From positions 248,001-312,000 of the forward strand of contig NZ_PEND01000005.1 of the NCBI RefSeq assembly GCF_002844195.1: a stretch of 64,000 nt of DNA. Reading direction: 5' to 3'. This DNA comes from Halegenticoccus soli (GTDB lineage: Archaea > Halobacteriota > Halobacteria > Halobacteriales > Haloferacaceae). Positions within the stretch are counted from its first letter, which is position 1. Every line of letters starts with the position of its first letter. Under the pieces are notes generated by a model. That model saw only the letters and a program-made list of their open reading frames with translations, made no database searches and had not been told where the DNA came from. The position numbers and the translations under genes are program-made. This document shows positions 1-64,000 of this stretch, piece after piece.

Positions 1-1884
1 GAGCTACGGTACACCCTGCTCGAAGGAGCCATCTTCGACGACTACGAGGTTCCGACGCGCGAACTCGTCGGGCGTCGAATCGGGACCCTCGCTCCCGATC
101 CGGAGACGCGTGAACTGGTCGAACGGTGCTACGCCGCCGCGCTCGACGGCGAGACGAACTCGTACGAGTTCGAGTGGAACGACCGGGAGTTCCAGGCGTG
201 GACGCTTCCGGTGACGGACGAGAACGGAGAGGTGTTCGCCGGCATGGTCATGACCCAGGACGTCACGGATCGGAAACGGCGCGAGCGTGAGCTCGAACAG
301 TACGAGCGGATCGTCGAGACGATCTGGGACGGCGTCTACGCGGTCGACGAGGACGACCGGTTCGCGCTGGTCAACGACGCCTACGCATCCATGCTCGGGT
401 ACGATCCCGAGGAGCTGCTCGGCGAGCACGCGTCGCGCGTCCACAGCGAAACGACGAACGAGGAGCTCGGTCGACTGAACGAGGAAATGGTAGCCGGCGA
501 GCGCGAGCAGGCGTCCGTCGAACTGGACCTCCGGACGGCCGACGGCGAGACGGTTCCGACCGAAACGAAATTCGGCCCGTACCGGGTCGACGGCGAGCGG
601 TACGGGCGCGTCGGCGTAACCCGCGACGTCACGGATCGGAAGCGCCGGGAGCGGCAGCTCGACCGCCAGCGCGAGCGGCTCGCGGCGCTGAACAACCTGA
701 ACGGCGTCGTCCGCGACATCAACGAGGCGCTCGTCAGACAGTCGACCCGCGGGGAGATCGAGCGGACGGTCTGTGAGCGACTCGCCGCGTCGGACTCGTA
801 CCGGTTCGCTTGGATCGCCGAAGTTGATCCGAAGGAGCGATCGATCCGGCCGCGGGTGGAAGCCGGCGTCGACGGCTACCTCGACGAGATCCCGCTCTCG
901 GTCGAGTCGGACGAGCCGACCGGCCGCGGGCCGGTCGGCAGGACCGTTCGGACGAGGAAAACGCAGGTCAGCCAGGATGTGTTCGCCGATCCCGACTTCG
1001 AACCGTGGCGCGAGTACGCCGAAAAGTACGGGTACCGATCAGTCGCCGTGGTCCCGATCGTCCACGAGGACGCCCTCTACGGGATTTTGGGCGTGTATGC
1101 CCGCCGGACGGACGCCTTCACAGGCGAAGAGCGGGAAGTAATCGACCAGTTAGGGGAAATCGTCGGCCACACGATCGCGGCGGTCGAGCGCAAGCGGGCG
1201 CTGATGAGCGACGACGTCGTCGAGGTCGAGTTCCGTCTCCGCGACGTCTTCGACGCGATCGACGTCCGGGCGACAGCGGACGGAACGATCACCCTCGACC
1301 GAACAGTGCCCGTCGGCGGCGGGACGTACCTCGAGTACGGAACCGCGACCGAGGACGCGGTAGACGCCCTAGAGACGCTCGTCGAGCGCCTCCCCCACTG
1401 GGAGGACGTGACGATCCTCAGCCGACGGTTCGGCGACACCACGTTCGAGCTGCGCCTCTCGAAGCCGCCCGTGGTTTCGGCCGTCGCGTCGCACGGCGGC
1501 TACGTCAAGGAAGCGACGATCGAGGACGGTGATTACCACATGACCATTCACCTCCCTCCGTCCGTCGACGTCAGAGACGTCACCCGCACGGTCCAGAGCG
1601 CGTATCCCGAGATCGAGATGGTGACGCGTCGACAGATCGCCCGCACCGATGAGGCTCCGAAACGGATCGAACGGACGTTCACGGAGGACCTGACCGACCA
1701 CCAGCGGACCGCCTTAGAGGTCGCCTTTCACTCGGGCTTCTTCGAGTGGCCTCGGGATAGCTCCGGCGAGGAGGTGGCCGCCTCGCTCGGGGTGAGTCCC
1801 TCCACGTTCCACCAGCACGTCCGACTCGCGGAAAAGAAGCTCTTCGGGGCGTTGTTTACCGAGCCACGACCGCTGAGGGAGTAG
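1..1884 (+). CDS. PAS/GAF sensor with Bat-type HTH_10 output domain (5' end outside window)
   Basis: The reading frame is open from base 1, so the protein begins before the window; 627 residues are visible. In order they show the end of one PAS domain (with the connector VMTQDVTDRKRRERELEQYE), a second complete PAS domain, a GAF domain (roughly residues 240-395), a bacterio-opsin-activator-type central region, and a C-terminal HTH_10 domain (LTDHQRTALEVAFHSGFFEW onward). This is the arrangement of haloarchaeal Bat-like one-component regulators, which sense small molecules, redox or light and bind DNA. No kinase domain is visible, so it probably acts directly on transcription. Ligand and targets cannot be read from the sequence. 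Confidence 0.9.
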   Translation, partial: ELRYTLLEGAIFDDYEVPTRELVGRRIGTLAPDPETRELVERCYAAALDGETNSYEFEWNDREFQAWTLPVTDENGEVFAGMVMTQDVTDRKRRERELEQYERIVETIWDGVYAVDEDDRFALVNDAYASMLGYDPEELLGEHASRVHSETTNEELGRLNEEMVAGEREQASVELDLRTADGETVPTETKFGPYRVDGERYGRVGVTRDVTDRKRRERQLDRQRERLAALNNLNGVVRDINEALVRQSTRGEIERTVCERLAASDSYRFAWIAEVDPKERSIRPRVEAGVDGYLDEIPLSVESDEPTGRGPVGRTVRTRKTQVSQDVFADPDFEPWREYAEKYGYRSVAVVPIVHEDALYGILGVYARRTDAFTGEEREVIDQLGEIVGHTIAAVERKRALMSDDVVEVEFRLRDVFDAIDVRATADGTITLDRTVPVGGGTYLEYGTATEDAVDALETLVERLPHWEDVTILSRRFGDTTFELRLSKPPVVSAVASHGGYVKEATIEDGDYHMTIHLPPSVDVRDVTRTVQSAYPEIEMVTRRQIARTDEAPKRIERTFTEDLTDHQRTALEVAFHSGFFEWPRDSSGEEVAASLGVSPSTFHQHVRLAEKKLFGALFTEPRPLRE

Positions 1885-1967
1885 TCAACTTGGGGGATCG
1901 GGGAGAGCACCCCGAACGCCGTCGCTTACCGCACGCCGTTTCCCAAACGATCGGCCGTATCAAACTA

Positions 1968-1984
1968 TTGAACGCAATCGTTGA
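1968..1984. promoter_or_regulatory. imperfect dyad upstream of the DUF7344 gene
   Basis: TTGAACGCAATCGTTGA is an imperfect dyad about 39 nt before the ATG at 2023. A near copy lies at 2909-2926; 14 of the 16 core bases are identical. Sharing across two intergenic positions suggests a binding site for one regulator, possibly the adjacent DUF7344 protein itself; this is inference. Confidence 0.35.
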
Positions 1985-2022
1985 GGCGGTAGGTGGATAG
2001 TTGCTCGTCGAAACGTACGCCC

Positions 2023-2706
2023 ATGAATGGAACACCGATCGGAGCCTCCGACCGGACCGAAACGCCCTCTCTGGACGTCGTGTGTGAGCTTCTCGCCCGC
2101 CCGCGTCGGCAACTGCTTCTCGAGACGCTCACCGCGAGGACGCGCCCGATCTCCGAGCGCGACCTCGCAGCGCGGGTCGCCGCTCGCGAGCGGGACAGGC
2201 CGCCCGCTGAGATCCCTTCGGAGGATTTCGCGCACGTTTTCGCCTCGATTCACCATACTCACCTCCCGAAGTTACGAAACGCTGGGGTCGTCTCGTGGGA
2301 CGCGACCCGGAGCACTGTTCGGCTCAAACCGAGCGTCGATCCGAGCGGCTGGGGTGCCCTCGGGGAGTTTCTCTGCGATCCCGCGGTTCCCGCCCGGTCA
2401 ATCGCGACCGGCGCGACCATTCTGGCGACTCCGGAGCGGCGCGCCGTTCTCTCTGCGCTCCACGGGGCGAACGCCGATCTTCCCGTAAACGAACTCGCGA
2501 ACCGCGTCGCGGCACTCGCAGGGGAGTCCGAAAACGTCGATATGCCCCGCGATACGCCGGACCGCGTCCTTCCGTCGCTGCACCATCGTTCTTTGCCGAA
2601 ACTCGCCGCTCTCGGCGCGATCAAGTACGACCGCGAGGCGAAGGTCGTCGCGCTCCGGAGCCTTCCAGTCCCCGTGAGAGCGTGGCTCGATCGCGTGGAG
2701 GGGTGA
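2023..2706 (+). CDS. tandem DUF7344-domain (winged-helix-like) protein
   Basis: The 227-residue protein contains two copies of the haloarchaeal DUF7344 module. Each starts with an L-ARPRRQLLL or TPERRAVL type helix and ends in the hallmark (I/L)HH-(T/R)-(H/S)LPKL followed by a short wing (GVVSWD, GAIKYD). DUF7344 proteins are thought to be winged-helix regulators; a duplicated copy would resemble a covalent dimer. ATG 2023 was preferred over an upstream in-frame start at 1993 because homologous modules begin near here and the dyad at 1968-1984 leaves room for a promoter. DNA targets are unknown. Confidence 0.75.
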   Translation: MNGTPIGASDRTETPSLDVVCELLARPRRQLLLETLTARTRPISERDLAARVAARERDRPPAEIPSEDFAHVFASIHHTHLPKLRNAGVVSWDATRSTVRLKPSVDPSGWGALGEFLCDPAVPARSIATGATILATPERRAVLSALHGANADLPVNELANRVAALAGESENVDMPRDTPDRVLPSLHHRSLPKLAALGAIKYDREAKVVALRSLPVPVRAWLDRVEG

Positions 2707-3099
2707 AAGCAAAACGGCCCCGTTCCGATGAACGCTGTACCCGGATTCTTCGACCGAGTAGCGGGTCCTCGATGCGCGCGACCTTCCTCGACGTTCTCTC
2801 CGCAGTAGCCTCGATCGAGAACTCGAGGATTCGCCCCGAGTCGCCGTTCAGGACCCGACGAACGGGTGTTCTCGTCCCAGATGTCCCCTGTAACGAATAC
2901 TCAGATTACTGAAGGCAATCGTTCAGAAAAACGCCTTAGGTCTCCTCTGGGCGTCGCTCCTTCCTAATGAAAGGCGTCGAACTGGGACCGTCCCGGTCGG
3001 CGGACGTCCCGCCGCTGGCGAGAGGACGGCGCAGGAGAAATGCACAGAAGACGGGGCACCGGTCGAGCAGAAAAATAAGCGCACAGGCAGGGATCACCG
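2707..3099. other. intergenic region with a dyad but no convincing gene
   Basis: About 390 bases without a reading frame that looks like a real haloarchaeal protein. It contains the dyad CTGAAGGCAATCGTTCAG (2909-2926), a near copy of the one at 1968-1984, and an A-rich TATA-like box (about 3071-3078) that probably serves the interrupted zinc-ribbon gene starting near 3100. Short frames in both strands have Arg/Pro/Ser-rich shadow composition. Confidence 0.5.
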
Positions 3100-3174
3100 T
3101 TGCAAACAGATGACCGTCGATTGGACGAAACGTGGACGTATTGTCACGAGTGTGGCGCTGAGAGGCCCTATCGG
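3100..3174 (+). pseudogene. 5' fragment of IS-interrupted small zinc-ribbon protein
   Basis: From TTG 3100 (or TTG 3121) the frame reads LDETWTYCHECGAERPYR and then runs into insertion element A exactly at a codon boundary. The 3' fragment resumes at 5039 in the same frame. Joining the two gives a protein of about 70 residues with two CxxCGAE knuckles, typical of small haloarchaeal zinc-ribbon proteins. A TATA-like AAAAATAA about 22-29 nt upstream of TTG 3100 fits a leaderless start. An ATG at 3110 lies in another frame, so the native start is uncertain. Function is unknown. Confidence 0.65.
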
Positions 3175-3221
3175 TTGACATCCTCCCACGACTGAAGTCG
3201 TGGGATTCCTTCGGTCGGGGT

Positions 3222-4514
3222 CTATCCGCCGACGAAGGTCTTTTGCTGGTGCGTGCGAACCTCGTTGAGACGAGAGTGTGATGACTCTGCCCACTGGTGG
3301 GCGTCCCACTTGAGGCGCACGGGACGTGCCATCGCCCCTACTTCGCTGTTCGTGTCTCGATTCAGGAACGTCGCCGACGCGGTGAGGTCTGCGTGGCCCT
3401 CGAAGCCACACGGACAGGTGAGCGTATCGCTGTGGCGGACCGTCTTGTCGTGCTCGCCACAGTCGGGACACTCTTGAGAGGTCCATGCTTCCGACCGGGG
3501 TTCGACCTCCATGCCGTATTCCTCGGCGGTGTACGCCAGCCGGTTCAGGAACGCGCGAAACGCCCAGAAGTTGTGCGTTTTCGCGTTCGCTTCGACCGAC
3601 CAATGCGTGTCGAGGACGCCCGTGAGGTCGCCGACGACCACCGTCGAAACGCCGTCGGCGTGTAGGCGCTCCATGAGGTCTCTGGCGAGCGCGTCCATCG
3701 CATGGTCTCGCCGTCGGGTTCGGCTCCGATACAACCGTCGGATACGGCGGGTGCTGTATCGGCCTTCGTCGGCTTTGGCGAGTGCCTGATACTCGGCGAT
3801 TCGTTCCGTTGTCTCGCGGAAGCGGGCGAACAAGTCCCTGCCTTCGTACAGGAACTGTTTGCTAGTAGTCGTACTGCACGCGACGATGTTGTTCGCACCT
3901 ACATCCAGAGCAGCCGTTTCGTCGGCTAATGGTGTGTCCTGCCGAGAACAGTGTTTGACAGGTTGAATGGCCCTGAATTGGTCGGAACGCTCGTCGTAGA
4001 ACAGTTCGAGCTGGCACTGGTCGCCCGTCCACTTCGGTTCCCCCCGAACCTCGAGGCGAAGCCGTTCGCGGTGTCCGATGTCGAACTCGTCTTTCAGGTC
4101 TTTGCCGACCGAGATTTCGAGTATCGACTGGTTGCTGTTGCCGGTCGCCCACCGAAGCCGGTACATATCGTTGCGGATGTACGACTGGAGGTCGCGGCCT
4201 TCTTCCTCGTTGCCCCAGTAGTCGGGAAGCCCGTTCGCTTCGCCGGATTCCTTGAGCTTGAAGAACGAACGCCACGCTTGGTCGTTCTTCCGAATCACCT
4301 GTTGGGCCGTTGCGCTTCCGAGAACGCCGACGTACTGTTTGCGGTAGTCGGTGGTGTCCCAGACGGATTTGTTGATGTCCGGGTCGGTGAAGTTCTGCCG
4401 ACGCTCATAGTTTAACTGGTTCCAGAGACTCGCCGAAGCGTCCAACACCCGCCGGAGGCACTTCTCGTCCGCGTCCGACCGGGGGACGACTCGGAAGGTG
4501 TTCATGCGCTTCAT
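3222..4514 (-). CDS. tnpB: RNA-guided endonuclease-like protein TnpB (IS605/OrfB)
   Basis: 430 residues. The N-terminus has the TnpB fold region ([30 protein letters not shown]). RuvC motif I is ALDVGANN. The zinc ribbon is [21 protein letters not shown], followed by motif III with Asp in HADLTAS. Motif II reads [14 protein letters not shown], with Gly where the catalytic Glu is usually found, so nuclease activity is questionable. The tnpA stop TGA overlaps the ATG at 4514, so the two are translationally coupled; an internal ATG at 4505 is an alternative start. Known TnpB proteins use an RNA from the element's right end to guide cleavage of the empty donor site. Confidence 0.9.
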
Positions 4515-4903
4515 TGGCCGGTTTGAGCCTCGATGTATTCCTCGATAACGTCGTCCGATACTACACCGGCAGAGGACACGAAGTAGCTTCGTGTCCACAT
4601 CGACGGCAGGCCCATACTTCCGAACTCGTCGCGGAGAACGCGCGACGAGTAGCCTTTGACCTGTTGGATGATTTTGTTCGGTGCGAGTTTCGGATTGCCC
4701 TCGATGAACAGGTGAACGTGGTCGGGCTGGATAGCCAAACTGAGTATGTCCACGCCGAGTTCGTCCGCCTTGTCGTGAATGAGGGCGTCGAGCCGGTTGG
4801 CCACCTCGTCGGTGAGCACTGCCTTGCGGTACTTCGGACACCAGATGAAGTGGTAGTGCAGGTTGTGGATTGTGGTCCGTTCCCTGCTGTATCCGCGAGG
4901 CAT
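4511..4903 (-). CDS. tnpA: IS200/IS605 Y1 HUH transposase TnpA
   Basis: 130 residues, the usual size for IS200-type TnpA. It has the conserved N-terminus [17 protein letters not shown], the HUH motif in QPDHVHLF and the catalytic Tyr in [11 protein letters not shown]. TnpA excises and inserts the element as single-stranded DNA after recognising the end hairpins. Start chosen at ATG 4903 ([10 protein letters not shown]); the upstream in-frame ATG at 4948 adds atypical hydrophobic residues. The coding DNA contains two perfect 10-bp-arm inverted repeats (4574-4596 and 4624-4650), one of them over the catalytic Tyr codon. Confidence 0.92.
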
Positions 4904-5038
4904 TGGCAGTAGATAGACAGTGAACAAGCATAAGTGTATTGTCTCCATTGAGACCCCGGCCGGGCCACCGTCGGTGGTTGTGGCCGAGTTGTCCGCTCAG
5001 ACCCACGACTGAAGTCGTGGGCTTCCGCTCGATTCTCT

Positions 5039-5182
5039 GTCAAACTCGCGCTCCAGAAGACGACGAACGAGGTCGAGGTGGCTCCCGAAAACGTCAAATT
5101 CGCCCGGGCGCCCGTGCGGACGGCAGTTTGCCGCGAGTGCGGAGCCGAAACGCGCGACTCGCGGTTTCACCGCGGCAACTGA
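5039..5182 (+). pseudogene. 3' fragment of IS-interrupted small zinc-ribbon protein
   Basis: Continues the frame broken at 3174: [14 protein letters not shown], then FARAPVRTAVCRECGAETRD and a TGA stop at 5180-5182. The second CxxCGAE knuckle pairs with the first at the 5' fragment to complete a predicted zinc-binding site. Without element A the gene would be intact, so the insertion looks recent and this strain is a probable natural knockout. No function is assigned. Confidence 0.65.
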
Positions 5183-5578
5183 CGCGCAACGCGCTCTCCG
5201 GCCTCCGAGCCGAAGACGTTTCGCTACCACTCTCGGCCGTACCGACTCCGCGGAGAGACCCCGTTACGACGCACCTAGACCCCGTGGGGTTGCGAGACCG
5301 CCACGCAGACATATCGTTAGACCAGAGAGGGTATTTAATCATTAATTAATCGCAAATATAATTATATATATGAAAATAGCATAATTCCGGTACAGACGTC
5401 CAATAGAATCAAGTGCGTTCTCCACCGGCGTCGCGTTCAGCTCATTCTTCGGTGGCTGTCGATCCAAGTAGTTTCGGTCGTCTCGACCCCCTTCGAGTGC
5501 TCACCCACGGCGGTACCCCGCGTCGCACTGTCCCCCGAGGGCAGAGGGATTTATGTTCGCGATCCCCTAGCGGTACGT
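5183..5578. other. intergenic region with a strongly AT-rich block
   Basis: No gene recognised. Bases about 5330-5390 are almost pure A/T (for example ATTAATTAAT and ATAATTATATATAT) inside an otherwise GC-rich chromosome. Nearer the ferredoxin gene, TTATGTTC at 5551-5558 is positioned 21-28 nt before GTG 5579 and can act as its TATA box. The AT block is too far upstream to be that gene's core promoter; it could be an upstream activating region or a remnant of foreign DNA. Confidence 0.5.
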
Positions 5579-6223
5579 GTGGATTCCCCGTTCGACGTTC
5601 TAGGAATCGACTCGGATGCGGACGACGCGGAGATCAAGCAAGCGTACAGGCAGCGGGTGAAGCAGGCCCACCCGGATCACGGCGGTTCCCAGAAGGAGTT
5701 TCGGCTAGTCCGAGCAGCGTACGAGGAGATCCGGACGGGAGACCGAAACGGGAAGTACGCCGACGACCCCGAGAGCGTAGAAGAGCAGCGCCGGCGAGAG
5801 GGGCTACAGGTGGAGTACGTGAACTACGAAGTCCTCGAGGAGTACGGCTGGGACCTCGACGACGAGGACCTCTTCGAGAAAGCGTCCGCTGCGGGGCTCG
5901 ATCCGGCCGACCACGGTCGAATTCTGGTGCGGCCGCGCGAGTCCCTCCTCGAAGCCGCCGAGAACCGCGGATTCGCGTGGCCGTACGCCTGTCGGGGAGG
6001 GGCGTGCGCGAACTGTGCGGTCGCGGTCGTCGAGGGCGAGGCGGAAACATACATAGACAACGTCCTCCCCCCGGAGATGATCGAACGCGGCGTCCGGTTA
6101 TCCTGTATCAGCGCGCCGATCACGGAGAACATGAAGGTCGTCTACAACGTCAAAAACATGCCCTACCTCGACGAGCTTCGATTGCCGCCCGACCGGTTCG
6201 ACCGGGCGTACCCGACTGATTGA
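5579..6223 (+). CDS. J-domain-fused [2Fe-2S] ferredoxin
   Basis: 214 residues. Residues 1-60 form a DnaJ-like domain (FDVLGIDSDADDAEIKQAYR, then HPDHGG with the HPD motif). The C-terminal half is a plant-type [2Fe-2S] ferredoxin with CRGGACANC and a distal Cys in RLSCIS. This fusion is characteristic of haloarchaea. It probably carries electrons for 2-oxoacid or aldehyde oxidoreductases such as the AOR at 9046, while the J domain may recruit DnaK for cluster assembly. GTG 5579 is the start because it gives a complete J domain and sits about 28 nt after a TATA-like box. Confidence 0.9.
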   Translation: MDSPFDVLGIDSDADDAEIKQAYRQRVKQAHPDHGGSQKEFRLVRAAYEEIRTGDRNGKYADDPESVEEQRRREGLQVEYVNYEVLEEYGWDLDDEDLFEKASAAGLDPADHGRILVRPRESLLEAAENRGFAWPYACRGGACANCAVAVVEGEAETYIDNVLPPEMIERGVRLSCISAPITENMKVVYNVKNMPYLDELRLPPDRFDRAYPTD

Positions 6224-6401
6224 ACGCGGAGCCGCCGGGAGCCTTACGGTCGCGTCGGCAAACAGCGCGAGCGCCCACGCCGTCTCGATGCGCCCCTCGA
6301 AGGCGGTAACCTCCTCTGCGCTCACTTCCCCCAGTGCCGTAGGCACGAACTCGCCGTTGGAACGCTCTATCAGGTCGTTTTCGCGGAGGGACTCGTGAGA
6401 C
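6224..6401 (-). pseudogene. possible gene remnant abutting insertion element B
   Basis: A minus-strand frame reading SHESLRENDLIERSNGEFVP has natural haloarchaeal composition and resembles part of a small winged-helix protein. It is cut at its 5' side by the left end of element B at 6402 (the apparent ATG comes from the element), and its 3' side runs into the ferredoxin gene. No matching upstream half is found beyond the element at 8348. It may be a truncated gene or simply a spurious frame; confidence is low. Confidence 0.3.
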
Positions 6402-6540
6402 ATAGTGCGAGCGCATACCCGCGTCTTCAGGCGCGGGTCAAACGGACAATAGCGTACACAACCACCGACGATGGCACGGCTGAATTTACCACCGTCTAGG
6501 GTAGTTTTGAGATAATATAGCTACATAGTGTGTAGTACGG

Positions 6541-6975
6541 CTGAAGACCACACGGCATGCAACGTACAACCTCAACTACCACATAGTGTGGATGCCGAAG
6601 TCTCGCAGAACCGACGGTTCTGCGGACATCGCGGAACTCTGTTCCGCCCAGTACCGAAACTCGGTACTCGTCGGTGACGTTGCAACCCGTGTGCGAGACA
6701 TCCTCCACGAAATCGCTGACGCAAAGGGCTTGGAGATTATCGACCTGACCGTTCAACCCGACCACGTTCACCTGTTCGTCAGTAGCCCGCCGAAACACGC
6801 TCCGTCGCTTCTCGCCAACTGGTTCAAGGGCATTTCCTCACGGAAATACAACCACTGCTACGCCGACAACGACGGCGAGAAAATCAAGTGGGAACGCGGC
6901 TACTACGCAGGAACAGCGGGACACGTCTCCAGTGAAACCATCGAAAAATACATCCAGCGTCACCAGAACTCATGA
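6541..6975 (+). pseudogene. tnpA: defective tnpA of element B
   Basis: Recognisable Y1 transposase: KTTRHATYNLNYHIVW, then the HUH motif in QPDHVHLF and the catalytic Tyr in RGYYAGTAG. After an in-frame TAG at 6526 there is no ATG, GTG or TTG before this conserved N-terminus; the first is GTG 6583, too late for a full domain. Seventeen extra codons (6601-6651) split the near-universal W-x-PKYR motif between PK and YR and contain two perfect hairpins. The stop at 6973-6975 lies inside a 20-bp palindrome. Confidence 0.8.
6601..6651. repeat. 51-bp twin-hairpin insert inside tnpA (copy 1)
   Basis: Hairpin 1 is 6604-6624, with 9-bp arms CGCAGAACC and GGTTCTGCG and loop GAC. A 6-nt spacer follows. 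Hairpin 2 is 6631-6647, with 7-bp arms GCGGAAC and GTTCCGC and loop TCT. All arms match perfectly. Removing exactly 51 bp rejoins the conserved PK-YR motif of TnpA in frame. A second insert of the same geometry lies at 49254-49308 in another element, which argues for a small mobile or recombinogenic palindromic unit. Confidence 0.7.
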
Positions 6976-7009
6976 GTTCTGGTTGGCCAGCAAGAACACC
7001 GTTGGTGTT
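6963..7009. repeat. hairpin cluster at the tnpA-tnpB junction
   Basis: The perfect 20-bp palindrome CCAGAACTCATGAGTTCTGG (6963-6982) is followed 12 nt later by arms AACACC and GGTGTT around loop GTT (6995-7009). The core CAGAAC...GTTCTG is the same as in the twin-hairpin inserts at 6601 and 49254. It separates tnpA and tnpB by about 60 nt, whereas they overlap in element A, suggesting that it too is inserted sequence. Confidence 0.5.
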
Positions 7010-7036
7010 TTCGCAACGTCACGAAGAGGGCGAACA

Positions 7037-8383
7037 GTGACCGAACTCACTGAGACATTGGCACTCAAGCTTGTGGAACCGAACGCCCACAAGCATCGGA
7101 AACTCTGTGAGACGAAACAGGCGTACCAAGACGCGCTCGAAGCCGCGTTCAACACAAACTGCACCACACAGTCGGCGGCCAACGACGTGGTGGTCAACTA
7201 CGACCTGAGCGGGTACGCGAAGAACGCGCTCAAGAAGTACGTCCCACAACTCTGTGGTGGTAGCTACGACGCCAAGGAGCTTCACGACGACCATCCCGTC
7301 CGATTCACGAACGAAGGCCCGAAGCTCGACCACAAACCGCAGAACGCCATCGAGTGGTACGTCAAAATCCCGCACCACGACGACTACCACCTCTGGGTGC
7401 CCGCGCAACCAAATCCCGAACAGCTGGAGTGACTCGAAGCGTTGCATGCCGGAGACGCGACGATGGGGGAGTGTCGGTTGTTTGACCGTGACGGCGAGTG
7501 GTACTTCCACATCGTCGCCACGCGTGACGTGGATGAGCGAGAAACTACCAGTTCGGCGGAGACGCCGATTGGGTTAGACATCGAGGAAGCCTCTTTGGTA
7601 ACGGTGTGTCACCGTGACGAGCGCGGCTCCCCGACCGTACCCAACCTCTGGAACGACGAAGGTAAGCGAGTACGACAACTCCGTGAGACGTACTTCACGG
7701 CAACCCGACGCCTTCAGCAACGCGGAAGCGAACGTATCGCAGAGTCCTACGGTGACGAGTTGTGGCGACACATCGACCACATCCTTCACACGGTCACGTC
7801 GGAGGTCGTCGCCTACGCCGACCAGTTCGAGAACCCCGTGTTGGTATTGGAAAACTTGACGCACATCCGTGAGAACATGGACTACGGTGCATTCATGAAC
7901 CGCCGTCTTCACGGATGGGGGTTTGCGAAGATGTACGCTCAGATTCGCTACAAGGCGGCTGAGAAGGGGATTCGTGTGGAAACGGTGAATCCCGCGTACA
8001 CCTCGAAGACGTGCCACTGTTGTGGAGAGAAGGGCTACCGCCCCAACCAAGCAACGTTCGTGTGTTCCAACTCGGAGTGTTGGGTTTCGGAGTTCCAAGC
8101 AGACGTAAACGCCGCGCTCAATATTGCAGACCGCTACCTCAGCGGAGAGAGCCATTCAAGAGAACACACGAGTGGCAATGACTCGGCTGAGGAAGGGGGA
8201 CGTTTGACCGTCCCGCAAGACAGCCAAGCCGATGCTACCCAGCAGGCGACGCTTGGAACGTATGCGTCTCGAAACCTTAGGACCGAATCAGTCGGCCCGA
8301 AATCCCATGGTGGGATTCCCGCGACTGTAGGCGCGGGAGGAGGTCAACGTACAGCCGTACGAGGAACGGGCCCCGGGCAGTGA
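7037..8383 (+). pseudogene. tnpB: tnpB of element B, broken by an internal stop
   Basis: Starts GTG 7037 (VTELTETLALKLVEPNAH). A TGA at 7430-7432 interrupts PNPEQLE*LEALHAGD; a Trp is expected here, so a single TGG to TGA change explains it. Downstream in the same frame are RuvC motif I (GLDIEEAS), motif II with Glu intact (VLVLENLTHIRENMD), zinc-ribbon cysteines (CHCCGE, CSNSEC) and motif III (QADVNAALN). The normal stop near GTYAS also appears lost, since the frame continues past the element end to 8383. Confidence 0.85.
8301..8317. repeat. perfect hairpin next to the element B right-end hairpin
   Basis: Arms AATCCCA and TGGGATT flank a 3-nt loop (TGG). The following bases repeat ATTCCCGCG, suggesting a small duplication beside the right-end stem-loop. 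Like the other extra hairpins in these elements it has perfect arms and a 3-nt loop. Confidence 0.45.
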
Positions 8384-8483
8384 TCGCCCGAAGAGAGAGA
8401 GAGAAGCCCGCACCGAGCGCGGACAGGCGCGATCCGATCCGATCTGCTTCGGTGCCCGAACGTCCGACGCCCCCGCGAACCGC

Positions 8484-8717
8484 TCACGCGTCCGCGAGAC
8501 ATCGCTCGCCCCTGGAGGTGATCCGGTAGAGTACCTCCTCGCTCACCGACTCGATGTAGCCGGACTCTTCGAGGTAGTCGCACCGCTGTTCGACGACCGG
8601 GAAGTGGAGCCCCGTCTGACTCGCGATCAGCGCCGGGTATTCGACCCGCTGGGACCGAAGCACGCGAAGAATGCGGAGGTCCGCCGGCTGGAGATCCTCC
8701 GCGGTACTCTGAGTCAT
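8484..8717 (-). CDS. small winged-helix protein (77 aa)
   Basis: MTQSTAEDLQPADLRILRVL begins a compact winged-helix domain: helices with LIASQTGLHFPVVEQRCDYL, then a wing ESGYIESVSEEVLYRIT and SRGERCLAD. The pattern matches the small haloarchaeal DUF2250/PhiH1-like repressors. ATG 8717 was chosen because upstream in-frame sequence is Arg/Ser-rich and unlike a protein. It is transcribed divergently from the AOR gene, so it might regulate that gene; this is inference from position only. Confidence 0.7.
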   Translation of the reverse strand: MTQSTAEDLQPADLRILRVLRSQRVEYPALIASQTGLHFPVVEQRCDYLEESGYIESVSEEVLYRITSRGERCLADA

Positions 8718-9045
8718 AGGAATCGTCGTGTGGTACGCCGTGGTACGGTATCCGTACACATAGCTTTTCGCCCCCGCCGAAGCTCCCCCGCAACCGATAG
8801 CCGCCGCGCCGACGGCCAGGACTGATCGACGCGCAGTGGCCTTTTCTCTCTCGCTCGATCCGCGTTGCACGAACGAGAAGACGCGCGAACGTATCGTTAC
8901 GTTCGCGCGATCCGACCGATTCGAGCCACGCGACCAACCCGGCTGCGTGGGAGTCGTTCGTCGCTCCCACGACCGACGGTCGGGGTTCGAAGCTCTCTCT
9001 CCGCGTCCCGTACGTTTATGCGGGTCGCTCTCAAGTATCAATCCG

Positions 9046-10713
9046 ATGAATCACGCCAAAGGTCCGCTCCTCACAGTGGACGTGAGCGAACGTGAAGCCC
9101 GCGAAACGGACATCGACGACGTACTGGCGTCGTTCATCGGGGGTCGGGGCGTCGCCACGAAGCTGGCACACGACCGAATTCCGTTCGACGCCGACCCGTT
9201 CGGCCCCGACAATCGACTGTACCTGTCGACGGGACCGCTGCAGATGTCGGACATGAGCTTCACCGGGCGCATGAACTGTACCGGACTGTCGCCGCTGACG
9301 GACGGCCTCCTGTCGGCGAACGCCGGCGGCTTCCTCTCGCGGAACTTCGCGGACGCCGGCTACAGCGTCCTCGAGGTCACGGGCCAGGCCGACGAACTCC
9401 TCGTCGTCCACGTCACCGACGACGGGGTCGAGTTCGAGGAAGCGCCGGACCTCGAAGGGGCAACCGTCCCCGAAGTGACGGAACACGTGGCCGACCGGGG
9501 CCTCGGCGCCGAGAACGTCGCCTGCATCGGGCCCGCCGGCGAGAACCTGGTCCGGTTCGCGTCAGTCATGACCTTCGAGAGCCGGGCGTTCGGGCGCGGG
9601 GGGCTCGGCGCGGTGCTCGGCTCGAAGAACGTCAAGGCGATCACCTTCGAGGGCGACTCGCGGCCGGACGTCGGGCTCCCCGAGGACGTGCAGATGGAGG
9701 TCCACCGCGAGGCGGCCACCTCCGACGACATGATGCGCCGACAGGGGACGACAGCGGGGACGGAGTTCATCAACGACAACTTCTCGCTTCCCACCCGCTA
9801 CTTCGAGAAGTACTCGTTCGAGCACGCCGCCGACATCGGCGGCGACGCGGTCGAGGAGAAGAAGTACAAGAAGGGCTCGTGTTCGATGTGCGCGTTCGCC
9901 TGTAAGCTCCCCACGCGGGACGAAGAGACGGGCTTCGAAACCGAGGGGCCGGAGTTCGAGACCGTGTTCTCCTTCGGCAGCAACCTCGAAATCGGGAACA
10001 TCGTGGACGTGATGAAGTCGAACGAGCTGTGCGACGTGTACGGGATGGACACGATCAGCTGCGGGAACGCCGTCGCGGCGTACCTCAAGTCCGAAGACGA
10101 GTTCGGCAACGCGGAGCTCGTCCACGAGACGGTCGAGAAGATCGCCCGCCGCGAGGGGATCGGCGACGTGCTCGCGGAGGGCGTCTCGCGGGCCTCCGGG
10201 GAGCTCGGCGTGCGCAACTACACGGTGAAGGACATGGAGTTCGCCGCCCACGACGGGCGCGTGCTCCACGGGCAGGGGCTGAGCTACGCCGTCGCCAACC
10301 GCGGCGGCGACCACATGTACTCGACGACGCTGCGCGTCGAGTACAGCGGCGAGATCGACCCCGACGGGCTGGACGGGAAGCCCGAGCTCGTGATGAAGCG
10401 GGAGAACCACGCCGCGTTCCGCGACTCGGGAATCGTCTGCGCGTTCGGCGGCGGGAGCGGCCACGTCACCGAGGAGACCCACGAGAAGCTGTTCGACTGC
10501 GACTACGAGGAGCTGCAGGCGGTCGGGGCGCGGGTGGTCGAACTCGAACGGCACTTCAACAACAAGCGCGGGATGGACCGCGACGACGACTCGCTGCCGT
10601 ACGACCTCTCGGGGATCGAGGAGGCGCTCGACGAGTACTACGAGCTTCGCGGGTGGAACCCCGACGGGACCGTTCCGGACGGGACGGTGGGCGAGTACGC
10701 CCGGGCGGACTGA
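9046..10713 (+). CDS. aor: tungsten-dependent aldehyde:ferredoxin oxidoreductase family
   Basis: 555 residues, slightly short of the roughly 600 typical for AOR. The N-terminal domain has FIGGRGVATKL and the pterin-binding region (GPLQMSDMSFTGRMNCTGLS, FGRGGLGAVLGSKNVKAI). Cluster ligands are in SCSMCAFAC with the distal Cys in DTISCGNAV. Such enzymes oxidise aldehydes to acids at a tungstopterin site and reduce ferredoxin. ATG 9046 lies about 30 nt after TTTATG (9015-9020), consistent with a leaderless message. Two MoaD-like genes nearby support pterin-cofactor dependence. The exact substrate is unknown. Confidence 0.92.
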   Translation: MNHAKGPLLTVDVSEREARETDIDDVLASFIGGRGVATKLAHDRIPFDADPFGPDNRLYLSTGPLQMSDMSFTGRMNCTGLSPLTDGLLSANAGGFLSRNFADAGYSVLEVTGQADELLVVHVTDDGVEFEEAPDLEGATVPEVTEHVADRGLGAENVACIGPAGENLVRFASVMTFESRAFGRGGLGAVLGSKNVKAITFEGDSRPDVGLPEDVQMEVHREAATSDDMMRRQGTTAGTEFINDNFSLPTRYFEKYSFEHAADIGGDAVEEKKYKKGSCSMCAFACKLPTRDEETGFETEGPEFETVFSFGSNLEIGNIVDVMKSNELCDVYGMDTISCGNAVAAYLKSEDEFGNAELVHETVEKIARREGIGDVLAEGVSRASGELGVRNYTVKDMEFAAHDGRVLHGQGLSYAVANRGGDHMYSTTLRVEYSGEIDPDGLDGKPELVMKRENHAAFRDSGIVCAFGGGSGHVTEETHEKLFDCDYEELQAVGARVVELERHFNNKRGMDRDDDSLPYDLSGIEEALDEYYELRGWNPDGTVPDGTVGEYARAD

Positions 10714-11307
10714 TCACCGTCGCGTCCGTCGGTACTGCTCGCGCGAAACGGTGTACCGGTGGAGGTCTCTCACCTCGCCGCCCTTCGGGATCCAATTTCG
10801 GAGGACGCCGTCGTACTGCCCGCCGTGTGCCTCGACGTACTTCTCGATGGCTCGCTTCGATTTCTCGTTGCCGTCCTGGTGTGCCGCGCCGACCAACTCC
10901 AGGTCCAACCGCTCGAACGCCAGCTCCATCAGCGCGTCGGCGCGCTCGCCGGAGTACCCGCGGCCCCAGAACGGCTTGCGGAGCCAGATCCCGAGCTCGC
11001 CGGTCCGGCGTTCCCAACCGAGATGGAGGTTCGTGACGCCGGCGACCGTTCCCGCACCCGTTTCGTGCTCCCGGGGGTAGACGACGTAGGTCGCCTGCTC
11101 CCGTTCGTTCCACTGCTCCTCGACCTCGTCGAGGTATTCCGCGGTGTCCTTGGGCGTCCGGTGCGGCTCCCACGTGACGTATTCGATGATCTCGGCCATG
11201 TTCGACGCTTCGTAGCTCATGTGCTGATAGAGTTCTCTCGTGGAGACACGCTCGCGGCAGAGTCGGACGAGTCGGAGGCGGTCGGTTTCGATCTCGGTCG
11301 GGAACAT
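10714..11307 (-). CDS. GNAT N-acetyltransferase (RimJ/RimL type)
   Basis: 197 residues with the RimJ/L signature: TEIETDRLRLVRL, EEQWNEREQATYVVY, then the acetyl-CoA-binding region GELGIWLRKPFWGRGYSGE and ALMELAFERLDLELVGAAH. It probably acetylates a protein N-terminus or small amine; the substrate cannot be told. ATG 11307 is preferred because TATATTTTT (about 11325-11334) lies at leaderless-promoter distance. It converges tail-to-tail with the AOR gene with no spacer. Confidence 0.85.
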   Translation of the reverse strand: MFPTEIETDRLRLVRLCRERVSTRELYQHMSYEASNMAEIIEYVTWEPHRTPKDTAEYLDEVEEQWNEREQATYVVYPREHETGAGTVAGVTNLHLGWERRTGELGIWLRKPFWGRGYSGERADALMELAFERLDLELVGAAHQDGNEKSKRAIEKYVEAHGGQYDGVLRNWIPKGGEVRDLHRYTVSREQYRRTRR

Positions 11308-11440
11308 ATCCGCTGATGACGTCAAAAATATATGAGGTTTGCCGTGGTTTGCGACGGTTTCGCAGCGGTGCGCCGCAACTGGTACACGGATTCCGACGTC
11401 CGGGAACGAAATTTCGGCGGGTTCGTCGATCCGAAGCGGT

Positions 11441-11725
11441 TCACCGACCGCCTCCGACCACGGGCGGCGCGAGTCGGAGCACGTCGCCGTCCGCCAGCGT
11501 CGTTTCCGCGCCGTCGAGTTGTCTCACGTTGCGGGCGTTCACCGTCACGGTCACGCGATCCAAGAGGTCGCCGTCCTCGAACAGGTGCGGTTCGAGCCCG
11601 TCGAACTCCTCACAGACGGCCCGGAGCGCCTCCCCGACCGTCGCTCCGGTGGGCACCTCGCGTCTCACCGTCTTCGTCCCGACGGCGTCGCGCATCGGGC
11701 CGAAGAAGTTGTATTCCACCTGCAT
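11441..11725 (-). CDS. MoaD/ThiS-family ubiquitin-fold protein
   Basis: 94 residues: MQVEYNFFGPMRDAVGTKTV, a central GATVGEALRAV and C-terminal DGDVLRLAPPVVGGGR. This is the beta-grasp fold of the MoaD/SAMP family, which donates sulfur to molybdopterin or is conjugated to proteins through a C-terminal Gly-Gly. Here the GG is followed by Gly-Arg, so the tail would need processing or is non-canonical. Position near the AOR gene suggests a role in tungstopterin synthesis. Confidence 0.85.
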   Translation of the reverse strand: MQVEYNFFGPMRDAVGTKTVRREVPTGATVGEALRAVCEEFDGLEPHLFEDGDLLDRVTVTVNARNVRQLDGAETTLADGDVLRLAPPVVGGGR

Positions 11726-11812
11726 GCGGGAACGCTCTCGCGGACGGCCCTTGTATGCTCCTGTCGCGGCGTCGGCGGAACGCTCTTCGTTCCCGCCGCT
11801 CACGAACCGAGC

Positions 11813-12067
11813 ATGGAGATCGAGATCCGCTGCTACGGCGAGGTCCGCGACGCGGTCGGAGCGTCCTCGCTCGCGCGGGAGTTCGACGAGGCGACCGTCG
11901 CCGACGCGCTGGACGCGCTCGACTCGGAGTTTCCCGCGTTCGACGCCGACGCGCTGACCGGCGGGCTCGTCGTGATGCGCAACGGCCGCCACGTCGCGGA
12001 CCCCGACGCGGCGGCGCTCTCGGACGGAGACGCGCTCAGCCTGTCGGAGTCGCCGATGCGGGAGTGA
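11813..12067 (+). CDS. MoaD/ThiS-like protein lacking C-terminal Gly-Gly
   Basis: 84 residues: MEIEIRCYGEVRDAVGASSL, then TVADALDALDSEFPAFDAD and DGDALSLSESPMRE at the C-terminus. The fold matches MoaD but the tail ends in PMRE with no diglycine, so it cannot act as a normal sulfur carrier or modifier. AOR-associated MoaD paralogs of this kind are known in archaea. Divergently transcribed from the diglycine-bearing paralog at 11725. Confidence 0.75.
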   Translation: MEIEIRCYGEVRDAVGASSLAREFDEATVADALDALDSEFPAFDADALTGGLVVMRNGRHVADPDAAALSDGDALSLSESPMRE

Positions 12068-12119
12068 CGGGGCGCGACCTCGTCGCCGTTCGGACCCCGA
12101 GCGTCCCCCGGCTACCCGG

Positions 12120-12437
12120 CTAGCGGTCGCCGCCCGACCCGAACTCGCCGGCGAGGAGGTCGGGAACGTCCTCGGGGCGCACGTCCGAGAACCACTCGTC
12201 TCGCGGTTGGATCGTGAGCGCCGCGCCGCCCTCGCTGCACAGGCCGAGACAGGACGTCGTGCCGACCGACACCGACGACCAGAACAGGTCCCGGTCCTGA
12301 AGCCACCGTTTGACTGCTTCGACGACGGCCTCGCCGTCGGCGTCCGCACAGCAGGCGTGCTCGGAGCCGCGGGTGTTGGTGCAGACGAAAATGTGCGCGT
12401 CGAGCCGATCGCGCTGCCGGTTCGTTTGCCGTTTCAT
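12120..12437 (-). CDS. thioredoxin-like [2Fe-2S] ferredoxin
   Basis: 105 residues: DAHIFVCTNTRGSEHACCAD and SVGTTSCLGLCSEGGAAL give the four-cysteine pattern of thioredoxin-fold [2Fe-2S] ferredoxins. The same domain forms the C-terminus of the CbiX at 28011, tying it to cobalamin synthesis. Its ATG overlaps the cbtA stop by 4 nt, so it is the last gene of a cbtB-cbtA-ferredoxin operon. A likely role is electron supply for a reductive corrinoid step (inference). Confidence 0.85.
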   Translation of the reverse strand: MKRQTNRQRDRLDAHIFVCTNTRGSEHACCADADGEAVVEAVKRWLQDRDLFWSSVSVGTTSCLGLCSEGGAALTIQPRDEWFSDVRPEDVPDLLAGEFGSGGDR

Positions 12438-13165
12438 GGGTCCGCGAGACTCGATCGGTCGACCGCGCTCGCACCGGTGCTGCCGCTGGCGCGTCGGTGC
12501 AACCACCCGTAGCTCGCGGCGATAACGGCCCACAGCGCGGCCTGACTCGACACAACCACTCCCCGGAAGGCGGCGACGAGTTCGCCGGGGACCGCCCCGC
12601 CGTTCGCCCCCGCCGGGGCTGCGAGCGGCAGCGCGACGACCACGACCGCGACGGGAACGGCGGCGACCGCGACGGCGAACGCGCGCCCGCGGGGGGCCGC
12701 CCTTCGGTACCCGAGGATCGACGCCGCCCCGACGAGAGCGCCCAGCGCCATCAACGCGACGTAGATGAGCAGTCGAGCGTCGGTTCCGAGGGCGTGTTCC
12801 GTTCCGGGCGCCGGCGGCGGCAATACCAGCCACGGCACCACCGAGACGGTCAGGAACCCCGCGCCGGCGAGCACGTACGCTTTCATCGTCCCCGTACCCG
12901 GCAGCGACGGTTCGAGAACGTAGTACGCGAGGCCGAACATCCCGCCGAGGAGGATCCCCCAGAGGATGCCGCCTCCGACGCCGACGGCGGCCGTCGTCGT
13001 TTCCGCGACCGCGACCGAGTGCGCGTGATCGTGGCCGTGGCCGTAGTGGACCAGGCTCTCCGCGTGCTCGACGAAGGGATTGACGACGGCGGCCACGAAC
13101 GCGCCGTAGCCGAGGCCCGCGATCGCGCCGGCGGCGACGCCGCGTTCGAGGTACCGCAGGAGCAT
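12434..13165 (-). CDS. cbtA: cobalt transporter subunit CbtA
   Basis: 243 residues with about six hydrophobic segments (for example GAIAGLGYGAFVAAVVNPF, GGGILWGILLGGMFGLAYYV, LIYVALMALGALVGAASIL) and a His-rich loop HYGHGHDHAHS that can bind metal. CbtA is the membrane component predicted to import cobalt in organisms making cobalamin. It overlaps cbtB by 1 nt and the ferredoxin gene by 4 nt, so the three are co-translated. Confidence 0.9.
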   Translation of the reverse strand: MLLRYLERGVAAGAIAGLGYGAFVAAVVNPFVEHAESLVHYGHGHDHAHSVAVAETTTAAVGVGGGILWGILLGGMFGLAYYVLEPSLPGTGTMKAYVLAGAGFLTVSVVPWLVLPPPAPGTEHALGTDARLLIYVALMALGALVGAASILGYRRAAPRGRAFAVAVAAVPVAVVVVALPLAAPAGANGGAVPGELVAAFRGVVVSSQAALWAVIAASYGWLHRRASGSTGASAVDRSSLADP

Positions 13166-13353
13166 CAGTGGCAGGTGATCCCGGCCGCGTGCCGGAAATT
13201 GTGCAGCGCCTCGTGGGCGAGGGGGTCCTGCAGAAACATCAACGCGAAGCCGAGCGCCGCCGCGATTGCGACCCCCGCCGCCACCTGCGGCGGCGACAGG
13301 TCGGCTCGCGCGCGTTCGATCCGGTCGTGGACGGTGTCGTTAGTTGCGGACAT
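13165..13353 (-). CDS. cbtB: cobalt transporter subunit CbtB
   Basis: 62 residues with one transmembrane helix (AAGVAIAAALGFALMFLQD) and a C-terminal histidine cluster (HEALHNFRHAAGITCH) typical of CbtB, thought to present cobalt to CbtA. First gene of the cbtB-cbtA-ferredoxin operon. A TATA-like TTTTAC (minus strand, 13386-13391) lies upstream, with a cobalamin-promoter motif between it and the ATG. Confidence 0.92.
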   Translation of the reverse strand: MSATNDTVHDRIERARADLSPPQVAAGVAIAAALGFALMFLQDPLAHEALHNFRHAAGITCH

Positions 13354-13363
13354 ACAACCTGAT

Positions 13364-13378
13364 CTTCTGTAACGCAAG
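13364..13378 (-). promoter_or_regulatory. cobalamin-promoter motif upstream of cbtB
   Basis: CTTGCGTTACAGAAG on the minus strand, 11-25 nt before the cbtB ATG. It matches CTTGCTATACAGCAA at 21449 in 11 of 15 positions and relates to 15775 and 21415. Placement between the TATA box and the gene would suit a repressor site for a cobalt- or corrinoid-responsive regulator (inference). Confidence 0.4.
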
Positions 13379-13436
13379 TCTAGTTGTAAAACTATCGGTG
13401 CCCGTTCGCGGTCGAGGCGAACTGGGTCCGGCGTCC

Positions 13437-15773
13437 TCACCCGCGGCGATCGGTTCGCCGTCGTTCGGACGAGGCCGAGTCGGCGGCGGTTCGGACGGTT
13501 TCCGCCGTCAGGGAAGAGAGGGGGGCGAGTTCGCCGTCGGTCTCGGCGGCGACGAGCCCCGTGAGGCCGGCGCGGGAGTCGTCGCCGGCGTCGACGACCA
13601 CGACCTCCGCGCCGGTTCGGGCGAGGCGGCGCGCCGCCTCGCGCGTCGCGCCGGTCGGACCGCCGTCCGCCACGTTCGCCCGCCCGTCGGTGACGAGGAC
13701 CACGACGGCCGCGTCGGAGTCCGCCCCGTCGACGACTGACCGGGCGGTTTCGAGGCCGGCGGGGAGCGGCGTCCGGTCCCCGGAGGGGAGCTCTTTGAGG
13801 TGTCGCGCGGCGAGCGTGACGCTCCTCGTCGGCGGGAGGAGAACGTCGGCGTCGTCCCCGGCGAACGCCACGAACGCGACCTCGTCGCGTCGCTGGTAAC
13901 TGTCCCGCAGGAGGTCGAGGACGACGCCCTTCGCCGCCCGCATCGCGGGTCGCATCGAGGCGCTGGCGTCGACGACGAAGACGATCGCGACCGACGCCCG
14001 GCCCGTCCGGACCGATCGCCGCAAGTCCCGCGCTTCGACGCGCGACGCGCCGCGGCTCGCCGCCGATCGAACGGACGCCGCGGCGTCGACGGGGCCCTCC
14101 CCCGACGCCGGTTCGGTGCGGACGCGCGCGCCCCGGTTGTCGGCGCTCGGGGACGCGTTCGTCCGCGAGCCCCCGCTCGGGTCGCCGCTCTCGACGCGCG
14201 GGTCTCCGAGCGTCGGCGCGGTCGCGTCGCCGACGTCGGCCCGCCGCCGGCCGGGGATCAGCGGCGCGGCGCTCTCCCCGCTGTCCGCGTCGCCGGGATC
14301 AACGTCGGAATCGTCCGAGCCGTCGCCGCCGTCGTCCCCGTCCGCCGCGGCGTGGGATCGGTCGGCGGCGGACGAACCCGGCGACCGGGGTCGGTGCCCG
14401 TCGGTCGAATCGCCGTCCTCCGCGGGACGGTCGGATGCCGACTCCGGGGAGGGGTCCGACCCGTCGCCGGCGTCGCGGTCGGTGTCGACCCCGTCGTCGG
14501 ATCCGTCGTGGTCGGCGCTCCCCCCGGAGTCGAGTCCGTCGCGGTCGCACCGATCGTCGCCCGCCGAACCGGTTTCGGAGTCGGAGCCGTCTTCGGATCC
14601 GCGGTCGTCCGTCGTCCCGTCGCCTTCGTCGGCCGCGTCCCCCCGATTACCGTCCCCCGAGTCGCCGTCCTCCGTTTCCGCGCCGGCTCCGTCGCCGAAG
14701 CGATCCGCGAGCAGCTCGTCGAGGTCGGGCGTCTCCTCGAACGGCGTACTTTCGAGCCGGTGCGGGAGGGTGTAGGAGGCGGCTTCGGCGACGTCCGACT
14801 CGATGACGGACGAGCGGCCGTCGAGCGCCGCCAGCGCCCTGGCCGCGCGGGCCGTGGCGATGTCGCCGCGGTGGCCGTCGACGCCCGCGTCGAGACAGAG
14901 TCGAGCGATCTCGCGTTTGAACTCCGCGGGGATCTCGACCGATTTCAGTCGGTCTCGGGCGTCCGCGAGACGTTCTCGGAGGGCGTCGACCTCGTCGGCG
15001 TCGTCCGATTCGTCCTCGACGGAGTCCGATTCGCCCCCGACGGGGGCAAGTTCGTCCACGGCGGCATTCGCCGGGACGGCCCCCTCGCGTCGGTCGAGCG
15101 CTCGGTCGATGATCTCGACGCGGTCGTCGAGATCTCGACACCCCTCGACGCTCGCCCGGAGCGCGAAGCGGTCCCGAAGCTGGGGTCGGAGGTCGCCCTC
15201 CTCCGGATTCATCGTGCCGATCAGCGTGAACGCGGCGGGGTGGGAGACGCTCACGCCGTCGCGTTCGACCGCGTTGACGCCGCTCGCGGCCGCGTCGAGG
15301 AGGACGTCGACCAGGTGATCCTCGAGCAGGTTCACCTCGTCGACGTAGAGGATCCCGCGGTGAGCGCGCGCGAGCAGGCCGGGGTCGAAGTCGGCCTCGC
15401 CGGCCAGCGCGTCCTCGACCGAGAGCGTGCCGACGACGCGGTCGCGCGTCGCGCCCAGCGGCAGGGTCACGAGCGGCGCGGACCGGAACTCGATCGGGGG
15501 ATCCTCGCGCTCCCGGCAGTCCGCACACTGCAGCCGGGGATCGTCGGGCGAACACCCGTAGGGACAGTCCGCGACCGCGCGCTGGTCCGGCAATAGATCC
15601 GCGAGCGCGCGCACCGCGGTCGACTTCGCGGTTCCCTTCTCGCCTACGAGCAGCGCGCCGTCGAGGTCGTCGTCGACCGCCACGGCGAGCAACGCCCGCT
15701 TGAGCTCCTCCTGCCCGACGATCGCCGGGAAGGGGAGCGACGACAGTTTTTTGCCCCCGGCGTTTGCAACCAT
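13437..15773 (-). CDS. ChlI/ChlD-type AAA+ and VWA chelatase subunit (cobaltochelatase partner)
   Basis: 778 residues. The N-terminal AAA+ module has Walker A GEKGTAKST and Walker B ILYVDEVNLL. A long Asp/Glu/Gly/Ser-rich linker (about residues 365-580) follows. The C-terminal von Willebrand A domain has the MIDAS motif VVDASASM. It fuses the I and D subunits of magnesium-chelatase-like enzymes and, being next to cobN, most likely powers cobalt insertion by CobN, replacing CobS/CobT. Divergent from cobN with only 34 bp between start codons. Confidence 0.9.
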   Translation of the reverse strand: MVANAGGKKLSSLPFPAIVGQEELKRALLAVAVDDDLDGALLVGEKGTAKSTAVRALADLLPDQRAVADCPYGCSPDDPRLQCADCREREDPPIEFRSAPLVTLPLGATRDRVVGTLSVEDALAGEADFDPGLLARAHRGILYVDEVNLLEDHLVDVLLDAAASGVNAVERDGVSVSHPAAFTLIGTMNPEEGDLRPQLRDRFALRASVEGCRDLDDRVEIIDRALDRREGAVPANAAVDELAPVGGESDSVEDESDDADEVDALRERLADARDRLKSVEIPAEFKREIARLCLDAGVDGHRGDIATARAARALAALDGRSSVIESDVAEAASYTLPHRLESTPFEETPDLDELLADRFGDGAGAETEDGDSGDGNRGDAADEGDGTTDDRGSEDGSDSETGSAGDDRCDRDGLDSGGSADHDGSDDGVDTDRDAGDGSDPSPESASDRPAEDGDSTDGHRPRSPGSSAADRSHAAADGDDGGDGSDDSDVDPGDADSGESAAPLIPGRRRADVGDATAPTLGDPRVESGDPSGGSRTNASPSADNRGARVRTEPASGEGPVDAAASVRSAASRGASRVEARDLRRSVRTGRASVAIVFVVDASASMRPAMRAAKGVVLDLLRDSYQRRDEVAFVAFAGDDADVLLPPTRSVTLAARHLKELPSGDRTPLPAGLETARSVVDGADSDAAVVVLVTDGRANVADGGPTGATREAARRLARTGAEVVVVDAGDDSRAGLTGLVAAETDGELAPLSSLTAETVRTAADSASSERRRTDRRG

Positions 15774-15807
15774 GCTTGCGCTAATACAACAGAGGTTTAA
15801 AAATTCG
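15774..15807. promoter_or_regulatory. 34-bp divergent promoter, chelatase/cobN
   Basis: Contains CTTGCGCTAATACAACAG (15775-15792), related to the motifs at 13364, 21415 and 21449, and TTTAAAAA (15796-15803). The whole spacer is so short that both genes must share one regulatory site or have promoters extending into each other's coding region. TTTAAAAA is too near the cobN ATG for a normal TATA box of that gene. Confidence 0.4.
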
Positions 15808-18800
15808 ATGGCACGCATCGGTATCTACACCGCGACCGAGAACGAACTGGGCTCGATCGGTCGGGCGGCCGACCGGCTCGACGACGTGGAACTCGCGGTC
15901 AGGTCCGAATCGGACCTCGACGGCGAGGCGGCGATCGACGAGTTCGTCGAGGAGCTGACGGGGGCAACGGCGGCGGTCTTCTGGCTCCACGGGGCCGAGG
16001 ACAGCATGCCGGGGTACGAGTACGCGACGGGGGCGCTCGCCGAGGCGGGCGTCCCGCTCGTCGTGAAGGCGACGGGGGACGCCTTCGCCTTCGAGGACAC
16101 GACGGTTGCCGAGTCCCACCGCGACCTCGCCTACGAGTACCTGGAGAAGGGCGGAACGATCAACGTCGAGAACCTCTGTCGGTTTCTCGCCGCCGAGTAC
16201 GGGGACCCGGACCTCGAGTACGCCGACCCGACCGCGCTGCCGACGGAGGGCGTCTACCACCCCGACTATCCGGGCGTCGAGTACGAGGAGTTGCTCGGAA
16301 CCTTCGATCCCGACAGGCCGACGGTCGCGATCTGGTTCTACGAGTCGCACTGGACCCACGAGAACGTCCGGTACGTCGACGCGCAGGTCCGTGCGCTCGA
16401 AGCGCGGGGCGCGAACGCGCTGCCGATCTTCTGCAATCCGGCCACGGACAGCGACGAGCAGGAGGACGCCGAGTGGGTGACGGACACCTGGCTGCTCGGC
16501 GACGACGGCCGACCGGTCGTCGACGCCGTCCTCTCGTCGTTCATGTTCTCGCTCTCGATGGACGAGCGCGGCCGGAGCGCGAGCGACGAGGGCGAGAGCG
16601 CGGAGGACGTCTTCCTCGACCGGCTCGGCGTGCCGGTGCTCCAGACGATCACGACGATGCGCTCGCGGTCGCGGTACGAGGCCAGCGACACGGGCGTGAT
16701 GGGCTTCGAGCTCGCCCTCTCGGTGGCGCTGCCGGAGTTCGACGGCAACGTCGTCACCCACCCCATCTCGGGTAAGGAGCGCACCGACGACGCGGCGGGT
16801 ATCGGCAGCGCGCCGAAACACCACTTCCCCATCGAGGACCGGATCGAACACGCGACGAGCCTCGCGGTCAACTGGGCGAGGCTGCGGCACACGCCGAACG
16901 CCGAAAAGCGGGCCGCGGTCGTCCTGCACAACTACCCGCCGAGCGACGACGGCATCGGGACGGCGTTCGGGCTCGACTCGCCCGCGAGCGCCGTGAACCT
17001 GCTCGAAGAACTCCGAGATCGGGGGTACGAACTCGGTCGGGAGCCGCCAGAGGACGGCCGGACGCTCGTCGAGGCGCTCACCGCCCAGCTCACGCTCGAC
17101 GATCGGTGGGTCGCCCCCGAGGACGTCCGCGACCTGTCGGTCGACGTCGTCCCGACCGAGCGGTACCGCGAGTGGTTCGACGGGGCGGACGAGCGCTTCC
17201 GCGAGCGCGTGATCGAGGAGTGGGGCGACGTCCCCGACCGCCCGTTCGCGATACCGGGGACGCGGTTCGGAAACGTCCTCGTGACCGTCCAGCCCCCGCG
17301 CGGATTCGGGATGGATCCGTCGAAGGTGTACCACGACTCGGATCTGCAGCCGCCCCACGACTACTACGCGTTCTACGCGTGGCTGCGAAACGAGTTCGAG
17401 GCCGACGTCGTCGTCCACCTCGGGACCCACGGCAGCCTCGAGTGGCTCCCCGGGAAGACCGTCGGGCTCGACGGCGGGAGCGCACCCGACGCGCTGGTGG
17501 GCGATCTGCCGAACGTCTACCCGTACATCGTGAACAACCCCGGCGAGGGGACCCAGGCCAAGCGGCGGTCGTACGCCGCCGTCGTCGACTACCTCACGCC
17601 AGTCATGCGAAACGCCGGCGCGTACGACGAGCTCGCCGAACTCGAAGAGCTGGCGAACCGGTACCGCGAGGCCGGAATGGAGGACGCCCGCGCCGACGAC
17701 GGCGACCACCTGGAGGCGCTCGTCCGGGAAACCGTCGACGAGCTAGACCTCGCCGTCGAACTCGGGATCTCGGGGGCCGTCGAAGGGAGCGAGGCGGGGA
17801 CGGCGCGCGACGCGGGCGAGAGCGACGGCAGTGACGGAGGCGAGGACGAGACCGACGGCGACGGGGTGACCGAGAACGAGGCCGACGGCGACGTAGTGGC
17901 CATCGACGAACTCGTCGAGCGCGTCCACGAGTACCTCACGGACGTGAAGACGACCCAGATCCGCCTGGGGCTGCACACCATGTCCGAGCCGCCGGCGGGG
18001 GAGCGCCTGGTCGAGTACCTCGCGGCGCTCACGCGCCTCGAAAATCCCGGCGCACCCAGCCTGCGCGAGAGCGTGGCCGGCGTTCTCGGGGTCGACTACC
18101 GGGCGATGCTCGATTCGCCCGGCACGTACGACGAGGACCTCGGGATGACCTACGCGGAGGCCGCCGACGAGGTCTACGAGACGAGCGTCGACCTGCTCCG
18201 GACGCTGGCAGAGCACGACTTCGACCTGCCGGAGTCGGAGCGGGACGCCGGGCCGGACGACGAGGTGAACGTGAACCTCCTCGTGGTCGGCGTCGAGACG
18301 ATCGGCGACGCGCGGGCGAAGCCGGGCGCGCACGACGACCTCCGGGAGGTGCTGGCGTTCGTCTGCGAGGAGGTCGAACCGCGCGTCCGGGGGGCCGAAG
18401 ACGAGATCCCGCGCACCGCGGACGCGATGGAGGGAGCGTACGTGCCGCCGGGCGGCTCCGGCGCGCCGACCCGCGGCGGCGTCGACCTGCTGCCGACGGC
18501 GCGCAACTTCTACACGCTCGACCCGCGCAAAGTCCCGGCGAAACACGCCTGGAAGGTCGGCAGGGACGTCGCCGAGGGCGTCCTCGAACGTCATCTCGAC
18601 GAGCGCGGCGAGTACCCCGAGGAGATCGGGGTCGTCGCCTGGGGGACCCCCACCGTCCGCACCCGCGGCGAGACCATCGCCCAGGTGCTGGCCGCGATGG
18701 GCGTCGAGCCCCGGTGGACCGACGCCGGACGGATCGACGGCGTGGAGCCGATCCCGCTCGAGGAGCTCGGACGCCCGCGGATCGACGTGACGACGCGCGT

Positions 18801-19734
18801 CTCCGGGCTGTTCAGGGACGCCTTCCCCGCCGCGGCGGGCGTCGTCCACGACGCCGTCGAGGCCGTCGTCGACCTCGACGAGCCCCGCGAGATGAACTAC
18901 GTCAAGAAACACGTCGAGCGAGACAGGGCCGAACTCGAAGCCGAGGGCCTCGACGCGCAGGAGGCCCGAGCGGCGGCCACGCACCGCGTCTTCACGACGA
19001 AGCCCGGCGGCTACGGCGCCGGAACGAACAAGGCCGTCGACGAGGGGAACTGGGAGGATCGCGGCGACCTCGCCTCCGTGTACGTCCAGTGGGGCGGCTA
19101 CGCGATGGGGTCACGGGGGAAAGTGCGCGACGCCCACGACGCGTTCGAACGGCGGCTGTCGAGCGTGGACGCGACGGTCAAGCTGGAGGACACGATGGAG
19201 CAGGACGAGTTCGACTCCTCGGACTGGTACGCGTTCCACGGCGGCTTCGTCTCCGCGGTGGCCGAGGTCTCGGGGAGCGAACCGGCGTCGTACGTCGGCG
19301 ACTCCTCGAACCCGGACGACGTCCGGGTCTACACCAACGAGGAGAAGGTCCGCAAGGCGATGCGGGCCCGCGTGCTGAACCCCGACTGGCTCGAATCGAT
19401 GGAGGCGCACGGCTACAAGGGCGCGGGCGACCTCTCGACCACCGTCGACGTGACGCTCGGGTGGGACGCCACCACCGGCGTCGTCTCGGATCGGCTCTGG
19501 GAGGACGTCGCCGAGAAGTACGCCCTCGACGAGGACCGACGGGAGTGGATGCGCAGGGTGAACCCGTGGGCGCTCGAATCGATCACCGACACGCTGCTCG
19601 AAGCCGTCGAACGGGGGCTCTGGAACGCCGACGAGGCGACGGTCGAGCGGCTGCGCGACGTCAACCTCTCCGCCGAGGGCGACCTCGAAGCCCGAACGAG
19701 CAACGAGGCGATCGGGGTGACGAACGATGACTGA
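15808..19734 (+). CDS. cobN: cobaltochelatase large subunit CobN
   Basis: 1,308 residues, the usual length of the CobN/BchH family. Conserved stretches include VVVHLGTHGSLEWLPGK, NNPGEGTQAKRR, and the C-terminal KPGGYGAG and VQWGGYAM segments. A strongly acidic insert lies at about residues 660-695. CobN binds the corrin substrate and inserts cobalt with ATPase partners, here probably the ChlI/D-type protein at 13437. ATG 15808 begins the typical MARIGIYTATENELGSIG. Its 3' end overlaps cbiC by 8 nt. Confidence 0.95.
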   Translation: MARIGIYTATENELGSIGRAADRLDDVELAVRSESDLDGEAAIDEFVEELTGATAAVFWLHGAEDSMPGYEYATGALAEAGVPLVVKATGDAFAFEDTTVAESHRDLAYEYLEKGGTINVENLCRFLAAEYGDPDLEYADPTALPTEGVYHPDYPGVEYEELLGTFDPDRPTVAIWFYESHWTHENVRYVDAQVRALEARGANALPIFCNPATDSDEQEDAEWVTDTWLLGDDGRPVVDAVLSSFMFSLSMDERGRSASDEGESAEDVFLDRLGVPVLQTITTMRSRSRYEASDTGVMGFELALSVALPEFDGNVVTHPISGKERTDDAAGIGSAPKHHFPIEDRIEHATSLAVNWARLRHTPNAEKRAAVVLHNYPPSDDGIGTAFGLDSPASAVNLLEELRDRGYELGREPPEDGRTLVEALTAQLTLDDRWVAPEDVRDLSVDVVPTERYREWFDGADERFRERVIEEWGDVPDRPFAIPGTRFGNVLVTVQPPRGFGMDPSKVYHDSDLQPPHDYYAFYAWLRNEFEADVVVHLGTHGSLEWLPGKTVGLDGGSAPDALVGDLPNVYPYIVNNPGEGTQAKRRSYAAVVDYLTPVMRNAGAYDELAELEELANRYREAGMEDARADDGDHLEALVRETVDELDLAVELGISGAVEGSEAGTARDAGESDGSDGGEDETDGDGVTENEADGDVVAIDELVERVHEYLTDVKTTQIRLGLHTMSEPPAGERLVEYLAALTRLENPGAPSLRESVAGVLGVDYRAMLDSPGTYDEDLGMTYAEAADEVYETSVDLLRTLAEHDFDLPESERDAGPDDEVNVNLLVVGVETIGDARAKPGAHDDLREVLAFVCEEVEPRVRGAEDEIPRTADAMEGAYVPPGGSGAPTRGGVDLLPTARNFYTLDPRKVPAKHAWKVGRDVAEGVLERHLDERGEYPEEIGVVAWGTPTVRTRGETIAQVLAAMGVEPRWTDAGRIDGVEPIPLEELGRPRIDVTTRVSGLFRDAFPAAAGVVHDAVEAVVDLDEPREMNYVKKHVERDRAELEAEGLDAQEARAAATHRVFTTKPGGYGAGTNKAVDEGNWEDRGDLASVYVQWGGYAMGSRGKVRDAHDAFERRLSSVDATVKLEDTMEQDEFDSSDWYAFHGGFVSAVAEVSGSEPASYVGDSSNPDDVRVYTNEEKVRKAMRARVLNPDWLESMEAHGYKGAGDLSTTVDVTLGWDATTGVVSDRLWEDVAEKYALDEDRREWMRRVNPWALESITDTLLEAVERGLWNADEATVERLRDVNLSAEGDLEARTSNEAIGVTNDD

Positions 19735-20473
19735 GAACGGAGCGTTCGAGGAGGAGTACGCGGATCTGGGAGCGACGACCCGGAACGCGATGGAGATCGC
19801 CGAGACGAGCATGGACGTCGTTCGGCGGTTCGTCCCCGACGAGACGCTGGCGGATCGGATCCGCCAGAAGTCGGTCCACTCGATGGGCGACATCGAGTTT
19901 CACCACCTGCTCCGGTTCACCGGAGCGGATCAGAGCGGGAACGACGACGACGCGCCGGTCCGCGCCGGCGCGCGAGCCGTGCTCGGTGAGGCGGACGTCG
20001 TCACCGACATCACGATGGTGAAAGCGGGGGTCACCGGCCGCGGCCACGGCTGCGAGGTCTCGAAGGCGATCGGGTGCGGAACGGAGCTCGCAGAGAGGAC
20101 GGGGATGACGCGGACCGCGGCGGCGATGCTCGAACTCGACGGGGACGGCGCGTTCGAGGGGTCGATCGTGACGATCGGCAACGCGCCCACGGCCGCGCTC
20201 GCGCTGGCCGACTGCATCGAGCAGGGCACCCGCCCGGCCGTCGTCGTCGCGACCCCCGTCGGGTTCGTCAAGGCCGAGGAGAGCCGCGAGCGGATCCGCG
20301 AGGTCAGCGAGGAGTACGGCGTGCCGGCGATCACGCACGTGGGCCGCCGCGGCGGGAGCGGCCTCGCGGCCGCGCTCACGAACGAACTGATCCACGTCGC
20401 GAAGGACGTCAGAACGGGCGAACTGGACCTCGACGCCGTCGCCCTCGGCGGCGGCGAGTCGGAGGCGACGTGA
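19727..20473 (+). CDS. cbiC: precorrin-8X methylmutase CbiC
   Basis: 248 residues. Shows the family motif QKSVHSMGDIEFHHLLRF with the catalytic His, then DITMVKAGVTGRGHGCEV, IGNAPTAALAL and ATPVGFVKAEESRERI. It moves the C11 methyl to C12 to give (cobalt-)hydrogenobyrinate. Overlaps cobN by 8 nt and cbiE by 4 nt (GTGA), indicating coupled translation. Confidence 0.95.
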   Translation: MTENGAFEEEYADLGATTRNAMEIAETSMDVVRRFVPDETLADRIRQKSVHSMGDIEFHHLLRFTGADQSGNDDDAPVRAGARAVLGEADVVTDITMVKAGVTGRGHGCEVSKAIGCGTELAERTGMTRTAAAMLELDGDGAFEGSIVTIGNAPTAALALADCIEQGTRPAVVVATPVGFVKAEESRERIREVSEEYGVPAITHVGRRGGSGLAAALTNELIHVAKDVRTGELDLDAVALGGGESEAT

Positions 20474-21333
20474 GCGACGACTGTGACCTCGACGCCGGCC
20501 CGGATCCGGCGACGTTCGCGGCCGCCCGGCCCGAACCACCGAGAGGCGGCGCGGGCGCCGGAGCCGAGGGGCGGCGAGCCCCGCGGGGAGGCGAGACCGG
20601 CCGAGGGAACGGGAGCGCCGTCGAGGCGTCGGAATACCCCGTCTACGTCGTCGGGATCGGCCCGGGGAACCTCGAGTATCTCACGCTCCGCGGCCGGCGC
20701 GCGATCCGCGAGGCAGACGTTGTCGTCGGCTTTTCGACCGTCGTCGGCTTCGTCGAGGAGCTTACCGACGCAGAGTTACTCGCGTGCGGCTACGCGGACG
20801 AGGCCGAGGTGCTGGAGACGTTCGCAGAGCGCGTCGCGGCGGGCGCGACCGCCGCGGCGGTCGCGATGGGGGATCCCAACCACTCGGGGTACCAGTTCGT
20901 GGGGAAGGTCCAGCGGGCCGTCGAGGGAGCGACCGACGGGAGGCCGGTGCGCATCGTCCCCGGGATCTCGTCGCTGCAGGTCGCGGCGAGCCGCGCCCGG
21001 ACGCCCATGGAGGAGGCGTCGTTCGTCACGCTCCACAAGAGCGGCGACCTCGCGGCCGACTTCGCCCGGCTCGCAGACGACGCCGGGGAGCGACACCTGC
21101 TCGTCCTCCCCCGACCGTTCGACTGGATGCCGGGCGACGTCGCCAGGTTCCTGCTGGAGGAGGGAGCCGATCCGGACCTAGAGGCGCTGGTGCTCGAAAA
21201 GCTGACTCACGAGGACGAGTCGATCCACCGATTCACGCTCGCGGAGCTGTCGGAGCACGGCGGCGGTGACGGGAGGGAGGGCACGCCCTTTTCCGACCTG
21301 TCGGTGCTGGCGGTGCGAAGAACGGTAGACTAG
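20470..21333 (+). CDS. cbiE: cobalt-precorrin-7 C5-methyltransferase CbiE
   Basis: 287 residues from GTG 20470, which overlaps the cbiC stop. The first 55 or so residues are a Gly/Pro/Arg-rich extension; the tetrapyrrole methylase domain begins YPVYVVGIGPGNLEYLTL and contains AMGDPNHSGYQF and RIVPGISSLQVAASRA, as in CbiE. It methylates C5 in concert with CbiT, encoded in the next operon. Last gene of the cobN-cbiC-cbiE unit. Confidence 0.9.
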   Translation: MSDDCDLDAGPDPATFAAARPEPPRGGAGAGAEGRRAPRGGETGRGNGSAVEASEYPVYVVGIGPGNLEYLTLRGRRAIREADVVVGFSTVVGFVEELTDAELLACGYADEAEVLETFAERVAAGATAAAVAMGDPNHSGYQFVGKVQRAVEGATDGRPVRIVPGISSLQVAASRARTPMEEASFVTLHKSGDLAADFARLADDAGERHLLVLPRPFDWMPGDVARFLLEEGADPDLEALVLEKLTHEDESIHRFTLAELSEHGGGDGREGTPFSDLSVLAVRRTVD

Positions 21334-21414
21334 CCGTCTCGGGTCCTCGCGCGCGGACAGGGCCCGGCACCTCGGAGCACGAACCGGACCTGTCGGCGGT
21401 CGCCAACAAGTGTT

Positions 21415-21478
21415 CTTGTAATACTGCAACCTCACTTCAGCAACCTTACTTGCTATACAGCAAACAAAATTGTTTTAC
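21415..21478 (+). promoter_or_regulatory. cbiT operon promoter with paired motifs
   Basis: Two similar 16-mers, CTTGTAATACTGCAAC (21415-21430) and CTTGCTATACAGCAAA (21449-21464), are separated by 34 bp, about three helical turns. They precede the TATA-like TTTTAC (21473-21478), which is about 27 nt from ATG 21502, fitting a leaderless transcript. The motif recurs at 13364 and 15775, suggesting common control of the cobalamin genes. Confidence 0.5.
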
Positions 21479-21501
21479 CGGCGGGGGGAGATGCACGGAC
21501 G

Positions 21502-22107
21502 ATGTCCGCTATCGCGCTTCCACACGACGCCAAAGCGGGGCCGACGAAGCCCGAAGTGCGGTCGGTGGTGCTCGGCAAATTCGATCTCGGGCCCGCCGAC
21601 CACTTCGTCGACGTCGGTTCCTGTACGGGTGCCGTGACGATCGAAGCGGCGCGCCGGGCCGGACGGGTTACCGCCATCGAGCGGAAAGCCGACCGGCTCG
21701 GGGTCACAGAAAGGAACCTCGCGGCCAACGACGTCGACGCCGAGGTCGACCTCGTGAACGACGAAGCCCCCGCGGGGATTCCCGACGACGCCACCGCGCT
21801 CTTTCTCGGCGGCAGCCGAAACTTCGAGGCCGTCCTCGATCGGGCGGTCGAATCGGGCGTCGGACGCGTCGTGATGAACGTGTCGCGGCTCGAAGTCGCG
21901 GGTCGGGCGGTCGAGGCCTTCCGCGAGCGGGAACTCCTCGACGAGGTCGTGCAGTTCCAGGTGAGCCGCGGCTACGAACTCGCCGGGGCGACCAGTTTTC
22001 GGTCGGAAAACCCGGTGTACGTGCTGGTCGGTTCGGCGGTCGAAGATGGAGACGGCTCGGCGGACGCCGACGGCGAGGACGCGAGCGGAGAGGTGGTCAC
22101 GCGGTGA
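21502..22107 (+). CDS. cbiT: cobalt-precorrin-6B C15-methyltransferase (decarboxylating) CbiT
   Basis: 201 residues, a class I SAM methyltransferase: GPTKPEVRSVVLGKFDL, motif I FVDVGSCTGAVTIEAA, AIERKADRLGVTERNLAAND, and ALFLGGSRNFEAVLD. This matches CbiT, which methylates C15 and decarboxylates the C12 side chain. First gene of the long cbi operon; its stop overlaps the GTG of cbiL. The acidic C-terminal tail is dispensable-looking. Confidence 0.93.
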   Translation: MSAIALPHDAKAGPTKPEVRSVVLGKFDLGPADHFVDVGSCTGAVTIEAARRAGRVTAIERKADRLGVTERNLAANDVDAEVDLVNDEAPAGIPDDATALFLGGSRNFEAVLDRAVESGVGRVVMNVSRLEVAGRAVEAFRERELLDEVVQFQVSRGYELAGATSFRSENPVYVLVGSAVEDGDGSADADGEDASGEVVTR

Positions 22108-23027
22108 CCCTCTACGGCGTGGGACTCGGCCCCGGCGACCCCGACCTCGTGACCGTTCGCGGCGAGCGCGCCCTCCGGAACGCGGACGTGGTCTACTCGC
22201 CCGGCCGGCTCTCCCGGTCGGTGGCGCTCGAACACGTCCCCGAGGAGAGGATCGGCGACCTCGACTTCCCGATGACCAGAGACGAGGAGGAGCTCCGGCG
22301 GGCCTGGAAGGAGGCCGCCGAAGTGGTCGCCCCCGCGGCCCGCGAGGGGGACGCCGCGTTCGTCACGCTCGGCGATCCCAACGTCTACTCGACGTTCGGC
22401 CACCTCCGGCGGACGCTCTCGGCGTTCCACCCCGACGTGGACGTCGAAGTCGTCCCGGGCGTCTCCGCGATGACGGCCTTCGCGACGGCGCTGGGCGTCG
22501 AGATCGAGGCCGGCGCCGGGCTCTCCCTCCGCGAAGCGGCCGGCGGGGAGAGCCCAGTCGGCCCCGACAGGATGATCCTGTTCAAGGTCACGGACGCCCC
22601 GGCGACCCACGAGGGGCTGGTCGAGGCGGGGTACGACGTACGCTACGGCCGCCGGCTGTTCATGGAGCAGGGCGAGACGGTCGTCACCGACGATCCCGAC
22701 GACATCGCGGACCGGGACTACTACACGCTCGCCTACGCCGAGCGGCGGGATCTCCGAATCGAGTCGGCGACCGCGGCGTTCGACGCGGAACCGACGGAGT
22801 CGTCCGAGGAGGCCGAGGAGACCGAGGAAATCGGGGACACCGAGGCAGCCCCGAGCGCCGAATCGCGCGCCGACGGCGGCGAGGAGACCGGAAGACGCGA
22901 GCGAGCGGACGAGGCGGCGGATCGCGGGAGAACGAACCGGACGGGAGACCCCGAGCGGGCGGACCGGACGATCGAACTCGAACGCGCCGAGGGGTGCGAG
23001 AGCGGCGACTGCGGGGGACACAGATGA
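22104..23027 (+). CDS. cbiL: cobalt-factor II C20-methyltransferase CbiL
   Basis: 307 residues from GTG 22104. YGVGLGPGDPDLVTVRGERA, TLGDPNVYSTFGHLRRTL and VVPGVSAMTAFATALGV identify the C20 methyltransferase. About 85 residues beyond the normal end form an acidic, Glu/Arg/Ser-rich tail finishing CESGDCGGHR, with two cysteines that might bind metal. Four-base overlaps on both sides show tight coupling with cbiT and cbiF. Confidence 0.93.
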   Translation: MTLYGVGLGPGDPDLVTVRGERALRNADVVYSPGRLSRSVALEHVPEERIGDLDFPMTRDEEELRRAWKEAAEVVAPAAREGDAAFVTLGDPNVYSTFGHLRRTLSAFHPDVDVEVVPGVSAMTAFATALGVEIEAGAGLSLREAAGGESPVGPDRMILFKVTDAPATHEGLVEAGYDVRYGRRLFMEQGETVVTDDPDDIADRDYYTLAYAERRDLRIESATAAFDAEPTESSEEAEETEEIGDTEAAPSAESRADGGEETGRRERADEAADRGRTNRTGDPERADRTIELERAEGCESGDCGGHR

Positions 23028-23947
23028 CCGACGGCGAGCGGGAGGCGGTCGGCGGTTCGGCGGCGTCGGAGGGAGATCCGCAGGCGGCGATCGACGCGCG
23101 GGGCGCGCGGCGACGCGAGGAGCCCGACGGACGGATTTTTGAGCGCGCCGCGGGCGACCGCCAGGAGGGGATCCCCTTCGTCGGCGCGGGCCCCGGCGAT
23201 CCGGGGCTTTTGACCGTGACGGGGAGAGAGCTCCTCGAAGAGGCGGACCTCGTCGTCCACGCCGGCTCGCTGGTCAACAGCGAACTGCTCGACGCCTACT
23301 GCGACCGCGCGGAGCTCGTGAACTCCGTCGGGAAGGACCTCGAGGAGCTGATCCCGCTGATGCGGAACGCCTACGAGGACGGCGAGGCCGTCGTTCGGCT
23401 CCACAGCGGGGATCCGTCGATCTACGGCGCGGCGCTCGAACAGATGGACGCCCTGGAGCACGAGGGCGTCCCGACGTACTTCGTGCCCGGCGTCACGGCG
23501 GCGTTCGCGGCGAGCGCGACGCTGCGGACGCAGCTGACGCTAAACGAGGTCGCGAACCACGTGGCGTTCACCCGCCCGCAGGGGAAGACCCTGACCGAGG
23601 AGGAAGACCACGTCAGCGACTTCGTCGGCATGGGCGACGTGACGACGTGCGTCTACCTCGGGACCCACGCCGTCCGCGACACGATGGAGCGGCTGCTCGA
23701 CGACGGCCACGACCCCGACGTTCCGGTCGCCGTGGTCTACCACGCGTCGTGGCCGGACGAGGACGTGCTCGTCGGGACGATCGGAACGATCGCCGACCGC
23801 GTCGAGGAGGCCGGTTACCGCGCCTCCGCGCTCGTCGTCGTCGGCGACGCGGTGACAGGATCGGGGTACGAGCGGTCATTCCTCTACGGCGACTGGGCGA
23901 ACCGCGGTTCGCGAAACGCAGACCGGACGGAAGCGGGTGACGACTGA
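23024..23947 (+). CDS. cbiF: cobalt-precorrin-4 C11-methyltransferase CbiF
   Basis: 307 residues. After an N-terminal extension of about 48 residues, IPFVGAGPGDPGLLTVTGRE, VHAGSLVNSELLDAY, RLHSGDPSIYGAALEQMDAL and VPGVTAAFAASATL are diagnostic of CbiF/CobM. It methylates C11 of the ring. ATG 23024 overlaps the cbiL stop. The N-terminal extension is unusual in length and Arg/Gly/Ala-rich. Confidence 0.94.
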   Translation: MTDGEREAVGGSAASEGDPQAAIDARGARRREEPDGRIFERAAGDRQEGIPFVGAGPGDPGLLTVTGRELLEEADLVVHAGSLVNSELLDAYCDRAELVNSVGKDLEELIPLMRNAYEDGEAVVRLHSGDPSIYGAALEQMDALEHEGVPTYFVPGVTAAFAASATLRTQLTLNEVANHVAFTRPQGKTLTEEEDHVSDFVGMGDVTTCVYLGTHAVRDTMERLLDDGHDPDVPVAVVYHASWPDEDVLVGTIGTIADRVEEAGYRASALVVVGDAVTGSGYERSFLYGDWANRGSRNADRTEAGDD

Positions 23948-23949
23948 GA

Positions 23950-24942
23950 ATGAGCACTGACGAAAACGATTCGACGGCGGACGCAGGTTCGAGCGCGGGC
24001 AGCGGTCACTGTTCGACCCCCGACAGCGACGGCGAGGTCGCAACGGAGATCGCGATCGTCGCCTTCGAGCGGAAGCTGGAGACGGCCGAGGAGATCGCCG
24101 AGGGAATCGGCGACCGCTACGAGCGCGTCGATGTCCTCGAATACCACGGCGACGTCTTCGAGGAGCACTGGGGCGAGTACGACTGCTTCGTCGGCCTGAT
24201 GGCGAGCGGCATCGCGATGCGGAAGACGGCCCACCTGCTCGACGACAAGTGGGAGGACCCGGCGATCTGCGTCGTCGACGAGGAGCTGACCTGGGCGATT
24301 CCGATCACGGGCGGCCACCACGGCGCTAACCAGGTTGCGAGGGACCTGGCGTCGATGGGGGCCGTTCCGGCGATGACGACCGCCTCCGAGGCCGCCGGCA
24401 AGCAGGGGGTCGAAGCGCGCGCGAAGGCGATGGACGCCCACGTCGTCAACGGCGACTCCACCGTGAAGACGAACCTCGCCGTGCTCGACGACGACCTCGG
24501 TCCGGTCGCTCGCCTGGACGGCCCCCGTGCCGTCCTGGTGGGCGACGACGTTACCGTCCTCAGGCGAAACAAGGACCGCGGCGTCGTGATCGGCACCGGC
24601 AGCGTCTCCGGCGCGAGCGAGCGGTCGTTCCTCGCCGCGTGGGAGGAGGCCCTCGGACGGACGGATTACGGCTTCGAGGACGTCGAGTTCGTCGCGACCG
24701 GGACCCGGAAGGGCGACGAGGAGGGGCTGCTCGCGGCCGCCGACGAACGCGGACTCGGCGTCGTCACCTTCGAGAAGGAGACGCTCCTGCGGTACGAGGG
24801 GCCGACGCCCTCAAAGTCGAAGGAGCTGATCGGGTGGCCCGGCGTCTCCGAGGCGTCGGCGATCGCCGGCGGGCGCGAGCACGAACTCGTCCTCGAGAAG
24901 ATCGGGTACGAAACGGAGGTCACGGTGGCGATCGGACGATGA
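23950..24942 (+). CDS. cbiG: cobalt-precorrin-5A hydrolase CbiG
   Basis: 330 residues. CFVGLMASGIAMRKTAHLL, ITGGHHGANQVARDLASMG, VVIGTGSVSGASERSF and KELIGWPGVSEASAIAGG match the N- and C-terminal domains of CbiG, which opens the delta-lactone and releases acetaldehyde during anaerobic ring contraction. Only 2 nt separate it from cbiF and its stop overlaps cbiH. Released acetaldehyde could be a substrate for an oxidoreductase such as AOR (speculative). Confidence 0.93.
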   Translation: MSTDENDSTADAGSSAGSGHCSTPDSDGEVATEIAIVAFERKLETAEEIAEGIGDRYERVDVLEYHGDVFEEHWGEYDCFVGLMASGIAMRKTAHLLDDKWEDPAICVVDEELTWAIPITGGHHGANQVARDLASMGAVPAMTTASEAAGKQGVEARAKAMDAHVVNGDSTVKTNLAVLDDDLGPVARLDGPRAVLVGDDVTVLRRNKDRGVVIGTGSVSGASERSFLAAWEEALGRTDYGFEDVEFVATGTRKGDEEGLLAAADERGLGVVTFEKETLLRYEGPTPSKSKELIGWPGVSEASAIAGGREHELVLEKIGYETEVTVAIGR

Positions 24943-25811
24943 GCCGCGAGGAGTCGCCGGCCGCCGGCGAGGGGACGCCAGACGCGTACGGCACGCTCTA
25001 CGTCGTCGGCATCGGCCCCGGCCTCCCGGACCACGCGACGAAGCGGGCCAGGGCGGTCATCGAGTCCGCCGACTGCGTGATCGCTTCGAGCCTCTACCAG
25101 GCGTTCCTGCGCGACGACGGCACCCTGCCGCCGGAGGACCGGACGGACGAGGAAGGCATCGCGACCCGCGAGGACGGCTCCGAGCAGGAGATCGTTCGCT
25201 CGACGATGGGCCGGCAGATCGAACTCGCCCGGGAGGCGTTCGATCGCGTCCGCGAGGGCGAGACCGTCGCCCACGTCTCCGGCGGCGATCCGTCCGTCTA
25301 CGGCAAGTCCGACCTCGTCTTCGCGGTGGCCGAGGAGGAGGGCGCAACCGACGTCCCGATCGAGATCGTCCCCGGCCTCACGGCGGCGCTGGGCGCGGCG
25401 GCGAACGTCGGCGCGCCGCTCTGCAACGACTTCTGCACCGTCTCGCTGTCGGACAAGTGGCGCGGCTGGGACGAGATCGAGGAGAAGCTGCGCGCGGCGG
25501 CGGTGAGCGGCTTCGTGATCGTCCTTTACAACTGCTGGCGCAACTACGAGCGGGCCGTCGACATCGTCCGCGAGGAGCGGACCGACGACGCCTACGTGGC
25601 GATCGTGAACGACGCCGGCAGGGGAGACGCCGGGCGCAACGGGGAGGGCCACGTCGTCACGACGCTCGGCGAGGCCGCGGACCACGACGGCGAGGTCTCG
25701 GGGATGGGCACCTCGCTGATCATCGGCAACCACGAGACGAAAACCTGGCGCAACGACGATCGAACGTACCTCGTCACCCCGCGAGGCGGGCGTGACGTCG
25801 ACGACTTCTGA
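24939..25811 (+). CDS. cbiH: cobalt-precorrin-3B C17-methyltransferase CbiH (copy 1)
   Basis: 290 residues. LYVVGIGPGLPDHATKRARA, VAHVSGGDPSVYGKSDLVFA, VPGLTAALGAAANVGAPLCN and the CbiH-type FVIVLYNCWRNYERAVDIV are present. CbiH methylates C17 and promotes ring contraction. A second CbiH paralog follows immediately, as known for haloarchaeal clusters; division of labour between them is not evident. Overlaps cbiG by 4 nt. Confidence 0.92.
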   Translation: MSREESPAAGEGTPDAYGTLYVVGIGPGLPDHATKRARAVIESADCVIASSLYQAFLRDDGTLPPEDRTDEEGIATREDGSEQEIVRSTMGRQIELAREAFDRVREGETVAHVSGGDPSVYGKSDLVFAVAEEEGATDVPIEIVPGLTAALGAAANVGAPLCNDFCTVSLSDKWRGWDEIEEKLRAAAVSGFVIVLYNCWRNYERAVDIVREERTDDAYVAIVNDAGRGDAGRNGEGHVVTTLGEAADHDGEVSGMGTSLIIGNHETKTWRNDDRTYLVTPRGGRDVDDF

Positions 25812-25813
25812 CG

Positions 25814-26938
25814 ATGAACACGGACACCGACGCGGACGACGCGGAATCGACATCGAACTGCGGCGCGACGACCGGCGAGGCCGAATCGGAGCCCTCGGGG
25901 TCGTCACCGTCGGCCTCGGGTTCGAAGTGCGGGGCCTCGATCGCGGAAGCGGACTCCGCGGCCGCATCGAGCGCCGAAACGGCCGGTTCGGACTCCCCGA
26001 GCGGATCGAAGTGCGGCGCGGGTACGTCGGGGTCCTCGGCGTCACGATCCCCCGCGTCGAAGGCGAACTCCTCGACGGCCGGCTCGAAGTGCGGCGCTTC
26101 GAGTTCGAAAAAGCGGGAGAAGACGAAGGAGAAGGTCGGCTCGACGGTGGACGACTTCGACGCCGAGCCGGGGCGACTCGTGGCGGTCGGTCTCGGTCCA
26201 GGCCACCCGTCGGGGATGACGGAGCGCGCGCGAGCGGCACTGCTCGCGGCCGAGCACATCGTCGGCTACACGACGTACATCGAGCTGCTGCCGGACGAGA
26301 TCACGGAGCGGGCGGACGAGCTGTACGACACGCCGATGTGCGGCGAGGTCTCGCGCACCGAGGAGGCGATCGACCGCGCGCTCGCCGGCAACGACGTGGC
26401 GATCGTCGGCAGCGGCGATCCGAACGTCTACGCGCTCGCCGGGCTCGCGCTCGAGATTCTCGAATCCAAGGGGGCGACCGCGACGATGGTCGACTTCGAG
26501 GTCGTGCCGGGCGTGCCGGCGGCCCAGTCCTGCGCGGCGCGTCTCGGCGCGCCCCTGGTCAACGACACCGTCTCCGTCTCGCTGTCCGACCACCTGGTTC
26601 CGATGCCGGAGATCGAATCTCGGCTGCACGCGGCGGCCAAGGAGAGCTTTACGATCGTGATCTACAACCCCTGGAGCCGCAAGCGCCGGGCGAACTTCGA
26701 GAAGTGCTGCGAGATCCTCCTCGCCCACCGCGATCCAGCCACGCCGGTCGGCATCGTCCACGGCGCCGGTCGGGATGACGAACGGGCGAGGATCGTCGAA
26801 CTCCGGGAGCTCGAGGAGCTGGGCGAGACAGAGCTCGTCGACATGACGACGACCATCGTCGTCGGCAACGAGGAGACGTACGTCTGGGACGACCGGATGG
26901 TCACGCCCCGAGGGTACGAGACGAAGTACGACTACTGA
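25814..26938 (+). CDS. cbiH: CbiH paralog (copy 2) with Cys-Gly-Ala-repeat N-terminal extension
   Basis: 374 residues. Residues about 115-374 are a C17-methyltransferase domain (VAVGLGPGHPSGMTERARAA, IVGSGDPNVYALAG, VPGVPAAQSCAARLGAPLVN, FTIVIYNPWSRKRR). The first 105 residues are Ser/Ala/Gly-rich and carry four copies of S(N/K)CGA, at about residues 14, 37, 67 and 90. The single-cysteine repeats could form a metal-binding, perhaps cobalt-binding, tail. This is inference; low-complexity extensions are common in halophiles, but regular cysteines are not. Confidence 0.9.
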   Translation: MNTDTDADDAESTSNCGATTGEAESEPSGSSPSASGSKCGASIAEADSAAASSAETAGSDSPSGSKCGAGTSGSSASRSPASKANSSTAGSKCGASSSKKREKTKEKVGSTVDDFDAEPGRLVAVGLGPGHPSGMTERARAALLAAEHIVGYTTYIELLPDEITERADELYDTPMCGEVSRTEEAIDRALAGNDVAIVGSGDPNVYALAGLALEILESKGATATMVDFEVVPGVPAAQSCAARLGAPLVNDTVSVSLSDHLVPMPEIESRLHAAAKESFTIVIYNPWSRKRRANFEKCCEILLAHRDPATPVGIVHGAGRDDERARIVELRELEELGETELVDMTTTIVVGNEETYVWDDRMVTPRGYETKYDY

Positions 26939-27014
26939 GACGACTGAGGAAACGAAGTACGGCTACTGAAGGGACGAACCACGACTACCGAACGATGACG
27001 ACACCACTACGACG

Positions 27015-27281
27015 ATGCCACGGTACGAAGTGACGGTCGAAAAGGCGGCCTGCGACGGCGTCTTCGCCTGTCTCACCCGCGACCCCCGATTCGTCGAGGG
27101 CGGGGACGGACTGGCCACGATCGACCCCGACGCGGACCCCGTCTACGACTGCGAAGGCGAGGTCGCGGACACACGAACCCGCGTCGTCGCCGCCTTCGAC
27201 GACGACCGGATCGACGAGGCGAAGCGGGCCGCCGCGGCCTGTCCGACCGACGCGATCGCCGTCCGGGAGGTGGACGAGTGA
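27015..27281 (+). CDS. small ferredoxin in the cobalamin operon
   Basis: 88 residues: MPRYEVTVEKAACDGVFACL at the start and AKRAAAACPTDAIAV near the end, with another Cys in YDCEGEV. The CPTDAI motif and spacing resemble single-cluster [3Fe-4S]/[4Fe-4S] ferredoxins. Its stop overlaps the start of the next gene by 4 nt. It may donate electrons to reductive steps of ring synthesis. The 76-bp spacer before it contains a partial duplication of the cbiH copy 2 3' end (ACGAAGTACGGCTACTGA). Confidence 0.8.
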   Translation: MPRYEVTVEKAACDGVFACLTRDPRFVEGGDGLATIDPDADPVYDCEGEVADTRTRVVAAFDDDRIDEAKRAAAACPTDAIAVREVDE

Positions 27282-27964
27282 GCGAGCGACCGACGGAGAC
27301 GGCGGCGGTCGAGCCGCCCGCGGATCTGCTCGCCGGCCGTCCGACGACGGCGTACTTCTGGGGCCACGTCGCCGGCAGCGGAGACGTCGCCGACGACGGT
27401 CTCGAAGTCGTCACCGGCGACGAGGAGTCAGCCGAGACGCTCGCAGCCATCGCGGGCGGCGACCTCGATCGCGGAACGAACGTGCGCGAGTACGCCCACG
27501 ACGCGTCGATCACGCGGACCGAGGAGGAGTACGCGCTGACTGTCGAGCGCGAGGACCTGTTCGGGCGGAGCGGCTCGCTCGGACTGCCGGTCGACGGGCG
27601 GGGAAACTACCGGTTCGCCGCGTTCGCGGGACACGACCGGGAACTCCTGCGCGGGCTGTTCGAGGGCTGCGGGACGATCTGTTTCAAGTCGTCTACCGGC
27701 ACGGTCGGCGTCTCGTTCGTCCACGACGACGGGAATCTGCTCGCGCTCGTCCGGGAACTGATCGCCGACTGCCCGGTCGAGGCGATGACGGGCGACCTCT
27801 CGAAAACGTCCTCGGGCGGCCGCTGGTTCAGCGTCGACGACGCCGACGCGGCCGACTTCGGAACCTGGCTCTACGAGGGCGCCGAGGAAACGGGGCTGTA
27901 CGCCCCGAGCCGGCGGCGAAAGCTCGTCAGGAGTCTCGAACGGGCGGAGGCGTTCGACGCCTGA
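27278..27964 (+). CDS. LAGLIDADG-fold-like protein of the cobalamin operon
   Basis: 228 residues. No catalytic family is obvious, but two segments look like LAGLIDADG helices: TAYFWGHVAGSGDV with the following EVVTGDEESAETLAAIAG, and ELLRGLFEGCGTICF with GVSFVHDDGNLLALVRELI. The end WLYEGAEETGLYAPSRRRKL resembles the LY-x-A...RK tail of homing endonucleases. The acidic catalytic residue closing each motif is replaced (Ser, Cys), so DNA cleavage is unlikely. By analogy with WhiA, it may be an exapted DNA- or RNA-binding regulator. Start GTG 27278 overlaps the ferredoxin stop. Confidence 0.6.
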   Translation: MSERPTETAAVEPPADLLAGRPTTAYFWGHVAGSGDVADDGLEVVTGDEESAETLAAIAGGDLDRGTNVREYAHDASITRTEEEYALTVEREDLFGRSGSLGLPVDGRGNYRFAAFAGHDRELLRGLFEGCGTICFKSSTGTVGVSFVHDDGNLLALVRELIADCPVEAMTGDLSKTSSGGRWFSVDDADAADFGTWLYEGAEETGLYAPSRRRKLVRSLERAEAFDA

Positions 27965-28010
27965 GCCGGAACCGCACCGATCGGCCCGATCGCGCCGAAC
28001 CGTCGATACC

Positions 28011-29243
28011 ATGAGACCACCGATGCACGACACAGACGCCATCGCAGCCGCGTTCGACGACGAGGCCGTCCTGCTGATCGGCCACGGCTCCCGCCGCGAG
28101 CGGTCGAACGAGCAGGTCAGAGAACTGGCCGCCGGCCTCGAGTCGCGGCTCGGGATTCCGGTCGACGCGGCGTTTCTCGAGCTGGCCGAGCCGGCGATCG
28201 ACGAGGCGTTCGCAGCGCTGTCGACGGTCGCGAGCGGCGTGACGGTCGTCCACTGCTCGCTGTTCGCCGCGAGCCACGTCAAAAACGACGTCCCGCTCGC
28301 GATCGAACGGGCGCGAGCGGCGCACGACGTCGAGATACGCAACGGCGCCCACCTCGGGATCCATCCCGCGATCCTGGATCTGCTCGACGATCGGGCTGCC
28401 GAGGTCGAACGCCGCCTGGACGCGGACCGCGAGACGGACGACGTCGCCGTCGTCCTCTGCGCGCGGGGGTCGAGCGATCCGGACGCCAACGGCGACGTTC
28501 ACAAGCTCGCCCGCCTGCTCTACGAGGGGCGGTCGTTCTCGCGCGTCGAGGCCTCGTTCGTCGGCGTCACCGAACCGCGGCTGGAGGAAACCCTGCACGG
28601 GCTGTCGAAACACCGCCCGGACGCCGTCGTCGTCCTGCCGTACATGCTCGGCGACGGCGTCCTCACCCGGCGGGTGCGCGACTGGACGGACGAGTTCGAG
28701 GCCACGTACCCCTACGTCGACGCGGCGGCGGGCGATCCGCTCGGCACCGACTCCCGACTGCTCGACGTCTTCGCCGACCGCTGGCAGGAGGCCCGATCGG
28801 GGGGCGTCGAGATGTCCTGCGACACGTGCAAGTACAAAGTCGACCTCGAGGGGTACGAGGAGGACGTCGGCGGCGCCCGCGCGATGCTGCGGGCGCTGAC
28901 CCACCGGGAAGCGCACGCGGATCGCGGCGACGTCGACGAGGAGCCGCACGCCCACGACGCGCCCGAGAGGCACGTCGTCGTCTGCACGAACCGGACCTGC
29001 GCGGACATGGGCTCGCCCGCCGTTCTCGAACGGTTGCGGCAGGCGGCCCGCGACTCCGAGCGCTGCGACGCCCGCATCACGCGGTCGTCCTGCCTCGGCC
29101 GCTGCGGCGACGGCCCGATGGTCGCCGTCTACCCCGACGGCGTCTGGTACGGCGGCGTCGACGCGGCGGACGCCGAGCGAATCGTCTCGTCCCACCTCGA
29201 CGGGGACCGAATTGTGAGCGACATCGTGGACCGGACGCTGTGA
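28011..29243 (+). CDS. cbiX: sirohydrochlorin cobaltochelatase CbiX fused to a [2Fe-2S] ferredoxin domain
   Basis: 410 residues. Residues about 15-265 are two CbiX modules (AVLLIGHGSRRERSNEQV, VTVVHCSLFAASHVKNDVP, VAVVLCARGSSDPDANGD, VVVLPYMLGDGVLTRRV). A Cys-containing link SCDTCKYKVDLEGY follows, then a thioredoxin-fold [2Fe-2S] domain (VVVCTNRTCADMG, TRSSCLGRCGDGP). CbiX inserts cobalt early in the anaerobic route. The ferredoxin tail matches the stand-alone protein at 12120. ATG 28011 or 28023 may be the start. Confidence 0.93.
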   Translation: MRPPMHDTDAIAAAFDDEAVLLIGHGSRRERSNEQVRELAAGLESRLGIPVDAAFLELAEPAIDEAFAALSTVASGVTVVHCSLFAASHVKNDVPLAIERARAAHDVEIRNGAHLGIHPAILDLLDDRAAEVERRLDADRETDDVAVVLCARGSSDPDANGDVHKLARLLYEGRSFSRVEASFVGVTEPRLEETLHGLSKHRPDAVVVLPYMLGDGVLTRRVRDWTDEFEATYPYVDAAAGDPLGTDSRLLDVFADRWQEARSGGVEMSCDTCKYKVDLEGYEEDVGGARAMLRALTHREAHADRGDVDEEPHAHDAPERHVVVCTNRTCADMGSPAVLERLRQAARDSERCDARITRSSCLGRCGDGPMVAVYPDGVWYGGVDAADAERIVSSHLDGDRIVSDIVDRTL

Positions 29244-29250
29244 TCACACC

Positions 29251-29619
29251 ATGAGCTGTCACGAAATCGAAGCACTCAGACTCGGACTGATGAACGTCCT
29301 CGGAACGGGGGACAGACACGCCCGCGAACACGCGGAGAAGGAACTCGAAGGCCACCTCGACGGGCCCGTCGGCGCGCTCGCGGCGGCCGAAAGTCTCGCA
29401 GAAATCGAGCGGCACCTCGACGCGGCGCTGGTCGACCTCGAGGAGGAGGTCGCGGCAATGGACTCGGAGAATCCCGAGTACGACTACGCGCGGGGGCGAC
29501 TGCTGGCCGTCCGCGACGCCGAACGGGCCGTGCGTCGTCTGACCGCACAGGGGGAGAGCGTCGTCGACGGCCTCGGAGACGCCCACGACCTGCTCCACGA
29601 GACGTTTCCCGAGGAGTGA
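29251..29619 (+). CDS. DUF3209 family protein
   Basis: 122 residues: MSCHEIEALRLGLMNVLGTG, then largely helical, acidic sequence with ALVDLEEEVAAMDSENPEYD. DUF3209 proteins recur next to cbiX in haloarchaeal cobalamin clusters but have no known activity. Cys3 and His4 close to the start may bind metal. Overlaps the next gene by 4 nt. Confidence 0.85.
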   Translation: MSCHEIEALRLGLMNVLGTGDRHAREHAEKELEGHLDGPVGALAAAESLAEIERHLDAALVDLEEEVAAMDSENPEYDYARGRLLAVRDAERAVRRLTAQGESVVDGLGDAHDLLHETFPEE

Positions 29620-30908
29620 CCGTGTCCGACAGCGCACCGAACTTCCGCCGAATTCCGCTCGGCGAGATCGACAGCGCCCGGAGCAGACACATGTGGACGC
29701 GTTCGAGCGTCCACGTCGCGGACGATCTCGTCGCCGCGGGCGAGTGGGACGGAACGGTCGCGGCGTTCGACCGGGACACGCTCGAACCGCGCTGGCGGGC
29801 CGAACACCCAGATCACGCGGTCGGTCTGGACGCGTTCGGCGAGACGGTGGTCGTCGCCGGACGCGGAACCGCGGGGACGATCGCGGCTTACGATCGGGAG
29901 ACCGGCGAACGTCGGTGGTCGTACGAGACGAGCGAGGACATCGGCGAACCGACGAAGGACAGCGTCTTCTCCCTCCCGTACGTCGTCGCGCTCGAAGCGG
30001 CCAGCCGAACCGAAACGAGGGGAGGCGGGGACGACACCCTCTACGCGACGGCCCGCCGGTACGAACGGGAGGGCGGAGCGCGGCGCTGGCGCAGCGCGGT
30101 TCTCGCGTTCGACGCCGACGGCGGCGTCCGCTGGCGGTACGAGACCGACGCCTCGCCGATCGCGCTCGCGCTCGACGGCGGGGGCGACCGACTCGCCGTC
30201 GGGTACAACCGGTGCGGGGGCGAGCACGACGACGGCCTCGTCGTACTCGACGCCGAGTCGGGCGAGCCGGTCTGGCGCTGGGACCCCGGAACCGCCGGGG
30301 ACCGCCGGGTCGGCGACGTGTCCTTCGACGGGGATCGCGTCGCCGTCGCGAGCCACGGCGACAAGCGCGGCTACCTGCTCGGCCCCGGCGGCGAGGAGCG
30401 GTGGCGGGTCGAGCTCGCGGTCGAAGCCGAGATCGGCGACGAGACGCTGTACGCGTACCCGAACCACGTCCATGCCGGGAACGACCGCGTCGCGTTCGTG
30501 ACCGGGAACACCTACGCGAAGGAGAGCCGCGAGACCGATAACCGCCACCCGAACGAACACCGGATCGCCGCCTTCGACGCCGACGGCGAGCCGGCGTGGG
30601 ACGCGTCCGTTCGCGGCTTCGTCCACGGACTCGCGGCCGACGGCGGCGCGATCGTCGCGCCGTGCGCCCAGAACTTCCGCGTCCGCGATCCGGAGACCCA
30701 CGCGGTCCGCCGGTTCGACCTCGCGACCGGCGAGAGCGGCGGCGAGCGCGTCGACGGCATCGCGACGGCCGCGGCCGTCGACGGCGACACGATCGCCGTC
30801 GTCGAAGAACCGATCGCGTACCACGACGGCGGCGCTCACGGCGAGTACGCCCTCCGCGTCGGCTCGTTTCCGTCTCTCCGGTCGGGACAACGTCGGTCGA
30901 ATCGATAG
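29616..30908 (+). CDS. PQQ/WD40-type beta-propeller protein
   Basis: 430 residues from GTG 29616, overlapping the DUF3209 stop. Repeated blades of the type GTVAAFDRDTLEPRWRAE, GTIAAYDRETGERRWSYET and GLVVLDAESGEPVWRWDPG indicate a PQQ-like propeller. No signal peptide is visible, so it is cytoplasmic. It ends the cobalamin operon and may be a scaffold or corrinoid-handling protein; there is no direct evidence for a reaction. Confidence 0.82.
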   Translation: MTVSDSAPNFRRIPLGEIDSARSRHMWTRSSVHVADDLVAAGEWDGTVAAFDRDTLEPRWRAEHPDHAVGLDAFGETVVVAGRGTAGTIAAYDRETGERRWSYETSEDIGEPTKDSVFSLPYVVALEAASRTETRGGGDDTLYATARRYEREGGARRWRSAVLAFDADGGVRWRYETDASPIALALDGGGDRLAVGYNRCGGEHDDGLVVLDAESGEPVWRWDPGTAGDRRVGDVSFDGDRVAVASHGDKRGYLLGPGGEERWRVELAVEAEIGDETLYAYPNHVHAGNDRVAFVTGNTYAKESRETDNRHPNEHRIAAFDADGEPAWDASVRGFVHGLAADGGAIVAPCAQNFRVRDPETHAVRRFDLATGESGGERVDGIATAAAVDGDTIAVVEEPIAYHDGGAHGEYALRVGSFPSLRSGQRRSNR

Positions 30909-31078
30909 GCGTCGTCCCCGCGCGAGACGCGCCGGTCCGCTCGCCGGAGCCGTCGACGCGCCGGAAGCGGCGGCGGGACCGAATGCTTAACTCCGGCGGG
31001 GAACACCGTGTCGTGTGAACGCACCGCACCCACGTTCGATCCGCAGCGCAGAGGCGTCTCCCGCGGGGGGAGACTGAG

Positions 31079-32644
31079 ATGCCGATGCCGACCTCGCCGC
31101 TCTCGGCCGACCGGGTCGCGGCCACCGCCGCGTCGCTGGGGATGGACCTCTCCGACGCGGAGGCCGAGCGATTCGCGGAGCGCGTCAACGAGGAGCTCCC
31201 GGGGTACGCGGCGCTCGACGGGTTCGCCGGCGACGAAGCGGATCGAGACGTCGCTCTCCGGGACGTGCGGTACGATCCCGGTCCCGACGACGACCCGCTG
31301 AACGCCTTCATCACGCGCTGCACGGTCGAGGGGGCGGACGACGGACCGCTTTCGGGCCTCGACGTGGCCGTGAAGGACAACGTCGCGCTCGCGGGCGTTC
31401 CGCTCACCTGCGGGTCGCGCGTGTTCGAGGGGGTCGTTCCCGGCAGCAACGCGAGCGTCGCGGACCGCCTCCTCGACGCCGGCGCTCGCATCGTCGGCAA
31501 GACCAACATGGACGAACTGGCATACGGGCCGACGAGCGAGACGAGCCAGTTCGGCCCCGTCCGCAACCCGGCTGACGAGGCGCGCGTGGCCGGCGGGTCC
31601 TCCTCGGGGAGTGCGGCGGCCGTCGCGGCCGGCGGGGGCAGCGGGTCGTACTCGGGGAGCGCCGCGGTCGACGCGGCGCTCGGCAGCGACACTGGCGGCT
31701 CGGTTCGGATCCCCGCCTCGTTCTGCGGGGTCGTCGGGTTCAAGCCGACCTGGGGCGCGGTGCCCCGCGACGGCTTCGTCGACCTCGCGTACACGCTCGA
31801 CCACATTGGACCGCTGGCGCGGGACGTCGAAACCGCGGCGCTCGTCTTCGATGCCGTCGCCGGCTACGATCCGCGGGACCCCTCCTCGGCGCTCGCGCGC
31901 GAGATCCCCGTCGGCGAGTGCGCGGCGTCGCTGTCCGATGCGCCCGAGGTCGGGGACCTCTCGCTCGGCGTCCCCGAGGAGCTGTTCGCCGACCACGTCT
32001 CGGCGCCCGTCCGCGAGCGCGTCGAGGGAGTCGTCAAGTCGCTGGCGGCGGCGGGCGCGGAGATCGAACGGGTGTCGCTGCCGACGGTTCCCGAGTCGGT
32101 GTACGTCTGGAACGCGATCACGAACACGGAACTCGCGGCCGCGTTCAGGCGGTACGGGATCCCGATCGAGCGGCCGGGGCCGTTCGATTCGGTGCGCACC
32201 GACGGAATGGCGGCGGCGATCCGGGGTTCCGGCGTCGGCTTCGGCGACGTGGTTCGCGAGAAGACGATCCTCGGCTCGCACCTCCTCGATCGATACGGCG
32301 GGCGGCACTACGTCCGCGCGCGCAACGCGTGTGCGCGGCTGCGCGAGGAGTTCGCCGCCGCCCTCGACGGGCGCGACGCGCTCGTGTCGCCGACGATGCC
32401 GGTCGTCGCGCCGGAACTCGGCGCGTGGCAGGCGCACAGCTACGGCGCCTCCGACGACGGAATCGACGTGCCGCTGGCGTACAACACTCGGCCGGCGAAC
32501 CTCGCGGGAGTGCCGGCGATCTCCGTCCCTGCGGGGGAGGTCGACGGCCTTCCGATCGGTGTCCAGTTCGTCGGCGAGCGCTCCGACGATGCGCACCTCC
32601 TGCGGGTCGCCCGGACGTTCGAACGCTTCATCGAGGGATCGTAG
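31079..32644 (+). CDS. amidase (amidase-signature family)
   Basis: 521 residues. The Ser-cisSer-Lys triad is visible: Lys in VAVKDNVALAG, cis-Ser in ARVAGGSSSGSAAAVAAG, and nucleophile region GSDTGGSVRIPASFCGVVGF. These enzymes hydrolyse amides; substrate is unknown. N-terminal sequence MPMPTSPLSADRVAATAASL is normal for the family. First gene of the catabolic region; 95 bp before the LarA-like gene on the same strand. Confidence 0.9.
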   Translation: MPMPTSPLSADRVAATAASLGMDLSDAEAERFAERVNEELPGYAALDGFAGDEADRDVALRDVRYDPGPDDDPLNAFITRCTVEGADDGPLSGLDVAVKDNVALAGVPLTCGSRVFEGVVPGSNASVADRLLDAGARIVGKTNMDELAYGPTSETSQFGPVRNPADEARVAGGSSSGSAAAVAAGGGSGSYSGSAAVDAALGSDTGGSVRIPASFCGVVGFKPTWGAVPRDGFVDLAYTLDHIGPLARDVETAALVFDAVAGYDPRDPSSALAREIPVGECAASLSDAPEVGDLSLGVPEELFADHVSAPVRERVEGVVKSLAAAGAEIERVSLPTVPESVYVWNAITNTELAAAFRRYGIPIERPGPFDSVRTDGMAAAIRGSGVGFGDVVREKTILGSHLLDRYGGRHYVRARNACARLREEFAAALDGRDALVSPTMPVVAPELGAWQAHSYGASDDGIDVPLAYNTRPANLAGVPAISVPAGEVDGLPIGVQFVGERSDDAHLLRVARTFERFIEGS

Positions 32645-32739
32645 CGACAGGACCTCGGCGGATTACTCTCTCGGTCTGATAGGATCCCGCAGAATCATAA
32701 CGGTCGAACGCGGAGGGCGTACGTAAGACGGACACAACC

Positions 32740-34059
32740 ATGCTCGAATTACCGGACAGCCAGCGGCTCGCGGCCATCAACGACGCATCGATCGACGAGT
32801 TTCCGGACTTCGTCCTGCTTGAACAGGAGCGGAACCACCCGGAGGTGGAAAACGTCGCCGCCGCAACGGTCGAGGCGGTGGACCGGATCCACCACCTCGA
32901 CGAATTGGCCCCCGGGGCCGAGGTCGGCGTCACGGCCGGAAGCCGGGGGATCCACGACATGCCTATGGTGCTTCAGGCGATCGTGAAGTCGCTTTCCGAC
33001 CGCGGCCTCGACCCGTTCATCTTCCCGGCGATGGGGAGCCACGGAGGCGCGACCGCCGAGGGGCAGCGCGAGATGCTCGCCTCGCTCGGGATCACGGAGG
33101 AGACGATGGGGTGTGAGATCCGCTCCTCGCTCGCGGTCGAGGAGGTGGCGACCGACGCCGAGGGGCGGCCCATCTTCGCGGCGAAGGACGCGCTCGAAGC
33201 CGACGCCGTCGTCGTCGCGAACCGGGTGAAAGCGCACACGGACTTCACGGGCGAGGTCGAAAGCGGCCTCGCGAAGATGACCGTCATCGGCATCGGCAAG
33301 CAGCGCGGGGCCGAGGTGACGCACAGCGCCGGGCTGGCGAAGGGTCTGGACGAGGCCATCCCCGAGCGGGCGGCCGCGCTGTTCGAGCACGTCCCCGTCG
33401 TCGGCGGCGTCGCCGTGATTGAGAACGCGGACGACCGCGCGGCCGCCGTCGAGGGGCTCCCGGTCGAGGACATCCTCGACGAGGAGCCCGCGCTCCTCGC
33501 CCGCTCGAAGCGACTCCTGCCGACGCTCCCCGTCGACGAACTCGACCTCCTCGTGATCGACGAGATCGGGAAAAACATCTCCGGGACGGGGATGGACACG
33601 AACGTCGTCGGGCGGATGCTGTACCACGGACAGCCCGAACCCGAGGACCTCTCCTACGCACGCATCCACGTCCGTTCGATCACCGAGGCGTCGCACCACA
33701 ACGGCATCGGGATCGGGCTCGCGGACTTCGTCCACGCCGACGCCGTCCGCCAGCTCGACCTCACCGACACGTACATCAACGGCATCACCGGCGGCGAGCC
33801 CGCCCGGGCGCGTATTCCCGTGGTCTGCCCGACCGACGAGGTCGCGTTCCTCCTCGCGTACTCGTCGGTCGGCGTGAGCGACCCGGGCGAGCTGCGGATC
33901 GCGCGGATCCCCAACACGCTCGAACTCGGCCGCTTCCTCGTCTCCGAGCCGGTCGCGGCGGAGCTGGCAGAGCGCGAGGACGTCTCCGTCGTCGCGGAGC
34001 GCCCGCTCGACCTGGCGGACGGCGATCTGCGGGCGGATCCCTACGACCGGCGGTATTGA
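32740..34059 (+). CDS. LarA-like (DUF2088) racemase-family protein 1
   Basis: 439 residues. VTAGSRGIHDMPMVLQAIV, FIFPAMGSHGGATAEGQR, and RVKAHTDFTG with ESGLAKMTVIGIGKQRGA match the lactate racemase/DUF2088 family. LarA carries a nickel-pincer nucleotide tethered to a Lys equivalent to that in ESGLAKM. A paralog lies at 59638. In this setting the substrate is probably a sugar-derived hydroxy acid rather than lactate. No larB, larC or larE gene is seen in the window. Confidence 0.82.
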   Translation: MLELPDSQRLAAINDASIDEFPDFVLLEQERNHPEVENVAAATVEAVDRIHHLDELAPGAEVGVTAGSRGIHDMPMVLQAIVKSLSDRGLDPFIFPAMGSHGGATAEGQREMLASLGITEETMGCEIRSSLAVEEVATDAEGRPIFAAKDALEADAVVVANRVKAHTDFTGEVESGLAKMTVIGIGKQRGAEVTHSAGLAKGLDEAIPERAAALFEHVPVVGGVAVIENADDRAAAVEGLPVEDILDEEPALLARSKRLLPTLPVDELDLLVIDEIGKNISGTGMDTNVVGRMLYHGQPEPEDLSYARIHVRSITEASHHNGIGIGLADFVHADAVRQLDLTDTYINGITGGEPARARIPVVCPTDEVAFLLAYSSVGVSDPGELRIARIPNTLELGRFLVSEPVAAELAEREDVSVVAERPLDLADGDLRADPYDRRY

Positions 34060-34086
34060 GCGCGACGACCGGCAGGTGCGAGCGGA

Positions 34087-34521
34087 TCAATCCCCGTCGC
34101 TCATCGCGGCGACGACCGGCACGTCGGCGTTCAGGAGCACCGACTGGGTGGTGCTGCCGAAGATGGCCTTCCCGACGGGCGTGCGCTTTCGCCCGCCGAT
34201 GACGACGTACCGGGCGTCGAGCCGGTCGGCCTCGTCGAGCAGCTCCGTCACCACCTCGCCGACGCGACCGCGGGTCTCGACGCCGCCCCGGCGATCGGTC
34301 GTCGCGTCGACGACGGCGCGGGCGATCGACTCGGCGTCGTTCTGCCCGTCTTCGATCGTGTACGGTTCGGTCCGCCGCCGGTCCTCGCGCCGCTCGAACT
34401 CGTCCTGCGGGAGGACGTGCAGCACGACCAGCTCGTCGCCGTACGCGTCGGCGAGATCCTGACCGACTGCGACCACGTGGTCCGGCTTCTCGTCACCGTC
34501 TACCGCGGCTAAGATCACCAT
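34087..34521 (-). CDS. universal stress protein (UspA family)
   Basis: 144 residues: MVILAAVDGDEKPDHVVAVG, VVLHVLPQDEF, and the ATP-binding signature ARYVVIGGRKRTPVGKAIFG followed by STTQSVLLNADVPVVA. A typical ATP-binding Usp domain. It is convergent with the LarA-like gene and unrelated to it functionally as far as can be seen. Confidence 0.9.
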   Translation of the reverse strand: MVILAAVDGDEKPDHVVAVGQDLADAYGDELVVLHVLPQDEFERREDRRRTEPYTIEDGQNDAESIARAVVDATTDRRGGVETRGRVGEVVTELLDEADRLDARYVVIGGRKRTPVGKAIFGSTTQSVLLNADVPVVAAMSDGD

Positions 34522-34700
34522 GCCCCTCCGATTTTCGCCACGAGAACAAAAAGCTGTGTGAGGGGTTCGACGGCGCTACCTCGGCGGTGCACGGTGCCCC
34601 GTCGGCGGCGCTGCCGTCGAACCGTCGACGGGGCACCGGCGCGGCGAGTAAAATCGGGGTATTCGCTAGAGTCAACTTCCCGGGGGTGGAGAGGCAAACG

Positions 34701-35618
34701 ATGCCAAAGAGCGAAACACCGGAAATCGAAGGCGCGCTGTGTCCCCTCGTCACGCCGTTCGCCGACGGGGCGGTCGACCACGAGCGGCTCGAAGCGGTGA
34801 TAGACTACGTCCTCGCGGGAGGAATCGACGGGCTGGTTCCGTGCGGGACGACCGGCGAGTTCGCGAGCCTGACGGACGATGAGTACCGCGCGGTGCTGGA
34901 GACGACGGTGGACCGCGCCGGGGACGCCCCCATCGTCGCGGGGACGGCCGACACGAGCGTCGAGGCGACGCTCGACCGGATCGCGGTCGCGGCGGAGATC
35001 GGCGCGGACGCGGCGCTCGTCACGCTGCCCTTTTTCCACACCGCCAACGACCCCGCGGGCAACGTCGCGTTCATCGAGGCCGTGGCGGACGACTCCTCCC
35101 TTCCCCTGTACCTCTACAACATCCCCGCGTGTACCGGGCAGGAGATTCAGCCGTCGGTCGTCGCCGAGGTCGCCGGCCACGACGCCGTCCTCGGGCTGAA
35201 GGACTCGGGCGGCGATTTCGACTACTTCGCGTCGCTCCTCCGACGAACCCCGGACGAGTTTCGGCTGCTCCAGGGGTTCGACAGCTACCTCGTCCCCGGT
35301 ACGCTCCTCGGCGGGAGCGGCGGCATCAACGCCCTCTCGAACGTGATTCCGGAGGTGTACGCCGCGGCCGCCGAGGCCGCCCGCGATGGGGATCTCGAAC
35401 GCGCGCGCCACCTCCAGTCCGAGTGCATCGGGCCGCTGTTCGAGGCGTGCGTCGAGCACGGCTTCGCCCCGGCGACCAAGACCGCGCTCGTCGCCCGCGA
35501 CGTCGTCCCGTCGGCGGCGGTCCGGCCCCCGCTCGTCGAACTGGACGACGAAGCCGAGGCCGAACTCGCCGACACGGTCGATCGAGTTGTCGCGGCGGCG
35601 TCTTCGCGAACGCGGTGA
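34701..35618 (+). CDS. DapA-family lyase 1 (2-keto-3-deoxy acid aldolase-like)
   Basis: 305 residues. GLVPCGTTGEFASLTDDEYR, LPLYLYNIPACTGQEIQPS with the catalytic Tyr, and AVLGLKDSGGDFDYF with the Schiff-base Lys define the N-acetylneuraminate lyase/dihydrodipicolinate synthase superfamily. In this sugar-acid neighbourhood a 2-keto-3-deoxy(glu)conate-type aldolase is more likely than a lysine enzyme. ATG 34701 opens MPKSETPEIEGALCPLVTPF. Confidence 0.85.
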   Translation: MPKSETPEIEGALCPLVTPFADGAVDHERLEAVIDYVLAGGIDGLVPCGTTGEFASLTDDEYRAVLETTVDRAGDAPIVAGTADTSVEATLDRIAVAAEIGADAALVTLPFFHTANDPAGNVAFIEAVADDSSLPLYLYNIPACTGQEIQPSVVAEVAGHDAVLGLKDSGGDFDYFASLLRRTPDEFRLLQGFDSYLVPGTLLGGSGGINALSNVIPEVYAAAAEAARDGDLERARHLQSECIGPLFEACVEHGFAPATKTALVARDVVPSAAVRPPLVELDDEAEAELADTVDRVVAAASSRTR

Positions 35619-35743
35619 GCGAAGGCTCGCGGCAACTTCGTTGCTGCGCCGTCTCCGCGAACCGAAGCGCACGAGCCCGCGAATCCGGCGAACCGGGCCG
35701 CCGAGACGAGGTTATTTGTCGTCCCGCGAGAGACGCCTGCGTG

Positions 35744-36868
35744 ATGAAGTCTCGCACACTCGTGATGGACGAGTCCGGAGCGATCGAGCGCCGCGAGGTA
35801 GAACTGCCCGACCTGGGACCGAACGACGTCCTGGTTCGGGTCGAACTTACCGGCATCTGCGGGTCGGACGTGCACATGCGCGACGGCGGGTTGGATCTCG
35901 ACTACCCGGTCGTCCCCGGTCACGAGTTCGCCGGGATCGTCGAGGCGGTCGGCGACGAGGTGACGACCGACTCGAAGGGCGACCTCGTCTCCTCCGGCGA
36001 CAAGGTGACCGTCGTGCCGGGAATCAGTTGCGGCGACTGCTGGTACTGCGACAACCTGCCGACGCGGCCGCTCGCGTGCAACGACCGGAACGTCTACGGC
36101 TTTCGGAGCGTCGAGCAGGCCCCGCACGCCCACGGCGGGATGAGCGAGTACTTCGTGATCGAAGGCGGAGCCAGCTTCTACACCCTCCCCGAGGACGTAC
36201 CCGTCGAACTCGGGGCGCTGGTCGAGCCGCTCTCCGTGGCCTCCCACGCCGTCGAGCGGGCGTTCCAGCCGGGCGTCCCGCACGCCCGCGAGGGCTTCGG
36301 GATCGGCAAGTCGGTCGCCGTGCAGGGGGCCGGCCCGATCGGGATGCTCACCGCCGCCACCGCGCGGGCCGCCGGCGCCGGGCAGGTCATCGCCCTCGAC
36401 ATGATCGACGAGCGCCTGGAGATGGCCGAGCGCTTCGGCGCGACCGACACCGTGAACGTCGGCGAGTACGACGGCGACGGGTTCGTCGAGGCGGTGAACG
36501 AGTTGACGCCGAGCGGCGACGGGCCGGACGTCGTCGTCGAGGCCGTCGGTCACCCGAGCGCCCTCGAACAGGCGATCGAGATCCCGCGCAACGCGGGCAC
36601 GGTGGTCGAGGTGGGACACTACGCCTACAACGGCGAGGCGGCGATCGACCCCTCGCGGCTCGTCCACAAGGAGCTGAACGTCTTCGGCAGCCTCGCGTAC
36701 CCCCCGGTCCAGTTCGAGACGGCCATCTCGCTGCTCGACATGACGCGGGACGAGCGGCCGTACGAGGAGCTTTTCAACTACCGGGTCGGCTTCGACGACG
36801 CCGAGGCGGCCTACGAGAAGCAGGCGAGCGGCGAGGCGTACCGCGCGACCATTCACCCCGGACGCTGA
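35744..36868 (+). CDS. zinc-dependent alcohol/polyol dehydrogenase (MDR family)
   Basis: 374 residues. Catalytic zinc ligands are in LTGICGSDVHMRDG and PVVPGHEFAGIVEAVG. The structural zinc site is GISCGDCWYCDNLPTRPLAC. The Rossmann motif is VAVQGAGPIGMLTAATARA, followed by VIALDMIDERLEMAERFGAT (Asp suggests NAD preference). It resembles threonine, sorbitol and L-idonate/galactonate dehydrogenases. A likely substrate is a sugar acid or polyol formed in this cluster. Confidence 0.88.
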   Translation: MKSRTLVMDESGAIERREVELPDLGPNDVLVRVELTGICGSDVHMRDGGLDLDYPVVPGHEFAGIVEAVGDEVTTDSKGDLVSSGDKVTVVPGISCGDCWYCDNLPTRPLACNDRNVYGFRSVEQAPHAHGGMSEYFVIEGGASFYTLPEDVPVELGALVEPLSVASHAVERAFQPGVPHAREGFGIGKSVAVQGAGPIGMLTAATARAAGAGQVIALDMIDERLEMAERFGATDTVNVGEYDGDGFVEAVNELTPSGDGPDVVVEAVGHPSALEQAIEIPRNAGTVVEVGHYAYNGEAAIDPSRLVHKELNVFGSLAYPPVQFETAISLLDMTRDERPYEELFNYRVGFDDAEAAYEKQASGEAYRATIHPGR

Positions 36869-36930
36869 CGCGCCCTGACGCCGACACGCCCTGACGCGCT
36901 CGGGCGGAGAGCGCACTCGGACGAATCGAC

Positions 36931-38103
36931 CTACCCGAAGGTTCGTCCGCCGACCCTGTTCTCCTCGACGTACTCCCAGTCGTACTCGACGCCGAGTCCC
37001 GGTCCGTCCGGAACAGCAACGGTGCCGTTCCCGTCGAGGCCGTCGAAGCGATCAGTGTAAGAGCCGTAGATCGGCGGTTCGGCGTGCGGGACGGCGCAGT
37101 CGGGGTGGACGAGGCCGAGCTCGTAGTAGTTCGAGTTCCGCGTGGCCGCCATGCAGTGACGCTGGGCGGGGCCGGCGAGGTGGTACTCCGCGTCGAGGCC
37201 GAACCCCTCGGCGACGCGCGCGATCTTCATCGCCCCGGTGACGCCGCCGTCCCAGATCGGATCCGCGCGGACGAAGTCGGTGGCGTCGGCCGCGACGAAG
37301 TCGGCGTGCGGTTCGACCCCCCGGACCATCTCGGTCTGGAGGAGCGGCGTGTCGAGGCGCTCGCGGAGCAGCCGGTGGCCGTGGGCGGAGCGCCCGCCGT
37401 CGGCGTACGGGTCCTCGTACCAGAAGAAGCCCTGCTCGTCGCACGCGCGCCCGACTTTCAGTGCGTCGCCCCAGGTCTCGTACTCGCAGACCGGGTCGAA
37501 CATCAGGTCCATCTCGTCGCCCACCCGCTCGCCCACCGCCCGGACGGTCTCTACCTCGCGGTCGACGTCGCGGTCGTCGAGACCGCCCACCGGATGGATC
37601 TTGAACGCGCGGTACCCCGTCTCCAGGCACTGCTCGGCGAAGTCGGCGTACGCCTCGGGCGAGTTCAGCCCACCCGCCTCGCTCCCGAAGTAGGTCGACG
37701 CGTAGGCGGGCAGCCGGGTGCGGTAGGTGCCGAGGAGTTCGTGGATCGGCGCGTCGTAGTACTTCCCCGCAAAGTCCCACAGCGCGACGTCGATCGGACC
37801 GACGCCCATCCCGTCGTACTTCCGCAGGGCGCGCTTCAGGTCGTACCAGATTCGCTCGCGTTCGAGCGGGTTCCGTCCGACGAGAGTCGGCGCGACCATC
37901 GCCACCTGGGTGTACCCCGGCGGGTTGCCGCCGACGAACTCGCCGGTCGCGCCGGCGTCGGTGTGGATTCTGATCCCGAAGGCGGTCCGCTCCAGCGTGT
38001 GACCCGGTTCGTAGACGAGATCGACCCCCTTCGGATTCGTGTTCACGTCCGCCAGCGGGTAGGTGAACTCGACCGTCTCGATCCGCGTGATCTTCGGCGC
38101 CAT
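36931..38103 (-). CDS. enolase-superfamily dehydratase/racemase 1
   Basis: 390 residues. Metal ligands fit the mandelate racemase fold: MDLMFDPVCEYE, FFWYEDPYADGG and LLQTEMVRGVE. The second-strand base motif is K-x-H (AFKIHPVGG) and a C-terminal general base lies near AGPAQRHCMAAT. It is close kin to the protein at 40584 (shared KALRKYD-like, YYDAPIHELLGTYRTRLPAY and CMAATRN stretches). Probably dehydrates a sugar acid; substrate unknown. TTTATC about 22 nt upstream of ATG 38103 supports a leaderless start. Confidence 0.85.
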   Translation of the reverse strand: MAPKITRIETVEFTYPLADVNTNPKGVDLVYEPGHTLERTAFGIRIHTDAGATGEFVGGNPPGYTQVAMVAPTLVGRNPLERERIWYDLKRALRKYDGMGVGPIDVALWDFAGKYYDAPIHELLGTYRTRLPAYASTYFGSEAGGLNSPEAYADFAEQCLETGYRAFKIHPVGGLDDRDVDREVETVRAVGERVGDEMDLMFDPVCEYETWGDALKVGRACDEQGFFWYEDPYADGGRSAHGHRLLRERLDTPLLQTEMVRGVEPHADFVAADATDFVRADPIWDGGVTGAMKIARVAEGFGLDAEYHLAGPAQRHCMAATRNSNYYELGLVHPDCAVPHAEPPIYGSYTDRFDGLDGNGTVAVPDGPGLGVEYDWEYVEENRVGGRTFG

Positions 38104-38194
38104 GCGGCGCATTTGCGCAATCGGGCGATAAACCTAGGGGCTGGAGCGGACGGTGTCAGGGCGGCAAGAGGGAGGGTCGCGCACCTACCGTCGG

Positions 38195-39292
38195 CTAGTC
38201 TTTCGACGGAACGAGGTACTCCGCCTTCGCCTCGGGGTCGATCCGGTAGCCGTGGCCCGGTTCGTCGGGGAGGCGGACCCGGCCGTCCTCGATCCGCGGC
38301 GCGTTCTCGACCACGCCGCCGACGTCGTACTCGGGGATGTACTCGACCATCCGGCCGTTCGGCGCGGCGCTGACGAGGTGCGCGCTGACGGCGTAATAGA
38401 TGTGCGGGATAAACGGCACCCCGTGTCCGGCAGCGAGGCGGGCGACCTCCCACTGGCCCGTCACCCCGCCGGCCCGGACGAGGTCGGGTTGGGCGATCTC
38501 CATGCCGCCGCTCGCGAGCAGGTGGCGGAACTGCTCGGGGCGGTAGAGCATCTCGCCGCCCGCGACCGGGGGCGCGATGCGCTCCGCGACGCGGGCGTGG
38601 CCGTCGAGGTCGAACTCCGAGATCGGCTCTTCCACCCACGCGAGGTCGCGCGGTTCGAGCGCCCGCACCGTCCGGACCGCCTCGGCGACCGTCCACGACT
38701 GGTTCGCGTCGACGGCGACATCGGCGTCGGGGCCGACCGCCTCGCGGATCGTCTCGACGCGCCGGGCCTCCGCCTCGGGGCTCCGGTTCCCGACTTTCGT
38801 CTTGAACGTCCGGAACCCGCGCTCGGCGTACTCGCCGTGGACGGCCGCCAGCTCTTCGCGGTCGTAGCCGGCGTCCATCCGAGACAGGTACGCCGGAACC
38901 TCCCGCTCGTCGCCGCCGAGGAACCGGTACAGCGGTTCGCCGGCCGCCTTCGCCTTGAGGTCCCAGAGCGCCACGTCGATGGCGGCCCGCGGGTGGGCGG
39001 ACATGCCGAGTTCGCCGGGGTAGTAGAGGGTCCGCTCGCGCATCGCCTCGCGGACCGCCTCGGTCTCGAAGGGGTTTCGCCCGACGAGCAGGTCCGCGAA
39101 GGCGTCTCGAAGGTACGACTCGAAGAGCTCCGCCGCCCGCCACGTGCTCAGCCACCCGGTGCCGCGGTAGCCGGCGTCGGTGTCGAGTTCGACGACGACC
39201 CAGAATCGCTCGGTCACCGACGCGCGGGCGTCGCCGAACGTCTCGCCCGTCGGAAGCCCGAGCGTATAGGTTTCGACCTCGGTGATCTCCAT
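38195..39292 (-). CDS. enolase-superfamily dehydratase/racemase 2
   Basis: 365 residues. Has K-x-K (FRTFKTKVGNRS), metal ligands in ADVAVDANQSW, AWVEEPISEFD and VAGGEMLYRPEQ, and a His in VPFIPHIYYAVSAH. This is the classic mandelate-racemase subgroup layout with bases on both faces of the site, so it could racemise or dehydrate a hydroxy acid. ATG 39292 begins MEITEVETYTLGLPTGETFG. Divergently transcribed from gene 3 at 39384. Confidence 0.87.
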   Translation of the reverse strand: MEITEVETYTLGLPTGETFGDARASVTERFWVVVELDTDAGYRGTGWLSTWRAAELFESYLRDAFADLLVGRNPFETEAVREAMRERTLYYPGELGMSAHPRAAIDVALWDLKAKAAGEPLYRFLGGDEREVPAYLSRMDAGYDREELAAVHGEYAERGFRTFKTKVGNRSPEAEARRVETIREAVGPDADVAVDANQSWTVAEAVRTVRALEPRDLAWVEEPISEFDLDGHARVAERIAPPVAGGEMLYRPEQFRHLLASGGMEIAQPDLVRAGGVTGQWEVARLAAGHGVPFIPHIYYAVSAHLVSAAPNGRMVEYIPEYDVGGVVENAPRIEDGRVRLPDEPGHGYRIDPEAKAEYLVPSKD

Positions 39293-39383
39293 GCGGGGCG
39301 TTCGACGCGCCGCTTCGATAAGTGTGTGCCTCTCGGTCCCACCCACCGCACCGCTTTTTGCTGTGCCGTGCGTGCGTCGACCG
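39293..39383. promoter_or_regulatory. divergent promoter between two enolase-superfamily genes
   Basis: In 91 bp, CACTTATCGAAG (minus strand, around 39311-39322) is about 25 nt before ATG 39292, and CTTTTTGC (plus strand, around 39353-39361) about 25-30 nt before ATG 39384. Both fit TATA boxes of leaderless transcripts. The two genes could therefore be co-regulated from one short region; no clear operator dyad is visible. Confidence 0.45.
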
Positions 39384-40550
39384 ATGCAGATCACCGACGT
39401 GAGCGCGGTTCCGCTCTCGGATCCGGTTCCGGAGGAGAAGCGACACAGAACCGACCTCGGAACGAAAGTGAAGAGCGACGCGGTGCTGGTGTTCGTCGAC
39501 ACCGACGAGGGCGTGCGAGGGCTCGGCGCCTCGCTCGGGACGCCACCTGTGGTGGAGGCGGTCGTCGAGCACGAGCTGGCCCCGCTCCTCGCCGGCGAGG
39601 ATCCGATGGACACGGAGCGCTGCTGGGAGAAGCTGTACGCCGGATCGCGCTGGAAGCCGTCGCTCGACAGCGGCTACTCGCAGCCCCGCGAGGACCGCCG
39701 CGGGGTCACTCTGGAGGCCATCGCGGGCGTCGACATCGCCCTGTGGGACCTCAAGGCGAAGGCGCTCGGCCTCCCCCTGTACAAGCTGCTCGGCGGCGCG
39801 CGCGATTCGATCCGGGCGTACGCGAGCGGCGGCTGGGCCCCGGGTGAGGCGGCCGCGGACGAACTCGCCGGCTACGTCGAACAGGGGTTCGACGCGGTGA
39901 AGATGCGCGTCGTCGGCGAGGACGGGTTCTCCGTCGACCGCACCGCGGCGCGCGTCGAGGCGGCCCGCGGCGGCGTCGGCGACGGCGTCGACCTGATGGT
40001 CGACGCGCACGGCTCGCTCGACGTGTCGACGGCGATCCGGCTGGCGAAGCGCCTCGAACGGTACGACGTGAGCTGGTTCGAGGAGCCGGTCTCGCCCGAC
40101 GACCACCCCGGCCTCGCGGAGGTGCGGCGCGCGACCGAGATCCCCATCGCCACGGGCGAGCGCGAGTTCACCCGGTTCGACTTCCGCAGCCTGCTCGACC
40201 GGGGAGCCGTCGACGTCGTCCAGCCGGACGTCGCCCGCGCGGGGGGCATCACCGAGTCGCGACGAATCGCCGCGATGGCGTCCGCGCGGGGACTCCGCGT
40301 TGCGCCGCACGCCTGGGGCAGCGGCGTTCTCTTCGCCGCGAGCATGCACCTCGCGCTCGCAACGCCCAACTGCCACATCCTGGAGGTGAGCCGGGCGCAC
40401 ATGCCGATGCTGTTCGACCTGTTCGAAGAGGAGTTCGACGTGCGCGACGGCGTCGTCCGTCCGCCGGACCGCCCCGGCCTCGGCTTCACGCTCCGCGACG
40501 ACTACGCGGAGCGGTTCAAGTACGTGGAGGGACCCGAGTACGTGTTCTGA
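39384..40550 (+). CDS. enolase-superfamily dehydratase/racemase 3
   Basis: 388 residues. K-x-R motif in FDAVKMRVVGED, metal ligands in VDLMVDAHGSLD, SWFEEPVSPDDHP and IATGEREFTRF, and general-base His in LRVAPHAWGSGVLF. The D-A-H motif and late His resemble D-galactonate/D-gluconate dehydratase relatives. It is not closely similar to its neighbours, so this cluster mixes distinct subgroups rather than recent tandem copies. Confidence 0.87.
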   Translation: MQITDVSAVPLSDPVPEEKRHRTDLGTKVKSDAVLVFVDTDEGVRGLGASLGTPPVVEAVVEHELAPLLAGEDPMDTERCWEKLYAGSRWKPSLDSGYSQPREDRRGVTLEAIAGVDIALWDLKAKALGLPLYKLLGGARDSIRAYASGGWAPGEAAADELAGYVEQGFDAVKMRVVGEDGFSVDRTAARVEAARGGVGDGVDLMVDAHGSLDVSTAIRLAKRLERYDVSWFEEPVSPDDHPGLAEVRRATEIPIATGEREFTRFDFRSLLDRGAVDVVQPDVARAGGITESRRIAAMASARGLRVAPHAWGSGVLFAASMHLALATPNCHILEVSRAHMPMLFDLFEEEFDVRDGVVRPPDRPGLGFTLRDDYAERFKYVEGPEYVF

Positions 40551-40583
40551 CCTGCCGTCAAGCGGTCGAGCGACATCGCCACC

Positions 40584-41753
40584 TCACTCGTAGACGTGGA
40601 CGCTGCCGGTCCGATTCTCCTCGATGTACTCCCAGTCGTACTCGACGCCCACTCCGGACCCCTCGGGGACGGGAACGGTGCCGTCGGCATCGATCGCGTC
40701 GAGCATGTCCGAGTACCCGTCGCGGTACACCGGCGGCATCGTGTTCTGGCACTTCGGGCCGACGAGGGCCATCTCGTAGTAGTTGGCGTTGCGCGTCGCC
40801 GCAATACAGTGGCGCTGGGCGGGGCCGGGCGCATGGAATTCCACGTCGAGGCCGAACCCTTCTGCGACGCGGGCGATCTTCATCGCCCCCGTGATCCCCG
40901 CGTCATATTCTGGATCCGCCCGCACGAAGTCCGTCGCGTCGTTGGCGACGAAGTCCGCGTGCGGTTCGAGTCCGCGGACGTGCTCGGACTGGAGGATGGG
41001 GGTGTCGAGGAGTTCGCGGAGTTTGCGGTGGGCGTGCTGGGAGATCCCGCCGTCACGGAAGGGATCTTCGTACCAGAAGAAGCCCTCTTCGTCGCAGGCG
41101 CGCCCCACCTTCAGCGCGTCGCCGAACGTCTCGAGTTCACAGGCCGGATCCAGCATCAGGTCCATCTCCTCGCCCACCCGCTCGCCCACCGCGTGCACCG
41201 CCGCGATCACGTCGTCGGTGTCCCGCCAGTCGCCGCCCCAGACGTGGAGCTTGTACCCCGGGTAGCCCATGTCGAGGCACTGCTCGGCGAAGTCGGCGTA
41301 CGCCTCCGGCGAATCGAGGCCGCCATTCCGGTCGCCCTGATACGTGGAGGCGTACGTCGGCAGCCGGGTGCGGTAGGTGCCGAGGAGTTCGTGGATGGGC
41401 GCGTCGTAGTATTTACCCGCGAAGTCCCACAGCGCGATGTCGATCGGGCCCATGCCCATCCGATCGTACTTCCGCAGGGCGCGCTTGATCTCGCTCCAGT
41501 GGCGCTCGCGCTCTAAGGGGTTTTTGCCGACGAGGTAGTTCGCGAACGTGTTGATCTGGGCGGCGGCGGGCGAGTTCCCGCCGACGTACTCTCCCGAAAT
41601 CCCCTCGTCGGTGTGGATCCGCAGCGCGAACAGCTTGCGCTCGGTCGTCTCCCCCGGCGAGTAGACCAGGCTGAAGCCGCCCGGGGCGTAGCCCACGTCC
41701 TCCATCGGGTAGCTGAACTCGGTGCTCTCGATCCGCGTGATAGTTGGTGTCAC
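40584..41753 (-). CDS. enolase-superfamily dehydratase/racemase 4 (paralog of 1)
   Basis: 389 residues. Shares long conserved stretches with the protein at 36931. K-x-H (GYKLHVWGGDW), metal ligands in MDLMLDPACELE, FFWYEDPFRDGG and LQSEHVRGLE, and APGPAQRHCIAATRN. Start GTG 41753 aligns with the paralog's start (TPTITRIESTEFSYP versus APKITRIETVEFTYP); ATG 41792 is possible but adds hydrophobic residues. The two paralogs likely act on related sugar acids. Confidence 0.85.
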   Translation of the reverse strand: MTPTITRIESTEFSYPMEDVGYAPGGFSLVYSPGETTERKLFALRIHTDEGISGEYVGGNSPAAAQINTFANYLVGKNPLERERHWSEIKRALRKYDRMGMGPIDIALWDFAGKYYDAPIHELLGTYRTRLPTYASTYQGDRNGGLDSPEAYADFAEQCLDMGYPGYKLHVWGGDWRDTDDVIAAVHAVGERVGEEMDLMLDPACELETFGDALKVGRACDEEGFFWYEDPFRDGGISQHAHRKLRELLDTPILQSEHVRGLEPHADFVANDATDFVRADPEYDAGITGAMKIARVAEGFGLDVEFHAPGPAQRHCIAATRNANYYEMALVGPKCQNTMPPVYRDGYSDMLDAIDADGTVPVPEGSGVGVEYDWEYIEENRTGSVHVYE

Positions 41754-41825
41754 AGAGAGGAGGACCGGTGGAGCGACGAAGAAGGTTGGCACCGAAGCAA
41801 AGAGCGCGTACGGAGCGGGCGGGGA

Positions 41826-43109
41826 TCAGTCTTCGGGCGCGTGACGGCCGACCGGGGTCGTCTCCGCGTGGCTCTCCGTGACCCGCCAGGTCACCAACAG
41901 CGCCCCGGCGAGGGCCAGACAGCTGCCGACCGCGAACGTCAGCTCGAAGCTCGAAAGCGACGCTCCCAGTCCGAACAGCGGCGGGCCGAGGGTGCCGCCG
42001 AGGCCGCGCGCGGTCGAGCGGAGGCCGATCAGTTCGGATTCGCGCTCGGTGGGCGCGACGTCGCCGATGAACGAGATCGACCCCGTGGTGAGCGCGGAGA
42101 ACGCCGCGCCGAGCGTGAACATGCTCACGCCGGCGACGGCGGCTCGCAACCCGACGTCGGCCGGGAGGATCGCCGCGGCCATGACGAAGCCGTGGATGGC
42201 GGTTCCGACCATACCGCCGACGATGAGCGGCTTTCGCCCGACGGTGTCGGCCGCGCGCCCGAGAACGTACATGAAGGCGATCTGGACGGCGGGGTTGATC
42301 GCGAGCACGACGCCCATCACGGGCTCCGAGACGTCGAGTTCAGAGACGAGGTAGACGGGGAGGAGGCTGCTGATCCCGATGACGGTGGCGTTTCTGAGGA
42401 ACACCGCCGCGTACAGCCACTTGAGCCCGTTTGATTCGAGGTGGTCACGACTGGTCGCCTCTGGGAGGAGCCGTCGACGGACCTCGGCGAGGATTTCTCG
42501 GACCGTGGGCGTCCGGTCGCGGGTGGGCGTCGGATCCTCGACGACGAGCGCCGCCAGCGCGACGACGGCCGTCAGGGCGGTCACCACCAGGTAGAGGCTC
42601 CACGGGGCGAGCAGTCCGAGTAACGTACCGGCCGCCAGCTGACCGCAGGTGAACCCGATGGCCTGCGCGCTGCTGAACAGCCCGACCGACCGGCCGCGGG
42701 CATCCGCGCCGCCGCGTTCGTTGACGATGGTCAGCATCACCGGGAGCAGGCCGGCGAGGAACGCGGCGTACAGCGTTCGGATGCCGAGCGGTGCCCAGAT
42801 TCCGTCGATGAAGGAGAGAGGGAGCGCCGCAAACGTCGCCGCGACGGACGTCACGAGCAGCACCGTCCGCCGCCGCCCGGTAATGTCGGCGATGGCGCCC
42901 CACAGCGGCCCGAACACCATGTGGCCGAAGAAAAGAGCCGTGAGCACGAGGCTCACCGCTAACGGCGATCCGCCCTCGCGCCCGATGTAGACGGCCATCG
43001 CCGTGCCCATGAGGATGGGACTGCCCTTGCTCGCGGCCGCGACGATGGAGATAGCGAGCCGCTGGCGCTTCTCGGACGAGCGCCCGACCCCGCCGCTCAC
43101 GCCGACCAC
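41826..43109 (-). CDS. major facilitator superfamily transporter
   Basis: 427 residues with about 12 hydrophobic helices. Contains the MFS motif A region GPLWGAIADITGRRRTVLLV in the first half and GRAADTVGRKPLIVGG in the second. Set between enolase-superfamily genes on the same strand, it probably imports (or exports) the hydroxy or sugar acid processed here. Substrate is not deducible. Confidence 0.88.
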   Translation of the reverse strand: MVGVSGGVGRSSEKRQRLAISIVAAASKGSPILMGTAMAVYIGREGGSPLAVSLVLTALFFGHMVFGPLWGAIADITGRRRTVLLVTSVAATFAALPLSFIDGIWAPLGIRTLYAAFLAGLLPVMLTIVNERGGADARGRSVGLFSSAQAIGFTCGQLAAGTLLGLLAPWSLYLVVTALTAVVALAALVVEDPTPTRDRTPTVREILAEVRRRLLPEATSRDHLESNGLKWLYAAVFLRNATVIGISSLLPVYLVSELDVSEPVMGVVLAINPAVQIAFMYVLGRAADTVGRKPLIVGGMVGTAIHGFVMAAAILPADVGLRAAVAGVSMFTLGAAFSALTTGSISFIGDVAPTERESELIGLRSTARGLGGTLGPPLFGLGASLSSFELTFAVGSCLALAGALLVTWRVTESHAETTPVGRHAPED

Positions 43110-43160
43110 CCTCCGGCCCGTTCCCCGGCCAGACGAGCGAACAAAGCCACTACCGATCGC

Positions 43161-44390
43161 TCACCAGCGGGGCTTGTTCGGGAGCCACGCGGCGCGTCCG
43201 ACCTCCGTCTCCGCGTCGGCGTACTCGGCGGCCATCGAACTCACCGACGAGTACGCGAGCGGGTCCGTCTCGTGGTAGCGCTCGCGCATGCGCGCTAACT
43301 CCGACTCGTCGAGTTCGACGCCGAGTCCGGGCTCGTCTGAGAGCGCGATACACCCGTCCTCGAACGCGAGCGGGCCGCCCTCGATCACGTCCTCCGCCAT
43401 CCAGGGGTAGTGAGTGTCGCAGGCGTACCGCACCGTCGGCATGGCCGCCGCGACGTGCGCCATCGCGGCCATACTCACACCCAGGTGCGAGTTCGAGTGC
43501 ATGCCGACGCCCAGGTCGAGCGTCCGGGCGGCGTCGTCGAGGCGCAGGTTCCCGGTCATTCCGCCCCAGTAGTGGTGATCGCTCAGGATGACGTCGACGG
43601 CGTCCAGCTCGACCGCGGGGGCGATCTGGTCGAACTCCGTGACGAACATGTTGGTCGCGATCGGGTAGTCGACGTTCCGTTTTAGCCGGGCGTGGGCGTG
43701 CATGGTCGGGACGGGGTCCTCCAGGAACTGGACGCGCAGGTCCATCTCGCGGAGGCGGCGGGCGATGCGCGTGGCCGTCTCCACGCTCCAGGTCCCGTTG
43801 GGATCGATGCGCAGCGGGACGTCGCGGCCGAACTCCTCGGCCAGGAGTTCGAGCGTCCGGAGCTCCTCGTCGGGGTCGAGCACGCCGCCCTTGACCTTCA
43901 GCGTCCGGAAGCCGTGCTCGCCGACGAACTCGCGCGCCTCTTCGACCATCGACTCCGCCGAGTCGACCTCGTACGGCGCGACGGACGCCGAGTCGGGGTC
44001 GGAGTCGGCGTACTTGTAGAAAAGGTAGCCGGAGAACGCCACCTCGTCGCGGACCTTCCCCCCGAGGACGTTGTAGGCGGGTTCGCCGAGGTGCCTGCCG
44101 AGCAGGTCGACGAGCGCGGTGTCGACCGCGCCGTACGCCATCGGATCCTGCAGGCGGAGTTCCAGCGGTTTGCGGGCGAAGGGGTTCATTCCCTCGACGA
44201 GGCCGGCCGCTCGCTCCAGCGCGTCGATTACGCGCTCGTCGCCGTAGGTTTCGCCGACGCCGACCTCGCCGTCAGCGGTCGTCAGTCGGACGATGGTCCG
44301 TGCCGCGACTTCGCTGTGCGCACCCCAGGAGTTCCGCAGCGGCGGCTCGCGGTGCGCCACGGGGATGACTTCCATCTCTCGGATCTGCAT
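43161..44390 (-). CDS. glucarate dehydratase-like enolase-superfamily enzyme (5)
   Basis: 409 residues. Features of the glucarate dehydratase group: FRTLKVKGGVLDPDEEL (K-x-K), PLRIDPNGTWSVE, VQFLEDPVPTMH, YPIATNMFVTEF, DVILSDHHYWGGM and GVGMHSNSHLGVSMAAM. The enzyme should remove water from D-glucarate or a close analogue to give a 5-keto-4-deoxy acid. The DapA-family gene at 44497, transcribed divergently, is a natural next step. ATG 44390 lies next to a dyad operator. Confidence 0.87.
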   Translation of the reverse strand: MQIREMEVIPVAHREPPLRNSWGAHSEVAARTIVRLTTADGEVGVGETYGDERVIDALERAAGLVEGMNPFARKPLELRLQDPMAYGAVDTALVDLLGRHLGEPAYNVLGGKVRDEVAFSGYLFYKYADSDPDSASVAPYEVDSAESMVEEAREFVGEHGFRTLKVKGGVLDPDEELRTLELLAEEFGRDVPLRIDPNGTWSVETATRIARRLREMDLRVQFLEDPVPTMHAHARLKRNVDYPIATNMFVTEFDQIAPAVELDAVDVILSDHHYWGGMTGNLRLDDAARTLDLGVGMHSNSHLGVSMAAMAHVAAAMPTVRYACDTHYPWMAEDVIEGGPLAFEDGCIALSDEPGLGVELDESELARMRERYHETDPLAYSSVSSMAAEYADAETEVGRAAWLPNKPRW

Positions 44391-44391
44391 C

Positions 44392-44406
44392 TGTCACGTA
44401 GTGACA
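44392..44406. promoter_or_regulatory. perfect 6-bp-arm dyad in the divergent promoter
   Basis: TGTCACGTAGTGACA has perfect arms TGTCAC and GTGACA around GTA, one base upstream of the glucarate dehydratase-like ATG. It lies in the 106-bp region shared with the DapA-family gene at 44497, whose TATA-like TTTTAC is near 44463. A repressor bound here would block the dehydratase and perhaps both genes. IclR/GntR-type regulators use such dyads, but none is encoded next to it. Confidence 0.5.
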
Positions 44407-44496
44407 CAGCGGAGATCTCGTTAAAGCTACCGACTGAACGGGCCGTCCGCCGGGCGGCAAGACTTTTACCCGCCGTTTGCGAGCTATCGTCTAGCG

Positions 44497-45441
44497 ATGA
44501 GCTACGAACCGCTCAAATCGGACCTCAGAGGCGTCGCCTTCACGAACCCCACGCCGTTCAGCGACGACGGCGAGGAGGTACTCCACGACGAACTCGCCGA
44601 CAACGTTCGGGCGCTGAAGGAGGCGGGCGCGCGCCTCGTCCTCCCCTGCGGCAACACGGGGGAGTACTACTCCCTGTCGGATGATGAGCGCGTCGCCGTC
44701 GTCGAGACCGTCGTCGACGCGATGGACGGGACCGGCTCCGTCGTCGCCGGTGTCGGCGGGAGCACGAAGAGCGCGCTCGATCTGATCTCTCGGTACGAGG
44801 AGGTCGGCGCAGACGGTATGATGGTGATGCACCCGGTTCACACGTACATGCACGAGGCGGGCGTTCGCCACTACTACGAGCGCATCGCCGACGCGACCGA
44901 CCTTGGAGTCGTGCTTTACAAGCGCGGCCCGGAGCTGTCCGTCGAGAACATCGCGGCGCTCTCGGAGCGGGAGAACGTCGTCGCCGTGAAGTTCGCGGTG
45001 AACGACGTAAAGGAGTTTTCGAAAGCGGTCGAGATGGCGGAGGGCGACGTCGTCTGGTCCAACGGCATCGCCGAGCGGTTCGCGCCCGCCTTCGCCGTCG
45101 AGGGGGCCGAGGGGTTCACCACGGGCATCGGAAACTTCGTCCCAAAAGCGGTCCTCGCGCTCATGGAGGCGCTGCGCGAGGGCGATTACGATCGCGCGAA
45201 GCGCATCCGGGATACGCTCTGGACCTACGAGGATCTGCGCGAAGAGCCGGGCGAGGGGAACTTCATGGACGCGGCGAACAACGTCCCCGCGGTGAAGTAC
45301 GGCATGGAACTGGCCGGGCTGTACGGCGGTCCGGTCCGGGAGCCGCTCGTCGACCTCGGCGACGAGGACAGGGCGCGGGCCGAGGAGTACTACGAGCGGA
45401 TCCGCGCGGCCGAGTACGAGCCTGCGCAAACGGCCGACTGA
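44497..45441 (+). CDS. DapA-family lyase 2 (keto-deoxy-glucarate dehydratase/aldolase-like)
   Basis: 314 residues. LVLPCGNTGEYYSLSDDERV, GVVLYKRGPELSVENIAAL with catalytic Tyr, and VVAVKFAVNDVKEFSKAVE with the Schiff-base Lys. The pattern is closer to 5-dehydro-4-deoxyglucarate dehydratase and related sugar-acid lyases than to lysine-pathway DapA. Pairing with the glucarate dehydratase-like gene at 43161 supports a D-glucarate/galactarate breakdown step. Confidence 0.85.
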   Translation: MSYEPLKSDLRGVAFTNPTPFSDDGEEVLHDELADNVRALKEAGARLVLPCGNTGEYYSLSDDERVAVVETVVDAMDGTGSVVAGVGGSTKSALDLISRYEEVGADGMMVMHPVHTYMHEAGVRHYYERIADATDLGVVLYKRGPELSVENIAALSERENVVAVKFAVNDVKEFSKAVEMAEGDVVWSNGIAERFAPAFAVEGAEGFTTGIGNFVPKAVLALMEALREGDYDRAKRIRDTLWTYEDLREEPGEGNFMDAANNVPAVKYGMELAGLYGGPVREPLVDLGDEDRARAEEYYERIRAAEYEPAQTAD

Positions 45442-45469
45442 GGACGACGGCGGGTTTCAGCATAATTCA

Positions 45470-46929
45470 AGGTGGAGCCTCCGACCTCAAGGAGCGACCG
45501 AAGGGAGCGAGTAGGTCGGAGAGGAAACCGACGAAGGACGGCGCAACCGCACGACGGTAGCTACCCGACTCCCGAACGTATAAGTACCGTCGGGTAGTAA
45601 TCTGAAACATGGAGGTGCGTCGAACCGCGCCGGTCAAACTCATCGTCCCCGATGAGCGCCGCGACGACCTCCACGAATCCGCCCGGCAGTTCCTTCACTG
45701 TGCGAACCGCTCCGCCGAGTTCTGTTGGGACGACACCGACTACACGAACTGCGTTACGGCGAACACGACCGCACGGGACGCGCTCTACGCGGAACTACGG
45801 GAGGGAACCGACCTCACCGCGAACCTCGTTCAAGAAGCCATCCGACGCGCCGTGCAAGCGACGAAAGGGTGCGTCGAACGGTGGAAACAGGGCAAGCGCG
45901 TGAGTCAACCGGAGTTCACGTCATGGAGCATGGTCTACGATAAGCGGAGCGCGACGTTCTACCGCGACCGTGTTTCTCTTTCGACCGTCAACGGGCGCGT
46001 CGAGTGCGACTTTGAACTTCCGGCAGATAGTCCAACACCCTACGAGCGGTACGTTCTCTCGGAGGACTACGAGTTCCGGGCGAGCACACTGCAATACGAT
46101 AAGGCGACCGACGAGTTCTACTTCCACATCACGACGCGGAAGTACGATAGCGACGAATCCGAGGTTTCGGAAGATACCGAGCACCAAACAGTCCTCGGTA
46201 TCGACCTCGGCGTCAACAGCCTCGCAGTGGCTTCGACCGGAACGTTCTGGCAGGGCGACGAGTATGACCACTGGTGCCGCGAGTTTGAGAAGCGACGCGG
46301 TGAGATGCAGCAGCGCGGAACGCAAGCCGCGCACAACGCGCTCCTTCGACTCGGCAAGCGAGAAGAAGCGTGGCGGAAGCAGTACATCCACACCGTCGCT
46401 AACGAGATCGTCACGGAAGCCGTCGAGAACAGATGCGACGTAATTGCGTTCGAGGACCTGACGGACATCCGCGAGCGGCTTCCGCAGGCGAAGTGGCACC
46501 ACGTCTGGGCGTTTCGGCGTCTATTCGAGTACGTCGAGTACAAGGCACCGGAGCGCGGCGTCACGGCGAAGCAGGTTGCGCCGAACCACACGTCCCAACG
46601 CTGTTCTCGGGCGGACTGTGGGTTCACGCACGAAGCGAACCGTGACGGCGAACAGTTCCACTGCCAGAAGTGCGGCTACGAGGTCAACGCGGACTACAAC
46701 ACAGCGAAGAATATCGGGCTACGCTACGCCCGAAAGCGGAAACACAGACTCCGTTCCTCGCCCAAGTCGGGGAGCGGAGACGCACCAGTAGACGTGCGTA
46801 TAAATGGTGGGACGTTGAACGGCAAGAGTCACCAGCCAATTGCCGGTGACTGATTGCCGGGAGTCCACATCAAAGCCCTACCCTCAACGAGCGAACCCCG
46901 TATGGGGTGAGCGAAGTAGGGTAGGGTAG
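45470..46929 (+). mobile_element. IS1341-type (tnpB-only) element C
   Basis: A single tnpB without tnpA. The ends are approximate. The left end has 9-bp arms CTCCGACCT and AGGTCGGAG (about 45479-45522), and the right end 8-bp arms CCCTACCC and GGGTAGGG (46876-46926) enclosing ACCCC-GTAT-GGGGT. Both share a CCTCAA-x-GAGCGA core, so they are the paired subterminal structures of one element. It stops two bases before the stop codon of the thiamine-diphosphate enzyme gene. Transposition would need TnpA in trans. Confidence 0.78.
45609..46853 (+). CDS. tnpB: TnpB of element C (RuvC residues present)
   Basis: 414 residues. RuvC motif I VLGIDLGVNSLAV, motif II VIAFEDLTDIRERLP with Glu intact, zinc ribbon CSRADCGFTHEANRD...CQKCG, and motif III EVNADYNTAKNIG. 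All catalytic positions look normal, unlike the TnpB proteins of elements A and D. An RNA-guided nuclease function is therefore plausible, with guide RNA from the right end near 46850-46930. Confidence 0.92.
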   Translation: MEVRRTAPVKLIVPDERRDDLHESARQFLHCANRSAEFCWDDTDYTNCVTANTTARDALYAELREGTDLTANLVQEAIRRAVQATKGCVERWKQGKRVSQPEFTSWSMVYDKRSATFYRDRVSLSTVNGRVECDFELPADSPTPYERYVLSEDYEFRASTLQYDKATDEFYFHITTRKYDSDESEVSEDTEHQTVLGIDLGVNSLAVASTGTFWQGDEYDHWCREFEKRRGEMQQRGTQAAHNALLRLGKREEAWRKQYIHTVANEIVTEAVENRCDVIAFEDLTDIRERLPQAKWHHVWAFRRLFEYVEYKAPERGVTAKQVAPNHTSQRCSRADCGFTHEANRDGEQFHCQKCGYEVNADYNTAKNIGLRYARKRKHRLRSSPKSGSGDAPVDVRINGGTLNGKSHQPIAGD

Positions 46930-46930
46930 T

Positions 46931-48718
46931 TTACAACGTCAGCGCTGAGTCGTACTCGGCCGCCTCGGCGGCCGAGGGCTCCGTCGTCTCGACGGCCACG
47001 TCGACGAGCGTCGGGCCGCCGCGTTCGAACGCTTCGGCGACGGCGTCGCCCGCGTCGGCGGCGGTCTCGACGCGCACGGCATCCCAGCCGAACCCCTCCG
47101 CGATCTGCGCGTAGGAGGGCGACTCCCAAGTGAACTCGTGATCGTCGGTGTACTCCCGTATCTTCGGCGACTTGCTGATGATGCCGTAATCGCTGTTGTT
47201 CGAGACGACGAGGACGATATCCAGATCGTACTCGGCGGCGGTGTGGAGCTCGTGGATGCACATCATGAGCCCGCCGTCGCCGGAGAGGCACAGAACCGGG
47301 CGGTCCGGGCGGGCGATCGCCGCGCCGATCGCCGCGGGGAGGCCGACGCCCATGCCCGCCCACGATCCGGCCGTGACGAACCGCCGGCGGCCGTAGCACT
47401 CGAACGCCTGCATCGACCAGAGCCTGAAGCCGCCCACGTCGGTCGTGACGACCGCCTCGCGGGGCGTCGCCTGGCGGACCGCGGCGAGGAGCTCCGGCGT
47501 GTTGGCCGGCGCGCCGCCGCCGAACAGCCCCTCGCCGCGGAGGCGTTCGACGTACTCCTCTCGAACGGCCGAGGCGACTGACGCACCGTTCCACCGGTCG
47601 GCAGGCGCGTCACGCTCCGCCAGCCTACAGAGCAGTTCGTCACCGGCGGCGGTCACGTCAGCGACGACGGCCACGTCCGACTCGTAGGACGCGTCGACGT
47701 CGTCCGGGTTCAGGTTGACGTGCACGAGCGCGTCGCCCATCGGGAGCTCCCAGTGGTCGGTCGTCACGCCGTCGAAGTCGGTTCCGAGCGCGAGCACCAC
47801 GTCGGCGGCGGCGAGCGCGCGGCGCGCGCCGGCCGGGAGGTGACTGCCGGTGACGCCGAGCCAGCGGGGGTCGTCCTCGGGGAAGACCCCCTTCCCCTTG
47901 TACGACGTGACGACCGGCGCGTCGAGGGCGTCGGCGAGTTCGCGGACGACGCGCGGGCCGTCATCGCTCCGGCGCGCGCCGCCGCCGGCGTAGACCACCG
48001 GACGCTCGGCCGACGCCAGGGCGGCGGCGGCCGCCTCGTACGCGGCGGCGTTGTCGTACCTCGTCTCGCCGACCGACACCTCGGCGTCGGGGGCCTCGAA
48101 CTCCGCCGCGAGGATGCCGCTCGGCACGCCGAGGCGGACGGGTCCGTACGGCGGCGTCAGCGCCGTCTCGATCCCCCGCGAGACCGCCGCGGGCAGATCG
48201 CGCGGTCGCTCGACCGTCACGTTCGCCTTCACGACGTTGTCGAACGTGTCAGGTTCGATCTCGTGGATCGGCCCCTTGCCGCGGTCCGCCGGGTTCACGT
48301 CGGCGGAGACGTGGAGGATCGGGACGTTGTCCTCGGCGGCGTTCTTGAGCCCGTGCATCGCGTTCGTGTCGCCCGGTCCCGGGACGGTGAGCGTCGCGGC
48401 GGGCGTCCCGGACGCTTCGAAGTACCCCCAGGCGACGTGCGGGACGGCCGTCTCGTGGCGCGCCATCACGTAGGTCATCTCCCCGCGCTCGACGACGCTG
48501 CGGTCGAGCGGGAGCGTCTGCGTGCCGGGGATGCCGACGAGGACCTCCACGCCCACGTCGAGGAGCGCCTCGTACACGTACTCGCTGCCGCGCTTCGCCG
48601 AACCCGACCGCTCGACGGTGTTCGATCCGCCCGCGCCCGTCGGGTCGGCGCTATCGTCCGCACCCGTCGATCCGTCACCGTCGCCCGCGCCCCTGGATCC
48701 GTCGCCGTCGTTCGTCAT
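46931..48718 (-). CDS. thiamine-diphosphate-dependent enzyme, acetolactate synthase-like
   Basis: 595 residues. The N-terminal 40 residues are Gly/Asp/Ser-rich. The catalytic Glu region is YVMARHETAVPHVAWGYF, and the ThDP-Mg motif is LCLSGDGGLMMCIHEL with VSNNSDYGI. The middle domain lacks the usual full FAD signature. It may be an acetolactate synthase paralog or an oxo-acid decarboxylase/carboligase acting on keto acids from this region. Element C ends immediately after its stop. Confidence 0.85.
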   Translation of the reverse strand: MTNDGDGSRGAGDGDGSTGADDSADPTGAGGSNTVERSGSAKRGSEYVYEALLDVGVEVLVGIPGTQTLPLDRSVVERGEMTYVMARHETAVPHVAWGYFEASGTPAATLTVPGPGDTNAMHGLKNAAEDNVPILHVSADVNPADRGKGPIHEIEPDTFDNVVKANVTVERPRDLPAAVSRGIETALTPPYGPVRLGVPSGILAAEFEAPDAEVSVGETRYDNAAAYEAAAAALASAERPVVYAGGGARRSDDGPRVVRELADALDAPVVTSYKGKGVFPEDDPRWLGVTGSHLPAGARRALAAADVVLALGTDFDGVTTDHWELPMGDALVHVNLNPDDVDASYESDVAVVADVTAAGDELLCRLAERDAPADRWNGASVASAVREEYVERLRGEGLFGGGAPANTPELLAAVRQATPREAVVTTDVGGFRLWSMQAFECYGRRRFVTAGSWAGMGVGLPAAIGAAIARPDRPVLCLSGDGGLMMCIHELHTAAEYDLDIVLVVSNNSDYGIISKSPKIREYTDDHEFTWESPSYAQIAEGFGWDAVRVETAADAGDAVAEAFERGGPTLVDVAVETTEPSAAEAAEYDSALTL

Positions 48719-48884
48719 GCGTAGGAAGTCCCGAAGCGCCGTGTTAGCTCTTTTGCAAACGGCCGTTCGCGTCCCTCGCCCGCCGGATCAACCCTTCCCG
48801 CCCCGAAGTCCCGTGAATCGCCGCGATCCGACGCGACTCGCCGCGAGGCGAAGGTATTACACGCGCGTCGAGTCATCTGTTCCC

Positions 48885-49226
48885 ATGAGCCACAGCAGTC
48901 CGTTCACCGTCGGCGTCACCGGCGGAAGCGCCTACGACCTCGCGGTCGAATCGGCGGTCTTCGACGGCCTGAACGTCGATCTGCGGCCTGTCGACGTCGA
49001 GAGCACCGACGACCTCGCGGGAAAGCTCGCGGGGGCCGACGCCGTCATGGACAGGCTGATGACCGCGCCGTACACGGCGGAGGTGATAGACGCCCTCGAC
49101 GGCTGTCGCGTCATCGCCCGCTGCGGGATCGGCGTCGACAAGATCGACTGCGAGGCCGCCGCCGCGGCCGGGGCGTACGTCCTCAACGTCCCGAGCTACT
49201 GCGAGCACGAGGTGTCGGACCACGCG
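48885..49226 (+). pseudogene. D-2-hydroxyacid dehydrogenase truncated by element D
   Basis: 114 codons of the N-terminal catalytic domain remain (MSHSSPFTVGVTGGSAYDLA, RVIARCGIGVDKIDCEAAAA, AYVLNVPSYCEHEVSDHA). The family is about 320 residues long. Element D begins right after codon 114. Sequence beyond the element (50888 onward) does not continue the protein: it reads five codons and a stop, so the NAD domain is missing. IS insertion was followed or accompanied by loss of about 600 bp. Confidence 0.82.
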
Positions 49227-49253
49227 TTGACATCCTCCACGCGCCTAAAGGCG

Positions 49254-49308
49254 TCCCCAGAACGCTTTGCGTTCTGGTGTGCGGACGAGACGCAGAGCGT
49301 CTCGTCAA
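49254..49308. repeat. 55-bp twin-hairpin insert in the right end of element D (copy 2)
   Basis: Hairpin 1 is 49257-49277, 9-bp arms CCAGAACGC and GCGTTCTGG, loop TTT. A 6-nt spacer follows. Hairpin 2 is 49284-49306, 10-bp arms GACGAGACGC and GCGTCTCGTC, loop AGA. Removing 49254-49308 restores the uninterrupted right-end stem CGCGCCTAAAGGCGCG. Geometry (9-3-9, spacer 6, second hairpin with 3-nt loop) and the CAGAAC/GTTCTG core match the insert at 6601-6651. Confidence 0.72.
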
Positions 49309-49370
49309 CGCGGGAATCCTCCCGCTCGGGGTCTGGCATTAGCGCCACCCCCGACGTGAGCGACTTTCTC

Positions 49371-50636
<1,266 letters not shown>

Positions 50637-50674
50637 CGTAGTCTATTTGGTCCCTCGGTCTAATAAGTCTATTG

Positions 50675-50812
50675 ATGAGACCGAACATCGACATTCCGTG
50701 GAGTATCCACGGGCGGGTGAAAGACCACGCCGAATGCAACGACATGAACTTGACTGAGGCGTATTGCGACGTGCTTGAACGCGGTCTCAAAGACGTGGAG
50801 ACCCCGGACTGA
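50675..50812 (+). CDS. small divergent protein of element D (45 aa)
   Basis: ATG 50675 to TGA 50812 encodes MRPNIDIPWSIHGRVKDHAE, then CNDMNLTEAYCDVLERGLKD. Basic-strand plus two-helix pattern resembles a ribbon-helix-helix DNA-binding protein. It is transcribed away from tnpB with 38 bp between start codons, the position tnpA would hold in a full element. It may regulate tnpB or the element's guide RNA. Its codons contain a perfect 7-bp-arm hairpin (CCGTGGA and TCCACGG, near 50696-50712). Confidence 0.6.
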   Translation: MRPNIDIPWSIHGRVKDHAECNDMNLTEAYCDVLERGLKDVETPD

Positions 50813-50887
50813 GTGTCGTCGGTGGTTTGTGTAGTTCTGTGGTCGCTTGACCCCCGCCTGAAGGCGGCGGCATGCGCTTACTTATAT

Positions 50888-51109
50888 GTCATGTTCCACG
50901 TTTAGTGGACATCGGCAAAACCGTTTGTCCCGAGTAGGGAACCGAGCGTCCCCCGAGGAAGGTGATCGGTCCAATCGCCAGTCGCGCGGACGAGTGCCGG
51001 ACGCGCCTCAGCACCGAAAGGGTGGATAGGTTCCTCGCCCCTTTGGGAAGAGCGGCAAGCACTGTAGATCGTGCATACGTTTATCACCCGTCCGGTGCCA
51101 CCGACCCGC
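50888..51109. promoter_or_regulatory. upstream region of enolase-superfamily gene 6 with a dyad
   Basis: ATGTTCCAC (50891-50899) and GTGGACAT (50905-50912) form an inverted repeat with one bulged base, right beside the end of element D. The core promoter of the gene at 51110 is further on: TTTATC around 51080-51085 is about 30 nt before its ATG. The dyad could be a distal operator or a relic of the deleted dehydrogenase region. Confidence 0.35.
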
Positions 51110-52333
51110 ATGCAATTCGCAGACATAGCGGCCCACGAGCTGTCATCGCCGATCGAGCCGCCACAGGAGCGGGAGTTCTACGGTGGGACGAGACGCCTGT
51201 TGAAGCGCGACGTCGTCCTCGTCGCCGTCGAGACCGCAGACGGGGAGGTCGGCTACGCGCCCGGCGGCGCGAGCAGTTCGGCGATGCGCGAGTACTTCTC
51301 GGACGCCACCCACAGCGGCTTCGTCGACCTCCTGGAGGAGGAAATCGCACCGGCGTTCGCCGGCCGCGACCTCGACGACGCGGCGGACGTGCACGCGATC
51401 GTCGCCGAACTCGACTTGCCCGACCTGCTCGAATCGCAGGCGGCGTCGGTGCTCGACGTGGCGTACCACGACATCTTCGGCAAGCACCACGGCGCGCCGA
51501 TCTACGAACTGCTCGGCGACGGCGCGGACGTCGCACGCAGGCTGCCGCTGTACGCCAGCGCCGGGATGTACATGCCGCCCGAGGGATACGCGGAGCAGGC
51601 CGCCGCGATCCGGGAGCGGGGCTTTGCGGGCTACAAGTACCGTCCGGGGCTCGGTCCCGAGGAGGACCTCCGGACGATCGAACTCGTTCGGGAGGCCGTC
51701 GGCGAAGAGATGGCCGTCATGGTCGACGCCCACACGTGGTGGAAGCTCGGCGAGCGGTCGTACGGGTTCGACCGGGTGTGCGACCTCGTGGAGGCGTTCG
51801 CCGAGTTCGACCCCTACTGGGTCGAAGAGCCCGTCTCGCCGGCCGACTACGACGCCTACGCTGATCTGTCCTCGCGCACGTCCGTCCCGCTGGCGGGCGG
51901 CGAGAGCGAGGAGTCGCCCGAGGGACTGATCGAACTGGCCGAGACGGGCGGCGTCGACTACCTGCAGGGCGACGTGCGCCACCACGCCGGCTACACCGGG
52001 TGCTGGCGCGCGGTCGAGCACTGCCGGGGCCGGGACGTGACGTTCGTCCCGCACAACTTCGGGACGCACCTCGGGCTCGTCGCCAACGCGCACCTCGCGG
52101 CGGCCGCGCCGGGGACCGAACTGCTCGAATACCCCGTCTTCGGAACGGACTCCGCCGCGATGTACCCCTTCCCCCTGGCGGCGGACATCTTGACGACCGA
52201 GTTGGACATCAGCGACGGGCACCTGACCCTCCCCGACGGGCCGGGGCTGGGCGTGGACGTGAACCTCGACGCGATCGGCGAGTACCCGTACGTCGAGGGC
52301 CCGTGGACGGAGTTCGTCTACGAGGAGTCGTAG
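51110..52333 (+). CDS. enolase-superfamily dehydratase/racemase 6
   Basis: 407 residues. K-x-R in GFAGYKYRPGLG, metal ligands in MAVMVDAHTWWK, YWVEEPVSPADYD and LAGGESEESPEG, and a base His in VTFVPHNFGTHLGL. A third distinct subgroup within the region. Leaderless start at ATG 51110 is supported by the TATA-like box about 30 nt upstream. Substrate probably an acid sugar. Confidence 0.87.
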   Translation: MQFADIAAHELSSPIEPPQEREFYGGTRRLLKRDVVLVAVETADGEVGYAPGGASSSAMREYFSDATHSGFVDLLEEEIAPAFAGRDLDDAADVHAIVAELDLPDLLESQAASVLDVAYHDIFGKHHGAPIYELLGDGADVARRLPLYASAGMYMPPEGYAEQAAAIRERGFAGYKYRPGLGPEEDLRTIELVREAVGEEMAVMVDAHTWWKLGERSYGFDRVCDLVEAFAEFDPYWVEEPVSPADYDAYADLSSRTSVPLAGGESEESPEGLIELAETGGVDYLQGDVRHHAGYTGCWRAVEHCRGRDVTFVPHNFGTHLGLVANAHLAAAAPGTELLEYPVFGTDSAAMYPFPLAADILTTELDISDGHLTLPDGPGLGVDVNLDAIGEYPYVEGPWTEFVYEES

Positions 52334-52467
52334 GGCCGAACGCGGACGAGTGACGGCGATCGTGTCAAGACTATTTTAACAATTATCTTACTGCTAGAAT
52401 TAAGTAACAGAGAGTCTAGATACACTCCTGTGGCTGTTAATGTCAGTCACAAAAGGAGCTGAACGAT

Positions 52468-53871
52468 ATGGAAGATCGAGCGGGCGACGCGCCCGACGAC
52501 GGAACAGTACCGATCGACAGGCGAGGATTCGTGCGAGCGTGGGGCGTCGCAGGGGCGCTCGCGGTCACCGGATGCTGCGTCCCGGCGGCCGCGGCGGAGG
52601 AGAGCGACGAGGAGCTCAACGAGATCTGGACGAACGTGCTGGCGGCGCTGCCGGACAACTGGGGAAAGTGGGGCGACGACGACGAGCTCGGCGCGCTCAA
52701 CTACCTCGACGACGAGCAGGCGTTCCGCGGCATCCAAACCGCGCTCAGAGGCGAACCGAGCGGGCTCGAGGTTTTCGCGCTGCAGCTTTCGTACACCGGC
52801 GAGGCCGTGACCGGTGGGGACCCGACCGGCGATCCGGTTTTCCCCACGCGCCAGCCCGCCCGACGCGACAACGTCGTCGATCACAGGCACTACCAGAACG
52901 GCGCAGCGGAGCCGCTACGGGGCGGAATGCGCTTCTCCGACGACGCGTTCATCACGCGGTTGTTCCTGCAGGGATCGACGCAGTACGACGCGCTCGCCCA
53001 CGTTTGGTACGAACGGCCGACGGAGGACGGCGGACGTGAGCCCCTCCTGTACAACGGTTACCCGGCGGAGACGACCGCGGCGGGGACGGAATACGACGTC
53101 GGCATTCCGGGACTCCGACCGCCGAACCCGCTCGAAGAGCCGTTCTCCACGGACCTTCGGGAAGAGGAGATCACGAAGACGTGGGGGCCGAGCAAGGGAG
53201 ACATTCTCCACGCCGCGGAGGCCGGAAGCGTCGGTCGGGGCGTCCTCCTGGACGTCGGCCGGTACAAGGTTGACGAGCCGCCGTACCGACTCGACCCGGG
53301 GGAGTGCGTCACCCTCGACGATCTGAAGGCGACCGCGGAGGCGCAGGGGACAGCGCTCGAAAAGCGGGACATCGTCCTGATACGGACGGGATCGATCGAG
53401 CGGGCGCGCGATCCGGACGCCGAGAAGACGTGGCTGGGAGATCCGGACGAGCCGCTTCGGGAGCCGGGGCTCTGTTTCAGCCAGGATCTCGTCGAGTTCG
53501 TCGCGGACATGGAGTTCCCCGTGCTCGGGGCGGATAACCTCGCCGTCGAGAAGCTGACCACCGCCGAGATCGACGTCGAGGAGGACATCAACGAGGACGT
53601 GAGAGCGAAGGTCGACTTCGACGGCCGGGAGACGCTCGAAATCGTGAACCCGCTGCACCCGGCGCTCATCACCAACCTCGGCGTGACGCTCTGCGAAATT
53701 CTGGATCTGAGCGCGCTCGCGGAGAGCTGCGCGGAGGACGGAATTTACGAGTTCCTCTACGCGGCCGCGCCGCTAAAAATCGAGGGCGGGGCCGGGGCGC
53801 CGGTGAACCCGGTCGTCGTGAAGGCGACGGGCCCGGGGTGTGCCGAGGGGTCCGATCCGATGGAGGAGTGA
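52468..53871 (+). CDS. Tat-exported lipoprotein of the cyclase (kynurenine formamidase-like) family
   Basis: 467 residues. The N-terminus has a twin-arginine motif (IDRRGFVRAWGVAGALAV) and a lipobox-like TGC, so it is probably exported folded and anchored at the membrane surface. The body is a cyclase/metal-hydrolase domain: QGSTQYDALAHVWY (Gln replaces the first usual His), NPLHPALITNLGVTLCEILD. A strong Shine-Dalgarno AAGGAG lies about 8 nt before ATG 52468, unlike the leaderless genes around it. Could hydrolyse an external lactone, amide or ester. Confidence 0.82.
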   Translation: MEDRAGDAPDDGTVPIDRRGFVRAWGVAGALAVTGCCVPAAAAEESDEELNEIWTNVLAALPDNWGKWGDDDELGALNYLDDEQAFRGIQTALRGEPSGLEVFALQLSYTGEAVTGGDPTGDPVFPTRQPARRDNVVDHRHYQNGAAEPLRGGMRFSDDAFITRLFLQGSTQYDALAHVWYERPTEDGGREPLLYNGYPAETTAAGTEYDVGIPGLRPPNPLEEPFSTDLREEEITKTWGPSKGDILHAAEAGSVGRGVLLDVGRYKVDEPPYRLDPGECVTLDDLKATAEAQGTALEKRDIVLIRTGSIERARDPDAEKTWLGDPDEPLREPGLCFSQDLVEFVADMEFPVLGADNLAVEKLTTAEIDVEEDINEDVRAKVDFDGRETLEIVNPLHPALITNLGVTLCEILDLSALAESCAEDGIYEFLYAAAPLKIEGGAGAPVNPVVVKATGPGCAEGSDPMEE

Positions 53872-53913
53872 GAACGGGACGGGGCTGAATGTCCGACCAG
53901 GGCCACGAAGCCT

Positions 53914-54696
53914 TCACTCGGTCATGGATTCGATAATCTGCTCGCAGTGGCGCTTCGTATCTACAGCGCCGTCGAGGAGGTGGACCGAGTCGACGCCGGC
54001 GATGAGGAAGTCGACGCCCCATCCCAGTCGCGCCTCGCGCTCGTCCTCGGACGTCGCCAGCGTCCCGACGGCGACGTCGGTTGCGTCCGCGGCCCGGACG
54101 ATCCGATCGACCGCCCGTTCGAACCGCTCGGCGTCGTAGTCGCCGAAGGCGTCGAGCGACGCCGAGAGATCGACCGGCCCGACGAACACCCCGTCGACGC
54201 CGTCGACCGCGGCGATCTCCTCGGCGTTTTCGACCCCCCGCTCGGTCTCGATCTGCACGAAGCGGGCGAGAGTCTCGTCGGCAGTCCGGACGTACCCGTC
54301 GAGCGCCAGGCCGTAGTCCGCGGCGCGGTGCAGTCCCACACCACGAACGCCGTCCGGCGGGTATCGGGTGGCCTCGACGATCGCCTCGGCCTGCGCGGCC
54401 GTCTCGACCATCGGGACCATGACGCCGTCGGGGCCGAGATCGAGCACCCGCTTCAGTTCGACCGGATCGTCGCCGGGAACGCGGACGAGCGTCTCGCTGT
54501 CCCCCGGCGCGGCGTCGACCGCGCGGAGCACGTTTTCGAGCGTTTCGAGCGATATCGCCGTGTGCTCGCGGTCGATCGCCAGGAAGTCGTACCCCAGGTG
54601 GGCGATCATCTCGGCCACCTCGGGGTGGGCGAGCGCGATCCAACTGCCGACGAGCGGCGTCTCGCCGACGCCTGCCTTCTTTAGTGTGCGTTCCAT
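53914..54696 (-). CDS. HpcH/HpaI-family aldolase
   Basis: 260 residues. SWIALAHPEVAEMIAHLGYD, LAIDREHTAISLETL, GVMVPMVETAAQAEAIVEAT and FVQIETERGVENAEEIAA with VGPVDLSASLD show the metal-binding Glu and Asp of class II 2-keto-3-deoxy acid aldolases. It sits 10 nt downstream of the enolase-superfamily gene at 54707 in the same operon. The pair would dehydrate a sugar acid and then split the keto-deoxy product to pyruvate or tartronate semialdehyde plus an aldehyde. Confidence 0.9.
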   Translation of the reverse strand: MERTLKKAGVGETPLVGSWIALAHPEVAEMIAHLGYDFLAIDREHTAISLETLENVLRAVDAAPGDSETLVRVPGDDPVELKRVLDLGPDGVMVPMVETAAQAEAIVEATRYPPDGVRGVGLHRAADYGLALDGYVRTADETLARFVQIETERGVENAEEIAAVDGVDGVFVGPVDLSASLDAFGDYDAERFERAVDRIVRAADATDVAVGTLATSEDEREARLGWGVDFLIAGVDSVHLLDGAVDTKRHCEQIIESMTE

Positions 54697-54706
54697 TGAC
54701 GACACC

Positions 54707-55927
54707 TCAGCCGAACATCGTGCCGGGATCGTGGAGGTGCTCCCGGGCCACAGCTTCGTCCAGATCGATGCCGAGACCCGGCTCCTCGGGCACTTCTACG
54801 TACCCGTCCTCGATGAGCGGGCCGTCGCGGTCGTGGAGGTCGTCCCACCAGTCGACTTCGAGCGCGTGGTACTCCAACACGTCGAAGTTCGGAATGCACG
54901 CGCCGAGGTGGACGCAGGCCATCGTCCCAATCGGGCCGCAGACGTTGTGCGGCGAGAAGGCGATGTAGTTCTCCTCGGCGCGGCTGGCGATCGCCTTCGA
55001 TTCGGCGAGCCCCCCGCAGGTCGTCGGGTCGGGGGTGACGATGTCGACGCCGAAGTCGTAGAGCAGCTCCTTGAACTCGTGGACGCGGAAGCGGTTCTCA
55101 CCGGTGGCGAGCGGCGTGCTCGTCGCGCGGTTGACCTCCCGCTGGGCGTCCATGTTCTCCGGCGGGACCACGTCCTCTAGCCACATCAGGTCGTACGGTT
55201 CGAGCTTTCGCGCGAGGCGTTTCGCGCTGTCCACCGAGTAGTCCCAGTGGACGTCGAACGCGAGGTCGATCTCGTCGCCAATTGCCTCGCGGACAGCCTC
55301 GACCGTCTCCACTTTCCGCTGAATGGCAGCGTTACCGACCCGACCGTTGTACGGATCGGGGTGATTGTCGAACGGCTGGTCGAGGTCGAACTTCAGCGCG
55401 GTGAAGCCCATGTCTGCGACGCGTGCGGCCTCCTCGGCGTACGCCTCAACCGAGTACGCATCCTCGTCGTGCGGTGCGTGGTAGCCGTGTTCCAGTTCGA
55501 ACGCTTCACCGGCGTGACAGTCGCAGTAGATGCGTACCCGGTCGCGGTACTTCCCGCCAAGAAGCTGGTAGACCGGCACGCCCAGCACTTGCCCGGCAAC
55601 GTCCCAGAGGGCAATTTCGATACCGGAGGCTGCGGTGACGACTTTGCCTGTCGTCCCACCGTGGCCCGACGTTTCCTGGACCATCCGGCGGAATAACCGT
55701 TCGACGTCGAGGGGGTTTTCGCCGATGAGAAACCGCTTCATATACTCCATCACCTCGGTCACCCCACCGCCACGATAAGACTCGCCGATGCCGGTCACAC
55801 CAGCATCAGTGTGCACGCGGACAAGGTTCCACTCGAAGTTTCCCTTGATGACGCAGGTCTCAATGTCGGTGATCTCAACATCACGCTCGGGCGATCGATT
55901 TGGAGCGTGGTTCGAAAAATCGCGCAC
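54707..55927 (-). CDS. enolase-superfamily dehydratase 7
   Basis: 406 residues from GTG 55927 (RDFSNHAPNRSPERDVEITD), a start favoured because related haloarchaeal proteins begin in the same way; longer in-frame starts exist up to 56080. K-x-D in FTALKFDLDQPFD, metal ligands in IDLAFDVHWDYS, LMWLEDVVPPEN and LATGENRFRVHE, and base His in IAFSPHNVCGPIG. This matches gluconate/galactonate dehydratase-type members. Operon partner of the aldolase at 53914. Confidence 0.87.
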   Translation of the reverse strand: MRDFSNHAPNRSPERDVEITDIETCVIKGNFEWNLVRVHTDAGVTGIGESYRGGGVTEVMEYMKRFLIGENPLDVERLFRRMVQETSGHGGTTGKVVTAASGIEIALWDVAGQVLGVPVYQLLGGKYRDRVRIYCDCHAGEAFELEHGYHAPHDEDAYSVEAYAEEAARVADMGFTALKFDLDQPFDNHPDPYNGRVGNAAIQRKVETVEAVREAIGDEIDLAFDVHWDYSVDSAKRLARKLEPYDLMWLEDVVPPENMDAQREVNRATSTPLATGENRFRVHEFKELLYDFGVDIVTPDPTTCGGLAESKAIASRAEENYIAFSPHNVCGPIGTMACVHLGACIPNFDVLEYHALEVDWWDDLHDRDGPLIEDGYVEVPEEPGLGIDLDEAVAREHLHDPGTMFG

Positions 55928-56205
55928 GCTCAGTCCCCTCTCTCCATCAACATACGGTCTGAAAGTGGTACACATCGGCCGGGCCGAGAGAGGCGCGGTA
56001 CGCTCGCCCGATAGACGGACGCGAGAGCCTTCTCTGTCTCCGTAAGTTCCATGCACGCCGATCGAGACGGCGCGGACCAAAAGAGATTGTGGTAGGGGCT
56101 AACATGACGTCTGGGAATGGGAGGAAGTGACATAATGTCAAAAGAGTAGCTACAGTCGATCGTTGGGCACCCAGAGCCCTTGTTCGGTCTCAGCCCGAAC
56201 GGTGG
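55928..56205. other. intergenic region with a perfect short palindrome
   Basis: No gene recognised. Contains TGACATAATGTCA (56128-56140), arms TGACAT and ATGTCA around one base, about 200 bp upstream of the GTG at 55927. Near 55960 the minus strand reads GATGTGTACCACTTTC, vaguely like the half-site near 50891. These may be operators for the dehydratase-aldolase operon, but the evidence is weak. Confidence 0.3.
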
Positions 56206-56952
56206 TTAGAAGTGGGCAAACTTGTCCCGGCGGTAGAGGTTGATTTCGCTGACCGTGTTCGGTGGGTCCCGCATCGCGGCGAAAGCGATCGCCTCAGCAA
56301 TTTCCGGGGGTTCGGTCACTTCGCCTGGTTCGAACTCGTCTTTCAGCGGCTCGTCCTCCTCGGAGCCGAACTCGGTACGGACTTCGGTCGGGTTAACGAC
56401 CGTGACGGCGATCCCATCGTCGCCGACGGCGCCCTCGAGGCTGAGGGCGAATCCGCGGGTCCACCACTTGGTTGCGGCGTAGACAGGATTCGCAGGTCGG
56501 GGATATTGGCCGGCGAAGCTCCCGACGAAGACGAGGTTGCCCTCGGACTTCCGGAGGTGCGGGATGGCGGCCCGCGTGGTGAAGAACATCCCGTCGACGT
56601 TCACGTCCATCATGAGCCGGTACGACTCCGTGGACAGCTCCTCGACGGGGTCGTTCACACCGAGGCCCGCGTTGTTCACGAGCACGTCGAGGCCGCCGAA
56701 CGCGTCGACGGTGCGCACTATCATCTCGTCGACCTGCTCCTCGTCGCGGACGTCCGTCGGCAGGACAAGCGTCTCCCGACCGTGCGCGTCGCCGATCTCG
56801 TCGGCGATCTCGGTCAGGCGGTCCTCCCGACGTGCGGCCAGGGCGACATCGGCTCCGCGGTCGGCGAGTGCGAGGGCGGTCGCGCGTCCGATTCCCGACG
56901 ACGCGCCGGTCACGAGGGCCGCGTCGCCCGCCAGTGGTTCGGTTTCGACCAT
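56206..56952 (-). CDS. short-chain dehydrogenase/reductase 1
   Basis: 248 residues. Cofactor motif ALVTGASSGIGRATALAL, NNAGLGVNDPVEELS, catalytic Ser in FVGSFAGQYPRP, and Y-x-x-x-K in VYAATKWWTRGF. Classical SDR with all catalytic residues. Likely interconverts a hydroxyl and keto group on a metabolite of this region. ATG 56952 gives the normal N-terminus; longer frames have no family match. Confidence 0.9.
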   Translation of the reverse strand: MVETEPLAGDAALVTGASSGIGRATALALADRGADVALAARREDRLTEIADEIGDAHGRETLVLPTDVRDEEQVDEMIVRTVDAFGGLDVLVNNAGLGVNDPVEELSTESYRLMMDVNVDGMFFTTRAAIPHLRKSEGNLVFVGSFAGQYPRPANPVYAATKWWTRGFALSLEGAVGDDGIAVTVVNPTEVRTEFGSEEDEPLKDEFEPGEVTEPPEIAEAIAFAAMRDPPNTVSEINLYRRDKFAHF

Positions 56953-57043
56953 GGTCGCCGACACAGACCGAAGCGGCATAAGCGTACCTCCGGCGGAGAC
57001 GGAGCGGACCTCCGGCGGCAAGCGAATCAGGGCGCTCTGTCCG

Positions 57044-58096
57044 TCAGACGGACCGCCGCGAGGCGGACAGGAGCCGATCGCGGAGGTCGCGGAGGTCGGC
57101 TCGGTCGCCCTCGACGCGGCCGCGTTCGAGTCGCTCCGTGATCGCCTCCGCGACGCGCCGCTCGGCCCCGTGGAGATCCCGCTCGATGCGCGCCGACCGC
57201 TCGGCCTGTTCGGCCGTCAGCCCGTCATCGCGGGCGGACGAGAGCAGCGTGCGGACCGTCTCCGAGAGCCGGAGAGACTGGCGCGCGTGGGCTTCGAGGC
57301 CGGCGGACTCGTTGTTCTCCCAGCCGATCTCGACCGCCTCCTCGTCCAGCGCGGCGACGAGGAACGCCGCCTTGTCGAACTTCGCGTCGGTGTCCGTGTA
57401 CCCCGGGTCCACGTCCGCCCTGGCGTCGTGGCTCACGAGCACGACGCGTTCGGATGGGTTGAACGTGTCCCCGGGGTAGCCGGCAGCGGTGACGCCGCCG
57501 ACGCCGAAGAGGAGGAGGACGACGAGAAACAACGAGAGGAACGCCCGCGGCGCGCCGCGGACGGGATCGGGCTTGAGGAACGGGTGTGTCCGCGACCGCG
57601 CGAGCGCGACCGAGCACGTCCGCTCTGCGAGCCGCGCGAGGTCGTGCGCCTTCTCCGACGCGCCCGTGACGACGAGCCGGCCGTCGCCGGCGACGCGGAC
57701 GAACGTGTTGTGAAAGCCCGTGTGAGTGACCGTCAGCCCCTCGCCCTCGGAGAACGCGTCGCGCGAGACGCCGTCGTAGCCGGGCGCGGATTCGACGGCG
57801 TCGACGAGCGCGTCGAGGGTGGCCTCCGGGTCGGAGATCGGAGTCTCCGAGACGAAGATGGATCCCCGTTCGCTGCTGTACCCGCCGCGATTTTCGCGGT
57901 ACTGCGCGATCCGACGGAGCCACAGCTTGAGGTGCGAAAGCGCCTTCGGCACCGCGGGAAGGAGCGCCGCGACGAGCAGGACCCGGAGGTAGAGGCCCGC
58001 GGTCGTCCCGTCGGCGCCGTACGTGAGGGACGCCCACGCGGCGCTGACGAGCAGGAACGCGCTTCCGCCGAGCACGAACGCGCGGAGCTTGTTCAT
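57044..58096 (-). CDS. uncharacterised haloarchaeal membrane protein
   Basis: 350 residues. N-terminal hydrophobic segments (FVLGGSAFLLVSAAWASLTY, VLLVAALLPAVPKAL) and a third (FLSLFLVVLLLFGVGGVTAA) surround a cytoplasmic domain with TVTHTGFHNTFVRVAGDGRL. The C-terminal region has helical, charge-alternating sequence (TAEQAERSARIERDLHGAER), probably a coiled coil. Function unknown. It is separated by a single base from the small gene at 58098. Confidence 0.72.
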   Translation of the reverse strand: MNKLRAFVLGGSAFLLVSAAWASLTYGADGTTAGLYLRVLLVAALLPAVPKALSHLKLWLRRIAQYRENRGGYSSERGSIFVSETPISDPEATLDALVDAVESAPGYDGVSRDAFSEGEGLTVTHTGFHNTFVRVAGDGRLVVTGASEKAHDLARLAERTCSVALARSRTHPFLKPDPVRGAPRAFLSLFLVVLLLFGVGGVTAAGYPGDTFNPSERVVLVSHDARADVDPGYTDTDAKFDKAAFLVAALDEEAVEIGWENNESAGLEAHARQSLRLSETVRTLLSSARDDGLTAEQAERSARIERDLHGAERRVAEAITERLERGRVEGDRADLRDLRDRLLSASRRSV

Positions 58097-58097
58097 C

Positions 58098-58385
58098 TTA
58101 CCACCGGCCGAGCAGCGATCGCTTCAATCGGCCGATGACCCCCGTCGCCCGCTCCTTCCGCTCGGCTTCGAAGACCGGTCGCAGCTTCCGGTCGAGGTCC
58201 TCACGGCTCTCGAACCGGTCGACGTCCGCCCCGGAGAGGAGTTCCGCGAGCATGATGGAGTTTCCCCGCTCGTCGAGTTGCACGTTCGCGAGCGCGTGTT
58301 CGCGCTCCAGCCGCCGGACCGAGACCGGGTACGACCACCCCGAGTCCTCGACGAGTTCGTGCACCGCGTCGGGTCCGTGTGTCAT
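58098..58385 (-). CDS. small conserved haloarchaeal protein (95 aa)
   Basis: MTHGPDAVHELVEDSGWSYP, then VRRLEREHALANVQLDERGN and AELLSGADVDRFESREDLDR. Composition and the one-base spacing to the downstream membrane protein indicate a real gene. It resembles small DUF families frequent in Halobacteria, but no function can be given. ATG 58385 is preferred to an earlier in-frame start six bases upstream. Confidence 0.7.
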   Translation of the reverse strand: MTHGPDAVHELVEDSGWSYPVSVRRLEREHALANVQLDERGNSIMLAELLSGADVDRFESREDLDRKLRPVFEAERKERATGVIGRLKRSLLGRW

Positions 58386-58458
58386 ACTCACCCATCGTAG
58401 ACGGTCGGGCTTAAATCTTGAAGGCGATCGACGGCCGGGTCGGTCGCGACCGACCCTT

Positions 58459-59430
58459 TTACGCGACCTGATTTTCGAGATCCTCGTAGCGTCCCGTTTC
58501 CCGAATCTGCCCCCAGTTACGCGCGAGGATGTCTGCGAGACGGGCGTAGTACTTGGGCGTGTGACCGGAGCTGTGGGGGGTGACGAACGCGTTGTCGAGG
58601 TCCCAGAGCGGGTGCCCCGGCGGGAGCGGCTCGGGGTCGGTCACGTCGAGCGCGGCCCCGCCGATGCTGTTGCCCTGAAGCGCCGATACGAGCGCGTCGG
58701 TGTCGACGATGGGGCCCCGGCCGACGTTCACCAGGACGGCGTGGGGTTCGAGCGTGTCCAGTTCGGCCGCGCCGACGAGCCCCTCGGTCGTCTCCGAGAG
58801 CGGGCACGCGAGCACGACGTAGTCGCTCCGGGCGAGCGCGCCGTGGAAGTCGTCCTCGTCGAAGCCGATCACCTCGTCGGTCGGACCGCCCTTCTCCGGC
58901 GTGTAGCGGACGCCGATCGTCTCGACGCCGAACGGTTCCAGGCGGTCGACGACCGCCGACCCGATGGCGCCGAGGCCGACGACGGTCACGGTGCTCCCGT
59001 AGAGTTCGCTCGCCTGGCCGCGGCGCCACTCGTGGCGCTCCTCCTGGCGCCAGAAGCGTCGGAAGTCCCGGGCGAACGCGAGCAGCGCGCCGACGACGTG
59101 CTCGGCGATGTTGGGGCCGTGAACGCCCGACGCGTTCGTGACGGCCGCGCCGCGCTCCCGCAGCGCTTCCAGGGGGAGGTGTTCGTACCCGGCCGACGCG
59201 CAGGCGAACAGCCGGAGGTGCTCGGCCCGCTCGACCAGCTCCTCGCTGATCCGGTGGCCGGTGACGACCGTCGCGCCGGCGATCGCCTCGCGCTCCTCGC
59301 GCGGCGTCGCGGCCCGTTTCACCGTCACGTCGTCCGGAAGTCGCTCCCGGAGCGCGTCCGCGTACTCGGTCGTTGAGATGCCGTGCGCCCCCTTGCGGAG
59401 GACCAGCACGGTCGGTCCCGCGTCGCTCAT
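58459..59430 (-). CDS. D-isomer-specific 2-hydroxyacid dehydrogenase (intact)
   Basis: 323 residues. NAD-binding motif STVTVVGLGAIGSAVVDRL, catalytic Arg region AVLVNVGRGPIVDTDALV, Glu/Asp in ALDVTDPEPLPP and His in VTPHSSGHTPK. Full length, unlike the IS-truncated member at 48885. It probably reduces glyoxylate, hydroxypyruvate or a sugar-derived 2-keto acid. Confidence 0.92.
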   Translation of the reverse strand: MSDAGPTVLVLRKGAHGISTTEYADALRERLPDDVTVKRAATPREEREAIAGATVVTGHRISEELVERAEHLRLFACASAGYEHLPLEALRERGAAVTNASGVHGPNIAEHVVGALLAFARDFRRFWRQEERHEWRRGQASELYGSTVTVVGLGAIGSAVVDRLEPFGVETIGVRYTPEKGGPTDEVIGFDEDDFHGALARSDYVVLACPLSETTEGLVGAAELDTLEPHAVLVNVGRGPIVDTDALVSALQGNSIGGAALDVTDPEPLPPGHPLWDLDNAFVTPHSSGHTPKYYARLADILARNWGQIRETGRYEDLENQVA

Positions 59431-59637
59431 GCGGCCGACTCACCTCCGACGCGTCTCGTGGGTCTGCGGTCGAGCCCGGCGGTGGATCCCTCGAATCTCA
59501 TACGTCGGCCCTCGGCGCTGTAACCCGTGGTCGTATCGGTAGGAGCAAGAGACGCCGGCAGTCGGCCGCTCCGTCGGCCGACGGAGCGGCCGGTAGCGTC
59601 GCACGGATTTTAGTCGCGCCGCCGCGAGGGACACCGC

Positions 59638-60930
59638 ATGAAGTTCCCGAACGAGGAAGCCGTCGAAGGAGTGCTCGACGCGGTCCCGTTTCCCGAGTTC
59701 GCCGACGTGCGCTACGAGCCCCCCGCGCCGGCCGTGGACGATCCCGGGGCGGCCGCCCGCCGCGAACTCGACGCGCTGCCGCTCGATTCGGTGCCCGAGG
59801 GCGGCCGGGTCGCCGTCGGCCTCGGGAGCCGCGGCATACACGATATCGTCCCCATCGCGGCGGCCGTCGTCGACGAACTCCGCGGGCGCGGTTTCGAGCC
59901 GGTCGCCGTTCCGGCGATGGGGAGCCACGGCGGCGCGACCGCCGACGGGCAGCGCCGAACGCTGGGATCGCTCGGGCTCACCGAGGAGCGGCTGGGGTGC
60001 CCGATCGACGCGCGGATGGAGACGACCGTCCTCGGGGAGTCCGACCTGGGAAGGCCCGTCCACGTTTCGACCGCCGCGCTGGAGGCGGACGGGATACTCG
60101 TGCTAAACCGCGTAAAACCGCACACCAACTTCGAGGGAAGCGTCGAGAGCGGCGTCTGCAAGATGGCGGCGATCGGCCTCGGCAAACAGCGCGGCGCGTC
60201 GGCGGTCCACGACGCCGCGCTCGTCCGCAGCTACGTGTCGGCGATCACGTCGACATTCGAGGTTGTCAGGCGAGAGACACCGTTCCTTGGCGGCCTCGGT
60301 ATTGTCGAGAACTTCTACGACCGAACCGCGGTCGTCCGCGGGCTGCCCGCCGAGTCGCTCCCCGACGCCGAGGGCGACCTGCTCGAACGCGCCCGCGAGT
60401 ACATGGCGACGCTGCCGTACGAGGAGATCGACGTGCTCGTGGTCGACGAGATGGGTAAGGACATCTCGGGGACGGGGATGGACACGAACGTGATCGGGCG
60501 CTTCCGCGTGCTCAACGAGGACGACCCCGAGCGCCCGGAGGTAAAGCGGATCTTCGCGCGGGGGCTGACCGAGGCCACCCACGGGAACGGCCACGGGATC
60601 GGCCTCGCGGACGTGACGACGACGGGGGCGGTCGAGTCGCTCGACCTCGATCAGATGTACGCCAACGCGCTCACGAGCGGGTCGCTCTCGAAGTCGAGCC
60701 TCCCCGTGGCGCTCCCGAACGATCGACTGGCGCTGACCGCCGCGCTCACCTCCTTCGGTCCGTACGATCCGGAGACGGCGGGGGTCGTCTGGATCCGGGA
60801 CACGTCGCACCTCTCCTCGTTTAGGGTGTCGCCGGCGCTGGTCGCGGAGGGGGGCGAGCACGTGACCGTCGAAGGGCGGTCGCGGCTCGCCTTCGACGAC
60901 GGCGCGGCGCGGTTCGAGCCGATCGAGTGA
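59638..60930 (+). CDS. LarA-like (DUF2088) racemase-family protein 2
   Basis: 430 residues. Same hallmark segments as the protein at 32740: VGLGSRGIHDIVPIAAAV, VAVPAMGSHGGATADGQRRT, RVKPHTNFEGSVESGVCKMA, IGLGKQRGASAVHD and GKDISGTGMDTNVIGRF. The pincer-cofactor Lys would be in VESGVCKMA. Two paralogs in one catabolic region suggest racemisation of different hydroxy acids. ATG 59638 starts MKFPNEEAVEGVLDAV. Confidence 0.83.
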   Translation: MKFPNEEAVEGVLDAVPFPEFADVRYEPPAPAVDDPGAAARRELDALPLDSVPEGGRVAVGLGSRGIHDIVPIAAAVVDELRGRGFEPVAVPAMGSHGGATADGQRRTLGSLGLTEERLGCPIDARMETTVLGESDLGRPVHVSTAALEADGILVLNRVKPHTNFEGSVESGVCKMAAIGLGKQRGASAVHDAALVRSYVSAITSTFEVVRRETPFLGGLGIVENFYDRTAVVRGLPAESLPDAEGDLLERAREYMATLPYEEIDVLVVDEMGKDISGTGMDTNVIGRFRVLNEDDPERPEVKRIFARGLTEATHGNGHGIGLADVTTTGAVESLDLDQMYANALTSGSLSKSSLPVALPNDRLALTAALTSFGPYDPETAGVVWIRDTSHLSSFRVSPALVAEGGEHVTVEGRSRLAFDDGAARFEPIE

Positions 60931-61029
60931 GTGGGAGGGAAGTGAGACCGATCGGCGCGACGCGTAGCACGCAGGCTGCGGGTTGCCTCCGGGCGAGAAT
61001 TTAACACCCCGCCCGCGCACGGACTTCGC

Positions 61030-61821
61030 ATGGACTTCGAAATCGACGGCAACGCGGCGCTGGTGACGGCGTCGAGCAGCGGACTGGGGAAGGCGTCGGC
61101 TCGCGCGCTCGCGCGGGAAGGAGCGAACGTCGTGATGAACGGCCGCGATGAGGATCGGCTGGCCGACGCGGTCGAGGACGTGCGCGCGGACGCGACCGGC
61201 GAGGTGGTCGGCCAGGCGGGCGATCTGACCGATCCCGACGACATCCGTCGGCTGGTCGACCGAACGGTCGACGAGTTCGGGGGGATGGACCACCTGGTGA
61301 CGTCGGCGGGCGGGCCGCCGAGCGGGCCGTTCCTCGACACCACCGACGAGGACTGGTACGACGCGTTCGACCTGCTCGTGATGAGCGTCGTCCGCCTCGC
61401 CCGCGAGTCCGCCGACCACCTCCGCGCCGACGGCGGCGGCACCGTCGTCACCATCACCTCCCGCAGCGTCAAGGAGGCCATCGACGGGCTGGTGCTGTCG
61501 AACTCGGTCCGCATGAGCGTCATCGGTCTCGAAAAGACCCTCTCGAAGGAGCTCGCGCCCGAGGTGCGAGCGAACGCGGTCCTCCCCGGGACGCATGAGA
61601 CGCCGCGCATCCAGGAGCTGGTGGAGCAGGCGGTCGAGCGCGGCGAGTACGACAGCTACGAGGACGGGATGGACGACTGGAGCCAGGGCATCCCGGTCGG
61701 TCAGGTCGGCGATCCGATGGACCTCGGTCGGACGGTCGCGTTTCTCAGTTCGCCGAAGTCGGGTTACGTGAACGGCGTCGCGATCCCCATCGACGGGGGG
61801 TCGAGTTCGTCGAACCTCTAG
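61030..61821 (+). CDS. short-chain dehydrogenase/reductase 2, atypical active site
   Basis: 263 residues. Cofactor motif ALVTASSSGLGKASARAL and C-terminal GYVNGVAIPIDGGSSSS are typical SDR. The usual Y-x-x-x-K is replaced by the segment GLVLSNSVRMSVIGLEKTLS, where Tyr and Lys are absent, although Ser in TITSRSVKEA is kept. Such atypical 3-oxoacyl reductase-like SDRs are known in archaea. Activity and substrate uncertain. Confidence 0.85.
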   Translation: MDFEIDGNAALVTASSSGLGKASARALAREGANVVMNGRDEDRLADAVEDVRADATGEVVGQAGDLTDPDDIRRLVDRTVDEFGGMDHLVTSAGGPPSGPFLDTTDEDWYDAFDLLVMSVVRLARESADHLRADGGGTVVTITSRSVKEAIDGLVLSNSVRMSVIGLEKTLSKELAPEVRANAVLPGTHETPRIQELVEQAVERGEYDSYEDGMDDWSQGIPVGQVGDPMDLGRTVAFLSSPKSGYVNGVAIPIDGGSSSSNL

Positions 61822-61893
61822 GGGCTCGGCTCTCCCGCCGTCATCCCGACGGTGTTCAGATTACGCTCGGACTGGCTGCGAAACAGTTGTGAA

Positions 61894-62052
61894 CGCCTCG
61901 AAAGCCCCCGCCCCAATGGGTATAGCTGAACGACCGACGTGGGGGGACCGAAAGGGGCGAGTCGCTGAAGTCGGGGGGCTCGCTGCGCTCCTCACTCCGT
62001 TGCGGTGCTTGCGTCGCCCACCTTCCTCCAGCGACTCGGGGCTTTCGAGGCG
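61894..62052. repeat. structured non-coding element bounded by a 15-bp perfect inverted repeat
   Basis: CGCCTCGAAAGCCCC (61894-61908) and GGGGCTTTCGAGGCG (62038-62052) are perfect inverted copies 129 bp apart. An inner pair CGAGTCGCTG (about 61959-61968) and CAGCGACTCG (about 62029-62038) is also perfect. The interior has no coding character and contains runs such as CGAAAGGGG. It fills most of the 332-bp gap between the SDR and cupin genes. It may be a MITE-like repeat or a structured RNA. Confidence 0.55.
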
Positions 62053-62153
62053 GTTTCGGCCCTCCCGAAGCAAGCCACTACGCCTTCTCTGAAAAGTACC
62101 CGTCGCCCCGACGCAAACGTTGATTAGCGCGGGGCCGAGTGTTCGGCGTGCAC

Positions 62154-62501
62154 ATGAAGGAAGTCGACTTCGCCGACGCTGAATCGTACGAACCCGACGA
62201 GGGGTGGCGGCGCGTGTCGCTCGCGGGCAGCGAGAAGTTCACCTTCGAGTGGTTCGAGAAGCCGCCGGGGCACTCCTCGCCGATGCACGACCACGGGAAC
62301 GAGCAGGTGTGTCTCGTCCTGGAGGGCGAACTCACGATCTACACCGAAGACGACGAGGTGACGCTCGGAAGGTACGACTCGGTGTGGCTCGACGGCGACG
62401 AACCGCACCGCGTCGAGAACACCGGCGACGAGCGGGCCGTCGGCCTCGACGTGTTCGCGCCCGGCCGCTCGTTCGACTTCTGGACGGATCGAGAGGAGTA
62501 G
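62154..62501 (+). CDS. cupin-domain protein
   Basis: 115 residues. Single small cupin: SSPMHDHGNEQVCLVLEGEL contains metal-binding His residues and Glu, and DSVWLDGDEPHRVENTGDE supplies the second motif. ATG 62154 (MKEVDFADAESYEPDEGW) is preferred over GTG 62139. Small cupins of this type may be isomerases or binding proteins for sugar acids; function not determined. Confidence 0.85.
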   Translation: MKEVDFADAESYEPDEGWRRVSLAGSEKFTFEWFEKPPGHSSPMHDHGNEQVCLVLEGELTIYTEDDEVTLGRYDSVWLDGDEPHRVENTGDERAVGLDVFAPGRSFDFWTDREE

Positions 62502-62571
62502 CGAAGACCGCGCCCGCCGTCCCGCCGTCCCGATGGTCGGACCCACTCCGGTTCGGTCTCGTCCTCTCCGT

Positions 62572-63822
62572 TCAATCCACAGACACGGTCGTCGGCGTCG
62601 TCGCGGTCGTCGGTGCCGTGGCGGTCGCGACGGTCGTTTCGGCCGTCGGGGATCCGTCGGACGGCGGCTCGGCGAGCAGCCGGTCGACGCACGCGCGGCC
62701 GAGGCGGCTCCCGTTCGGCTTCGACACCGCGGCGAGCAACGCGCGCGCCCGATCGCGGTGCCGCTCGCCGTCGAGCCGTCCCGCGTCGGAGTACCCGGAA
62801 ACGGCGACGGTGTACCGTCCCCAGACCAGGACGGCGAGCCGATCGGCGGCCGTCTCCTCACCTATCGTACGGGCGAGCGACGGCGAGCGCCAGCGGTCGA
62901 GCGCGACGCGGTACGTCGTTCCCTCCGGCGACGCGTAGCTCGCCACGTGACGGACCTCCGGGTCGTGCGAGGGCGCGAGGTCGGTCCGGCCGTGGAACGA
63001 CGTCACGTTCGCCGCGGACCGAAGCGTCCAGCCGTCGAGGCCGAAGGCGCTCGTCTCGGAGACGACGGCCGGTCGGAGCAGCGCCGGGTGCGCCGCCCGC
63101 GGCGGCGACGGACAGCCGACGATCGAACCCTCGGAGGGAGCTCCCGAGGTGAGTGCGGGACGCGAGTTCGGCGACAGGGGGCCGCCGGACGGACCCACGA
63201 GCTCCGGGGAGCGGGTCGAATCGACGGAAACGACGTCGAGGTGGACCGCGGCGGCGGCACCGAGAACGAGCACGAGCGCGACGACGGCCGCGATCGTCAG
63301 CGCCCGCGCCGGGGAACGGGCGTGGGGCGATCCGTCCCGGTTCGACGACGGCTCGTCCGGGTCAGACGGCGGATCGACAAGCCCGCTCCGACCGAAGTAC
63401 CGGCGGCAGAGCGCGTCGAACTCGTCGCGATCGACGGCGTACAGCGCCATCTCGTGGAGCGCCTCCGCGCCGAAGATCGCCGGGCGGGCGGAGTCGCCGG
63501 CCCGGCGACTCTCGGGGGCGCGGGATCGGCGGCCCTCGGAGACGCGCGACCGGCGATCCTCGGGGACGCGGGCGCTCGTGACGACGGCGTCGACGTCGCC
63601 GTCGGCGAACCGCGCCAGCGCGTCGGGCGGGGGAATCCGGCGGGCGACCGCGAGCGTTCGTCGCTCCGGGGCGGGCGAGTCGCGTTCGACGCGGACGAGG
63701 TCGCCCTCGACCGTCGCCTCCCACCCACGGGCGCGCCAGAGATCCGCGACGAAGCGGGCGAGCGCCGCCGCGTCGAGCCGCCGCAGTTCCCGCCCGAACG
63801 CCTCCGAGCCGAGCGGCCGCAT
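62572..63822 (-). CDS. single-pass membrane protein with restriction-endonuclease-like N-terminus
   Basis: 416 residues. The first 90 resemble haloarchaeal Mrr/restriction-like domains (ARFVADLWRARGWEATVEGD). One transmembrane helix (ALTIAAVVALVLVLGAAAAV) lies near residue 190. The outer domain has GCPSPPRAAHPALLRPAVVS and ends in a Thr/Ala-rich tail. The domain call is tentative; a role cannot be assigned. Confidence 0.65.
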   Translation of the reverse strand: MRPLGSEAFGRELRRLDAAALARFVADLWRARGWEATVEGDLVRVERDSPAPERRTLAVARRIPPPDALARFADGDVDAVVTSARVPEDRRSRVSEGRRSRAPESRRAGDSARPAIFGAEALHEMALYAVDRDEFDALCRRYFGRSGLVDPPSDPDEPSSNRDGSPHARSPARALTIAAVVALVLVLGAAAAVHLDVVSVDSTRSPELVGPSGGPLSPNSRPALTSGAPSEGSIVGCPSPPRAAHPALLRPAVVSETSAFGLDGWTLRSAANVTSFHGRTDLAPSHDPEVRHVASYASPEGTTYRVALDRWRSPSLARTIGEETAADRLAVLVWGRYTVAVSGYSDAGRLDGERHRDRARALLAAVSKPNGSRLGRACVDRLLAEPPSDGSPTAETTVATATAPTTATTPTTVSVD

Positions 63823-63834
63823 GCGTCGGCGGCG

Positions 63835-64000
63835 CTACAGGCGCTCCCGGAGGTCGGCAACGACGTCCTCGGTGCCGCCCTCCCCGCCGAGGTCGGGCGT
63901 CCGCGGCGCGTCCGGGTCGGCGAGCTGATCGGCGACGGCGTCCCACAGCGCGTCCGCGGCCGCGTCCTCGCCGAGGTGGGAGAACAGCATCGCCCCGGAG
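63835..64000 (-). CDS. C-terminus of an isopropylmalate/isocitrate dehydrogenase-type enzyme (partial)
   Basis: 54 complete codons are visible at the window edge: SGAMLFSHLGEDAAADALWD, DAPRTPDLGGEGGTEDVVAD and stop. The RTPDLGG motif near the end is typical of LeuB-type 3-isopropylmalate dehydrogenases; tartrate or isocitrate dehydrogenase relatives cannot be excluded. The rest lies beyond base 64000. Confidence 0.8.
   Translation of the reverse strand, partial: SGAMLFSHLGEDAAADALWDAVADQLADPDAPRTPDLGGEGGTEDVVADLRERL

Follow-up and report, generated by a model that had tools for sequence, protein, structure and literature searches.

The 55-bp insert at the right end of element D, an IS605-type element in the genome of Halegenticoccus soli, is a member of a dispersed family of twin-hairpin units. 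The evidence below makes it probable that these units are non-autonomous palindromic mobile elements that occur across the haloarchaeal order and resemble REPINs or the palindromic elements of Rickettsia. More tentatively, and with somewhat more doubt than conviction, we propose a wider reading: two tagged hairpins alone would constitute a class-wide archaeal element whose arms are both kept perfect and diversified in concert by template switching, through loop inversion and arm conversion, which serves as a source of acidic peptide inserts for haloarchaeal enzymes, which is moved by a candidate enzyme outside the known ones, and which extends protein-coding palindromes to another domain of life. 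A search of open-access text found no description of such elements in haloarchaea, and the units seem to be undescribed in archaea.

Twin-hairpin units in the window and in other genomes

A reading of the window (the whole stretch of 64,000 nucleotides analysed here) from its sequence alone had described one twin-hairpin insert in tnpA of element B and another in element D. Both were confirmed, and a third copy that this sequence-only reading did not report is also present. The features are listed below by window position; E values refer to the covariance model R1, which was built from four near-identical copies of the unit.

6586..6975, plus strand: tnpA (Y1 transposase) of element B, host of insert B; PF01797 match at G000:C5:254643-254960 (contig coordinates; G000 is the source genome)
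6601..6651, plus strand: insert B, 51 bp, in frame, splitting the PK-YR motif of tnpA between PK and YR; AG...AG flanks
6604..6624, no strand: hairpin 1 of insert B (9-3-9)
6631..6647, no strand: hairpin 2 of insert B (7-3-7)
6960..7016 (tagged span 6958-7018), plus strand: third copy, at the 3' end of the tnpA that carries insert B; R1 E = 2.3e-5
49252..49310, plus strand: unit D including its two CG tags; 55 bp from tag to tag (49254-49308), 57 bp net; R1 E = 9e-21
49257..49277, no strand: hairpin 1 of unit D, CCAGAACGC-TTT-GCGTTCTGG
49284..49306, no strand: hairpin 2 of unit D, GACGAGACGC-AGA-GCGTCTCGTC
49371..50636, minus strand: tnpB of the IS element that hosts unit D

Insert B is laid out as TCT + CGCAGAACC-GAC-GGTTCTGCG + GACATC + GCGGAAC-TCT-GTTCCGC + CCAG (9-3-9, 6 nt, 7-3-7), and insert D as TCC + hairpin 1 + TGTGCG + hairpin 2 + AA (9-3-9, 6 nt, 10-3-10). 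The third copy reads TCA-CCAGAACTCATGAGTTCTGG-TTGGCC-imperfect hairpin 2-AA with CG on either side, and its hairpin 1 is perfect. DNA folding z-scores were -6.2 for D, -5.1 for B and -3.0 for the third copy. Twin-hairpin parsing of the real window returned 10 parses at a few places, whereas Markov shuffles averaged 0.125 per window; perfect twin hairpins at such spacing are therefore not a product of chance.

The claim that removal of each insert restores a conserved sequence was upheld for insert B. The PK-YR motif is uninterrupted (WCPKYR or WRPKYR) in five related tnpA genes, and deleting the insert recreates it. The IS605-type element that hosts unit D has tnpB only, and the unit sits within its right-end palindrome; an empty copy of this IS end was searched for and not found, and the palindrome would be regained on removal only by inference. 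Insert B is not matched by R1 and has AG, not CG, on either side. Its membership of the family is probable, not proven, because the assignment depends on the geometry and the CAGAAC/GTTCTG core, with divergent ends and no R1 match. A different palindromic insert occupies the same point between PK and YR in another tnpA (L216, minus strand; PK*RKSKICVPRGIGNL...), which suggests a recurrent insertion spot in the motif. The tnpB of element B (window 7037-8380) contains an in-frame TGA stop, and this copy is thus probably defective.

The pattern CCAGAACN{0,14}GTTCTGG occurs at 11 genome sites and at none in a reversed control, and reading the 11 sites yielded one common unit. R1 identified 16 distinct units in the source genome at E < 1e-5. 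Further copies with the same geometry, for which a covariance-model search of haloarchaeal genomes had been suggested, were found in 27 of 30 relatives, with as many as 55 R1 matches per genome. Across the phylum (197 genomes drawn), R1 matched 30 of the 33 members of the same order and 0 more distant genomes. In a first-hairpin scan of 84,980 species genomes, 74 of 80 loci among the matches listed were haloarchaeal; tag and partner hairpin occurred together at none of the six bacterial matches, as against 83 of 112 haloarchaeal sites. All 10 named genera with plasmid-borne units are haloarchaeal, and carriage by a virus was seen on one contig only.

The unit can be written as CG, T(C/T)N-hairpin-4 to 7 nt-hairpin-N(A/G)A, CG, with stems of 8-10 bp, 3-nt loops and a net length of 51-57 bp. 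Units stand singly or in arrays, where a CG is common to neighbours. Perfect twins numbered 316 distinct examples in the fetched loci versus 8 in a Markov shuffle, a comparison that measures form and not density since the loci were chosen for the element; both loops are 3 nt long in 261 of the 316. Clusters contain 2 hairpins (181 clusters), 3 (13), 4 (21), 5 (1), 6 (2), 7 (1), 8 (2) or 10 (1), and a second hairpin adjoins 214 of 232 tagged first hairpins. The even cluster counts, together with the partner beside these 214 tagged hairpins, identify the doublet as the unit. The spacers are of the types TGTGCG, TTGGC and TGCCA, and the first always-paired stem position is C-G in 50 of 56 cases and T-A in the other 6. 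Two arrays with 8 and 10 successive hairpins (L066 1505-1705; L110 1350-1609) have arms that differ and spacer types that alternate. At the centre of L062 and L063 lies a related twin hairpin with GTGRTT tags, which may represent a sister family; its flanks match (CCTCGGGGTC / GACCCCGAGG).

Junctions were counted in 126 units that had been required to have a T[CT]/[AG]A step adjoining the hairpin. The CG tag is present at the left end of 118, at the right end of 115 and at both ends of 114, and it continues as TC or TT. The junctions show no duplication of a third base or more beyond CG, and CG-N-CG is enriched in the flanks of units. The CG could reflect duplication of 2 bp of the target, or else a tag that is copied into a target with CG. 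Pairing between the flanks as a palindromic target was also considered and was rejected, as there is no consistent complementarity beyond the tag.

Filled and empty sites and in-frame insertions

Two tnpB copies in the source genome share 93% identity, and at two sites one copy has a unit where the other is empty, in reciprocal fashion. A second case is DapA, which in the haloarchaeal genome G003 contains exactly 19 extra residues (57 nt). The insert is present in G003 and its closest congener G078 only (2 of 6 genomes of the genus, the four other congeners being without it), and is absent from 18 more aligned haloarchaeal sequences and from PDB relatives. At the DNA level, the filled dapA of G078 and the empty dapA of G043 differ by a 57-nt gain at CG, and a comparable gap appears in the alignment of FAA hydrolases. 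The tnpB and dapA sites agree with the earlier suggestion of a very small palindromic element that inserts precisely. Judged from these aligned filled and empty sites, the units are shown to be mobile in the evolutionary sense.

On the opposite view, some IS605/TnpB 3' ends inherited the twin hairpin from an ancestor as a structural component, for example of the TnpB guide RNA scaffold, and it has been conserved rather than inserted. One tnpB-lineage 3'-end site, just before CCTGTGGAGACTG, fits this view to a degree: it is filled in several genera (G000, G006, G009 and G028; L297-L307, L028, L043, L045) and may lie in the TnpB guide-RNA region. Because it is common to several genera, the unit at this site could be old or ancestral, or the site could be a hot spot. 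However, the sister copy in the source genome, which is 93% identical, has no unit at this site, many units reside in host enzymes, and 156 of 222 clusters are far from tnpA or tnpB, with TnpB-association fractions in these cluster counts being lower bounds owing to the few query proteins. We consider ancestral descent very unlikely, and as a general explanation it is refuted by the reciprocal empty site and by the location of most units outside IS elements. Ancestral bases in relatives had been named in advance as evidence against insertion, and the outcome on this point is mixed: the tnpB 3'-end site may be old, whereas the dapA and reciprocal tnpB sites are clear insertions. A twin hairpin also occurs at the end of dnaK-like genes (C-terminus ..DADFEDV) in two genera (L027 1501-1565 and L060 1501-1565); the position may be conserved or may be an insertion hot spot, and the hairpin could serve as a terminator.

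Units are found in frame in genes for peptidase S9, DapA, amino-acid kinases, carboxymuconolactone decarboxylase-like proteins and NIF3, and likewise in FAA hydrolase, phosphoglucomutase-like, GNAT and shikimate dehydrogenase genes; Pfam supports the identities of the host enzymes. Their presence within housekeeping enzymes as well strengthens the likeness to Rickettsia palindromic elements that had been proposed from the window. Among strictly defined coding insertions the net length is divisible by 3 in 8 of 8, and 7 of the 8 use the same reading frame, with the peptide (V)(D/N)ESxSxxxANQNAxRSGD. The peptide added to host enzymes is 17-19 residues long, acidic and hydrophilic, and the units lie in one orientation. 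On translation, the consensus unit proved open in several other frames, and the bias to one frame thus likely reflects selection in favour of a peptide that is acidic and hydrophilic, combined with the phase of the CG target (codon-third C, codon-first G). AlphaFold modelled DapA with its insert at low confidence (mean pLDDT 63; values under 50 for residues 187-256), which does not permit a claim on where the insert loop lies.

Three units of the window lie in or at IS elements, and the units might accordingly be miniature remnants of IS605 ends that have preserved the two subterminal hairpins and are moved by the IS200/IS605 Y1 transposase (TnpA). Y1 enzymes recognise just such a geometry of two hairpins and short tags, and in the source genome 13 of 18 units lie no more than 2 kb from a TnpB zinc-ribbon match, where about 3% are expected. 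The TnpB association is partly explained by hitchhiking on multiplying IS elements, however, and the hairpin lexicon and CGTY tags are unlike the LE/RE hairpins of elements B and D. G003, moreover, has about 50 copies but only fragmentary or broken Y1 genes, so that dependence on TnpA is not supported, and about 1 of 43 units there is near TnpB. Mobilisation by Y1 transposases is therefore unlikely in our assessment, and the special tie to the single-stranded TnpA pathway inferred in the sequence-only reading did not hold up in G003.

Arm pairing, loop inversion and a proposed mechanism

The inner triplets of the arms are complementary at about 154 of 163 sites (308 of 326 as counted on both strands), where only the outer six bases per arm were fixed and chance predicts 1/64. 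Part of the set was fetched with a fixed CGC triplet, and the covariation is therefore carried by the variable triplets (ATC, CTC, TCC, GCC, ACC). In 62% of cases the loop is either GNA or the complementary TNC, compared with 12.5% by chance; this joint share is used because equal separate counts are an artefact of counting both strands. Among DNA mini-hairpins, C-GNA-G is unusually stable.

When homologous hairpins whose flanks are conserved were compared, the loop was identical in 228 comparisons, was inverted to its exact reverse complement in 46 and was one change away from the reverse complement in 40; these comparisons are not independent, and the pairs are not all separate events. Between G006 copies that are otherwise about 96% identical, TCC is replaced by GGA, a change accompanied by the repair of a mismatch in the arm, and CCC is replaced by GGG. 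In the source genome the loop changes from AAA to TTT between L004 and L010. Such exact flips, for which the sequence evidence is strong, point to template switching or cruciform recombination between the arms and not to stepwise point mutation. They lend direct support to the earlier idea of a copying mechanism that preserves pairing, and would serve as a natural record of template switching at hairpins.

Strong covariation would also be expected if the units were RNA elements (terminators, processing or stability hairpins) under RNA-level selection and spread by recombination. Many units are intergenic or lie just 3' of genes, for example after DnaK- or thermosome-like C-termini (L027, L060, L044), a distribution in keeping with that function. 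Covariation need not mean selection on RNA, since arm-to-arm template copying would yield both exact loop inversion and paired arms. An Rfam search with the units returned no family match, only a tRNA, and the in-frame insertions in enzymes, the sharp filled and empty sites and the frequent exact loop inversions fit DNA-level behaviour better. An RNA-level explanation is accordingly improbable, and we return to the reading of the units as mobile DNA elements.

For such elements we propose the following scheme. An enzyme supplied in trans would recognise two inverted CGTY-tagged hairpins in single-stranded DNA, and the same putative enzyme would paste the unit at CG, with a preference for CGNCG. 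The arms would stay perfectly complementary through template switching or cruciform recombination, in which the loop is flipped and one arm is copied onto the other; the loop comparisons argue strongly for this step. Units within IS elements would multiply further by hitchhiking, and in essential genes selection would retain only in-frame insertions with the acidic peptide. The fetched loci contained neither an autonomous split version flanking a gene nor terminal inverted repeats common to a resident autonomous transposon, as in MITEs. In a compact archaeal family with sites seen both filled and empty, junctions that follow one rule, and hosts that can be cultured and are open to genetics (Haloferax, Halorubrum), both the enzyme behind mobilisation and the way in which the palindromes stay perfect could be tested directly.

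Comparison with known palindromic elements

CGTC-tagged REPs have an unpaired CGTC (or TGTC, CCTC) tag, a loop of 4-5 nt, A-T at the first two stem positions and a CCA tail (Di Nocera 2013, PMC3733652). The haloarchaeal units share with them a tag at the hairpin end, short stems, an organisation mostly as inverted dimers, intragenic copies and the absence of an associated transposase (no split autonomous form, and no Y1 dependence in G003). The units could then be an archaeal branch, by descent, of this superfamily, which includes Rickettsia RPE-4 and RPE-6. The CGTC tag at the base of hairpins of 8-10 bp, the inverted dimers and the intragenic copies without a dedicated transposase (PMC3733652) are in line with such descent, as is the subset of units that begins CGTCAT..AT. 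On the other hand, the units have 3-nt rather than 4-5-nt loops, most of their stems lack the A-T start, their tail is not CCA and their stem sequences differ; moreover, no archaeal member is reported in PMC3733652. Common descent with the CGTC-tagged REPs is thus doubtful.

REPINs and their RAYT transposases are characterised by a GTAG tag, a linked RAYT gene and the doublet as the unit (PMC3116915). The haloarchaeal doublet is likewise the unit, presumably also of replication, with compensatory changes and arrays. Unlike REPINs, the haloarchaeal elements carry CGTY rather than GTAG, are not associated with RAYT and are found in G003 without an intact Y1 gene, and each half of the unit is a complete perfect hairpin.

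The SMR-A and SMR-B elements of Haloquadratum are very short transposase-free mobile repeats found in the palindromic ends of IS605-type elements; SMR-A is about 110 bp long, with >95% identity within a type and prominent terminal inverted repeats (PMC3119063). The present units are also haloarchaeal, very short and transposase-free, and unit D and many copies in the source genome occupy an SMR-like site in a near-terminal IS605 palindrome, although most units elsewhere do not. They are set apart from SMR-A by description, with lengths of 51-57 bp, highly diverse covarying arms and additional locations in host enzymes. Because loop, stem start and tail fail for the CGTC REPs, tag and transposase for REPINs, and length and homogeneity for SMR-A, the units are not assigned to any of these groups.

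Rickettsia palindromic elements are in-frame palindromes of about 150 bp in unrelated genes, with one conserved peptide and no known transposase (PMC10969869). The haloarchaeal units resemble them, for they too lie in frame in protein genes unrelated to one another and encode one conserved peptide. They differ in their length of 51-57 bp, their twin perfect hairpins with 3-nt loops, their CG junctions, their archaeal hosts and their abundance in IS elements and intergenic arrays. The two groups were compared by description, and phyletic distribution argues against sequence homology. In-frame selfish palindromes in enzymes have so far been treated as a peculiarity of Rickettsia, and the haloarchaeal units present the same behaviour in a smaller, twin-hairpin form.

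Follow-up and report, generated by a model that had tools for sequence, protein, structure and literature searches.

The LAGLIDADG proteins that are known to have been domesticated act on nucleic acid, as is the case for the maturases. The catalytic residue of a LAGLIDADG motif is located at its position 8. WhiA and HO are further domesticated members that act on nucleic acid, as is described in PMC3781837 and PMC7282813, respectively. With WhiA (DUF199; 3hyi, 3hyj, 8dy7), the haloarchaeal protein discussed here shares the two-repeat LAGLIDADG domain, the lost catalytic residues, the vertical inheritance and the immobility. Unlike WhiA, it has no helix-turn-helix (HTH), lies in a B12 cluster and carries Cys/His at the old active site, and the evidence argues against a role in reading the operator nearby. 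A near full-length fold match is also obtained with archaeal homing endonucleases (I-Tsp061I, I-DmoI) and inteins (PI-PfuI, TliVMA), at Z 13.5-15.1 and next to the similarity to LAGLIDADG_3. In contrast to these, the haloarchaeal protein is free-standing, contains no splicing domain, has lost the catalytic Asp, bears acidic saddle strands and occupies a constant locus.

On the cobalamin side, CobW is the cobalt chaperone of the late-insertion pathway. The job proposed for it (bringing cobalt to the chelatase, with a Cys-based site, according to PMC7689651) is analogous to the one considered below. CobW is, however, a GTPase of a different fold, and the haloarchaeal LAGLIDADG protein is without GTPase features. 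In Haloferax volcanii, the genes are ordered as cbiX1 (HVO_B0054), HVO_B0055, HVO_B0056 and cbiH2 (HVO_B0057). Both HVO_B0055 and HVO_B0056 are listed there as "function unassigned", and EC 2.1.1.195 and EC 1.3.1.106 are given as open (PMC8305020).

The window analyzed here is a stretch of 64,000 nucleotides from Halegenticoccus soli. The module of interest and its surroundings comprise the following features:

21502-26938, forward strand: cob operon, preceding the module (cbiT, cbiL, cbiF, cbiG, cbiH1, cbiH2), as ORFs whose names are taken from likeness to the gene order in PMC8305020, not from domain scans of each ORF
27015-27281, forward strand: 4Fe-4S single-cluster ferredoxin (Pfam Fer4_15), directly upstream and overlapping by 4 bases; gene order makes it the counterpart of HVO_B0056
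27278-27964, forward strand: predicted LAGLIDADG-fold protein, catalytically degenerate, 228 aa; counterpart of Haloferax HVO_B0055 by gene order (PMC8305020)
27347-27388, forward strand: LAGLIDADG motif 1, residues 24-37, TAYFWGHVAGSGDV, where S34 replaces the catalytic Asp
27497-27499, forward strand: codon of the invariant His74, in the predicted turn that joins strands 3 and 4 of repeat 1
27638-27685, forward strand: LAGLIDADG motif 2, residues 121-136, in which C131 replaces the catalytic Asp and C135 is invariant
27869-27922, forward strand: C-terminal LYEGAEETGLYAPSRRRK segment, in which Y199, L207, R212 and K215 are invariant
28011-29243, forward strand: cobaltochelatase CbiX, with a thioredoxin-like [2Fe-2S] ferredoxin domain at its C-terminus; gene order makes it the counterpart of HVO_B0054
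29251-29619, forward strand: DUF3209 protein, which travels with the ferredoxin/LAGLIDADG/CbiX module

The 228-aa ORF uses GTG as its start codon, and its start overlaps the stop of the ferredoxin ORF. The initial annotation had pointed to this overlap and had quoted two motif strings and a C-terminal LYEGA...RRRK segment, all of which are present as quoted (motif 1 as listed above, motif 2 as ELLRGLFEGCGTICF at residues 122-136 and the C-terminal segment at residues 198-215). The order cbiH2, ferredoxin, LAGLIDADG protein and cbiX matches the one in Haloferax, and the window protein is therefore most likely the counterpart of HVO_B0055. The latter occupies the same place, between cbiX1 and HVO_B0056, and is probably the same protein, with orthology deduced from the gene order. 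The Haloferax relatives are 54-57% identical, and plasmid-borne relatives are annotated as "cobalamin biosynthesis protein" or as hypothetical. A literature search for LAGLIDADG or homing endonuclease together with cobalamin in haloarchaea or Haloferax returned nothing. The cob proteins of the window are closer to those of another family (LAGLIDADG protein 74%, CbiG 86%) than to those of the same genus (G008; 53% and 78%). This suggests that the cob cluster may have been acquired from a Natrialbaceae-like donor, where the family name is deduced from record titles.

The two-repeat LAGLIDADG layout had been proposed from the letters of the window, and a predicted structure without the LAGLIDADG saddle was named as the outcome that would speak against it. 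The AlphaFold model, for which 50 relatives were aligned (out of 76 in the family, from which L060 and L059 had been excluded as chance matches), does contain the saddle (pLDDT 89.8, pTM 0.87). It consists of an alpha-beta-beta-alpha-beta-beta repeat that occurs twice and of a C-terminal helix (residues 210-227) at the chain end. All 50 matches listed by Foldseek against the PDB are titled as LAGLIDADG proteins. WhiA comes first (E 3.3e-7), and I-Tsp061I, I-DmoI, inteins and the bI3 maturase are among the structural matches. VIA-align superposes the model on I-Tsp061I with Z 15.1 (rmsd 3.5, 184 residues) and on WhiA with Z 14.9 (rmsd 3.0, 179 residues), the latter with about 14% identity. A second member, the most diverged relative (from G179, 36% identical, and 30-39% identical to the 28 others in its own alignment), is predicted to have the same topology (pLDDT 89.6) and finds the same kinds of structural matches.

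At the sequence level, the Pfam family LAGLIDADG_3 (PF14528) is matched by 27 of the 50 aligned members at E<=10 (best: 2.7e-5). The match runs through motif 1 in L002 (E 3.8e-4) and through motif 2 in L074 (E 2.2e-4), and the eight matches listed in detail are all under the curated cut-off. The window copy alone had no match in Pfam, NCBIfam or PDB sequences in a single-sequence search, and the family profile returned two chance matches only from the PDB sequences. Taken together with the model, the two-repeat LAGLIDADG fold can be regarded as settled as far as prediction allows.

At L061:10362-12443, a LAGLIDADG intein that carries an HTH insert splits a dCTP deaminase gene; the diverged family member lies some 3 kb away. 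The family profile does not match this intein significantly (0.4% probability), and sequence alone thus does not place the family beside it. At L233:1844-5398, two inteins seem to be contained in an ORF that resembles the small subunit of replication factor C.

The catalytic position of motif 2 is occupied by Cys in 49 members and by Ala in one, so that Asp is found in 0 of the 50. In motif 1 the same position is more variable (Asp 21, Ser 17, Gly 6, Asn 5, Ala 1). It had been claimed that the terminal acidic residues of the motifs are replaced, with loss of nuclease activity as a consequence. The window copy does show the replacement (S34, C131), as does motif 2 throughout the alignment, and with it the loss of the nuclease residues, but motif 1 keeps its Asp in 21 of the 50 members. 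Acidic residues at position 8 in the two motifs at once, as in a homing endonuclease, are seen in none of them. In the alignment, E129, C135 and H74 are invariant (50/50), while C131 is present in 49 and H149 in 47 of the 50 members. The saddle strands of repeat 2 are better conserved than those of repeat 1 (0.84 vs 0.62, p 1.7e-5). Their mean net charge as a family average is -3.6 in repeat 1 and -1.1 in repeat 2, with strand limits for both averages taken mostly from the predicted model. The pI of the whole protein is 4.4, as acidic as that of the cob enzymes.

Nine pairwise codon comparisons gave dN/dS values of 0.11-0.32, which indicates purifying selection. Signs of mobility (an intron or intein context, scattered sites) were not found; the protein has a constant place in the operon, with its neighbors present in 80/80 and 78/78 loci. 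An active homing endonuclease, or a recent remnant of one, would explain the fold, the motifs and the Asp retained in motif 1 of 21 members. With motif 2 stripped of its Asp in all 50, a constant operon place across the order and purifying selection, this explanation is hardly credible. The protein thus belongs to a haloarchaeal family that has lost its cleavage residues and is kept by selection as a constant part of a gene module (ferredoxin, LAGLIDADG protein, [2Fe-2S] CbiX and DUF3209) within the cobalt-early B12 cluster. That it has the LAGLIDADG fold and has been domesticated is near certain. Reuse of the fold inside an archaeal cobalamin operon and the likeness to a WhiA-type domestication, both put forward in the initial annotation, are upheld by the fold matches and the lost residues.

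In searches with one query, the LAGLIDADG protein was found in 65 of 170 genomes of the taxonomic family and in 137 of 293 genomes of the order. A sample of the phylum, searched in the same way, contained it in 10 of 148 genomes, all ten within the order. CbiG is present in 67/170 (family) and 144/293 (order) genomes. The family is thus haloarchaeal and tracks de novo B12 synthesis (137 vs 144 of 293), with distant relatives elsewhere being possible. In a pattern scan of contigs, the 80 kept loci (the best 80 of 169 relatives) all bear haloarchaeal titles. When the genome tables are compared by reading, eleven CbiG-positive genomes have no LAGLIDADG protein (G004, G005, G144, G178, G180, G205, G246, G269, G276, G328, G387), of which G144, G246, G276 and G328 are only 72-89% complete. 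The protein occurs without CbiG in G100, where the cluster is decayed, and in G268 (88% complete). A search of the 170 genomes with the family profile revealed no copy in G004 or G005. The next-best profile matches are weak and mostly lie in very long frames; one of them, in G003, looks by its sequence like an intein-containing small subunit of replication factor C. Two weak extra matches were rejected, namely G231:C151, whose ORF reads as enoyl-CoA hydratase-like, and G383:C1, which has no blast match.

The absence of the protein from some clusters bears on whether it could be a missing pathway enzyme, either the cobalt-precorrin-5B methylase (CbiD) or the cobalt-precorrin-6A reductase (CbiJ). 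Both enzymes are haloarchaeal gaps, and HVO_B0055 is among four candidate genes (PMC8305020). The CbiD and CbiJ families were each found in 0 of 28 genomes, including G004 and G005, while the positive controls matched. However, G004 and G005 retain the cbi operon and CbiG without the LAGLIDADG protein, CbiD or CbiJ, and the gap must be filled otherwise if B12 is made there. The protein was rejected as a CbiD/CbiJ stand-in on this ground. It has neither a methylase nor a dehydrogenase fold, and we know of no LAGLIDADG enzyme of either kind. A role as CbiD or CbiJ is accordingly quite improbable. The absence of both families throughout the 28 genomes leaves the cobalt-early gap unfilled, also in clusters without unassigned genes beside cbiX.

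The initial annotation had further suggested that the protein might be a regulator, or an RNA- or corrinoid-binding protein, of the pathway, and had listed DNA sites for a binding check. The pattern given there, with a 2-base gap, CTTGCNNTACAG, occurs exactly twice in the window, at 13367 (reverse strand) and 21449 (forward strand); 11 of 100 shuffles reach two occurrences at <=1 mismatch. The sites at 15775 and 21415 match just the wider palindrome TTGYNNTANNRCAA. The 4.6-Mb genome contains three occurrences of this palindrome, none outside the cobalamin cluster. The palindrome was designed after the sites had been viewed, and its three matches are therefore not independent evidence, which comes instead from tests in other genomes. 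Elsewhere, the literal pattern with a 3-base gap matched at chance-like sites only. The sites in the window are:

15776-15789, unstranded: operator copy between the divergent chlID and cobN
21416-21429, unstranded: palindromic operator, distal copy, upstream of cbiT
21450-21463, unstranded: palindromic operator, proximal copy, 34 bp from the distal copy
21456-21476, forward strand: putative core promoter element of the cob operon, conserved and overlapping the proximal operator

In 58 other loci, 59 sites of the TTGYNNTANNRCAA type (<=1 mismatch) fall into the 135,307 positions that have no match to any of 18 cluster proteins, and 9 into the 388,406 positions inside such matches; the former, counted as "non-coding", take in other genes. 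A site is located within 260 bp upstream of cbiT in 35 of the 43 cbiT-bearing loci; relative to the match start, its usual positions are -53 to -55 and -87 to -89. A conserved AATTGTTTT element adjoins the proximal site. The joint pattern TANNNCAANCNNAATTGTTWT is found in 63/170 and 137/293 genomes, all of them CbiG-positive as read from the tables. It also lies upstream of cbiM in L215, L216, L220, L223, L224 and L225 (CbiM being named from the start of the ORF). Judged from these sequence patterns, the palindrome and the core element look like a dedicated cobalt/B12 control element across haloarchaea. The CbtA/CbtB cobalt transporter genes are located at 12434-13440 of the window, and a weaker operator-like half, CTTGCGTTACAG, lies upstream of them at 13367 (reverse strand). 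In G098 (L133, L128), and likewise in G099, two CbiG genes (63-64% and 42-44% identical to that of the window) were seen in separate partial cob clusters with the operator element at each.

A DNA-binding regulator of cobalt/B12 genes like WhiA, perhaps sensing cobalt or redox state via the Cys/His center, would fit the fold common to WhiA and the DNA-binding homing enzymes, and a dedicated operator is indeed at hand upstream of cbiT, cobN/chlID and cbiM. Of the 293 genomes, 137 have the protein and 137 the element, the two sets being mostly shared, and no regulator gene is seen by eye beside cbiMNQO in L223. However, the element is kept without the protein in five CbiG-positive genomes, before cbiT in G004, G005 and G178 and before cbiM in G180 and G205, with G004 and G005 lacking a copy even by profile. 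The protein is thus not required for the upkeep of the element, and the regulator is something else or not solely the LAGLIDADG protein; as sole operator reader it was rejected. No HTH domain was detected in it, either by Pfam (window copy and 50 members) or in the model. WhiA binds DNA through its HTH, and its LAGLIDADG domain alone gives no footprint, according to PMC3781837. A groove that reads a palindrome would be expected to be basic and to be constrained in both halves, so that the acidic, unequal repeats argue against such a function. This is not proof, haloarchaeal proteins being generally acidic. The listed sites therefore do belong to a real operator, whereas their regulation by the LAGLIDADG protein did not stand up against the five genomes without it and the net negative saddle strands. 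The protein is likely not the reader of the nearby operator, or is dispensable for it, and we consider a regulatory role unlikely. Binding of RNA in the manner of LAGLIDADG maturases, for example of the cob transcript, would agree with the bI3 maturase being among the structural matches. The acidic saddle and the lack of any Rfam element in 21000-30000 make it very improbable.

The gene neighborhood points in another direction. In 80 named loci (the best 80 of 169 relatives), the ferredoxin lies upstream of the LAGLIDADG protein in all 80. In the loci of this set that are long enough, CbiX follows downstream in 78/78, and its [2Fe-2S] domain and DUF3209 are each found in 77/78. A separate sample has the ferredoxin adjoining the protein in 56 of 58 cases. 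Conversely, six of six CbiG-positive clusters without the protein (L125, L126, L216, L217, L218, L220) have no ferredoxin, no [2Fe-2S] domain and no DUF3209. Of seven clusters that lack the protein (L125, L126, L216-L220), five carry a His-rich CbiX tail, and a His-tailed CbiX-like ORF is found in 0 of the 80 loci with the protein, four of which have other His-rich frames. The clusters that lack the protein represent few lineages and cannot count as independent cases. In G269 (L219:10706-11641), a second, His-tailed CbiX takes the place of the protein straight after the ferredoxin, and the ferredoxin, the [2Fe-2S] CbiX and DUF3209 are retained. The His-rich region of Bacillus CbiX-L, beside its Fe-S center, has been proposed to store and deliver metal (PMC7689651). 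In G004 and G005, neither the protein nor a His-tailed CbiX was found in the stretch read, and the either-or of the two is therefore incomplete.

Co-occurrence and linkage with CbiX, as for a cobalt partner, are thus observed, with G179 as the unlinked exception. The G179 relative lies outside the cob cluster, between two cation-efflux genes and with a rhodanese; a ferredoxin is located next to the cob genes on a different contig, and no cbiX was found in the stretch of that cluster that was read. In G098 the protein and the ferredoxin are located at separate cob loci.

The ferredoxin and the [2Fe-2S] domain also raise the possibility of a binder of cobalt-corrin intermediates, or a redox partner working with the ferredoxin, that lets the oxygen-sensitive "anaerobic" pathway run in air. 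Their company is regular, and the ferredoxin is retained even where it is unlinked (G098, G179). Halobacterium makes cobalamin aerobically through the anaerobic branch, according to PMC3403918. The terminal oxidase COX1 is present in 20/20 tested genomes with the protein and missing in 4 of the 11 CbiG-positive genomes without it (G178, G180, G205, G328). However, three of these four represent one genus, and the other seven (G004, G005, G144, G246, G269, G276, G387; some are drafts) do have COX1, for which reason oxygen was rejected as the full explanation of the absence. G269, moreover, has the ferredoxin without the LAGLIDADG protein. Among the genomes with neither CbiG nor the protein, COX1 is missing in 1 of 15. 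The COX1 pattern fits an aerobic add-on, and seven of the eleven genomes do not need that reading. Corrin binding or redox partnership of this kind is, in our view, unlikely.

Taken together, the neighborhood, the His-tailed CbiX alternative and the cation-efflux context in G179 suggest cobalt or redox support of the chelatase. We tentatively favor a domesticated LAGLIDADG protein that supplies cobalt or electrons to CbiX, a reading that draws on the neighborhood and the invariant Cys/His and that may well prove wrong. In this mechanism, the protein would neither cut nor primarily read DNA any longer. Its remodeled saddle center would instead bind Co(II), or pass electrons. The candidate ligands would be Cys131 (at the former catalytic Asp of repeat 2), Cys135, His74 and usually His149, which may lie together as judged from the fold register. 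The metal (or the electrons) would then be handed to CbiX, thereby aiding cobalt insertion. The presence of Cys135 and His74 in 50/50 members and of Cys131 in 49/50 counts in favor of the cobalt role, as does the better conservation of the repeat 2 strands, whereas the absence of His149 from 3/50 counts against it. Gene neighborhood is evidence of shared use, not of mechanism.

In a broader and rather unlikely scenario, a selfish DNA-cutting enzyme would have become a cobalt or corrinoid handler. The saddle site at which two Asp held Mg would have been rebuilt with Cys/His to take up cobalt and, with its own ferredoxin, the protein would let the cobalt-early ("anaerobic") B12 pathway of haloarchaea run in air. 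To our knowledge, there is no case of the LAGLIDADG fold being used for metal or cofactor handling rather than for nucleic acid. If the protein does supply CbiX, the fold would have a new use, in an order-wide family whose tie is to cobaltochelatase and not to DNA. One of the four genes without an assignment in the haloarchaeal B12 cluster gains a candidate that is named and can be tested, and the conserved B12/cobalt operator makes the regulator of the pathway searchable.
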